Origin: a virus
IMG/VR virus record: IMGVR_UViG_3300020472_000075
Coordinates: 1 to 37,685 of that record
DNA length: 37,685 nt
Strand: one strand, 5' to 3'
The position numbers and the translations under genes were made by a program. Below the pieces are notes generated by a model. The model was not told where the DNA came from, searched no databases, and saw nothing but the letters and a program-made list of their open reading frames with translations. Shown here one piece after another: positions 1 through 37,685 of this stretch. The stretch's first letter is position 1; every line of letters begins with the position of its first letter.

Positions 1-83
1 CCGCCTGTAGGCACGATGATCTGTCCCTTAGAGGTTCTTGCCATTGCTTCCAATGCTTTTTCCTGATGAGGACGTAACTGCAT
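1..83 (-). CDS. SF2 helicase, N-terminal fragment (cut by window edge)
   Basis: Only the first 27 codons are inside the window. They read MQLRPHQEKALEAMARTSKG followed by QIIVPTG. The RPHQ..AL segment matches the Q-motif-like region, and IVPTGG is the start of a Walker A loop, as in DEAD/DEAH or type III restriction-like helicases that begin directly with the motor domain. T4 UvsW has a long extra domain before its motor, so this is probably not UvsW. The start is the ATG at 83-81, 26 bases after a TGCTATAAT promoter. It follows the methyltransferase ORF on the same strand and may belong to the same module. The fold is clear, the function is open. Confidence 0.7.
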   Translation of the reverse strand, partial: MQLRPHQEKALEAMARTSKGQIIVPTG

Positions 84-108
84 CTATGCTCTTTGTTTGT
101 ATGGATAT

Positions 109-117
109 ATTATAGCA
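109..117 (-). promoter_or_regulatory. extended -10 sigma70-like promoter for the second helicase
   Basis: The minus strand reads TGCTATAAT, an extended -10 element, 26 bases before the helicase ATG at 83. No good -35 is visible at the right distance (TCCATA at 17). The 12 bases TCTGCTATAATA recur exactly at 3786-3797, before the other helicase gene. Confidence 0.6.
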
Positions 118-162
118 GATATAAAAACTATTATGGATATTATGTGCCAGATCAAAATGTGG

Positions 163-573
163 TTAGAAAAACCCTTCTAGTGTTGCTTCTAATGGTGTTC
201 CATCAAATTTATAATGATAGTTTAAAGCATCAGCACAAACATAATGTGAATGTGTAGTAGAAATACCCAATCTATTGCATAATTCTTTATGATTATCTTC
301 CATATATTCTACACCATAAAGCATATTATTTAATATATGTTCCTCACTATGATATTGTAATAATCTATCTTTTAACCCAACTAAGAAGTTACCTGATCCA
401 GCAGAATTATCTAAAAATGTTGAATTAGGATCTTTAAGATCCTCAATAGGATAAGCATCTATCATTTCTTCCACTAACCAAGGTGGAGTAAATACTTCCC
501 CAGTTGAATCTACTCTATCATCTGAACGATCTATATTAGATCCTACATTCTTATTATGTTCATTTCTCTTCAC
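163..573 (-). CDS. adenine DNA methyltransferase, SAM-binding part (motifs X, I-III only)
   Basis: A 136-residue protein with the SAM-binding half of a gamma-like N6-adenine methyltransferase. Residues 25-30 are GEVFTP (motif X, as in HsdM and Eco57I-type enzymes), 53-63 are FLDNSAGSGNF (motif I), 86-92 are YGVEYME (motif II, acidic ribose-binding residue) and 114-117 are ADAL (motif III region). It ends about where the catalytic NPPY would follow, and NPPY is instead in the next upstream gene. Its ATG overlaps that gene's stop (ATGA, 570-573), so the two are probably translationally coupled. I infer that the two proteins pair to form one active enzyme. A decayed remnant is possible, but the tight overlap and intact motifs argue against it. 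Confidence 0.75.
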   Translation of the reverse strand: MKRNEHNKNVGSNIDRSDDRVDSTGEVFTPPWLVEEMIDAYPIEDLKDPNSTFLDNSAGSGNFLVGLKDRLLQYHSEEHILNNMLYGVEYMEDNHKELCNRLGISTTHSHYVCADALNYHYKFDGTPLEATLEGFF

Positions 574-1643
574 TTCAATACCTCATTCTTATAATCATTA
601 TACTTTTGAATAATTTCATCATCAGTATCACCAACTCTAACCCCAACTTTAAATGGATTAACTACCTTTCTCCACATAACTTGCTCAGTTCTAAAGTTAC
701 CCCACTTAGAAGATTTAACTAATCTTTTACCAATATCAGAATTAATAAAGTGAACAATAACTTCACCTTCCTCCTTAGAATTAACATTAATCCAAGTCAT
801 ATGATCTGAGCATCCCATATCACCATCATCATAAATGGCAAGAATGTATCTACTCTCAGAGAACATAACCTTCTTATCAAACTGATTCTTAGGATGAGGA
901 ATTGCAGAATAAGCAATAGTTTTCTCACCTTGAGCATTGAGTTTATGGAGAATAGGGTAATCAGTTATATAATCAACTAGATTCTTATTACCAGGATTTA
1001 AATGCCCACTTCTAGTTGCCTTCATATACAAATCTAATGGAACTTCATTCTCTCTTGAAAAGAAAGAAACTAAATCCCAAAGTTCAATCTCATTATTAGG
1101 TAAGAAATCTCTACCTCTAAGATCAAACTCCATATAATCCTTCTCACCTTGCCATCTAACAAGAGAATTTTTATATGCTGGTACTTTTTCCATACAATAA
1201 TAATCATATCTAGTACCTGCACCAAAGGTTTTCATACCTTCAGCATCACTATGAATAGAAAGTTTATGAAATTGATACTCAAATAAACGATTTAATTTAT
1301 GTCCTGGTTTTCTCCATGCTGAAGGATGTACATGATTCATCCAACCACCATCTACAACAACATTCTCAACTACAGGTATAAACTTATCCCATTGGGTTTT
1401 ACCAGCGTTCTTAAGTCCTTCTGCCTGATATGGTGGATTGATTAAAGAATGGGTAAACTTCATGTTAGGAATAGAATTAGTTGATGATACAGTTGTAATA
1501 TTTTTATCTAGTATTGCTATTAAATCTCTACTCCATTCTGTTGGTTCAAATACAACTATATTCTCTGGTTTAAATTTTAATACATTAATACCATAATAAG
1601 TATGGCAACCAGTTGGATCACCCAATATAAAGAGTTTCTTCAT
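570..1643 (-). CDS. adenine DNA methyltransferase, catalytic/target-recognition part (NPPY)
   Basis: A 357-residue protein with the catalytic NPPY tetrapeptide (motif IV) at residues 69-72, followed by about 285 residues that resemble the catalytic and target-recognition part of Eco57I-type N6-adenine methyltransferases. No FxGxG motif I precedes NPPY. The segment IVVFEPTEW (29-37) looks at most like a weak motif II. The SAM-binding motifs are in the 136-residue ORF directly downstream. Together the pair would be complete, but the gene order is catalytic part first and SAM part second. The ATG at 1643 overlaps the helicase stop by four bases, so helicase and both halves form one operon. Likely role: modification of phage or other DNA; target sequence unknown. 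Confidence 0.75.
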   Translation of the reverse strand: MKKLFILGDPTGCHTYYGINVLKFKPENIVVFEPTEWSRDLIAILDKNITTVSSTNSIPNMKFTHSLINPPYQAEGLKNAGKTQWDKFIPVVENVVVDGGWMNHVHPSAWRKPGHKLNRLFEYQFHKLSIHSDAEGMKTFGAGTRYDYYCMEKVPAYKNSLVRWQGEKDYMEFDLRGRDFLPNNEIELWDLVSFFSRENEVPLDLYMKATRSGHLNPGNKNLVDYITDYPILHKLNAQGEKTIAYSAIPHPKNQFDKKVMFSESRYILAIYDDGDMGCSDHMTWINVNSKEEGEVIVHFINSDIGKRLVKSSKWGNFRTEQVMWRKVVNPFKVGVRVGDTDDEIIQKYNDYKNEVLK

Positions 1644-3766
1644 CCTCTGGAATACATATTATCTAGTAATTCTAGCGGAATAGTGCGGTTACTACCTTTA
1701 CTAATGGACAGTTTAAAAAGTGTCCCCATCTCATCCTGATTCATAGAACTTTCAACCTGTGTACTAGACTGAATCAATCTATGAGTAAATGACTTAAGAT
1801 TCAATAGACCCTCATCAAATGCTCTTGCAAGACAATTATCTGTATCTTGAGTAATTTTAGCATATAAATCAGAAGTTAGCAATGAAGTCGTATTTTGAAT
1901 CCGTTTACCTTCTTTCAATTCATAGAACTGAATCAAAGGTATTGAATCTGTAATAGACTTTAAAGTTTTAAGTTTTAATAGTAGTTCTTTATCACCTTTA
2001 TTCTTAGAACTTAATTTAACTTTATTCGACTTACCATTAGTATCATTATCATTAACAGTTACACTCTTTAAACTATCTTTAGAACTAGACTTTAACTCAA
2101 TATTCATTTGAAAATCTTTCAACTTATTATAATCAAGTGATGAAAGAACTGAAGATATTATACGAACAGAAGCATTTGCATCAGAAGCAACAATTCCACT
2201 AATTTCTTCCTGTGTTAATTCTCTAAATCCATTCTCAAACTCATATATTGGAACAAAATCAACTAAATTGTAATCAAGTAAAGCAGGATTTCTTTCAGAA
2301 CTTGTCACATAATATTGAATTAATGACTCAAGACTACGTTGTGGACAGAAATCTACCACATCCCAATCTTTGTTACTACTTCCACCACGAAAAGCAAATT
2401 GTGTCCAAAATTCTGCCGACTTACCCTCTTTGGCATTAATAATAGTATCCCACAATTCTTGTGTTACTCCAAGAACATTTGCTTCATAGGTAAAAGTAAT
2501 TGTTTTACCCTCTATATTTTCCTGAATAAACTTCTCAATATCATCCGACCCTCTACCAGTCTCACCAGTTACGACAAATGGAAGATAATATGACTCAATC
2601 ATTCTAGCAAACAAATGACATGCCTCTACACTAGGTAGACACATTAGCATGTGTTGAGATGAACCAAACAAACGATCCTTACGATTCCTAATGTGTATTT
2701 GTGGAGAAAAATATTTCTGAATAAAGTCTCTTACTAGATCCTTATTAATAAATTCACTATCTTCAATATGAAATATATTCTTCATTGCATCAGGATCATC
2801 TCCATAAATTGACTGATACAAATTACTCTGATACTTAACAACCTTAACATTCATCTTAGGACGTGGATTCTTATACACACCCAATTTATTATCAAGTTGT
2901 TCTTCAAAATAAGAATAAACAAAAGTATTTTCTTCAGGATATTGCCAAATTTGACTATATGCTGTCCCAGAAATACTCAGACAAGGTGTTGTAATTAATT
3001 GATTACGAATATTCTGAAACTGCTTTGCACTATTTCCAATATGAGACTCGTCAAGAATAAGAAGATTAATATTTGTCAGTTCCTTTAATTGCTTTAAACG
3101 ACCTCTCTGTAGACCCTGAACTGTAGACCATAAAACAATTTGTAGTTCTGGATTCTGGAGATAATAATTAAGATCACTCTTCCATGAAGGATCTTTCATA
3201 TCAATAACCCTAATATTTTTAAATATATCAAATCTCGTAGCATCCTGAAACCAAGAATCACTAGGAGACCTACGATAAGAAACTAATAAAGAAACCTTAC
3301 GATTACTATTAACAATATGATTCAAAGTCATTGCTGATTTACCAGAACGACACTTAGCAAATAAAAGAAATTCTAACCATTCTCCTTGTGCTTTTGCAAC
3401 AAATTCTCTCTGATATGGATATGGTTCAAAAATAACTCTTTCTTTCTTTTCCTCAATAAAGAACTCCTTTTCAATTAGACCTTTAACAATATCAATACTC
3501 AAACCACAATCTTCAGGAAACCCATAAGTTTCTCTACCAATTTTAAAGATATGAGGAATAGTAAGAATAAATTTCTGTATATCAGTATCTCTACCATCAA
3601 AATTAGTCCACCAACCCTTCTTTATTCTTGCACTACCAACTGCCTTTAAATCTTGATTTGACTTACCATAATCACCATCCTTATGCCTTTTCTCATAAGT
3701 GTGTATGGTTTCTCCTAATCCAAAAGCAAATGGATTACCCTTAAATCCGTCGAGATAAATGTTCAT
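1640..3766 (-). CDS. SF2 helicase of the methyltransferase module (restriction-type)
   Basis: A 708-residue superfamily 2 helicase. Visible motifs are YPYQREF (Q-like, 116-122), AKCRSGKSA (Walker A, 137-145), LILDESH (motif II, DESH at 239-242) and SISGTA (motif III, 264-269). The second RecA-like lobe carries TYEANVLG near residue 430 and ends in QFAFRGGSS (motif V/VI region with the arginine finger) near 460. The Walker A has RSGKS rather than GxGKT. About 110 residues precede the motor and about 200 follow, the latter Ser/Lys-rich, with no nuclease motif that I recognise. It is the first gene of an operon with the split methyltransferase, behind its own promoter, like the helicase partner of a restriction-modification-type system. 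No Shine-Dalgarno is visible before the ATG. Confidence 0.8.
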   Translation of the reverse strand: MNIYLDGFKGNPFAFGLGETIHTYEKRHKDGDYGKSNQDLKAVGSARIKKGWWTNFDGRDTDIQKFILTIPHIFKIGRETYGFPEDCGLSIDIVKGLIEKEFFIEEKKERVIFEPYPYQREFVAKAQGEWLEFLLFAKCRSGKSAMTLNHIVNSNRKVSLLVSYRRSPSDSWFQDATRFDIFKNIRVIDMKDPSWKSDLNYYLQNPELQIVLWSTVQGLQRGRLKQLKELTNINLLILDESHIGNSAKQFQNIRNQLITTPCLSISGTAYSQIWQYPEENTFVYSYFEEQLDNKLGVYKNPRPKMNVKVVKYQSNLYQSIYGDDPDAMKNIFHIEDSEFINKDLVRDFIQKYFSPQIHIRNRKDRLFGSSQHMLMCLPSVEACHLFARMIESYYLPFVVTGETGRGSDDIEKFIQENIEGKTITFTYEANVLGVTQELWDTIINAKEGKSAEFWTQFAFRGGSSNKDWDVVDFCPQRSLESLIQYYVTSSERNPALLDYNLVDFVPIYEFENGFRELTQEEISGIVASDANASVRIISSVLSSLDYNKLKDFQMNIELKSSSKDSLKSVTVNDNDTNGKSNKVKLSSKNKGDKELLLKLKTLKSITDSIPLIQFYELKEGKRIQNTTSLLTSDLYAKITQDTDNCLARAFDEGLLNLKSFTHRLIQSSTQVESSMNQDEMGTLFKLSISKGSNRTIPLELLDNMYSRG

Positions 3767-3786
3767 TGCTAATTTATTTTGACCCT

Positions 3787-3795
3787 ATTATAGCA
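3787..3795 (-). promoter_or_regulatory. extended -10 promoter of the helicase-methyltransferase operon
   Basis: The minus strand reads TGCTATAAT, with CTCACA 18 bases upstream (4 of 6 matches to TTGACA), 21 bases before the helicase start codon. It lies directly behind the terminator of the preceding fibre gene, so it gives the module its own start of transcription. Its -35 region sits inside the terminator hairpin. Confidence 0.65.
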
Positions 3796-3799
3796 GAAA

Positions 3800-3822
3800 A
3801 GGGAACCCTTGTGAGGTTCCCT
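3800..3822 (-). terminator. rho-independent terminator after the fibre gene
   Basis: On the minus strand, AGGGAACC, a 7-base loop (TCACAAG) and GGTTCCCT form a perfect 8-bp stem followed by TTTTC. It lies 28 bases after the stop of the 1548-residue fibre gene. The U-run is short, so leakage is possible. It is the only convincing terminator that I see in the window. Confidence 0.75.
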
Positions 3823-3849
3823 GTCCAGTTATTAAATTGTCATATGACA

Positions 3850-6800
3850 CTACCAGAGATCTCTCCACTGGGTTCCATCATAACATTGCATCTTATTGGT
3901 AGTCGTATTAAATACCAATGCTCCAGTACCTCCTCCACCTTCAGTAAATCCAATACCAGTAGTTAGAGTATCACGATCTCCTGTTGATAACTTAGGAGTA
4001 ACAATATATTCAAAACCCTCTGAATGAGTAGAAACCCCAAGTGTTTGAATAGGAAGGAATTGAGTCTGTCTAGGATAATGATAATATCCAATATTAAAAG
4101 TAGTAGACTCTGGAGAAGAGTTTGTAGTTAATCTATCTAATATTATAATATTTGTATCAAAACCTTGTACCTTAGTTTCAAGATGAAGTGGTCCACCAAA
4201 TGAAGCAGGTTGTGTTGCCTGAACATACATTCCAATCTCAAGACCTACAGTAGATATACCTGTAATTCTATTTGTGGTTATTCCAATAGTACCAGGTGTT
4301 TCATCCCCATATCCACCCTCTCCATAAATTGGTTCAAGTTTAGCTTGATATTTATCTGTAGCATAAGTTGTTATACCAACTTCTAAACGATTCTTAGGTT
4401 GATAGTAAACTATTGATCCATCAACAACATTTGGATACTTAGTATCATTTCTTGGATCTTGAGAGAATTGAGGATCTCTAGTATTAACATCTATATTTGG
4501 ATTATCTTCCAAACTAACTTGTCTGATTGCAGCATCATGATGAGGTGGAATTAAGTATCCTTTAGATCCTCCAAGATCTAAACTAGAACGTGGATTAAGA
4601 GTATTAATACCAACAATAGATTGTGCTTGATATGATGTATTAATACCAGTACCAGCATTAGTATATGAAATTTCTGGTTTAGAAACAGAATTATCTGTTG
4701 TTCCAGGTGCAAATACTATTGTATTACCAGTATTAGTGCCAACACCAACAAAGGTTACATCACCATAATGCTGTGATTCACCATATTTAAAGTCTAATGT
4801 TTTTTCAGTATATTTACCAAAAGTAATAACTTCTGTTGTTATTGCAACATTAGTAGGATGTAAATCTATCCATATTTGACCATTTCCTATTGTCGTTATT
4901 CCACTATATGTTGGTACTATAGTAGAAACACCAACATCAGTAGTAGAACCAAGTAATTGATCATTTAATCTCAGTCCAGTAGTATCAATACCAGTAATAT
5001 GCCCTGCTGTATATTGTGGGCTAGTTGTTACTTGTATTGTACCTACTGTAGATATACCAGCATTATAAAAATCAGTTTTAAAAGTATTTCTACTATCAGA
5101 TTGATTTGCAGTTGTTCCAATACCAACAGAAGCATCAACACCTACAGTTATATCTCCAGTAAGACTTGTTGTTCCTGTAACACTTAAACTACCATTAACA
5201 GTTAATGTATCAGTAGCAACAGTAGTACCAATACCAACTGATTTTGCAACATAACTTAAGGCATCTGCATCATCCCAGACTGTTCCATCAGGAAGATTAG
5301 TAAGTTGAGAACCATCACCATAGAAATAGTTAGCAGTTACAATACCAGCATTTAATACTGTAAGATTATTAGGATCTGCTCCTCCATTTACAGTAGTAGT
5401 ACCAATACCAACAGGTCTGTCAGTACTAATACCTGTAGAATTGTTATGCCACCTAGAGAAATCAGTACCAGTTAATAAAGATCCATCAAGTGCTGGTAAT
5501 GCTCCAGTTAATTGTCCAGCAGGAATATTAGTTAAACTTGTTCCAGATCCAATAAATCTAGTAGCAGTTACGATACCAGAAACATTTAAATCTTCACTTA
5601 TCGCAGAACTACCAACAACATCAAGAGCAATTACTGGAACTGCCTTATTAATACCAACTCCACCACTATATCCAGCACCAATAACTGTAGAAGATCCATA
5701 CTTCACATTAAAGGATGAAGATGTAACAATACCTGATCCAGGTGCTCCAGATGCTAGATGTACATTAATATCACCATCATCAGTTTTATTTGTAATATCT
5801 AAATTTTTTCCAACATATGCAACAGTTGCAGAACTATTACCAATTCCTATACTTTGTCCTAAACCAATAGTTGTATTTCCTGTTCTGGATACAAATTCAG
5901 CAACTAGATTTCCACTATCTTTTACAACTTCAAATTCATTTGTTGCTATTGAAGTACCAATACCAACTTTACCTCCACCAACAAATAAATCATTAAGATC
6001 AGATCCAACATATACATTTTGAGTTAAGAATGATTCATTATTTGCAGTAAACCTTTCATTAATATTAGCACCATTTTGAACTGTAAGAATATCATCTACT
6101 ATTACTGATCCACCAGCAGAATCAAGTGTTAAATTACCTGAAGTTGTATCTACTTCATTACCATCAAGTTTAATATTATCAACATTTACAATAGCAAATG
6201 TACCACCAGCAGAAACATTAATGTTATTAACATCTAGTTGACTAAAAATAGTAACTCCAATTCCAGAAGTAGAGAATCTAAGAACATTATCATAATATAA
6301 ATCTACAGAATTATCCTGTTTAAATTTAGCAATATTCTCATTAGGAGATGCAGGTTTTTGTATTACTAATTCACTACTAAGAATATAAAGATTACCCGTT
6401 CCAGATTCTTCAATGTAAGAATGATTTGAATCATGATATAGTTTTAGGTCGTCATTCTGACCAAATTGCACTTTAACATTATCACCAAAATCTAAACCAT
6501 TTGATAATGTAGTAATACCACTAACACTAAGATTACCATCAACAACTACCTTTCCTTCATTAGAATTTAAGTGAAGATTTCCACCTCTCGTACTAATTCT
6601 AGTAGTTGCACCAACACCAATAGTAACATCATTAATATATGCTTCAGCATATGACTTTCCACTTGTACCAATATATGCTCCCTTATCAGAATCAGGAAGA
6701 ATACCAATATTAGTTTGTAATATATCATCAACTATTACACTTCCACCATCAGAATCTAATGTTAAATTACCAGAAGCAGTATCAATCTCATTATTATTAC

Positions 6801-8496
6801 CACCAGAAGCAATTCTAACTTCTCCAATATGTGCAGAAGACCAAGCACTACCTGGAGCTCCTAGATAAGCACCCTCATCAGTATCAGGGGTGATACCACT
6901 ATTGATTCTTACTACCCCAACAAAAGTAGATACACCAGCAACATTTAAATTATCATTAACATGTGTAGTACCACTAGCAGAATCAAGTGTTAAATTTCCA
7001 CTATTGGTTGTCACCGTTTGAGTTTTAACAGTAGGTACGGTAGCAACACCAGTTACAGAAATATTTGTTCCAAATAATGATTGACCTGTAGATATTCCAC
7101 TAACAGTAAGATTATCAGTAACTTCTACTGTTCCACCAGTAGAATCAAGTACGAGATTTCCACCAGATGTATCAATCTCATTAGCAGCAGTTATACCAAT
7201 ACGAATATTATTTCCAATATAACCACCAGTTGAAGTAGTAACACCAGTTAGTTGAAGATCATCAATATATGCTCTTTTAAGAGTAGAAATACCAGAAACA
7301 TATAAATCTCTCGTAGTTACAAATCCAGCAGTTGCAAGACCAGTAACAACTATATCTTTAGTAACATTAATATTATTCTGGAATGTAGCACCAGCACTTA
7401 CATTTACATTAGCAACATCTAGTTGGTTATAAACAGTAACACCAACTCCAGAAGTTCTTAATTTTGCATTTCCAGCATGAAATAAAGTTACTTGCCCACC
7501 ATCATTAGCAGAAATTAAATCTTTAGTAGCACCAACATCTACAATTCTTAATTTATCTGTTTGTAATTCTAATAGTTGTCCTGATCCAGCAACAATTCTG
7601 TTTGTATGTGATGGTGATGTAGATGAATCGTGATATATTTTTAGATCTTCACCATTACCAAATGTTGCTTTAACATCATCAAGTAATTTTAATGTATTTT
7701 CAGATCTATCCCAATAAGCAGATGTAACACCTGCAATACCATTAAATTTTGCATCATTAACAAATGTAGCAGTCTCGGAAACATTAAGTACATCTAAATC
7801 TGTTTGACCATCAACATCTAATGCACCATTTACATCCAAATTGTGAGTAACATTCAACCCACCAGAACCAGAAACTGTAGCAACACCAGAAACTGTTAAA
7901 TTACCAGTTACATCTAAATTCGCAGGTAATCTTGATTGTGCTAATTTTCCACTAGCAATATTAGAAGCATTTAAAGCAGTAAGATTAGTTCCTGTACCAT
8001 AATAAGTTGTAGCAGTTATAATTCCTGACGCATGTATATTACCATCTGATCCTATTCCAACACCAGGTTGTCCCAGTTGAGCATCACCACCAATCTGTAG
8101 TGTAGTTCCTGTTGGGTCCGTGGTTCCGATTCCAACATTACCTATTGCATATATTGACGTTACACCTATACCAGATTCATTTATATCTACCCACTGTGAT
8201 GTTGGAAGATTACTGAGTAAAGATCCATCACCTTGAAATTTAGTAGCACTAATAATACCAAGAGAAGAATATACCGTAACACCAGTACCTATATGTACAT
8301 CACCGAAGGTTGAAATTCCAGTAACATACAGTTCTGAAGTTGTAACAACTCCACTTACTTTAGTATCTCCTCTAACATCAAGTTCACTAGTCGGAATTGT
8401 TGTTCCAATTCCAACCAGGCTACTTCGTACTATTAGATCGTCTTCATCAACTTGGACACCATTACGGAAGTTAAATGACTTATTATAATTAGGCAT
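3850..8496 (-). CDS. giant repetitive tail-fibre-like structural protein (1548 aa)
   Basis: A long beta-rich fibre protein of the type found in marine T4-like phages. It starts MPNYNKSFNFRNGVQVDEDD, then repeats short elements such as VGIGTT, NVSGIST/NVSGVAT and SGNLTLDSAGGSVIVDDIL many times through about residues 25-1150. A non-repetitive region follows, and the end (FNTTTNKMQCYDGTQWRDLW) is a C-terminal tip motif common in phage fibres. There is no S74 chaperone domain. The repeats are shared with the second half of the gene upstream, which ends 18 bases before this start, so both probably act in one fibre complex in virion assembly or host contact. A GATAAATA late box lies before the start and a terminator follows the stop. 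The exact position in the virion is inferred. Confidence 0.8.
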   Translation of the reverse strand: MPNYNKSFNFRNGVQVDEDDLIVRSSLVGIGTTIPTSELDVRGDTKVSGVVTTSELYVTGISTFGDVHIGTGVTVYSSLGIISATKFQGDGSLLSNLPTSQWVDINESGIGVTSIYAIGNVGIGTTDPTGTTLQIGGDAQLGQPGVGIGSDGNIHASGIITATTYYGTGTNLTALNASNIASGKLAQSRLPANLDVTGNLTVSGVATVSGSGGLNVTHNLDVNGALDVDGQTDLDVLNVSETATFVNDAKFNGIAGVTSAYWDRSENTLKLLDDVKATFGNGEDLKIYHDSSTSPSHTNRIVAGSGQLLELQTDKLRIVDVGATKDLISANDGGQVTLFHAGNAKLRTSGVGVTVYNQLDVANVNVSAGATFQNNINVTKDIVVTGLATAGFVTTRDLYVSGISTLKRAYIDDLQLTGVTTSTGGYIGNNIRIGITAANEIDTSGGNLVLDSTGGTVEVTDNLTVSGISTGQSLFGTNISVTGVATVPTVKTQTVTTNSGNLTLDSASGTTHVNDNLNVAGVSTFVGVVRINSGITPDTDEGAYLGAPGSAWSSAHIGEVRIASGGNNNEIDTASGNLTLDSDGGSVIVDDILQTNIGILPDSDKGAYIGTSGKSYAEAYINDVTIGVGATTRISTRGGNLHLNSNEGKVVVDGNLSVSGITTLSNGLDFGDNVKVQFGQNDDLKLYHDSNHSYIEESGTGNLYILSSELVIQKPASPNENIAKFKQDNSVDLYYDNVLRFSTSGIGVTIFSQLDVNNINVSAGGTFAIVNVDNIKLDGNEVDTTSGNLTLDSAGGSVIVDDILTVQNGANINERFTANNESFLTQNVYVGSDLNDLFVGGGKVGIGTSIATNEFEVVKDSGNLVAEFVSRTGNTTIGLGQSIGIGNSSATVAYVGKNLDITNKTDDGDINVHLASGAPGSGIVTSSSFNVKYGSSTVIGAGYSGGVGINKAVPVIALDVVGSSAISEDLNVSGIVTATRFIGSGTSLTNIPAGQLTGALPALDGSLLTGTDFSRWHNNSTGISTDRPVGIGTTTVNGGADPNNLTVLNAGIVTANYFYGDGSQLTNLPDGTVWDDADALSYVAKSVGIGTTVATDTLTVNGSLSVTGTTSLTGDITVGVDASVGIGTTANQSDSRNTFKTDFYNAGISTVGTIQVTTSPQYTAGHITGIDTTGLRLNDQLLGSTTDVGVSTIVPTYSGITTIGNGQIWIDLHPTNVAITTEVITFGKYTEKTLDFKYGESQHYGDVTFVGVGTNTGNTIVFAPGTTDNSVSKPEISYTNAGTGINTSYQAQSIVGINTLNPRSSLDLGGSKGYLIPPHHDAAIRQVSLEDNPNIDVNTRDPQFSQDPRNDTKYPNVVDGSIVYYQPKNRLEVGITTYATDKYQAKLEPIYGEGGYGDETPGTIGITTNRITGISTVGLEIGMYVQATQPASFGGPLHLETKVQGFDTNIIILDRLTTNSSPESTTFNIGYYHYPRQTQFLPIQTLGVSTHSEGFEYIVTPKLSTGDRDTLTTGIGFTEGGGGTGALVFNTTTNKMQCYDGTQWRDLW

Positions 8497-8514
8497 CTCG
8501 TGCTATTTTTTTAG

Positions 8515-11500
8515 TTATTTATCTGATATTTTTTGTTCAAGGTTATCAACCTTAGTATTAAGTTCCTTAATTGCTTCAATAAGAAGTGGAACTATTTTCT
8601 CATATTTAACTATGAGAATTTCCTCATCATCAAGAGTCTTAGTCTTGACTGCTTCTGGCAATACTGCCTGTACTTGTTGTGCGGATACACCAACTTGCTG
8701 TTTCTCTGCAACAAATCCAAGATCTACTGCTAATCCATTCCAATTAAATGTAAATCCACTTAAGGATAATACTTTATCAAGAGCACCCTCAAGTATAACT
8801 TTATTGGTTTTTAATCTATCATCAGATGCTGCACCTGCAAATGCAGTAATGTCTCCTCTAACACAAAGATCAGATTGAGAAGCATTACTATCTGGTAGTA
8901 CATAAAAATCTGCATTAGTATATACAGGCTCTGAATCTTGATCACCTGAGTCCGCCACAAAAGTCAAATAGTGAGCAGATGGAGTAGCTAGTGAACGATC
9001 ATGTGTTTTAATCCTAGATGAAGCACCCGTTACAGGTCCAGTTATAGTACCAGCAGTTATATTAGTAAAGTAACCATTATCGAAAGGTGTTCCACTAGAA
9101 CCAATATCACAGGCAGCACCAGCAGCCAATATATCAGTATTATTTGCTATCTTACCAGTAAAGGTTACAGTGTCAGAATCAGCATTACCTAAAGTTGTAT
9201 TACCTTCAAGAGTAGTATTTCCTTGAACTGTAAGAGTACCTTCAAGAGTAGTATTACCTTTAGCATTTAATGAACCACCAACTGTTGTATTACCAGTATC
9301 AGTATCAACTAAGAACCTATCAGTAGTATTAGTACCACCATCTCGAATTCTAAACTCTTTACTAGCAGCATGAATCCATAAATTGTCAAGAACAGTAACT
9401 TTACTTGCAAACTGAGCATCATCACTAAAGGTTGAAGTACTATTAACATCAAGAGGTCCTTCAACATTTACATCACCAGTACCATTTGGATCAAGAGTTA
9501 TTTCTCCATCAGTATTTGTTGATGCTATTGTATTACCATTGATATTAATATTATCAAGTTGTGCCTGACCAACAACTGTAAGGGTTCCTGCAATATCAGT
9601 CGTATCTAATGTTGTATCACCATCAACATTTAAATCAGCATCGAATTGAGAATTAAAAACTACTTGTAAACTATCATTAACCTTAACCTTTCCAGTACCA
9701 TTTGCAGATAAAACTAAGTTTCCATTACTATTATTTGTAGTAATTGTATTACCATCAAGGAATATATTATCAACTTCAAGTGAAGTATCCATATTAACAG
9801 CTTTATCAAACTGTGCTGTATCAGTAACATCTAAGTGATCTTGAACTTCTACTGTTCCACCCGTAGAATCAAGAATTAAATTACCACTAGATGTATCAAT
9901 TTCATTAGTTCCAGAATGAGCAATTCTAACATTCTTAAATATACCACCATTATTAGGAAGTGTAATAGGAGCAACAATTGTTATAGAATCACCATAGAAC
10001 CCAAATGTATGTCCTGTTCCTACAGTACCAAACTGAGCACTACCAGTAACAATAAGATTATCATCTATAGTAGTTGTACCACTAGTAGAATCAAGTGTTA
10101 AACCACCAGAAGCAGTATCAATTTCATTATCATCACCAGTTGCAAGTCTAAGATTACCAATATGTGCTTCAGAGAATCTTAAAGTAGATATACCAATAGC
10201 AGCACCTAAATTCTCACCAGGAAGAAGTCTTGGATGTCTGCTAGGTGTAGCAGTTGCAAGACCTACAGTTAAATGTCCATGTGTACTTACACCATAACCA
10301 ATAGTTTCAAATTTGCTAGTACCATCAAAGAATAAAGATACTTCTTTATCACGAGTAGTACGAATATAATCTTCATCATTATCCTGATTTCTGATTCTAA
10401 ACTCATCAGAAATCATATAAAGTCCACCAACACCAGCAGCATCATTAAATTTCACATAACTATTGGATCCGTCATGTGTCACCTGCAAATCTCTATTATC
10501 ACCAAAGTAAAGTGCAGCATTATCTAATAAATGAACACCAGAAGTTTGTACACCTGGTGCTGATCCATAAGCAGTAATAATACCAACAGAATATAAACCA
10601 CTTGCTCCTATACTTGCTCCAACTCCAACCTCAAGACGATCAGTTACTGAAGTAACACCAGTCTTAGATTGCAGTACAAGATTGCCAGTTAAACCTTCAA
10701 TAGTTCTATCTGCAACTTCACTTCCACCAGGAGCACCCTCTGTTGCAATACCAATACCACCAATCCATGCTCCAGACCACTCTTTTCTATGTGTTCCAAG
10801 ATAAGCATCCTCAGAATGATCAGGGAATAATCCAGTATTAAACTGAACTCCTCCAGCAAAATGACCTGTTCCACCAACACTTACATCACCACAAATATAA
10901 ACACTCTTCTGAACACCAATACCACCCTTAGTTACAAGTGAACCTGTAGTACAAGAAGTAGAATCAGTATCATTTGTAATATTGGTTAATTCTGTAATTG
11001 TAATTGGACCGTTAAGTTTAATATTATTATTAACAATCAATTCTCCATTATATGTAACTGGTCCATCAAACTGTGAAAGAATTTGGTCAGATTTACCACC
11101 CTCAACTAGGATTCTTTCTTTAACAATAACCTCATCAAATACAACACTTAAACGTGAAGGATCTTGACCAGTAACAGTTGGTACGGGAATATCAAATGTT
11201 TGTTGTGTACCTGAAGATGCAGAATACTTAGTATTACCAATAAAGAAATCACCATCACTGTTCATACCAGTATAAACAATCTGTCCAGCATCTCTTTCTT
11301 GTGCTTGAGCAAGGAAGTTTTCTCTATCTGTTAGAGTTTTATTCTGAATCTGGGGTAAACCAGTTGAATAGTTACCTGGTCCATACCCAAGATATTCAAA
11401 CGTCTGTCCAGATGCCCTAAGAATAGATGGTCTACGGAATTCAACAGGAATTGGCTTAATCTTCTTAATTAATGCTCCAGTAAAGTGATCTTCTTTTTGT

Positions 11501-14500
11501 GTTCCAAGATAACCACGAATTGCTTGAATTTGATTGGTTCCAGCTCCAGTTAAACTACTACTAGAAACTCGTAAAATCTCATTTCCAACTTGAATGAAAC
11601 TACCAAGTTCAAATCTTGCAGTCGTACCAACACCAACACTTCCAGCACCAGTACGAGATTGAACAGCAAATGTAGCAATACCAGTAGTTACATCGGTAAG
11701 AATATCTTCCTGAAGATATGCAAATTCATTATCATAGAAAGGAACACCTCTTGATCCTAGATTTTCACCATCAACATCAGAAGTTAAATCATTAGCATTA
11801 AATCCATGCTTAAGGATACGAGCAGCATTTCCACTAATACCTATAGCAAGACCCATCGTAGTCATTACTGCTAAAGTATTAATACCAACTACATCACTAA
11901 CAACATAATCTCCAATATTATTATCAGAAGAATCAAGTGCTCTTACTCTATTACCAATTACCAATCCATGAGCAGATGTACAAGTAACAGTTGTAATGCC
12001 TACAACAGAGTTGTAAACCTGAGAAGATGCTGGTGCTGATGGAGCAACGTTGAAGATATATTGTCCTGGATATATCGTAGGATCTCCAGTTGTTGCTGCA
12101 ATAGAAAGAGTATTTTTAGAAAGAACATCTACAATTCTAAAGAGTCCGTCTGATGCAGTACCAATACCAGTTACTTGAAGTGAATTATTCTTTGAAGAAG
12201 AAATTACTGAGCTATTAATACCAATAGTTGCATTATTAAAACCATCAAGTTTTAATGTTGCTCCAGTCTGATATCCTGATCCACCTGATTGAACTTCAAG
12301 TGATGTTACTGAATTTCCTGCTCCAGAAACAACTACCTTTGCAGTTGCACCATTCCAACTATTATCATTATTTAAAAGTTTAACATTATAATAAGTTCCT
12401 GGTGTATATGCTTGAGCATTTCCAGTAAGAGCTGTGTATCCAACAATACCACCTAATCCGTGCTCTAAAGTTGTAGTAATAGTTCCAATACCACCAGAAG
12501 GTGCAGAATAAGAACTTACTACAGGACCTATTCCAAATTTCTTAACTGCAATATCAAGACTTTCTCTTGAAATACTATTTTTAAGATCATTAGTTACAAC
12601 ATCACCAAGAGGAGATCTCTTCGCAAAAGATTTTGCAGAAGGTGGATTATCCTCAAAATTATCACGATCTAACTGGGGATATATATTTTCAATTTTTTGT
12701 CCATATCTATAATCAGTAAATTCATTTGCAACTGCATTACCAGCATTTAACATATACAAATGATAAATACCATCTTGAACATTATACTCATATGGAGTAA
12801 TAGTTTCTCTTCTATAAAGATAAAGGTTTGATTTTAAATCATTTCTTTCAAATCTAGGAAGATTAACATCTCTCGTACCTGAATTCGTACCAGAGAAAAT
12901 ACCAACATTATGAACTAAACCACCAATATCAGTTATTGAATATGTGAAAGTATTTCTATCAGAAATAGATGTAACAGAAAAATCACCATTAAATCCAGTA
13001 ACTCCAGCTCCACTTGTATTAACTGAAGATTTTACATTTTTAATAAAAACTCTCTCACCAACATTTAAATTATGTGGATCTGCTGATGTTACAGTAACTA
13101 CTTTATTAGCACTATCATATGTACATGTACTAATAAACTTATTATTTCTCTTATAAGAATAATCACTCTGGGTAATTGATGCTAAACTAAACTCAGAATT
13201 TGAAAGTGCTCCTGTTGTACTAGACTCTTGAAGAACAAATCCTTCACTAGGATCTTTTGCGTTTACTGCTTCTTTTGGAATTACAAAACGAACCTTATAT
13301 ATTTTTTCATCAATACTTCTATTATCAGCAATTCTCTTAAAATAAGTAACATCCGTTCTTGGTTCAGTAAATCCTGAACTTCCAATAGAAACAATACTAC
13401 TGTAAATATCATTAGATGCTGATGTATGAACAAACCATCCACCTTGAACACTATCATATTGAATAGGAGATCCAATATCTCCAGAATCTCTATCCGAAAC
13501 TCTACTCTTTATTCTTAAACCAGAACCACCATATAATGAAAGAGCAGTACCATTCTTAGCATTAGTTAATGATGAAGCAATTTTAATTTCATTACCAACA
13601 GAAGTTGCAATTGTATAATATTTTTTATTTTCAATTATATTCTCTGGAAGATCTCCATCATCACTAACAATAATTATTGTTTCACCAGTTTGTAGATTAT
13701 GATTACTCTGTAATACTAAAGTATTATAATTAGGAGCAGAAGTTGTAGTACTTACAATATATTCTTTAGCAGCAGAAGTTGTTCCTAATATAGAAGTTAC
13801 ACCCACACCAAGTGCATTATCAGACATCTGAATCTGAACACTCTTATTACCAACACCATTAGGGAGATCTAAGTATAATAAATCACTATTTCTTGCACCA
13901 ACCCTATAACCCTGAATTAGATTAGGTGGTACATTATCTTTAGTATTAAATCCATACAAGTATAAATGACTTGAAATACCAGTATTAATAGTCTTAGCAA
14001 CATCTACTGAAATCCAGTCAATAGATGATTGTTTCCAACTAGGAACTATTTTTGGTGATATAATAGACGTAATATATCCATGATTATCCTTACTAAATGC
14101 TTCTTTCTTAAATCCTTCTGCATGAAGTGCAAACTGACCAAAGTTAGAGTTAGAGTTTGTAATTGAAGCATCACCACCAGACTCAGCAGTAAAATGCTTA
14201 TTGAAACCAATAGCAAAAACAGATACAATCTGAAGAATAGAATCTTTTACAATCTTAATATGAGAAGTTTCCCAACCTTTTCTATAAACAGCATCTTGGT
14301 CTAAATGATAAACTCTCGCACTATCAGTTGATGATGATTGTGATGCAAGTTGAGCACCAGTAACCTTTGTAATTGGTAAACCACTATATGATCTAGTTAC
14401 AGTATCATATTTAACAAACGCACGGTCATCCTTTTGTAGTGAAATACCAGTAAACTGGGCAACAACCATACTTCTAAATCCAGCAGACTCCTCACCAGAA

Positions 14501-15705
14501 GCCCTCATACCACTCATACCCCATACAGAACGCATAGAGCAGTTAAAGATATATGGAGATGAACCTTTTACACTATCAGTTTCAATAGTAACTGTAGCAG
14601 CACCACCTGGAGATGCAGGTAGATTATTTCTTACAAATGGTAATAAATATGTAAATGTTTTCTTACCAGTTACAGAAGTAACAACAGTTGAAACATTATA
14701 ATCATTAACATTAACACCACGAATCTTAACTGGTGTACCAACAGTCAATCCATGATCTACCTCTGTATTAACCGTAATAATTGGACTTGGAGTTGCACTG
14801 TCTCCAGAAATAATGCTTGTAATATTAACTGGATCAGTTGCAAACGCACCAACAATTTCCCATTCTGGTCTTTCTTTTGAAAATGCTTCTGGAGCAATTG
14901 GGAATTTTTGCTGAGAATCAATTCTCCTACCAGAACCTTCATTAAATGCATTGGATAATTTTGCATAATACATATCCAAATCAGTCTCATTATACCCAGT
15001 AGGTACAGTGACACCATCAGCATATTCAAAACAAGTTAATTTATGGTGAGAAAATGTTGGAGTTGCTAAATTACCAGAACCAGAAGTGAATACTTTATTA
15101 TCAGTATATACTAATTCACTATCATCAGCATCAAACATACTGAACTGCCAAAAATAGCATTGACCAGTAATTCTGAATAATGCTGAATTAGGAATATTAG
15201 GATCAGTTGGGTTTGGAACATACTTAGGACGAATCTTAGTCTTTCTAAGATCTAGACCAACAAGAGATGTACCTCTAGGTAATATAATACCACCATGAAT
15301 ACTATTAAACTTATATAATACGTTATCTTCTTGGGTTATATCAAAATTCGATTCTAAATCTAAACCAAAAACATCTTGAGCATTTGATGTTATTGCACCA
15401 CCAGGTGAAATTGCTTCTGCAACACTGGTAGATGTCTTCCTAATACCATAACCAGGTCTATTATCAATAGTATGATCACCTGGATAAACTAGAATAGTTG
15501 TTCTTGAATTATAATCGTTATCGTTTCCTACTACATATGAAAATCTTGCTGCTTCAATTAATGCTCTCTGAATCGTCTTAAACGGTTTGGTAAGAGAATT
15601 ACCCTGATTAGTTATACTATCAGTTGCATCCAGATCATTTGAATTAACATATAGAATTCTACCTTCATAGTTCTTGATAAAATTCTCTAACTTATTAAGA
15701 GGCAT
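8515..15705 (-). CDS. giant fibre protein with N-terminal beta-helix and C-terminal S74 chaperone (2396 aa)
   Basis: The largest gene in the window. The N-terminus (residues 1-110) has KPFKTIQRALIEAARFS and TILVYPGDHTI, typical of a right-handed beta-helix or pectate-lyase-like fold. The middle is a mosaic of beta-rich modules. From about residue 1600 it carries NEID(T)xSGNLxLDS repeats like those of the next gene. The last ~105 residues are a peptidase S74 intramolecular chaperone: SDDRLKTNK (S2294, K2299), then VGVSAQQVQAVLPEAV and a C-terminal coiled coil (LIEAIKELNTKVDNLEQ). By family precedent (endosialidase and T5 fibres) this domain guides trimerisation and is then cut off autocatalytically at the Ser. 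An AATAAATA late box lies 36 bases upstream of the start. Likely a long side or tip fibre. Confidence 0.85.
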   Translation of the reverse strand: MPLNKLENFIKNYEGRILYVNSNDLDATDSITNQGNSLTKPFKTIQRALIEAARFSYVVGNDNDYNSRTTILVYPGDHTIDNRPGYGIRKTSTSVAEAISPGGAITSNAQDVFGLDLESNFDITQEDNVLYKFNSIHGGIILPRGTSLVGLDLRKTKIRPKYVPNPTDPNIPNSALFRITGQCYFWQFSMFDADDSELVYTDNKVFTSGSGNLATPTFSHHKLTCFEYADGVTVPTGYNETDLDMYYAKLSNAFNEGSGRRIDSQQKFPIAPEAFSKERPEWEIVGAFATDPVNITSIISGDSATPSPIITVNTEVDHGLTVGTPVKIRGVNVNDYNVSTVVTSVTGKKTFTYLLPFVRNNLPASPGGAATVTIETDSVKGSSPYIFNCSMRSVWGMSGMRASGEESAGFRSMVVAQFTGISLQKDDRAFVKYDTVTRSYSGLPITKVTGAQLASQSSSTDSARVYHLDQDAVYRKGWETSHIKIVKDSILQIVSVFAIGFNKHFTAESGGDASITNSNSNFGQFALHAEGFKKEAFSKDNHGYITSIISPKIVPSWKQSSIDWISVDVAKTINTGISSHLYLYGFNTKDNVPPNLIQGYRVGARNSDLLYLDLPNGVGNKSVQIQMSDNALGVGVTSILGTTSAAKEYIVSTTTSAPNYNTLVLQSNHNLQTGETIIIVSDDGDLPENIIENKKYYTIATSVGNEIKIASSLTNAKNGTALSLYGGSGLRIKSRVSDRDSGDIGSPIQYDSVQGGWFVHTSASNDIYSSIVSIGSSGFTEPRTDVTYFKRIADNRSIDEKIYKVRFVIPKEAVNAKDPSEGFVLQESSTTGALSNSEFSLASITQSDYSYKRNNKFISTCTYDSANKVVTVTSADPHNLNVGERVFIKNVKSSVNTSGAGVTGFNGDFSVTSISDRNTFTYSITDIGGLVHNVGIFSGTNSGTRDVNLPRFERNDLKSNLYLYRRETITPYEYNVQDGIYHLYMLNAGNAVANEFTDYRYGQKIENIYPQLDRDNFEDNPPSAKSFAKRSPLGDVVTNDLKNSISRESLDIAVKKFGIGPVVSSYSAPSGGIGTITTTLEHGLGGIVGYTALTGNAQAYTPGTYYNVKLLNNDNSWNGATAKVVVSGAGNSVTSLEVQSGGSGYQTGATLKLDGFNNATIGINSSVISSSKNNSLQVTGIGTASDGLFRIVDVLSKNTLSIAATTGDPTIYPGQYIFNVAPSAPASSQVYNSVVGITTVTCTSAHGLVIGNRVRALDSSDNNIGDYVVSDVVGINTLAVMTTMGLAIGISGNAARILKHGFNANDLTSDVDGENLGSRGVPFYDNEFAYLQEDILTDVTTGIATFAVQSRTGAGSVGVGTTARFELGSFIQVGNEILRVSSSSLTGAGTNQIQAIRGYLGTQKEDHFTGALIKKIKPIPVEFRRPSILRASGQTFEYLGYGPGNYSTGLPQIQNKTLTDRENFLAQAQERDAGQIVYTGMNSDGDFFIGNTKYSASSGTQQTFDIPVPTVTGQDPSRLSVVFDEVIVKERILVEGGKSDQILSQFDGPVTYNGELIVNNNIKLNGPITITELTNITNDTDSTSCTTGSLVTKGGIGVQKSVYICGDVSVGGTGHFAGGVQFNTGLFPDHSEDAYLGTHRKEWSGAWIGGIGIATEGAPGGSEVADRTIEGLTGNLVLQSKTGVTSVTDRLEVGVGASIGASGLYSVGIITAYGSAPGVQTSGVHLLDNAALYFGDNRDLQVTHDGSNSYVKFNDAAGVGGLYMISDEFRIRNQDNDEDYIRTTRDKEVSLFFDGTSKFETIGYGVSTHGHLTVGLATATPSRHPRLLPGENLGAAIGISTLRFSEAHIGNLRLATGDDNEIDTASGGLTLDSTSGTTTIDDNLIVTGSAQFGTVGTGHTFGFYGDSITIVAPITLPNNGGIFKNVRIAHSGTNEIDTSSGNLILDSTGGTVEVQDHLDVTDTAQFDKAVNMDTSLEVDNIFLDGNTITTNNSNGNLVLSANGTGKVKVNDSLQVVFNSQFDADLNVDGDTTLDTTDIAGTLTVVGQAQLDNININGNTIASTNTDGEITLDPNGTGDVNVEGPLDVNSTSTFSDDAQFASKVTVLDNLWIHAASKEFRIRDGGTNTTDRFLVDTDTGNTTVGGSLNAKGNTTLEGTLTVQGNTTLEGNTTLGNADSDTVTFTGKIANNTDILAAGAACDIGSSGTPFDNGYFTNITAGTITGPVTGASSRIKTHDRSLATPSAHYLTFVADSGDQDSEPVYTNADFYVLPDSNASQSDLCVRGDITAFAGAASDDRLKTNKVILEGALDKVLSLSGFTFNWNGLAVDLGFVAEKQQVGVSAQQVQAVLPEAVKTKTLDDEEILIVKYEKIVPLLIEAIKELNTKVDNLEQKISDK
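8516..8523 (-). promoter_or_regulatory. late-type promoter box GATAAATA
   Basis: The minus strand reads GATAAATA 20 bases before the start at 8496, overlapping the last codons and stop of the upstream fibre gene. It matches the T4 late box nATAAATA at seven of eight positions. Because part of it is coding (Asp-Lys-stop), chance is possible. Confidence 0.45.
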
Positions 15706-15740
15706 TGGAATATATTATAAATTTTGGTTTAATCTATGGT

Positions 15741-15748
15741 TATTTATT
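15741..15748 (-). promoter_or_regulatory. late-type promoter box AATAAATA
   Basis: The minus strand reads AATAAATA 36 bases upstream of the 2396-residue fibre gene, overlapping the stop codon of the 107-residue gene. It resembles the T4 late consensus TATAAATA. Confidence 0.5.
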
Positions 15749-16067
15749 CCATTAGATCTTCCTCTATATATGAATCAACCTGATCAGGAAGTTCTTCTGG
15801 ATTTTCTAACTCTAGTTCAAATAATAAAGGATGGAATTGTTCCTCAAGTAAGTATGAATAATAATTATATAAATCTTCAGTATTATACCTTATTTCGTTA
15901 TCAGCAATTACTTTTATAGTTGGCATATCTTCCTCAGATTCACCAAGATCTTCTAAATCATCAAATGTAAATGGAATTCCATTTATAAAATACATCAAAA
16001 CTATTTTAGTATTTTTATTTAACCAATCACTATACCAGCAATATGTTGTATCGATCCTATAATCCAT
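15744..16067 (-). CDS. small acidic hypothetical protein (107 aa)
   Basis: I do not recognise this family. The protein has 107 residues, is rich in Asp/Glu (the run DDLEDLGESEEDMP near the middle) and aromatic residues (YYSYLLEEQFHPLLFELELE), and has no cysteine cluster, signal peptide or membrane segment. It sits between the cytidylyltransferase operon and the giant fibre gene, and a perfect TATAAATA late box lies 22 bases before its ATG. It is therefore probably expressed late and may serve fibre assembly; that role is a guess from position only. Confidence 0.6.
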   Translation of the reverse strand: MDYRIDTTYCWYSDWLNKNTKIVLMYFINGIPFTFDDLEDLGESEEDMPTIKVIADNEIRYNTEDLYNYYSYLLEEQFHPLLFELELENPEELPDQVDSYIEEDLME

Positions 16068-16088
16068 AGGAATATCCCAAATCTGGAA

Positions 16089-16096
16089 TATTTATA
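16089..16096 (-). promoter_or_regulatory. late promoter TATAAATA
   Basis: A perfect T4-type late box on the minus strand, 22 bases before the ATG of the 107-residue gene. It lies in the 31-base gap after the cytidylyltransferase stop, where the sigma70-driven operon gives way to late genes. Confidence 0.65.
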
Positions 16097-16098
16097 GA

Positions 16099-16557
16099 CT
16101 AAATTCCTAAGATCTTACGTTGTCTCTCAAAATACCCATGAAGAATCCATGAACTACTATTCATCTTTTCTTCTCCACCAATACCAAACTCAAAAATAAC
16201 TCTATCGTCATCTTTAAATTTATTATATTCAGGTGTATTAGTTTTACCCCGATCACCACCATTACAAAAAATAACCTTATCAGCAATACCTAAACATTTT
16301 TCAATAGCACCACATGCAGATTCATCAGCATCATCCCAAGAAATAACAGCATCAACCATATTTAAATTTCTAACAATATCTGCTCTCTCAGTCCAACATT
16401 GAAAATACTGCCCTTTCTTTCTTTTAAGCCAAGGATCTCCATTCAAACCAACTACGAGATAATTTGAAAGATCCTTTGCTCTCTCAAAATATCTTATATG
16501 TCCACTATGAATAGGATCAAATCCACCAGTAACTAAACTAAGTTTATCAAAAAACAT
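16099..16557 (-). CDS. cytidylyltransferase-like nucleotidyltransferase
   Basis: A 152-residue nucleotidyltransferase of the cytidylyltransferase fold (Pfam CTP_transf_like; RfaE/HldE C-domain or GCT-like). GGFDPIHSGH at residues 11-20 holds the HxGH nucleotide-binding signature, and NSSSWIL (133-139) matches the C-terminal Ser-rich loop of RfaE-type enzymes. It would join CTP or ATP to a sugar- or alcohol-phosphate; the substrate is unknown. I chose the ATG at 16557, preceded by GGAG five bases upstream, over an in-frame TTG 21 bases earlier that lacks such a site. Its ATG overlaps the upstream stop (TAATG). Relatives occur in cyanophage genomes and are usually linked to surface sugar or lipid modification. 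Confidence 0.85.
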   Translation of the reverse strand: MFFDKLSLVTGGFDPIHSGHIRYFERAKDLSNYLVVGLNGDPWLKRKKGQYFQCWTERADIVRNLNMVDAVISWDDADESACGAIEKCLGIADKVIFCNGGDRGKTNTPEYNKFKDDDRVIFEFGIGGEEKMNSSSWILHGYFERQRKILGI

Positions 16558-16694
16558 TATGCTCCATCCTGATTCCAATCTGTATGCATACGAATAAAAT
16601 CATCTTCCTCATTTTCTTCCTTATCCTCTTTTTTTAATTGACGACGATATTCATCATGAAGTCTTTCCATCGCCTTTTGTTTTTCATTTTTCAT
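16557..16694 (-). CDS. small charged protein (45 aa) between two operon genes
   Basis: A 45-residue ORF, MKNEKQKAMERLHDEYRRQL and onward, ending WNQDGA, very rich in Lys/Arg then Glu/Asp, and probably one long helix. It overlaps the upstream 64-residue gene by 11 bases and its TAA overlaps the ATG of the cytidylyltransferase (TAATG). This tight packing, with no room left between the two genes, is the main evidence that it is translated. No family is recognised. Confidence 0.6.
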   Translation of the reverse strand: MKNEKQKAMERLHDEYRRQLKKEDKEENEEDDFIRMHTDWNQDGA

Positions 16695-16878
16695 TGAAAG
16701 CAGGACCAGCGTACTTTATTCTTTCTGGGTCAAGTAATTTATTTACAACTTCCATAACATCCATAAACTGTTCTGTTGTTTCACATGTAATCGTTCTTTC
16801 TTCTCCATCATCAGAAATGATAAGAAAAGATCTATTACATACATCGATAATGGTTCGATTTACCCAATCATCATCCAT
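16684..16878 (-). CDS. small hypothetical protein (64 aa), first gene of an early-type operon
   Basis: A 64-residue protein starting MDDDWVNRTIIDVCNRSFLI, with a short beta-rich first half and a helical second half (TTEQFMDVMEVVNKLLDPE). I do not recognise its family; similar small cytoplasmic proteins are common in marine phages. The ATG at 16878 is preceded by AGGTGG about ten bases upstream. A near-consensus sigma70 promoter lies 25-53 bases upstream. It leads an operon with the 45-residue ORF and the cytidylyltransferase. Confidence 0.65.
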   Translation of the reverse strand: MDDDWVNRTIIDVCNRSFLIISDDGEERTITCETTEQFMDVMEVVNKLLDPERIKYAGPAFNEK

Positions 16879-16902
16879 ACAAACTTTCCACCTAGTGCGA
16901 GA

Positions 16903-16931
16903 ATCATATCATATGTAGAAAAATTTGTCAA
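16903..16931 (-). promoter_or_regulatory. sigma70 promoter TTGACA-17-TATGAT
   Basis: On the minus strand, a perfect -35 TTGACA (16931-16926), a 17-base spacer and TATGAT (16908-16903), also with TG one base before the -10 (TGATATGAT). It sits in the 56-base gap between the LamG gene stop and the 64-residue gene. It should be recognised by the host housekeeping polymerase, unlike the late boxes around it. Confidence 0.8.
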
Positions 16932-16934
16932 GTA

Positions 16935-18713
16935 CTAAATTCCGTAATCAGATCTAACTACTTCAAAATTATTCCTAATCTCACTTTCAGTTAAAGCATG
17001 ATCATAATATTTAATATTACCCATAGACCCAAGCCAAGGAAATTTGGCTCCTGCTGATGATGAAATTTCACCCATATATGTTGATTCTGAACGAGATCCA
17101 ATCCACCCAAATCTTGGAGTCTCATCATCCTCTTGAGAACCTATTGGCATATGCGTATTAGTATCCACACCTACTACAACACCATCAACATAAAATACAA
17201 TAGAGGAAGCCGTACTTATACCAGGTCCATATGTTAACGTAGAACCCGCACCAGTTGGATTACTATCAAAAGTAACTGCTATCTGATGCCAATTATCATC
17301 TCTCAAATCCGCAGAATCAACAGCAACTATATCATTAGTACCATCATTCGTCTCTTCAGTAAATGCAAAAGATGGTTTTCCTATAGAATCAGTGCCTTTG
17401 TTACTATTTCCAATTCCAAATCTCCAAACAGAACTTCTATCAAATGACATAATGACTCTCTCATCTCTATCTCTTGATGGAGATATTGTTCCACTTGTAG
17501 CTTTCACCCAAGCCTCAATAGTCATTGTGGATATTTGATCTTCAGGACCACTTTCATATTTCAAAGTCTGAACAAACAAACCTTGTCCTGAAGAATTTGA
17601 TGTTCCAGTCCATACAAATTCTTTTTCAGATTCATTAAATGATACCCTACTGGAAGCACCTTCATGAATAACAGCATGATATTTGTTATCACTCATATCA
17701 GTCCAATCAGATCCAGCTGCCATAAACTTAGAATTATTTTTAGCATCATAATGCAATATTAATCCACTATATTTCACTGATGGTTTTTCTATATCAACTG
17801 ATTCTATTACATTTATTATACGTTGAGTATTTGCTCTATTATCATCAAATCCAACTTCTTCTCTTTCATGAGCCCAATTTTCTATCTGATCATCCATCCT
17901 AGCTTCTTTTAAAGCATTAATATCAGCCAATTTTGTATCTCTTAATATTCTTAATCTATTAATCTCATCCGTTGCTGCTTGTTGAGCAGCAAGACAAGCA
18001 ACACATTCTGCCTTATCTGGTCCAGACTCAGCAGTATTTACCCATTTATTAACTACAATATGTTTTCCATAGTTTGGTCCACTTATATAAACATCATATT
18101 CCCAATCATAAACTCTAAATGGGCTATTATAGTTTCTATTCGCACCACCCTCAGTTACATTACTAATAACTAAATCTTCTAAAGTAGCATCACCAAAAGG
18201 ATTTGGATTAGTTTTTTCATACTTATTACTATACTGTTCTAATAATATTTTATCACCATAAACAGTACTACCAACTCCAACAGCAACACCATTTAAATAT
18301 AAAGTTCCTCTTCCATGCCCTGAAGGAGTATTAATAGAACATCCAGCACTAATAGCAGTATTTTGTTCAGATATTATTAATTGCTGTTGAGTTCTTATTT
18401 GTTGATTAAATTCTATTATTTGCTTATCTAATGGTTCTAAAATAGCACTATATTCTTTTACTCTTCTACCAGATTCCTTAATTGAAGATTCTTCTCTAAC
18501 TTTTGGACCAGTCTTAAATACATTAACTTCAGTAACTTTATCTCTTACCCATCTACCTTGATCATTTAAATAGACATCTGTCCTCTCTATACTACTCGGT
18601 AAAGTAGAACCAACTGCAACAGTTGCATCATCTCTACTATATACACCTTGTGTATTATCTAAATCTAGTTTATACGATGTGGTTAAATTTATAATATTGG
18701 GATTAGTTGCCAT
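16935..18713 (-). CDS. LamG/concanavalin-like virion structural protein
   Basis: A 592-residue protein. Residues 1-90 are a beta-rich start with GVGSTLPSS-like elements. Residues 95-120 and 240-300 look like coiled coils, the second opening with CVACLAAQQAATDEINRLR. Residues about 315-585 form a LamG-like jelly roll: GLILHYDA, then TIEAWVKA, NWHQIAVTFD, VFYVDGVVVG and GNIKYYDHALTESEI, the usual order of strands in LamG_3 domains. Such domains bind carbohydrate or decorate fibres and capsids in marine myophages. It has its own late-type box upstream and is followed by an early promoter. Likely a fibre or decoration protein exposed on the virion; placement is inferred. Confidence 0.8.
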   Translation of the reverse strand: MATNPNIINLTTSYKLDLDNTQGVYSRDDATVAVGSTLPSSIERTDVYLNDQGRWVRDKVTEVNVFKTGPKVREESSIKESGRRVKEYSAILEPLDKQIIEFNQQIRTQQQLIISEQNTAISAGCSINTPSGHGRGTLYLNGVAVGVGSTVYGDKILLEQYSNKYEKTNPNPFGDATLEDLVISNVTEGGANRNYNSPFRVYDWEYDVYISGPNYGKHIVVNKWVNTAESGPDKAECVACLAAQQAATDEINRLRILRDTKLADINALKEARMDDQIENWAHEREEVGFDDNRANTQRIINVIESVDIEKPSVKYSGLILHYDAKNNSKFMAAGSDWTDMSDNKYHAVIHEGASSRVSFNESEKEFVWTGTSNSSGQGLFVQTLKYESGPEDQISTMTIEAWVKATSGTISPSRDRDERVIMSFDRSSVWRFGIGNSNKGTDSIGKPSFAFTEETNDGTNDIVAVDSADLRDDNWHQIAVTFDSNPTGAGSTLTYGPGISTASSIVFYVDGVVVGVDTNTHMPIGSQEDDETPRFGWIGSRSESTYMGEISSSAGAKFPWLGSMGNIKYYDHALTESEIRNNFEVVRSDYGI

Positions 18714-18736
18714 TTTCGCATTAAATATAGTATAAT
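18707..18736 (+). promoter_or_regulatory. sigma70-like promoter TTGCCA-18-TATAAT
   Basis: On the plus strand, TTGCCA (18707-18712; 5 of 6 matches), an 18-base spacer and perfect TATAAT (18731-18736), 18 bases before the ATG of the glycosyltransferase-like gene. The resulting leader would be only about a dozen bases, without a clear Shine-Dalgarno. It overlaps the start of the divergent LamG gene. Confidence 0.6.
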
Positions 18737-18739
18737 GAA

Positions 18740-18747
18740 TTATTTAG
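18740..18747 (-). promoter_or_regulatory. late-type promoter box CTAAATAA
   Basis: The minus strand reads CTAAATAA 27 bases before the LamG gene start. It fits the nTAAATA pattern seen before other structural genes. It overlaps the opposite early-type promoter region of the plus-strand gene. Confidence 0.4.
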
Positions 18748-18754
18748 ATCTATT

Positions 18755-19738
18755 ATGAAAGTTGCTCTTCTTCTAACTGGATATATGAGAAATTGGGAGA
18801 AACATCTTCCCAATATAAAAGAAAATATTGTAGATAAGTATTCAGCAGATGTTTATATTACATCATACAGTTACTCAGAATTATTTAAAGGATCTGGTTT
18901 AATAAATGTCGATAAAGATAAATTAATTAAAGAATATCAACCAAAAAATTATATATTTAGAGATAAAGAAACTCTACCAGAATTTGAATTTAAAGTGAAT
19001 GGATTAGAAAGAAATGGTAGAGAGTGGTCATATAGAATTTTGAAACAATGGTATACCATATATCTAGCATTAGATTTGTTTGATCCAGAAGATTATGATG
19101 TAGTAATAAAATGTAGAAGTGATTTCTCTACAAAAAATTTCAATATTAAACCAGATAAAGACCTCGTAATTCCTGCATGGAAATATCATCCAGGTCCTTG
19201 TGAACCCAATGAATCATACATAGATTATTTTGTACATGGTAATGGAACATATATAAAAAAATACTTTAAAACATACGAAAAATTAAAGGAACTGCATGAT
19301 AATGATTGGGGCGATATCTCACTAGGAGAAACTATAATTAAATCATATATTGATCGATATATTGGTGCAGAACATGTTACATATGATTATGATATGGATT
19401 GGTTGATGCGAGATGAAATATGGGCTTCTGAAAAAGCAGAATTATTCCCTTTAGAAGGACTTTTTGATATTAATGCACAGGCAGATGGAATAAGTGGATT
19501 TCAAAATAATAACACTAAATCATTATATCAAACTGATAATGAGAATTTATGGAATTCAAATCAACAAAGATTAACTCGACGATTTTACTATAGAATGTTG
19601 GATACGGATCAACCAATAGGTGTCGGATTAACGGCAAAGCAAGAAAAGAATACTAAAGAAATTGAATCAAAACAAAAGAAAGCAGATTTATTAATAGAAA
19701 AGATCCTATATTCTCATTTCTTTAACTCTAACCACTGA
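18755..19738 (+). CDS. putative glycosyltransferase (WavE/capsule-synthesis-like)
   Basis: A 327-residue protein on its own on the plus strand. The N-terminus VALLLTGYMRNWEKHLPNIK and the segment DVVIKCRSDFST (115-126) resemble the nucleotide-binding start and RSD motif of WavE-like and related capsule or lipopolysaccharide glycosyltransferases; the specific sugar is unknown. It has no signal or membrane segment. Residues 256-268 (SLYQTDNENLWNS) are nearly identical, also at DNA level, to part of the tape measure protein on the other strand. A sigma70-like promoter lies directly upstream. The 3' end overlaps the convergent 2OG-oxygenase gene by 25 bases. It looks like an inserted accessory gene. 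Confidence 0.65.
   Translation: MKVALLLTGYMRNWEKHLPNIKENIVDKYSADVYITSYSYSELFKGSGLINVDKDKLIKEYQPKNYIFRDKETLPEFEFKVNGLERNGREWSYRILKQWYTIYLALDLFDPEDYDVVIKCRSDFSTKNFNIKPDKDLVIPAWKYHPGPCEPNESYIDYFVHGNGTYIKKYFKTYEKLKELHDNDWGDISLGETIIKSYIDRYIGAEHVTYDYDMDWLMRDEIWASEKAELFPLEGLFDINAQADGISGFQNNNTKSLYQTDNENLWNSNQQRLTRRFYYRMLDTDQPIGVGLTAKQEKNTKEIESKQKKADLLIEKILYSHFFNSNH
19520..19560 (+). repeat. 41-bp dispersed inverted repeat, copy 1 (in glycosyltransferase-like gene)
   Basis: These 41 bases on the plus strand match the minus strand of 28728-28768 at 40 of 41 positions. They encode SLYQTDNENLWNS in frame. The single difference (GAG versus AAG) changes Glu to Lys. Confidence 0.9.
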
Positions 19739-20397
19739 GAAGGATGTGTAGATCCTTGATGATGATTAAAATTATTTTGATTTAATGTAATACGTATATC
19801 ACCAGCAACAACAATACGTTCAGATTTTCTTTCCATAATCTTCTGTGTATTGTGAAATACATTACTAGGGAACATAACAACTGTTCCCTCTTTAGGAGTA
19901 ATCGTATAATAATTACAATTATACTTATTATACCCCAATAAGGTATTCTTCTTATCTGCTATTTCAAATAATCCACCAGCAACTTCATTACAATTACTAC
20001 GTTGACTAATACAAAGTTTATCTGATGTTGAATCAGTCTTTAGATAATATACAAAACTTATATTAGATTCATTATGATAATGAGGTGGAATAGATGGAGT
20101 ACCATCATCCTTATGATATCCAACCCAAGTTTTTATAATATTATAACTCAGCAACTTATGGTCAACATTTAAATGTTCCATATACTGATCAAGATTATTC
20201 TTTAAAGAACTAAAAAATAATTTATATTTTGGTTCAAGATGAGCAAATATTCTTCCAGAATATTCAGGACTTTCATTCTCATACCCATTAAACCAATAAT
20301 CTCTTAATGAGTCTATATTATTTTTTTTAAATTCTTCATGACAATCTACAGTTCCTTGATAAACAACTAAAGGAAAAATCTCATGAACTTTATTCAC
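19714..20397 (-). CDS. 2OG-Fe(II) oxygenase family protein
   Basis: A 227-residue protein matching the phage-type 2OG-Fe(II) oxygenase family (Pfam 2OG-FeII_Oxy_5-like). PPHYHNESNISFVYYL (104-119) has the proximal histidines H106/H108 and the usual SxVYYL strand. EGTVVMFPSNVFHNTQ (170-185) has the distal H182, and ERIVVAGDIRI has the arginine (R194) that would bind 2-oxoglutarate. It would use O2, Fe(II) and 2-oxoglutarate to hydroxylate an unknown substrate, perhaps a virion protein. It is the last gene of the long late operon. Start is GTG at 20397, overlapping the upstream stop (TAGTG). A second, different 2OG oxygenase is at 34834-35673. Confidence 0.8.
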   Translation of the reverse strand: MNKVHEIFPLVVYQGTVDCHEEFKKNNIDSLRDYWFNGYENESPEYSGRIFAHLEPKYKLFFSSLKNNLDQYMEHLNVDHKLLSYNIIKTWVGYHKDDGTPSIPPHYHNESNISFVYYLKTDSTSDKLCISQRSNCNEVAGGLFEIADKKNTLLGYNKYNCNYYTITPKEGTVVMFPSNVFHNTQKIMERKSERIVVAGDIRITLNQNNFNHHQGSTHPSQWLELKK

Positions 20398-21311
20398 TAT
20401 CCACCATTAATAATATACTCTTCATTATCTCCTGGATAGTCTGCTTCTGTCAAGCCCTTATACTCTGGAATGTTCTTAGATGTATCCTTTCTTTCTGCAA
20501 AAACAGTATAAAAACAATCTATAGGTTTATCATCTGGATCTTTAACAATTACAAACTCATCCGTAAATGATACTACATTAAGATGAAAATGTCGATCACC
20601 AATAGGTTGTAATTGTACAGTAATACTGTCCTTATCAACTAAATCTTTCCAATAATCTGGTAATTTAATCTTATTAGAAGATTTTAATCTTCCCCTAACA
20701 TATACATCTGCTGTTGGACCTTCAACACAAATATACCTTAAACGATGATCTTCTTTTGATGGATGTGGTATATCAAAAGATTTCTTAGCATCCCACATTC
20801 TTGATGATGATGACCAATCTCTACCCTTTATTATAACTCTACCACCTTGAACAGAGGTCAACTTTGCCCCCGTAATAGTTACCATTTTTGCAGCAGCAAT
20901 ATGAGTTGAAGCAGCTGCAAGAGAACAACTTTTACCTGCAATGGTAGTCATTCCAGTAATAGTATTTGTTTTACCAGTAATAGTATTAACTGCACAAGTA
21001 CTAGTAAATAATGCTCCAGTACACATATGAGTACCAGTAGTCAAATGCATACCAGTTTGACTATGAGCACCTACAAATTGAGTTACACCCTTAGAAAAAA
21101 TACTAACAGGGTTAGTTACACCTGGTCCAACAGTTAAAGATGCAAAATCTAATCCATTCTGTGCTAAAGATCCAAAATAACCACAATATGCATCCAAATA
21201 TCCACCACCAGGACGTAACATAGCAAGTGGTAACTGGATTGCTGATCCAACTACCGAATTAATAATGTGAAATACTCCAGCATCTCCTTCTGGATTTGTA
21301 AAACCTGACAT
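20397..21311 (-). CDS. beta-helical tail spike/baseplate-associated protein (304 aa)
   Basis: Residues about 85-165 are short Thr/Gly/Ala repeats (GMHLTTGTHMCTGALFTSTC, then ITGKTNTITGMTTIAGK and VTITGAKLTSVQGGRVIIKG), suggesting a narrow beta-helix like the T4 gp5 needle. The C-terminal part starts at KSFDIPHPSKEDHRLRYICV near residue 178 and continues EGPTADVYVRGRL. This domain recurs at the ends of many phage fibre and structural proteins. Strong Shine-Dalgarno GGAGGT before the ATG. It follows gp27, the gp5 OB-fold, the 869-residue protein and a related 202-residue protein in one operon, so a hub or spike role is likely. Confidence 0.65.
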   Translation of the reverse strand: MSGFTNPEGDAGVFHIINSVVGSAIQLPLAMLRPGGGYLDAYCGYFGSLAQNGLDFASLTVGPGVTNPVSIFSKGVTQFVGAHSQTGMHLTTGTHMCTGALFTSTCAVNTITGKTNTITGMTTIAGKSCSLAAASTHIAAAKMVTITGAKLTSVQGGRVIIKGRDWSSSSRMWDAKKSFDIPHPSKEDHRLRYICVEGPTADVYVRGRLKSSNKIKLPDYWKDLVDKDSITVQLQPIGDRHFHLNVVSFTDEFVIVKDPDDKPIDCFYTVFAERKDTSKNIPEYKGLTEADYPGDNEEYIINGG

Positions 21312-21320
21312 AATTACCTC

Positions 21321-21929
21321 CTATCCACAGCTCTTACCAATTGCCTCAAATATAGATGCCCAATTACCAGCAGTAAATGCTTTAATGAGGCTTGCACTAT
21401 CTAGTGCACCACCTGCTGCCATTTTTCCAGCATGTGAAAAATCTCCAGCAAATTGAAATGCTTTTGTTGCAACAGCACACATACTACCACATGCAAATCT
21501 AATCTCATCATCAGTCTTTAATGTGATTTGCCCATTTCCTATTATATTAACATTACCATGCTTATTACCATCTTTATCAGGAGCAATTGCCTCCATGTAT
21601 ATATTTCTTGCTCTCATCCTAATATTTCCTGATTCAGCAGTTATAATAATATCTCCATTCTTAGCAACAATTGCTCTTGATATTGCATCATCTTGATCAG
21701 GATCTATATTCCAACCACTAGTTTCAGTATATGTTCCAGTAACCTGCTCCTCTTTATTACCATTTTTACCCCAAACAACTGTAGAATCTGTTGAGGTAAC
21801 TACAGTAAGATCCCTCATTTGACTATCTTTACTTTCTGGTCCAAGAGGACCACAATGAATCATACAATGTGGATTAGCAGTAACTGTATAATCAGGAGCT
21901 TTATTATTTGGTTGATTATTTTCTGACAT
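21321..21929 (-). CDS. gp5-needle-like beta-helical structural protein (202 aa)
   Basis: A 202-residue protein. Its middle (about residues 88-165) has NGDIIITAESGNIRMRARNI, then NVNIIGNGQITLKTDDEI and AVATKAFQFAGD. These regular 8-10-residue beta repeats are typical of the C-terminal beta-helix of T4 gp5 and VgrG-type spikes. No OB-fold or enzyme motif is present. The C-terminus is Ala/Gly-rich. It lies between the 869- and 304-residue genes in the hub operon, with gaps under ten bases. I infer that it supplies the needle or spike part missing from the OB-fold-only gp5 gene. Confidence 0.6.
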   Translation of the reverse strand: MSENNQPNNKAPDYTVTANPHCMIHCGPLGPESKDSQMRDLTVVTSTDSTVVWGKNGNKEEQVTGTYTETSGWNIDPDQDDAISRAIVAKNGDIIITAESGNIRMRARNIYMEAIAPDKDGNKHGNVNIIGNGQITLKTDDEIRFACGSMCAVATKAFQFAGDFSHAGKMAAGGALDSASLIKAFTAGNWASIFEAIGKSCG

Positions 21930-21936
21930 AATTTAA

Positions 21937-24546
21937 CTAACTAACACAATCGACAACTTGAACTAGTTTATTAGGATCTACTGATTGCAATCTATTATCC
22001 TTAGTAAATTCAGATAAAGGAATAAACTTAAGTCTAGTTCTAAAGTCTGCACCAACACCAGTTCTGCTATTTATTCTAACTCTAGGTATTCTGGTAAATC
22101 CATATCCAGAAGATACTATATCAATATCTACTACCTGACCAGCTTCATTAACTTCTATAGTTGCAGATGCCCCATTACTACCATCTCCATCATCTGTAGC
22201 ATCAGGACCTCCACCACCATTAATAATTTCAACAGTATCACCAGGAGTATATCCAATACCAGTATTAATAATATCAAGTTGATTAATTATAGAAATTGCA
22301 GTACTTCCATCATTCCCAGTTGAAGGGATTGTTGTTGTAGTATCAGGTGAAGTTATTGTAGTATCAACGTCATCACCAGTTCCTGTATCATCATCACCAC
22401 CATCATCAACTGAAACAATATCATCTGGAGTAGTAGTTGTAGTATCTGGATCAGTATCAGTAGGTATTGGATCTACTCCAACGTCATCAGGAAGTGTTGT
22501 AGGATCTTCATCATCAGGAATTATAAGTATTTTATCATTAATCAACTCTATTGTAAGATTAACAGTCTGTGTTTTTTGTTTATTAGTATTCAACCCACTA
22601 AATCCAGAACCATCGCCAATTTGGAAATAATCTGGTGCATTCTCATTTATTACAGTTAAAGTATAAGTTTGAGTTAAAGATGCACTTCCAGTAGGGAACT
22701 CTGTAGATAAGGGTATTACAACACTTAATGAACCATCAGAAGGTAATGAACTAGCACCATCAACATCAAGTGATACAGAAGTTGCATTATTAGTCTGCCA
22801 TATTATATTAACAACATCTCCAGGAGTTGCTAGATATTGAGATAAAGAAAGTGATTCAATTTCTGGTGGTTCTGTATTTGGTCCTACAGCATCTGGAACT
22901 GATCCTTCTTTTTGAACTGTTAATATAAAATCTCTCTCTGTTACTTCATCAGCAGAATCTTGTTTAGTCTTTGTTGCTATTAAAGTAAACATTATTGTAG
23001 TTGTATCAGATCCTGAAGGGAATTGAACCATATCATCAGTAATTGGAATATTTACAGTACCTATAATAGGTAATGCAGCAAATCCTGGCTGATTCTTTAA
23101 GGATACTAAGTCTGCATTTGCAACATCCCATGATAAAGATACAGTCTGGTTAACAACAATTGGATTTGGTGCTCCAACAAAAGAACTTATAACTGGAGCT
23201 CCACCAGTATAACCATCACTATAATCATCTCCTGGATTAGTTATTACTATATCATCCAATGTTCCATCATCACCAATAAATGCACCTGCAGAAGCATTAT
23301 TTCCACATCCAGCAGGGTCGACAATAGAAACAAAAGGTGGAGATGTATAATTTTCACCAGCATTCAATATATTAGTACCAATTACTTGACCAATAGTATT
23401 AACAACTGCTTGAACAGCTGCTCCTGTTCCACCACCACCAAAAATCATTACTTGAGGTAATCCACACTCGAAAGTTCCTGCATAACATTGACCAGGAGAT
23501 TGACTAAAACTATGAACCTTACCAGTTGGTGAAGTATATGTTATGCTTTCACCTGTTTCTTCCCCAAAGAAATCATCCATCCAATCATTTGCAGTCTCAA
23601 GAACCCCGTCTGCAAAATTATCAGTAAGAAATTCAAAATCATTCCAATTATCTGTCATTTTCTGGCTTGGTCCTCTCCATATACCAGGAGCAAATGTACT
23701 TACTGCTGGACAATTTGGAGTCTTACAAAAAAGTCCTTCATAACCCAATATAGCATCTACCGCACTCATTACAGATCCAGCAATCCTAGCAACACCACCT
23801 AAAAGATCATTAATTTGATCAAAAACTGGAGCAAGAGCATTATCAATAGTATTAACTAAATTATTAATCAAAGCATTTGTCCAACTCTCAATAGCACAAA
23901 ATGGTGCATTAGCAACTTGTCCAATAAGAGAATATAAAAAATCTAAAACTAAATCAACTAACCCATCTATAATATTATCAAATACACAGAATATCTGATC
24001 TAATGCTAATTTAACTATAGATTCCTTTATCTGTTTCAAAAGTGGTGTAAGGAACATTTCTAATATTCCCCGAACAAGCTCTTTAATCTTTTTCAATACC
24101 CAATTACGAATTCTTTGAACCAAAATCTTTAATATTCCTGCAATTGCTCTCGAAGTTTTAGATACTTGCTGCTGTAAATTAGCAACCTTATTAGTTGCCC
24201 CATTAATATAAAGAGTATTATATTTTTTAACACTTTTCAAAAATATAAAAAGTTTTTGAATCCAAGTGCTAATCTCACCCATCGTTCCTTCACCACAATC
24301 CTCAGATCCAATAACAATCTCTTCATTTGCTCTTGCCAAATATGTTCTATAAGAAGCAGAGTCCATATATGTAAATGGAGTTATTATCTTCCCACTATCA
24401 TCAAACAAATAATCTGGATAACAATCTTTATCAGCATTATAATCTAACCATGTAAAGGTATGATCCGAATTCAAAAATTTTGGATTAACCTCCCCTATCT
24501 GGGTTCCAGTAATTGTTGTAGTACCAATACCTGATGAATTTGTCAT
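21937..24546 (-). CDS. 869-aa baseplate-module structural protein with Ig-like domains
   Basis: Order of parts: residues 1-90 a short N-domain; 95-280 long amphipathic and hydrophobic helices (KILVQRIRNWVLKKIKELVR, LVDLVLDFLYSLIGQV); then a Cys-containing region. Two Ig-like domains follow, with starts such as PNPIVVNQTVSLSWDVANAD and TPGDVVNIIWQTNNATSVSL. Next is a Thr/Asp-rich linker (about 690-745). The C-domain has GIGYTPGDTVEIINGGGG and VDIVSSGYGFTRIPRVRI. The ATG overlaps the stop of the OB-fold gene (ATGA). I know no T4 counterpart; marine T4-like phages often carry long proteins at this place. Probably a baseplate periphery or hub extension that could bind surface polysaccharide; function inferred from context. 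Confidence 0.65.
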   Translation of the reverse strand: MTNSSGIGTTTITGTQIGEVNPKFLNSDHTFTWLDYNADKDCYPDYLFDDSGKIITPFTYMDSASYRTYLARANEEIVIGSEDCGEGTMGEISTWIQKLFIFLKSVKKYNTLYINGATNKVANLQQQVSKTSRAIAGILKILVQRIRNWVLKKIKELVRGILEMFLTPLLKQIKESIVKLALDQIFCVFDNIIDGLVDLVLDFLYSLIGQVANAPFCAIESWTNALINNLVNTIDNALAPVFDQINDLLGGVARIAGSVMSAVDAILGYEGLFCKTPNCPAVSTFAPGIWRGPSQKMTDNWNDFEFLTDNFADGVLETANDWMDDFFGEETGESITYTSPTGKVHSFSQSPGQCYAGTFECGLPQVMIFGGGGTGAAVQAVVNTIGQVIGTNILNAGENYTSPPFVSIVDPAGCGNNASAGAFIGDDGTLDDIVITNPGDDYSDGYTGGAPVISSFVGAPNPIVVNQTVSLSWDVANADLVSLKNQPGFAALPIIGTVNIPITDDMVQFPSGSDTTTIMFTLIATKTKQDSADEVTERDFILTVQKEGSVPDAVGPNTEPPEIESLSLSQYLATPGDVVNIIWQTNNATSVSLDVDGASSLPSDGSLSVVIPLSTEFPTGSASLTQTYTLTVINENAPDYFQIGDGSGFSGLNTNKQKTQTVNLTIELINDKILIIPDDEDPTTLPDDVGVDPIPTDTDPDTTTTTPDDIVSVDDGGDDDTGTGDDVDTTITSPDTTTTIPSTGNDGSTAISIINQLDIINTGIGYTPGDTVEIINGGGGPDATDDGDGSNGASATIEVNEAGQVVDIDIVSSGYGFTRIPRVRINSRTGVGADFRTRLKFIPLSEFTKDNRLQSVDPNKLVQVVDCVS

Positions 24547-25070
24547 GCTATATTACCCGTATGATAAGTGGGATAAAAATCAGATGCTGGAGGAACATCA
24601 ACAGAAAATGTACCAACTGCCTCAGATTGAGGTGCTCCTGACATTTGGAAGTTTTTAACAACTCCATCTGGTCCGCCACCTATTTGAAGTCTAGTTCTCA
24701 TAAATTCCGTACTTTGTAATGCGTTTGATTCCGCTTCAGTAATAAAATATTTAGGATTAGTTCTACCAATAGAACCAATTATAAAGCATTGTTCCTTTTC
24801 ACTATTTGAGAAAAACCCAACTACCCATTCACCACCAATAATTCCAGTAGATCCTCTACTTAAAGTTCCTTGTGATGTTGGTTTTAATACAAGAGCCCAA
24901 CGAAGTTTATCATCAGGAAGTTGGCCACCAAATTTAGAATCTTCCCCAAGAATCCTAACTTGAACTCTATCACCCCATTTAGTTAAATTAGTCTTATTAA
25001 CAGTTTGATTTAAAGGAACTTGTCCTATAAACCATGATACACTTCCAAAAATTTGCGATCTATCTTCCAT
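24543..25070 (-). CDS. gp5: baseplate hub gp5 OB-fold domain protein (no lysozyme domain)
   Basis: A 175-residue protein matching the N-terminal OB-fold of T4 gp5. GDRVQVRILGED (33-44), LRWALVLKPTSQGTLSRG and GEWVVGFFSNSEKEQCFIIG give the alternating strands and the conserved hub contact. T4 gp5 (575 aa) continues into a lysozyme domain and a beta-helical needle. Both are missing here: the protein ends soon after the OB-fold with a Pro-rich tail, and a lysozyme domain is found two genes upstream instead. It follows gp27 with a two-base gap, matching the gp27-gp5 hub complex. Confidence 0.8.
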   Translation of the reverse strand: MEDRSQIFGSVSWFIGQVPLNQTVNKTNLTKWGDRVQVRILGEDSKFGGQLPDDKLRWALVLKPTSQGTLSRGSTGIIGGEWVVGFFSNSEKEQCFIIGSIGRTNPKYFITEAESNALQSTEFMRTRLQIGGGPDGVVKNFQMSGAPQSEAVGTFSVDVPPASDFYPTYHTGNIA

Positions 25071-25072
25071 AT

Positions 25073-26512
25073 CTAAGTATCAACTGTATTATCTTCATCA
25101 GAAGAACTTGATTCAGCATTATATAGTCCATTAGTATCACGAACTAGTCTCATATGAGTAAGAGATCCAAACGTAGATTCATTTTGAAACTTATGAGATA
25201 GATCAAGAATCAAATACTTTCCACTAATCCTCTCATCAGATGAACCCTCATTTTTATTACCTGAAGTAAGTTTTGGGAAATGACATCTTATACTTTGTCC
25301 TGCTTTTAAATGTAAATTACATGGAACTACAATATCAACAATATTACTCATTAATAAGTTATACCTTATAGAAGATGAAGTCTTCCATTGAGAAGGATCA
25401 TTATTTAAAGCAGTACTTATTCCACACGCAGTAACATTTGAACTTGGATTAGTATCATTATTACCTATATCTAAAAACGTATACGTACTTTTAGTAGCAG
25501 CATTAGTATATAAAGATGATGTACTATCAATATCTGATAAGGGATATTGATCTAGATATTCTGCTGATATACTATTAGATCCTAAAGTAGCACTAAAATC
25601 ATACTGAAGAAGAGGATTAAAAGTTTTCTCACTCATATCAAAGCTATATGGATTAAATTCAACATGCTTAGTTTTAAAAAGACCAAAGTTCTTTCCATCA
25701 CTATTATCACTTCTTTTAATAACACTAGACTTTAATATTCTACAACTAGCATGAACATCTTTTGCACCAGCAGAAACATCGGATTCAGTATAATTATCTA
25801 CTGGACTATTCCTAATTAAAGAATCTATTGCTCTAAAATTAAATCCAGTCTGGCTTTCCCAGAAGAAATAACCACCAAATGAATCAGACTGAACTGGCAT
25901 AGACCTTACAGCAAGATATTCAGCAATATGAAAAGGACTCCTATTATTTGTTTTAAAATTATGAGAATTCCTAGTATTCTCTAATTTTGATAACATACTA
26001 GTTGGTACTCCCAACTTATCTCTCAATATTACATAAAGACTATTTCTAATATTTCCCTCTTGAGGTTCTGGTATTGATGTTCTTTTATTTTTTTCTCCAA
26101 ATTTTGATATTAAATTAAGATGTACAATTGAATTTCTTTCTCCACCTCCACTATTATAATCTTTAAAACTATCAACTATAAAATGTTGATTATCTCCACT
26201 AAAATCAAGAACTCCAGAAGGATGATTAAGTTTAACTTTAATATCTTCACCTGCAACAAGAGGTAATGTATTAATTACTGTTCCTGTCCTTGTAGATTCT
26301 GGAGTATCATTTTGAGAATCTACCACCCCACCTTGTCCTGTATCAAGATAAGTTAAAGATCCAGTAATATATGGAGACAATAAACTCTCATAATATGAAA
26401 ACTGTATAAAACCATCTCTTAAATCATGAGCTTTATCCGTATTATTATTCTTAACGTACAGAATATCTAAATTAGGTGGTTCAGTATATGGATTTGCTTT
26501 TGTTCCTGACAT
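25073..26512 (-). CDS. gp27: baseplate hub protein gp27-like
   Basis: A 479-residue protein with gp27/gpD-like hub features. An N-terminal tube-like domain (FIQFSYYESLLSPYITGSLT, residues 33-52) is followed by HFIVDSFKDYN, RNSLYVILRDKLG and SPFHIAEYLAVRSM, where T4 gp27-family proteins have their conserved strands and helix. A second tube domain carries VDIVVPCNLHLKAGQSIRC and GKYLILDLSHKF near the C-terminus. It is slightly longer than T4 gp27 (391 aa). It lies between the lysozyme protein and the gp5 OB-fold, as expected for the hub that links the tail tube to the spike. The tail is Ser/Asp-rich. Confidence 0.75.
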   Translation of the reverse strand: MSGTKANPYTEPPNLDILYVKNNNTDKAHDLRDGFIQFSYYESLLSPYITGSLTYLDTGQGGVVDSQNDTPESTRTGTVINTLPLVAGEDIKVKLNHPSGVLDFSGDNQHFIVDSFKDYNSGGGERNSIVHLNLISKFGEKNKRTSIPEPQEGNIRNSLYVILRDKLGVPTSMLSKLENTRNSHNFKTNNRSPFHIAEYLAVRSMPVQSDSFGGYFFWESQTGFNFRAIDSLIRNSPVDNYTESDVSAGAKDVHASCRILKSSVIKRSDNSDGKNFGLFKTKHVEFNPYSFDMSEKTFNPLLQYDFSATLGSNSISAEYLDQYPLSDIDSTSSLYTNAATKSTYTFLDIGNNDTNPSSNVTACGISTALNNDPSQWKTSSSIRYNLLMSNIVDIVVPCNLHLKAGQSIRCHFPKLTSGNKNEGSSDERISGKYLILDLSHKFQNESTFGSLTHMRLVRDTNGLYNAESSSSDEDNTVDT

Positions 26513-26519
26513 TATATCA

Positions 26520-28259
26520 TCATACCTCTATTGGAATTATTACCTGATCACGAATAGAAATAATAGTTAAATTATCATCTATCTCAGTAGATAAGACAGG
26601 ACTTCTTTGAATCTTAGATACATCGTATTGCATAAATTGAGAATTACTAGATTTATTATTATTTAATAATGATTTACTACTACTATTTAACGGTAAATTC
26701 AAATCCTGTAATCCAAAGAAACCAGTACCACTACCAGTTCTAATAATATTAGATTCAGAAAGTCTCCTATTTGTCAAATCTCCACTATTATCATTAATTA
26801 AATTAAATTGAAGTAAATCGGCAATATTACTATAATCATTAGAAGTATAAGCTTTCTTAACCATAACAGGAAGAGAATCTGGAAATTTTCTTCCATTAAA
26901 AACAGTATTGGTTCCAGAATGAGCACCTTTAAGACTTCCATAATTAAATGCCAAAGACATAAGAACAGAAGAAACATTAACTGGAAGTTTATCTAATGAT
27001 ATACCAACCTCAGAAAGTTCCTCCTCAACTATAACTCTATGCCTATTATAATCATGATCCTTTAATTTATATGCTTGTTCTGTAGTAATAGTATCTCCCA
27101 TTTTAACAGGTCTATCCTTATTTTCTCCAGTAATCCAAGTTGGAAGAGTGGTAGCACCAAATCCAATAGTAGGAATACCTTCAGTATCTTTATATGCATC
27201 AAGACTTAATCCTTCATATGCCCCAAGCATTTTCATTGTAGTATTTCTTAAAGAATCTCTAGAGTTTGTTATTTCACCCATAGAAGGTTTTTCAAATATA
27301 CCAGTTAAACTTCTTAAAATATCTAAAAGAAAATTATTAGATTCTTCTTGCTTTTTAATAATACTAGATTGAGCAATTATATTCTCTTCAAATTGCCTAA
27401 ACACATTGAAAGCATCTCCTCTAGTTGCCAAAGACGATTTTTCAAATTGTGTTCCTACTATACCACCAGATTCAAATTTTTCACGTTTTGCAATATTTAA
27501 TGATGTATTATCATTATTATTTGAAGGAATCTCTGTATTAATTAAACTAGATCTATCATCCATTGCAATTATTTGTTCAGTACCAACCTCCTTCTGAACT
27601 GCTATGGCTGTAGACTTAGAAAGCCTAAATTCATCAGAATTTTTATTCGCATTTTCACTTGCATTTACATTTTCATCACTTTGTTTCTTAAGAAGTTTAC
27701 CTCTATCCTCTACTTTACCTTGAAAATCTTCAACACTAGATATTAATGAATTTAATCCTTGAGATCCTTCCTCAATATCTTTTAAACCATCTGTTATCTC
27801 TTTATTTTGATTCTCTAATTTATCTTGGTCTATTGGAGTAGAGTCAAATATAGAAATAAATTTATCTATCGATTCACTAACATCTTTCATAAAAGTTTGT
27901 ATTGACTCAAATACTCCCTTTGCCCATTTTAAAAATTTAGTAGATGACTCAATAATTTCAGGAAGAGAATCTATTATCAAAGCACCTCCGATAAGACCAA
28001 AAAATTCCATAATATTATTAGTAATATTATCAGATTTACGTTTAATCTTCTTTTTACTCTTACCTAAATTTGAAAGAAATCCTTTCCGTATACCTTCAAT
28101 AAATCCCTCTTTCTTTTCTTTTTTCTCATCATTCTTAAGTCTTTTTAAAAGAGTATTTTCATTTTTCCTAAGTTTTATTAATTTCTTATTATTATTAAAT
28201 AATGTGATTCTAATACTCTCAGCATTAATTTTTAATTTTTCAGCCTCCTTTGTTCTCAT
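26520..28259 (-). CDS. tail lysozyme protein: tape-measure-like N-part plus GH24 domain
   Basis: A 579-residue protein. Residues 1-75 are Lys-rich and helical, 80-100 are hydrophobic (NIMEFFGLIGGALIIDSLPE; the next gene upstream has a similar IIEFLSLMGAAIIAEGG) and 100-325 are helical with low complexity. Residues about 340-505 are a T4-type lysozyme (glycoside hydrolase 24). YEGLSLDAYKDTEGIPTIGF has E349, D358 and T364 at the spacing of the T4 lysozyme triad E11/D20/T26. It should cut peptidoglycan during DNA entry. In T4 the tail lysozyme is part of gp5; here it is separate and sits between the tape measure and gp27. The ATG overlaps the upstream stop (TAATG). Confidence 0.85.
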   Translation of the reverse strand: MRTKEAEKLKINAESIRITLFNNNKKLIKLRKNENTLLKRLKNDEKKEKKEGFIEGIRKGFLSNLGKSKKKIKRKSDNITNNIMEFFGLIGGALIIDSLPEIIESSTKFLKWAKGVFESIQTFMKDVSESIDKFISIFDSTPIDQDKLENQNKEITDGLKDIEEGSQGLNSLISSVEDFQGKVEDRGKLLKKQSDENVNASENANKNSDEFRLSKSTAIAVQKEVGTEQIIAMDDRSSLINTEIPSNNNDNTSLNIAKREKFESGGIVGTQFEKSSLATRGDAFNVFRQFEENIIAQSSIIKKQEESNNFLLDILRSLTGIFEKPSMGEITNSRDSLRNTTMKMLGAYEGLSLDAYKDTEGIPTIGFGATTLPTWITGENKDRPVKMGDTITTEQAYKLKDHDYNRHRVIVEEELSEVGISLDKLPVNVSSVLMSLAFNYGSLKGAHSGTNTVFNGRKFPDSLPVMVKKAYTSNDYSNIADLLQFNLINDNSGDLTNRRLSESNIIRTGSGTGFFGLQDLNLPLNSSSKSLLNNNKSSNSQFMQYDVSKIQRSPVLSTEIDDNLTIISIRDQVIIPIEV

Positions 28260-30394
28260 TATTTCGTCTCCATTACATTACAATCAGCATCACTAGGAGA
28301 TAATCCAATACCATATATGTTATATGATATTTCTGATCTCCATCGATTAGTATTATCAATAGGATCAATAGGAATTGCATCAGGACCTGCAGGCTCAGTA
28401 GGAAGAACTGCTGTTTTTCTTCCTCCAGTCTTTGAAGCCAGATTCATTCCTTCTAAAAGACTAGTATCTGTATTATCAAATTGAAAATAATTTATTCCAT
28501 TATTAGATTTTTTATGTGCATTTAAATCAAACGATATAGGATCTACACTAACATATGGTGAATCTAGACTACCAGTAAATCCAGACGTAAATGTTGTTAA
28601 ATCTTTATCATCAAGAAGACTACTATAATGATCACTAAGTGGATTACTATCATCTAATAATCCTGCAGTATTAGATGATGCTATTAAAGTCCCATCAATA
28701 CCTTGAGAGAACATATCTCCAGATAATTTTGAATTCCATAAATTCTTATTATCAGTTTGATATAATGATAAAGTATCTAATTCATTTTTTAATGAGAATA
28801 ATGATGCAGAATAATCATCAAGTATTTCAGTATATTTTAAATTATTACTACCCATTATAGAAGTTGCATTATCAAAAGATCTCCATAATTGTCCACCATT
28901 ATAATTAAAATCATCAAACAATTTAGAGGAAAACGCATTAACTTGTGATTTTCTTATAATATATTCTCCACCCTCAGCTTCAATAGGAACTCCACCATTA
29001 CTATGAGATGGTCCATTAATTATTCCACCTAATTCATAATTTCCTTCAGCAACCCTTCTATTATAATTTTCTTTAATTGTTTTAAGTCTTAACTTTTCTT
29101 CCTCTGAATAATTCTTAAATCTATCAAACCAATCCCACCACTGATTAGGTCCTGAACCATGACCAATATCTTGAACAACTAACTCTAGAGCACCATCCAT
29201 CTCTGACTTTAAATTATCAAGTTTTTCCTTTTCTGTCTTCCAAGTCTCGTAAATCTTTACCATTTCAGGAGTTATCTCTGGATGATCAGAATAAATATCA
29301 ACTCTTTCATAAATTGGAGATCCATCATATGCACTAGAAAGAGCAATATCTGGTCCAGATCCAGGTGGTATAGCATAAGGATTTGGTCCATACTTACGAA
29401 CCAAAACTTTTCCATCCATCGTAATATCGGTTTTCTTATTTAAATGAGTATCTAATGGACCAACTCCTTTTAATGTTTGATTATTTCTCTTTCTTGCCTC
29501 TGTAAATTGTTCTCCTCCACGAATCTTATTCTCTAGAGCACCAAAACCATAATAAGCACCCATACCTAAAGCAATAGGTAAAGCAATAGGCCAAGCAAAC
29601 TTTAATGCTGCTACAAGACCCCATTTCCCAAAAATAGCACCAAAAATACCACTAATAACACCCTTTAACGTACCTACAACACCAATAACACTTGTAAGTG
29701 CTAATCCACCAGCAACCCATTTCCAATTATCAGCTAACCAATCAAAAGCAGCAGTAACTTTTTCTTTATTCTCTGGGTTTGTTATCCACTGAAAACCACC
29801 TTCAGCTATAATCGCTGCTCCCATTAAAGAAAGAAATTCAATAATCTTATCAAATACATTAGTTATTGGTTTAATAACTTTATCTGCTTTTTTATCTCCA
29901 CCTTTAACTTTATTATTTTTAGATTTTTCTAAATCTTCTTCATCTTCTTTTTGCTTCTTCTTTAAAATAGAATCTCTAAGAAAATCTAACTTTTCTTTCT
30001 TTTCAGTAATTCTAGATGCAAAATCTAATGCTAATTGATTTTGTATCTCTACTAATATTCTATTCGTTTCTTCTATTGGATCTTCCTTACCACCAAAAGG
30101 TTTCTTCTCTGCTTCTAAAACTCTTTTAAGAAGAGTAATCTTTCTTACATTACTACGAACAGTACTAGATAAAGATTCAAACTTAACTTGTAATTGTGAA
30201 ACAATATCTGCAAGAGGATTTGCTTTTGGTACATCTAACTTAGGTGTATCAAGAAAAGATGGTTGAGATCCTATTGCTTTTGCAAGTCCACCAAAAGAAA
30301 CTTTTGGTGCAATAGAAGCTCCAGAAAACACCGAAGAAGATATAAGACTCTTCTTTAAATTCAATTTAGGTGTTTTAATTTCTTCTAATGCCAC
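28259..30394 (-). CDS. gp29: tape measure / gp29-like tail length protein
   Basis: A 711-residue protein. The N-half is helical (coiled-coil-like 60-170, strongly charged 145-172). Residues 183-200 and 225-282 are hydrophobic (WVAGGLALTSVIGVVGTL, FAWPIALPIALGMGAYYGFG), as in tape measures that insert into the inner membrane. GGIINGPSHSNGGVPIEAEG at 456-475, then GEYIIRK, is a motif common in tape measures of tailed phages. Start is GTG at 30394, directly after the stop of the 56-residue ORF, whose position just before the tape measure is that of a tail assembly chaperone. Residues 543-555 share the 41-bp repeat with the glycosyltransferase-like gene. T4 gp29 (590 aa) is the likely counterpart, by place and features rather than clear sequence identity. 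Confidence 0.7.
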   Translation of the reverse strand: MALEEIKTPKLNLKKSLISSSVFSGASIAPKVSFGGLAKAIGSQPSFLDTPKLDVPKANPLADIVSQLQVKFESLSSTVRSNVRKITLLKRVLEAEKKPFGGKEDPIEETNRILVEIQNQLALDFASRITEKKEKLDFLRDSILKKKQKEDEEDLEKSKNNKVKGGDKKADKVIKPITNVFDKIIEFLSLMGAAIIAEGGFQWITNPENKEKVTAAFDWLADNWKWVAGGLALTSVIGVVGTLKGVISGIFGAIFGKWGLVAALKFAWPIALPIALGMGAYYGFGALENKIRGGEQFTEARKRNNQTLKGVGPLDTHLNKKTDITMDGKVLVRKYGPNPYAIPPGSGPDIALSSAYDGSPIYERVDIYSDHPEITPEMVKIYETWKTEKEKLDNLKSEMDGALELVVQDIGHGSGPNQWWDWFDRFKNYSEEEKLRLKTIKENYNRRVAEGNYELGGIINGPSHSNGGVPIEAEGGEYIIRKSQVNAFSSKLFDDFNYNGGQLWRSFDNATSIMGSNNLKYTEILDDYSASLFSLKNELDTLSLYQTDNKNLWNSKLSGDMFSQGIDGTLIASSNTAGLLDDSNPLSDHYSSLLDDKDLTTFTSGFTGSLDSPYVSVDPISFDLNAHKKSNNGINYFQFDNTDTSLLEGMNLASKTGGRKTAVLPTEPAGPDAIPIDPIDNTNRWRSEISYNIYGIGLSPSDADCNVMETK
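28728..28768 (-). repeat. 41-bp dispersed inverted repeat, copy 2 (in tape measure gene)
   Basis: The minus strand here matches the plus strand of 19520-19560 at 40 of 41 bases. It encodes SLYQTDNKNLWNS in the same frame. The copies are about 9.2 kb apart and inverted. Confidence 0.9.
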
Positions 30395-30565
30395 TTACTT
30401 TTGCTGTTGTTTTAAATTTTCTTCCTCGATATACTGTTGAAGTAATGTAACATACACTTCCCGTTCCCAAGGCATCATATTTTCTAAGTCTACTAAACTA
30501 TATTTATGATACTGCATCAACGCAAAATTCGTCTTGAAATAGACTTCAAGACTAGTATGTGACAT
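30395..30565 (-). CDS. 56-aa gp26-extension ORF (tail assembly chaperone T-like / gp51-like)
   Basis: A 56-residue ORF starting MSHTSLEVYFKTNFALMQYH and ending EEENLKQQQK. The middle, ENMMPWEREVYVTLLQQYIE, is typical of the downstream part of G/GT tail assembly chaperones and perhaps of T4 gp51. Its ATG is two bases after the gp26 stop but has no Shine-Dalgarno of its own. It lies in the -1 frame of gp26, and a slippery T_TTT_TTC at 30580-30574 would join gp26 to it in frame. The product is then probably a 297-residue fusion made by a fraction of ribosomes, alongside gp26. It ends directly before the GTG of the tape measure. Homology to gp51 is uncertain. Confidence 0.7.
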   Translation of the reverse strand: MSHTSLEVYFKTNFALMQYHKYSLVDLENMMPWEREVYVTLLQQYIEEENLKQQQK

Positions 30566-30567
30566 TA

Positions 30568-31287
30568 CTAGTTGAAAAAAGACGCTAAGCCCTCCAGTAC
30601 CACGTCACTCTTCACTTGCGTTTCTGGATTTTCAACCTTAACTGTATGAGAAAGTTTAGGCATGGTAGTAAAGAATTTTTCAATTTGCTTAAACTGTTTG
30701 GTATTCATTTGCTCAACAAATTCCATCAATTCTTCTCTAGTACAATCAGATGATGCCCATGCTTCATCTTCAGTATATACCTGATCAATACATGATGTAA
30801 TCATAGTCAATGATTGATCAACATTCTGGTTATTCTGTATTTCAAAATTATTTTCAACAAATTGCTCAATAGAAGGATATTTCATCTTCATTGATAATGA
30901 ATCATCTAACTTGATCAAAGCATCATGTTTTTTATCTTTCTTAACCTTAATATCATCAATATTAATTTCCATTTTAACTTGAGTTTTCATGTCATCTGGA
31001 CATGTAACATTCACTTCAACAACTTCACCAACTGATTTAGCACGAATATTTAAGAAAATATATTCAATATCAAAAGTTGATAACTCAAGTACATTAACAT
31101 TTTTAGTTAAAATACATGCTTTCATGATTTCCACAATAGCATTAGTAATCTGGCTCATATCCTCAGATTCTAATGCCATAATAAGAATTTTCTCTTCTCT
31201 TACTAAAAAAGGACGATATCTAATTTTTTTTCCAGTAGAAGGAACAACCAACTCATAAGTTGGAGTATTAATTTTTGGTAAAGGCAT
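30568..31287 (-). CDS. gp26: baseplate hub assembly protein gp26-like (chaperone G position)
   Basis: A 239-residue protein matching T4 gp26 (208 aa; T4_baseplate family). The start PKINTPTYELVVPSTGKKIR, then RPFLVREEKILIMALES, and the central CPDD/KMKYPSIEQF are typical of this family in T4-like phages. T4 gp26 is needed for hub assembly. It is first in a long hub operon behind a perfect TATAAATA box. Its 3' end carries a -1 frameshift signal that would extend it by 59 residues. Its place directly before that extension and the tape measure is the place of tail assembly chaperones in other tailed phages. No Shine-Dalgarno is obvious. Confidence 0.8.
   Translation of the reverse strand: MPLPKINTPTYELVVPSTGKKIRYRPFLVREEKILIMALESEDMSQITNAIVEIMKACILTKNVNVLELSTFDIEYIFLNIRAKSVGEVVEVNVTCPDDMKTQVKMEINIDDIKVKKDKKHDALIKLDDSLSMKMKYPSIEQFVENNFEIQNNQNVDQSLTMITSCIDQVYTEDEAWASSDCTREELMEFVEQMNTKQFKQIEKFFTTMPKLSHTVKVENPETQVKSDVVLEGLASFFN
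30574..30595 (-). promoter_or_regulatory. programmed -1 frameshift signal (GGAGGG + T_TTT_TTC)
   Basis: On the minus strand: GGAGGG (30595-30590), nine bases, then TTTTTTC (30580-30574) with TTT TTC in the gp26 frame (Phe-Phe), AAC and the TAG stop. A -1 slip re-pairs both tRNA-Phe on TTT TTT and continues CAA CTA GTA ATG into the 56-residue ORF. The SD-like element at this distance matches the stimulator known from E. coli dnaX. A 6-bp ACTAGT hairpin with a 10-base loop follows one base after the heptamer but is weak and close. Confidence 0.75.
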
Positions 31288-31309
31288 AATCTATGTATTT
31301 CAGATCGTA

Positions 31310-31317
31310 TATTTATA
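31310..31317 (-). promoter_or_regulatory. late promoter TATAAATA for the hub operon
   Basis: A perfect T4 late box on the minus strand, 22 bases before the gp26 start, in the 47-base gap after the tail-tube-fold gene. It would serve the continuous gene run from gp26 down to the 2OG oxygenase at 19714. Confidence 0.7.
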
Positions 31318-31334
31318 TATAAGGGTTATTTTAA

Positions 31335-32054
31335 TTAAGATGTTGTATTAAGAGGTGTATTCTCTCTATAAATTCTATATCTATCATATACCATATTAAC
31401 AGTAACTTGCATAACTTCTGCTTCACCATATGCTAAAGGAGATACTGTAACTGATTTGGGAAATGCATTTATTAGTTGATATGATATCTTAGTTGCTGCA
31501 GTTACTCCATAATTTTTCTCAAATTTGGTAATATAAAATCCACTCTTATTCTTATAATAATTGGGATAATTAAATCTTCTATAATATGATCCTACAGGTT
31601 CAGAGTACATATTAATCTCATCTGGATCAGTTTCTTTACTATTTCCACCAGAAACATAATCCAACCATGCTTCAAAGAAAGTTAAAACAGTATAATTTCT
31701 ATCAAGATAGAAAGAGAAACTAAGATCAGTATATAATCTAGTATGAGCAAACTCTTGTGGAACTCCCATAAAATTATCTTTCACATCGCTTGTAGCCAAT
31801 TGAGAATTTGGTACATCTGCTGATAAACAAGAGATTGCTAATTTTCTCTTAAAAGTTGAATTCCAACTAAACCCATAAATTGGTTGCAAAGAAGTATTAT
31901 TAAGATGATCTATAAATGGTGTACTTCCACCTTGTGTACCCCAACCATTAGTAATACTAACTTGGAATTGATTAGACCTGGCAAACCCACCATCAGCAAG
32001 TTGTTGTCTAACATTCTGACTAGTAAGAGTCTCTATATTTGGTATGCTTGGCAT
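31335..32054 (-). CDS. tail-tube-fold protein (gp19/gp54-like)
   Basis: A 239-residue protein. The start NIETLTSQNVRQQLADGGFA, then RSNQFQVSIT, and the end INAFPKSVTVSPLAYGEAEV, then MQVTVNMVYDRYRI, are the conserved first and last strands of T4 gp19-type tube proteins. It is longer than T4 gp19 (163 aa), mainly through an insert at about 110-190 (FFEAWLDYVSGG and a Tyr-rich stretch). Because it is next to baseplate genes rather than a sheath gene, it could be the tube initiator gp54 or a gp19 paralogue instead of the main tube protein. Divergent from gp4, with a 40-base gap holding late-type boxes for both directions. Confidence 0.65.
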   Translation of the reverse strand: MPSIPNIETLTSQNVRQQLADGGFARSNQFQVSITNGWGTQGGSTPFIDHLNNTSLQPIYGFSWNSTFKRKLAISCLSADVPNSQLATSDVKDNFMGVPQEFAHTRLYTDLSFSFYLDRNYTVLTFFEAWLDYVSGGNSKETDPDEINMYSEPVGSYYRRFNYPNYYKNKSGFYITKFEKNYGVTAATKISYQLINAFPKSVTVSPLAYGEAEVMQVTVNMVYDRYRIYRENTPLNTTS

Positions 32055-32056
32055 TT

Positions 32057-32063
32057 CTAAATA
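32057..32063 (+). promoter_or_regulatory. late-type box CTAAATA for gp4
   Basis: The plus strand reads CTAAATA 31 bases before the gp4 ATG, in the divergent gap. It fits the nTAAATA pattern; T4 consensus is TATAAATA. Confidence 0.4.
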
Positions 32064-32087
32064 TTTGATATTAGCCTTTGTTATTAT

Positions 32088-32094
32088 TATTTAG
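32088..32094 (-). promoter_or_regulatory. late-type box CTAAATA for the tail-tube-fold gene
   Basis: The minus strand reads CTAAATA 33 bases before the start at 32054. It faces the plus-strand box at 32057-32063, so the two would fire across each other. Confidence 0.4.
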
Positions 32095-32535
32095 ATGGCA
32101 TATAAAGGAAAGTATAGACCAACACGACCCCAAAAGTATAAGGGTGATCCAACTAGGATAATATATCGTTCATTATGGGAACGAAAATTTATGCAATATT
32201 GTGATCAAACTACAAATATACTAGAGTGGGGAAGTGAAGAAATAGTACTACCATATCGTTCACCAGTTGATAATAGAGTTCATAGATACTTTCCAGACTT
32301 TTATATAAAGGTACGAGAAAGTAATGGTCAGATTAAAAGATATATTATTGAAATTAAACCACAGAAACAAACAATAGCACCGAAAGTTCAAAAGAAAAAA
32401 ACTAAGAGTTATATCTATGAAGTCTGTGAATATGCAAAAAACCAAGCAAAATGGAAAGCAGCAGAAGAATTTTGTAAAGATCGTAGATGGGAATTTAAAG
32501 TTCTAACAGAAAACGAATTAGGAATTAGAAAATGA
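32095..32535 (+). CDS. gp4: head completion protein gp4
   Basis: A 146-residue protein closely resembling T4 gp4 (gp50). MAYKGKYRP, KYKGDPTRIIYRSLWERKF, the ILEWGSEEIVLPY segment, RYFPDFYI, IIEIKPQK and the final KWKAAEEF.KDRRWEFKVLTE follow the T4 protein along its length. E30, D68 and E86-x-K88 are arranged as in TnsA/PD-(D/E)XK nucleases, matching the proposed nuclease fold of gp4. T4 gp4 acts after DNA packaging so that heads can join tails. First of a plus-strand operon of four; its stop overlaps the next ATG (ATGA). Confidence 0.9.
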   Translation: MAYKGKYRPTRPQKYKGDPTRIIYRSLWERKFMQYCDQTTNILEWGSEEIVLPYRSPVDNRVHRYFPDFYIKVRESNGQIKRYIIEIKPQKQTIAPKVQKKKTKSYIYEVCEYAKNQAKWKAAEEFCKDRRWEFKVLTENELGIRK

Positions 32536-32879
32536 GTAGAGTCAAATCCGTAAAAGAAAATATGATTGGATCTGAAGATCCTGATGATTTAATGTTAGAA
32601 ATAATAGATACACTAGAAGAAGGTGAAAAGACTCCAGAACCAGGTGAATTTTATATATTCGTATATAATCCCAAGACTCCAAATATTAGATATGATCAAA
32701 ATCCCTTAGTTGCTGTAACTGCTGTTTATGAATGGGGTTTCAAAGGAATTAACTTTCATTGGAATGAAAGTAGACAATATACATGGGGTGAAATCGCTGG
32801 TGGTCTCTATCAAGTGAACTCTGATGAACTAAATGACCTTGATGGAATACCTTTTGCAAAATTTAGGCTAAATAACTAA
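32532..32879 (+). CDS. conserved phage protein of unknown function (115 aa)
   Basis: A 115-residue acidic protein between gp4 and the tube cap. The part GEFYIFVYNPKTPNIRYDQN, PLVAVTAVYEWGFKGINFHW, then ESRQYTWGE resembles a widespread small phage protein pattern (Y-x-PLV ... GxNFHW). I cannot name its function. It overlaps gp4 by four bases and precedes gp48/54 by 12, so it is cotranscribed with tail and head-completion genes and probably acts in virion assembly. No enzyme motif, signal or membrane segment is visible. Confidence 0.7.
   Translation: MSRVKSVKENMIGSEDPDDLMLEIIDTLEEGEKTPEPGEFYIFVYNPKTPNIRYDQNPLVAVTAVYEWGFKGINFHWNESRQYTWGEIAGGLYQVNSDELNDLDGIPFAKFRLNN
32868..32874 (+). promoter_or_regulatory. 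late-type box CTAAATA before gp48/54
   Basis: The plus strand reads CTAAATA 17 bases before the ATG of the tube-cap gene, within the last codons of the 115-residue gene. It could add late transcription of the last two genes, but its overlap with coding sequence makes chance possible. Confidence 0.3.
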
Positions 32880-32891
32880 AAAATAATATAA

Positions 32892-33875
32892 ATGGCAGCA
32901 GTATTACGATATCCATTTGAAGCAATCACGTCAAATACGGATTATCTTCAACTTACTATCAAAAAATATACTAACGAACCTCCATCAGATCCATCATATG
33001 GAAATATCACAAATGCTCGTGATGTAGGAACTTCTGCTAGTGCAGGAAATCCAAATCCTACACAAATTGTAGATAATGGAATCATTTTATTACCTATGCC
33101 ATCAAATATTCAAGATGGTACTACAGTAGGATATGGACCAGATACTTTAGATGCTATATCTAGAACTGCAATGGATCTTGGTGTAAATGCTGTAAGAGAA
33201 GTAGCTGGAACTAAAAATAATAATTCAACAAAGGCTACTAATGTTACATCCTCCAATCTAAGAGAAGCACTTGGTAAAGTTGAAGGTGCATCAGACGAAT
33301 TACTTAATCTTGTTAGAGATAGATTAATTGGAAAAGCAGTAAGTATACTACCTGCTGTAAAGGTAACTGGAGATCAAATACTAGCAAGAACTCAAGGTAA
33401 AATTATTAATCCTAATATGGAATTACTCTTTAATGGAGTAAATCTTAGACAATTTAGATTTCAATTTACAATGAGTCCTAGAGATCGTACAGAATCTGGG
33501 CAAGTTAAATCTATTATAAGATCTTTAAAGAAAAATATGGTTCCTAGAGTAAGTAATGCAAAAACTTTTCTAGATAGACCAAATATATTTGAATTACAAT
33601 ATAGAAAAGGAAATCTTAATCATCCTTTCTTACATAAGTTTAAAGAATGTGCCTTAACAAATATATCAGTAAATTATACTGGTAATAATGTATATGCAAC
33701 TTATGAAGATGGTACTCCTATTACTACAATAATGGATTTAACCTTCCAAGAACTAGTACCAATATATGATAAAGATTATAATGATCAAAATGATGATGGT
33801 AGTGCTGGCGATTCATTTAATGATAGTCAACTAACATATAGACCAAGACAAGAAACAGAAGGAGTTGGATACTAA
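32892..33875 (+). CDS. gp48: baseplate tail-tube cap protein (gp48/gp54-like)
   Basis: A 327-residue protein of the T4 tail-cap family. The diagnostic part is NPNMELLFNGVNLRQFRFQF (about 173-192), then TMSPRDRTESGQVKSIIRSL and FELQYRKGNLNHPFLHKFKE, ending with TYEDGTPITTIMDLTFQELV. These strands match the tube-like C-terminal domain of T4 gp48/gp54, on which the first tail-tube ring is built. T4 gp48 has 364 and gp54 320 residues. I prefer gp48 because a second tube-fold protein is next door at 31335-32054. Its stop overlaps the gp53 start (TAATG). Confidence 0.75.
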   Translation: MAAVLRYPFEAITSNTDYLQLTIKKYTNEPPSDPSYGNITNARDVGTSASAGNPNPTQIVDNGIILLPMPSNIQDGTTVGYGPDTLDAISRTAMDLGVNAVREVAGTKNNNSTKATNVTSSNLREALGKVEGASDELLNLVRDRLIGKAVSILPAVKVTGDQILARTQGKIINPNMELLFNGVNLRQFRFQFTMSPRDRTESGQVKSIIRSLKKNMVPRVSNAKTFLDRPNIFELQYRKGNLNHPFLHKFKECALTNISVNYTGNNVYATYEDGTPITTIMDLTFQELVPIYDKDYNDQNDDGSAGDSFNDSQLTYRPRQETEGVGY

Positions 33876-34576
33876 TGGGATATTTTAGAGAACTACCAAA
33901 TTTAGAATATCTATCACCTCTATCTGATAGAAACTCTGCTTCAGAATATATTCAAGCAAAAAATATATTTAAAAGAGTTAAATTAAGAGAAGATTTTCAT
34001 AACTCATTTACGAGATTTGAAAAATATCAAATTGTAGATGGTGAAAGACCAGATCAGGTTGCAAAAAAATTATATGATAGTTCAAAACTTGATTGGGTTG
34101 TTTTAATATCTGCTGGTATTACAAATGTAAGAAATGAATGGCCACTGGCAGAAAGAGATCTTTATGAATTTGCGCTATCTGCTTATGGTGCTGATATAAA
34201 TGCTACTCGTTTTTATGAAACTATTGAAGTTAAAGATTCAAAAGATAGAGTAATTTTACCAGCAGGACAAGTTGTAGATTATAACTTTAAATTACCAACA
34301 CCAAAAATAGATACAAGTCCCACATCATCATATGTACAATATTGGGATAGTGGTTTAAACCAATTGGTAACTAAAACTCAAATTACAAAATCAATTAGTA
34401 ACTATCAGTATGAAACTAGAGAAAATAATAAAAAAAGAGGTATTTACATTCTAAGAAATAATTATCTACAACAATTCTTAAATGATACTAGAGGATTAAT
34501 GAAATATAAGAGATCTAGTCAATATGTATCAGAAAGATTAAAACGAACTGAAAATCTTAGAGTAAAATCACCATAA
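33875..34576 (+). CDS. gp53: baseplate wedge protein gp53
   Basis: A 233-residue protein. MGYFRELPNLEYLSPLSDRN and residues 51-80 (YQIVDGERPDQVAKKLYDSS, then KLDWVVLISA) match the N-terminal part of T4 gp53, which has a LysM-like motif. The C-terminal RRGIYILRNNYLQQFLND-like stretch is also typical. T4 gp53 joins the wedges around the hub. It is the last plus-strand gene; its stop is 12 bases from the end of the convergent Zn-ribbon gene, with no clear hairpin between. Confidence 0.85.
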   Translation: MGYFRELPNLEYLSPLSDRNSASEYIQAKNIFKRVKLREDFHNSFTRFEKYQIVDGERPDQVAKKLYDSSKLDWVVLISAGITNVRNEWPLAERDLYEFALSAYGADINATRFYETIEVKDSKDRVILPAGQVVDYNFKLPTPKIDTSPTSSYVQYWDSGLNQLVTKTQITKSISNYQYETRENNKKRGIYILRNNYLQQFLNDTRGLMKYKRSSQYVSERLKRTENLRVKSP

Positions 34577-34588
34577 TATAATAATATT

Positions 34589-34837
34589 TCACCATTTTTT
34601 AATAGGACAACTCGACATCTTCATTTTTACCTTTTGTTGTAAATAACATCCACACTTTGCACATCTCTTACGTTTTTTTATAAAATGTTCACATGCCTGA
34701 CATATATCATATCTTCTTTTCCTTTCAAAATCATCAACAAATAATTCATCACCATTAACAAATGCTTGCATAGTTTTTGCAAGAGTGTCTGATAAATTTT
34801 TTCCTTGTTCACCTAATGAGGGTAACTCTTGAGTCAT
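34589..34837 (-). CDS. small Zn-ribbon protein (82 aa), paralogue of the 136-aa gene
   Basis: An 82-residue protein with six cysteines, C46-x2-C49-x9-C59-x2-C62-x-C64-x12-C77, and the ending SSCPIKKW. The cysteine spacing is identical to that of the 136-residue gene two positions upstream (35630-36040), so the two are paralogues. The pattern resembles small zinc-ribbon proteins common in marine phages next to oxygenase genes. It should bind zinc; its partner is unknown. Its ATG overlaps the stop of the 2OG oxygenase by four bases, so it is probably coexpressed with it. Confidence 0.75.
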   Translation of the reverse strand: MTQELPSLGEQGKNLSDTLAKTMQAFVNGDELFVDDFERKRRYDICQACEHFIKKRKRCAKCGCYLQQKVKMKMSSCPIKKW

Positions 34838-35673
34838 TCATAACCTCCACCAGCATGACCTCCACCAACATTAAACCATCCAGTAACAATATACTTATTC
34901 TTTGCACTACCTGTTAATACCAAATTACCTTTATGTGCATGAGTCATACCAGCTGGCCAAATTAACAATTTACCAGTTTCAGGTTTTATTCTTTTTTTAT
35001 AATATAGAAATTCTGTTTCCCCACCCTCAAAATCATCATTTAAATACACCATCCACACTAAACATCTAGAAGAATCTACACCAGATCCCGTATTTTCATC
35101 ATGCCACACATGATAACCTCCACCTGGTGGAGTCATCTGTACTTTCTGACATGTTGAATAAAATGTTTCTCTTTTTATATGTCCAAATACATGAATATAT
35201 TCTCTTAACTTTGCAAATATTACGTCATTTAAATCCCGATCTGGTCTACCATCCATCTTTAGATTCATATGACCCAAATCTATTGAATATCCAAATCTAC
35301 CTGCCATAGAATCTGGAAACTGATCATCTTCACACCATACAGAATCAGTGGTCATATAATAATCCATTGATTTTATTATATGATGACACATCATATCTGG
35401 AACACATTTTTCGTATGTTCCTATAAAATCTTCATACTTTCCAGGAATATATGGTACATTTAATGGACCAAATTTTACATCATCATCATCGTCGTCATTA
35501 TTATCATTATCATCATTTACAGGTAATTCAGATTCCTCTATATTCTTTACAAGTAATTCAGATTCCTCTATATTCTTTACAAGTAATTCAGATTCCTCTA
35601 TATCTTGTTGATTACTATTATCAACAATCTCATTCTGAGGTATCTGTATCTTCTGTATTGTCTTCATCTTCAT
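34834..35673 (-). CDS. prolyl-4-hydroxylase-like 2OG-Fe(II) oxygenase with acidic repeat N-terminus
   Basis: A 279-residue protein. Residues 24-52 are three copies of a 10-residue repeat (IEESELLVKN), then an Asp-rich run (54-65). The catalytic part follows. PPGGGYHVWHDEN (182-194) holds the proximal ligands (H188 or H191 with D192/E193), MVYLNDDFEGGETEF is the conserved strand-turn, and AGMTHAHKGN has the distal histidine (H245 or H247). K260 in NKYIVTGWF would bind 2-oxoglutarate. Likely hydroxylates protein residues. SD AGGAGG before the ATG at 35673, which is 44 bases inside the upstream gene. It is flanked by two Zn-ribbon paralogues and lies near a Gly-X-Y fibre gene, a possible substrate. 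Confidence 0.8.
   Translation of the reverse strand: MKMKTIQKIQIPQNEIVDNSNQQDIEESELLVKNIEESELLVKNIEESELPVNDDNDNNDDDDDDVKFGPLNVPYIPGKYEDFIGTYEKCVPDMMCHHIIKSMDYYMTTDSVWCEDDQFPDSMAGRFGYSIDLGHMNLKMDGRPDRDLNDVIFAKLREYIHVFGHIKRETFYSTCQKVQMTPPGGGYHVWHDENTGSGVDSSRCLVWMVYLNDDFEGGETEFLYYKKRIKPETGKLLIWPAGMTHAHKGNLVLTGSAKNKYIVTGWFNVGGGHAGGGYE
35521..35603 (-). repeat. 30-bp in-frame tandem repeat (2.8 copies)
   Basis: The 30-base unit starting at 35521, 35551 and 35581 (last copy 23 bases) is almost perfect; only base 35522 differs. It encodes a 10-residue repeat in the N-terminus of the oxygenase. Confidence 0.9.
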
Positions 35674-36040
35674 TTAAATCATCCTCCTGTACGAGTTTTT
35701 CAAAATAACCAGCATCAATAAAGATCTTTTGATGTTCTTTAGGTAATTGCTGTGCTGCTGATGTAAACGCACTAGCAAACCAACCCTTCTTATCAATAGG
35801 CCAATTACCTATAGGACATTCATCATGAATTGTTGATATTTTGGACATCAACTCACATCCACATTCATTACATTCCATTACCTTAGAATTAAGATGTTCG
35901 CAAGTTTGACAAATTCCTAAACGTTCTTGTATGGTCTCTAATGAAGGTACTGCATCAAGACTATCCTCATCAAGTGTATTATGTTCATAGGTAAAAAGAT
36001 ATATTAATTCCCTTAATACCTCTGGATCATTGTAATCCAT
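35630..36040 (-). CDS. Zn-ribbon protein with acidic tail (136 aa)
   Basis: A 136-residue protein. Cysteines C44-x2-C47-x9-C57-x2-C60-x-C62-x12-C75, ending in DECPIGNW, have exactly the spacing of the 82-residue gene at 34589-34837. The C-terminus (about 117-136) is very acidic. The first gene of the Zn-ribbon / oxygenase / Zn-ribbon operon, with a strong sigma70-like promoter just upstream. The next gene starts inside its 3' end (44-base overlap). Zinc binding is inferred from the cysteines; function unknown. Confidence 0.7.
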   Translation of the reverse strand: MDYNDPEVLRELIYLFTYEHNTLDEDSLDAVPSLETIQERLGICQTCEHLNSKVMECNECGCELMSKISTIHDECPIGNWPIDKKGWFASAFTSAAQQLPKEHQKIFIDAGYFEKLVQEDDLNEDEDNTEDTDTSE

Positions 36041-36051
36041 ATTTAAACCAA

Positions 36052-36080
36052 ATTATAACATAATTTATATATAACGTCAA
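36052..36080 (-). promoter_or_regulatory. sigma70 promoter TTGACG-17-TATAAT
   Basis: On the minus strand, TTGACG (36080-36075; 5 of 6), a 17-base spacer and perfect TATAAT (36057-36052) with TGT before it (extended -10). It is 11 bases before the Zn-ribbon ATG, in the 47-base gap after the fibre gene. A TATAAATT inside the spacer also resembles the late box. Confidence 0.8.
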
Positions 36081-36087
36081 TCAGAAC

Positions 36088-37685
36088 CTACTTACTACCA
36101 AAAATCTCCGAATTTCCACTTACAACTGCATACTTATTTCCAGAAATTGCATATCCACTACTTCCACCTGTACCTTCACGGGTATTCTCACCTTTTTGAC
36201 CATAATTTCCTCCACGTCCACCATTTTCACCCTTCGCACCGTCTTCACCAGTATTACCTGTTTTACCTGCATTACCTGTTTTGCCTTTACCACCAGTATT
36301 TCCTTGAGTCCAATATCTACTTCCTGTTCTTCGAGCTCTATTCGCTCCTCCAGTAGCACGATTTACTTTATTACATCTTACAGTTTGACCTGCATTACCC
36401 CATTCACCAGTATTACCTGTAGTACCTGAATTACCTGCTAATCCTTCTGCTCCTGCTACACCTGAATTTCCAGATTGACCACTAGCATATGTTACACCTG
36501 CTCCATGTCCACCATATCCACCTTCTCCACCTAATCCACCTTCTCCACCATTTCCACCTGTACCACCATTTCCACCTGCACCACCATTTCCTGCAGCTGC
36601 TTGCATTATAGTAATATGCTTATATTCACATCCCAAAGTAGCTCTACATCTTGCATCTGTCAGAGCACAATTCTGCTTTGTTAATGCATCATTTCCACTA
36701 CTACAACGATTTCCTTGAGTACCGTCACCAGCATTATAATTATCAGAGGTATTTCTACAATTATTTTTACATTTTGGATCTTGAGATCCAAATTCGCATC
36801 CTCCACGAGTCCTGGAACATCTTGTTTCTCTTCTCTGTCGACGTAAACCAAAAAATCTTCTTCTATTATATCTTCTATTACATCTTGAGTCATCTTGTCT
36901 ATTATAACTCCATTTATAATCTGAACATTTATTTCCAGTAACATTATAATTATTATAACACTCTATAGAATTAGAATTACCATCAACTCCAGTTTCTCCT
37001 TTATTACCATCAGCCCCTTTATTACCATCAACACCAGTAGCACCTTTCTCACCAGCAGCACCACCACCGCCACCACCAGCAATCATTCCTCCACTGGCTA
37101 CACTAATTGAAATATTGGATGAACTACCACCTGGATTAACATATAACGCACCTCCACCATCACTTCCATTAGCATCATTACTTCCTCCACCATCTCCACC
37201 TCTACCTATAATATCTTGATTTACAATAAGTTCAAAATTATGTACATCAACTGAAGGATCAAATTTTGCAGCAGGATCTGTATTAGTATTAGTAGTACTT
37301 GCATCTACATTACCATCAATAATATGATCCTTTTCTACATTTTTTGATAATTCACCAGTATTCCAAGGAGAATCAATATCATAATTACCACCAGTCTCAT
37401 CAGATCCTAAAGTTATTTCTATTTTCTTTACAGTATCTCTATACCCTTCCAAATTCATTGCAGCATCTTCTACTGCACTGGTTTTTACATTACCAGTATT
37501 TGTCCCATCATTAAATCTTGAATCAGGTACAACATGACTAGTTGAAGTTGCAGTAGTCGTTCTTATATAATCAGATACTTTAACTGCTCCAGTAGGACCA
37601 CCAAAATTAGTCCTTAATTGACTAAAACTAATAGCACCTGTTCCAGTAAAAAATCTATCGGCATTACCACCATTATATGTTGTAT
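36088..37685 (-). CDS. Gly-rich, collagen-like fibre/adhesin with Cys/Arg-rich insert (5' end outside window)
   Basis: The frame is open to the window edge, so the start lies beyond 37685; the ATG at 37458 is internal. The first visible part, TGTGAISFSQLRTNFGG then VKVSDYIRTTT, is a motif of phage fibre N-domains. Then come a beta-rich part, a Gly-X-Y stretch (GEKGATGVDGNKGADGNKGE) and an insert of about 125 residues with 11 Cys and many Arg (36603-36975). Next are polyglycine-type repeats (GGAGGNGGTGGNGGEGGLGG), more Gly-X-Y triplets and a small C-domain. The glycine-rich part recalls the polyglycine sandwich of gp38-type adhesins of T4-like phages. Likely a receptor-binding or fibre protein. 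Confidence 0.7.
   Translation of the reverse strand, partial: TTYNGGNADRFFTGTGAISFSQLRTNFGGPTGAVKVSDYIRTTTATSTSHVVPDSRFNDGTNTGNVKTSAVEDAAMNLEGYRDTVKKIEITLGSDETGGNYDIDSPWNTGELSKNVEKDHIIDGNVDASTTNTNTDPAAKFDPSVDVHNFELIVNQDIIGRGGDGGGSNDANGSDGGGALYVNPGGSSSNISISVASGGMIAGGGGGGAAGEKGATGVDGNKGADGNKGETGVDGNSNSIECYNNYNVTGNKCSDYKWSYNRQDDSRCNRRYNRRRFFGLRRQRRETRCSRTRGGCEFGSQDPKCKNNCRNTSDNYNAGDGTQGNRCSSGNDALTKQNCALTDARCRATLGCEYKHITIMQAAAGNGGAGGNGGTGGNGGEGGLGGEGGYGGHGAGVTYASGQSGNSGVAGAEGLAGNSGTTGNTGEWGNAGQTVRCNKVNRATGGANRARRTGSRYWTQGNTGGKGKTGNAGKTGNTGEDGAKGENGGRGGNYGQKGENTREGTGGSSGYAISGNKYAVVSGNSEIFGSK

Follow-up and report, generated by a model that had tools for sequence, protein, structure and literature searches.

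In prokaryotic adenine methyltransferases, a single chain normally has both the motifs for SAM binding and those for catalysis. The locus described here lies in a window of 37,685 nucleotides (the whole stretch analyzed, positions 1 to 37,685 of IMG/VR virus record IMGVR_UViG_3300020472_000075) and raises the question of whether such an enzyme can be divided between two genes, with its halves in reverse order, and what it would do beside a helicase gene. Three ORFs on the minus strand are concerned, and their features are as follows (window positions):

3787 to 3822, minus strand: terminator hairpin of the upstream gene, then the promoter-like TGCTATAAT of the operon (consensus matches only)
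1640 to 3766, minus strand: candidate restriction-type protein, 708 aa, N-terminal T5orf172/GIY-YIG-like domain and SF2 helicase (PHROG 22930, E 7e-220)
3497 to 3766, minus strand: GIY-YIG-like (T5orf172) domain, residues 1-90 (from the family alignment, Pfam matches of relatives and hhalign)
3335 to 3355, minus strand: Walker A, KCRSGKS, residues 138-144 (invariant in relatives)
3041 to 3052, minus strand: helicase DExH motif, DESH, residues 239-242 (conserved in relatives)
570 to 1643, minus strand: putative large methyltransferase subunit, 357 aa, with a degenerate SAM half (1-60), an NPPY half and a recognition region
1599 to 1622, minus strand: non-canonical motif I, GDPTGCHT, residues 8-15 (GDPSGxH is common in the family alignment)
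1428 to 1439, minus strand: catalytic motif IV, NPPY, residues 69-72 (NPP invariant in the family alignment)
163 to 573, minus strand: putative small SAM-binding subunit, 136 aa, PHROG 4376
484 to 498, minus strand: motif X, EVFTP, residues 26-30 (E26, F28 and T29 invariant in the family alignment)
385 to 417, minus strand: motif I, FLDNSAGSGNF, residues 53-63 (G59, G61 and N62 invariant in the family alignment)
292 to 318, minus strand: motif II, YGVEYMEDN, residues 86-94 (E89, D93 and N94 invariant in the family alignment)
223 to 237, minus strand: motif III-like CADAL, residues 113-117 (family alignment)
1 to 83, minus strand: first part of the helicase gene that follows (MQLRPHQEKALEA...), truncated at the end of the window

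A first, sequence-only reading had tied the three genes into one operon by ATGA overlaps. Both junctions are indeed 4-nt overlaps, but only the one between the helicase and the 357-aa ORF is ATGA; the second is GTGA, because the 136-aa ORF has a GTG start. The operon's own promoter, also proposed in that reading, agrees with the promoter-like sequence that follows the terminator hairpin upstream of the helicase, as judged by its match to the consensus. A terminator-like stem at 1604-1622 was set aside, as it falls within the coding motif GDPTGC of the 357-aa ORF. The helicase gene that begins at 1-83 is the same neighbour in most relatives.

The assignment of motifs X, I, II and III to the downstream ORF held, with the last of them better called motif III-like. 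The 136-aa protein matched Pfam N6_Mtase above the curated cut-off (E 3.5e-5) and was assigned to the conserved family PHROG 4376 (E 7.5e-61), with 51-65% identity to its cyanophage homologues and, in a PDB sequence search, a weak alignment with CamA (E 0.06). Among 76 phage relatives of this small subunit, GxG was present in 75 and NPPY in none. The 357-aa protein had been read as NPPY plus the recognition part. NPPY was located at residues 69-72, but the first 60 residues were not accounted for by this reading: in the AlphaFold2 model they contribute beta1-3 to a Rossmann fold that is complete, though degenerate, and the model superposed over the whole chain on three enzymes of the gamma class, M.TaqI (from residue 39), CamA and M.BseCI (VIA Z 10-11). 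Taken together, the pair has the motif and fold features of an N6-adenine DNA methyltransferase, with motif X, the GxG motif I and the motif II acid on the 136-aa protein, and a motif IV of the form [DNS]PP[YFW] and the gamma-class fold on the 357-aa protein.

Motif X was absent from the 357-aa protein, which alone does not combine a canonical motif X and GxG with NPPY as a single-chain gamma-class enzyme does. An NPPY-type motif was found in 77 of 80 phage large subunits and a canonical GxG motif I in none of 51, and 24 phage NPPY proteins had no N-terminal SAM half at all. A complete SAM pocket in this protein had been named in advance as evidence against a divided enzyme; the fold proved complete and the SAM motifs incomplete. 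A tblastn search of phages with the 357-aa protein gave one match (25%), an IMG/VR scan with it as single query gave no relatives, and a PDB sequence search gave no meaningful match; its relatives were reached via the small subunit and iterative profiles.

The 708-aa protein was recognized as an SF2 helicase of the ResIII type by its Walker A and DExH motifs and its family profile; its Pfam ResIII match (E 0.0011) is below the cut-off, which relatives exceed. No nuclease gene had been seen in the first reading. This view had to be given up, since the N-terminus of the helicase aligned with T5orf172/GIY-YIG domains. The window helicase itself had no direct Pfam match to T5orf172; the helicases of the relatives L095, L084, L068 and L078 had one above the cut-off, and hhalign of the window helicase family against bacterial T5orf172 (prob 86%, E 5e-6) pointed to homology with the GIY-YIG clan at the profile level. 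The domain contains Y4, FGLGET, R27, D60, Q64 (H in most relatives) and E79. Compared with the GIY-YIG catalytic set (Tyr, Tyr/Lys, Arg, His, Glu), Y4, R27 and E79 are present, F15 stands for Tyr/Lys and Q64 for His. The domain is a putative nuclease. Methyltransferase genes and a nuclease-like domain are linked in one operon, in keeping with the restriction-modification-like system first suggested, which would restrict unmodified DNA and spare modified DNA.

The arrangement was found widely in phages. An NPPY partner lay within the cassette at 90 of 93 phage loci, overlapping at 77, and the remaining 3 loci are cut by contig ends. This adjacency, seen again in about 90 phage loci, is far above chance. 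The three-gene order, sought in other phages, was found in S-CAM7. In Aeromonas phage Aeh1, a natural single chain (Aeh1p090) reads NPPY followed by X-I-II-III, the same reversed order, and its predicted structure (pTM 0.40) is too weak to place the halves relative to each other. The PHROG 4376 family, the order in S-CAM7 and the permuted single chain in Aeromonas phages all favour a two-subunit enzyme of unusual architecture, one of the options named in the first reading.

Additionally, the cassettes are exchanged. The close pairs L043/L067 and L035/L052 differ by the exact loss of the helicase and the N-half, with a junction 8-9 residues before NPPY, and the NPPY protein and the small subunit are kept. 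In near-identical phages, whole cassettes were swapped beside a constant small subunit between flanks that are 96-99% identical. The layout is a pair with reciprocal degeneracy, where the large subunit can do without its helicase-linked N-half, and not one gene simply cut in two.

In a rival reading, the pair would only methylate phage DNA against host restriction, the helicase with its nuclease-like domain being inactive or a non-restrictive remodeller. Minimal cassettes without a helicase persist as two-gene versions in P-SSM2, L035 and L043, so modification alone can suffice, and Q64 and F15 of the window deviate from the usual GIY-YIG residues. However, the cassettes have repeatedly gained nuclease-like modules, of which there are three kinds (T5orf172-helicase, PD-(D/E)XK-like plus helicase, and LEM-3-like GIY-YIG), and conservation is seen at R27, at E79 and in the motifs of the helicase. 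We consider modification alone unlikely, at perhaps one chance in a few.

The same trio was also detected in bacteria of many phyla as an N-6 DNA methylase, an Eco57I methylase and a GIY-YIG helicase. On the Rhizobium phaseoli plasmid pRphaN671a, these are annotated as 'N-6 DNA methylase', 'Eco57I restriction-modification methylase domain protein' and 'GIY-YIG nuclease family protein'. As in the phage system, the small subunit has the SAM motifs, the large subunit has NPPY and a degenerate SAM half, and the helicase has an N-terminal T5orf172/GIY-YIG domain. By contrast, the bacterial order is small-large-helicase, the proteins are larger, and the large subunit has K[ST]G as its motif I and GIAIT or GIGIT as its motif II. 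GxG was found in none of 64 bacterial large subunits, and the motif II acid was absent in all 63 read; the bacterial L146 and L150 have no SAM half at all. In the open-licence literature no published function of the bacterial trio was found, nor a description of it, of a split adenine methyltransferase or of phage restriction-modification of this kind, which is weak evidence; the two-chain plan looks like one that bacteria also use widely and for which no description came up there.

A further possibility is that the large subunit works by itself as a gamma-class methyltransferase whose SAM pocket is unusual, and that the small protein is a regulator or SAM sensor, for example one gating restriction. 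The complete Rossmann fold that superposes on M.TaqI, CamA and M.BseCI speaks for it, as do GDPSGxH and the acid after beta2, both conserved in the type A family; with these features the 357-aa protein might still bind SAM. M.TaqI itself departs from GxG, and therefore a non-GxG motif I is no proof against SAM binding. Nevertheless, the SAM half is missing from the 24 phage NPPY proteins and from L146 and L150, loss of the helicase takes the N-half with it but leaves the small subunit in place, the only SAM half of the Aeh1 fusion is of the small-subunit type, and the motif II acid is absent from bacterial large subunits; together these points make this reading distinctly improbable. Frameshift, decay or mis-assembly of a single methyltransferase gene was rejected as next to impossible: decay might be seen in the large subunit's non-canonical motif I, but a frameshift of one gamma-type gene cannot yield the reversed order, as had been argued from the start, about 90 related phage loci have intact open frames, and the 51-65% identity of the small subunit in cyanophages, with motif I intact in 75/76, excludes that the 136-aa ORF is a decaying piece of another full enzyme.

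The locus is thus probably an ATP-dependent restriction-modification system carried by a phage, its N6-adenine methyltransferase being made of two chains. The genes, their motifs and recurrence, the reciprocal loss of motifs, the natural fusion, the natural loss of helicase and N-half, the cassette swaps and the bacterial homologue are observed; from there we infer that the chains assemble around a shared active site and that the system methylates, restricts and serves against rivals. The 136-aa subunit would contribute motif X and the SAM-binding half and the 357-aa subunit NPPY and target recognition, both assembling into one active site, with the halves the other way round than in an ordinary gamma-class enzyme. 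The assembled pair would methylate phage DNA at a specific sequence, and the 708-aa protein, with its GIY-YIG-like domain and SF2 motor, would act as the restriction subunit against unmodified competing DNA in the same cell. Specificity would change as cassettes of NPPY, recognition, helicase and nuclease parts are exchanged beside the constant small subunit. For the wider proposal we see about even chances: an architecture that bacteria share with T4-like phages, where two chains make up one methyltransferase active site, a constant SAM half-enzyme takes exchangeable NPPY/recognition partners, restriction modules are gained and lost around them (T5orf172 helicase, PD-(D/E)XK plus helicase, or GIY-YIG), and phages mark their own DNA, exclude rivals and swap cassettes for new specificity.

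If the catalytic domain is naturally split in many groups of bacteria and in many phages of the ocean, the reading of such genes would have to change, as they are currently annotated as two separate methylases and matched piecemeal by defence-system models. A gene common in marine phages (PHROG 4376, T4-GC 34) would also gain a role. Two questions are now directly testable, namely the presence of complete restriction systems against competitors in lytic cyanophages and a possible shift in methylation specificity after exchange of one cassette beside a constant subunit.

Among known systems, the split m5C methyltransferases M.AquI and M.EcoHK31I build a catalytic domain from two genes, but they are cytosine enzymes with the native half order and no helicase or exchangeable cassettes. 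MTA1-MTA9 and METTL3-METTL14, both heterodimeric adenine methyltransferases (see PMC9174199), each join a chain that is degenerate for SAM binding to a related one that keeps both the SAM site and the catalytic motif, whereas in the window pair the SAM and catalytic functions are on different chains. The type ISP enzymes LlaGI and LlaBIII combine an SF2 motor, a gamma-class adenine methyltransferase with a recognition domain and a nuclease (PMC4666363). They are single chains with an Mrr-family PD-(D/E)XK nuclease and an intact methyltransferase; the window system differs from this type in its three chains, T5orf172/GIY-YIG-like domain and SAM motifs placed on a subunit of their own. CglI performs ATP-dependent restriction with a separate helicase-like subunit (R.CglI endonuclease and H.CglI helicase; PMC5737866); there nuclease and helicase are separate proteins, and in the window the helicase has a nuclease-like domain in the same chain and is linked to an adenine methyltransferase of two chains. 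Jumbo phages have circularly permuted adenine methylases with the NPPY part first and the SAM part last (PMC7824862); these, such as Aeh1p090, are single chains without a helicase, whereas the window has the same reversed order in two genes.

The three genes that form the operon most likely encode a two-chain adenine methyltransferase together with a motor-nuclease restriction subunit. They read as follows:

1640-3766, minus strand: ORF of the helicase, 708 aa, first gene of the three-gene operon
570-1643, minus strand: ORF of the NPPY protein (large subunit), 357 aa, middle gene
163-573, minus strand: ORF of the SAM-motif protein (small subunit), 136 aa, last gene

Upstream, a terminator hairpin was found along with a promoter-like site. 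The ATGA overlaps by which the sequence-only reading had tied the genes together were present as 4-nt overlaps in both places, with ATGA at the first and GTGA at the second. The 136-aa protein matched Pfam N6_Mtase over the cut-off and PHROG 4376 (7.5e-61); the 357-aa protein gave no match in the Pfam search and matched PHROG 3689 'DNA methyltransferase' across residues 1-109, and the helicase matched PHROG 22930. The 37.7-kb virus record also carries T4-like tail and baseplate genes. At 34834-36040, a 136-aa ORF is overlapped by a 279-aa ORF that matched 2OG-Fe(II) oxygenase and, C-terminally, a DNA endonuclease family; this oxygenase may be split or mis-started. At 16935-19738, for a 592-aa ORF (minus) and a 327-aa ORF (plus), the latter isolated amid minus-strand genes, the sole matches were weak ones, to families of unknown function.

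The proposed division of labor between the two chains was reflected in their motifs. Phage small subunits retained GxG (75/76) and motif X (76/76) and lacked NPPY (0/76), and an NPPY-type motif was found in 77 of the 80 phage large subunits, the remaining three being NFPF, NSPF and one cut sequence. GxG was absent from all 51 phage large subunits with the N-half, the SAM-type half of the Rossmann fold that precedes NPPY; 24 others have no N-half. The bacterial large subunits showed NPPY in 64/64, GxG in 0/64 and K[ST]G in 63/64. The motif II acid was missing from the 63 bacterial large subunits read and present as E/D in the 70 small ones read. Since small-subunit motif I served as the bacterial scan pattern (motif II in phages), the GxG count of bacterial small subunits partly reflects the search itself. 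GxG is not strictly needed for SAM binding, and M.TaqI deviates from it.

The AF2 model of the 357-aa protein (mean pLDDT 70.5; >70 for most of residues 1-180) showed a complete Rossmann order, with strands 4-7, 29-32, 50-52 and 63-68, then NPPY, 96-106, 123-131 and 146-155. Using VIA, it superposed on M.BseCI, CamA and M.TaqI (Z 10-11; M.TaqI from residue 39). Thus, this protein is gamma-class in shape but lacks motif X, and its motif I is non-canonical. The complete SAM pocket that had been named as the case against a divided enzyme is only partly borne out, by a complete fold with incomplete SAM motifs. In a model of the natural single-chain fusion (pTM 0.40), each half was predicted but the packing between them was not, and Foldseek matches were weak; therefore, the proposed shared active site is argued from motif and genome evidence, not from the model.

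Small-subunit relatives occurred in 69 phage records, with 51-65% identity in cyanophages, and the same three-gene order, proposed as a check, was found in S-CAM7. Among 93 small-subunit genes scored (phage records and IMG/VR loci), 90 had an NPPY partner inside the cassette, and in 77 cases the two genes overlap, by lengths that vary with mechanically picked start codons; the other three were loci cut by contig ends.

Architectures found in phages
Type A: GIY-YIG-like helicase and NPPY protein of 320-470 aa; window arrangement
Type A2: helicase and NPPY protein fused, 1040-1100 aa; MC09, many IMG/VR loci
Type B: ~200-aa PD-(D/E)XK-like protein, ~400-aa NPPY protein and ~480-aa helicase; gene order varies
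Clean type: NPPY protein of ~190-280 aa, beginning 8-18 residues ahead of NPPY; P-SSM2
Klebsiella/Vibrio T4-like phages: LEM-3-like GIY-YIG fused to NPPY protein, then SAM subunit; L013 1991-3926, L015 1813-3971
Aeromonas phages: single 415-aa chain, NPPY at residue 9, X-I-II-III C-terminal

A conserved E together with GxD and QxK gives the type B ~200-aa protein a PD-(D/E)XK-like pattern; with Pfam Mrr_cat it reached only E 0.12. Such PHROG 7683-type proteins (loci L006 6485-7087, L018 1655-2266 and L003 5439-6002) are, from their sequence, a candidate unannotated nuclease. In PHROG 314, the Klebsiella/Vibrio fusion is classed among homing endonucleases. In an uncultured jumbo phage of 484 kb (L004 4150-10804), one SAM-type ORF clusters with three of NPPY type, and human gut phage NatCom_35866 (L016 2663-4958) carries a bacterial-type pair of a 260-aa SAM subunit and a 506-aa NPPY protein.

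Phage loci L043 and L067 are collinear, with 83-84% identity on either side of ~2.4 kb extra in L067 that comprises the helicase and the N-half, the junction lying 9 residues ahead of NPPY. The same boundary recurred in L035 vs L052; the two parts are absent as one block, and therefore the N-half travels with the helicase. The core that stays is the NPPY/recognition part plus the small subunit. Cassettes were also unrelated between ACG-2014f C90 and C24 (96% identity in both flanks, 98.5% in the small subunit) and between S-CAM7 isolates CC49 and SB42 (flanks 99%, small subunit 95%). Whole restriction-type cassettes are swapped between near-identical cyanophages, the small subunit remaining constant (L006 6475-9945 vs L009 2991-6076; L002 vs L018). 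Terminator-promoter repeats of 44-77 nt at the cassette edges could act as recombination sites.

Contrary to the sequence-only reading, in which no nuclease gene was seen, the helicase N-terminus is GIY-YIG-like (T5orf172). Residues Y4, G18, T20, R27, D60, H64 and E79 are conserved (24-26 of 27; Q64 in the window), and T5orf172 scored above cut-off in four relatives (L095, L084, L068 and L078). Helicases of bacterial operons also carry a T5orf172-type N-terminal domain, one being named 'GIY-YIG nuclease family protein' by RefSeq, and hhalign joined the phage and bacterial N-terminal families at E 5e-6, against 0.48 for an unrelated family. In lytic phages, methylation would mark the phage's own DNA and restriction would exclude rivals. 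Modification only, with no restriction, stays a serious rival because minimal versions exist without the helicase; the two-chain methyltransferase with a motor-nuclease subunit is the preferred reading.

The bacterial homologue is ordered as SAM protein (~217 aa), NPPY protein (~540 aa) and GIY-YIG helicase (~850 aa), and was found in Proteobacteria, Actinobacteria, Firmicutes, Verrucomicrobia, Bacteroidetes and others; in loci L146 and L150 the split is clean, and NPPY lies at residue 11. On the Lactococcus cremoris plasmid pUC047G (L191 1970-7049), the gene after the SAM subunit encodes an Eco57I-type protein of 1461 aa, which may be a fusion of helicase and NPPY protein carried by dairy plasmids. 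No description of the split pair or trio was found in a search of open-licence papers. PADLOC models match the trio parts separately, PDLC03375 (348 positions) from the NPPY region onward and PDLC03626 across the helicase and NPPY region. Circularly permuted M.EcoKI-like methylases of jumbo phages have been mentioned by Iyer et al. (PMC7824862).
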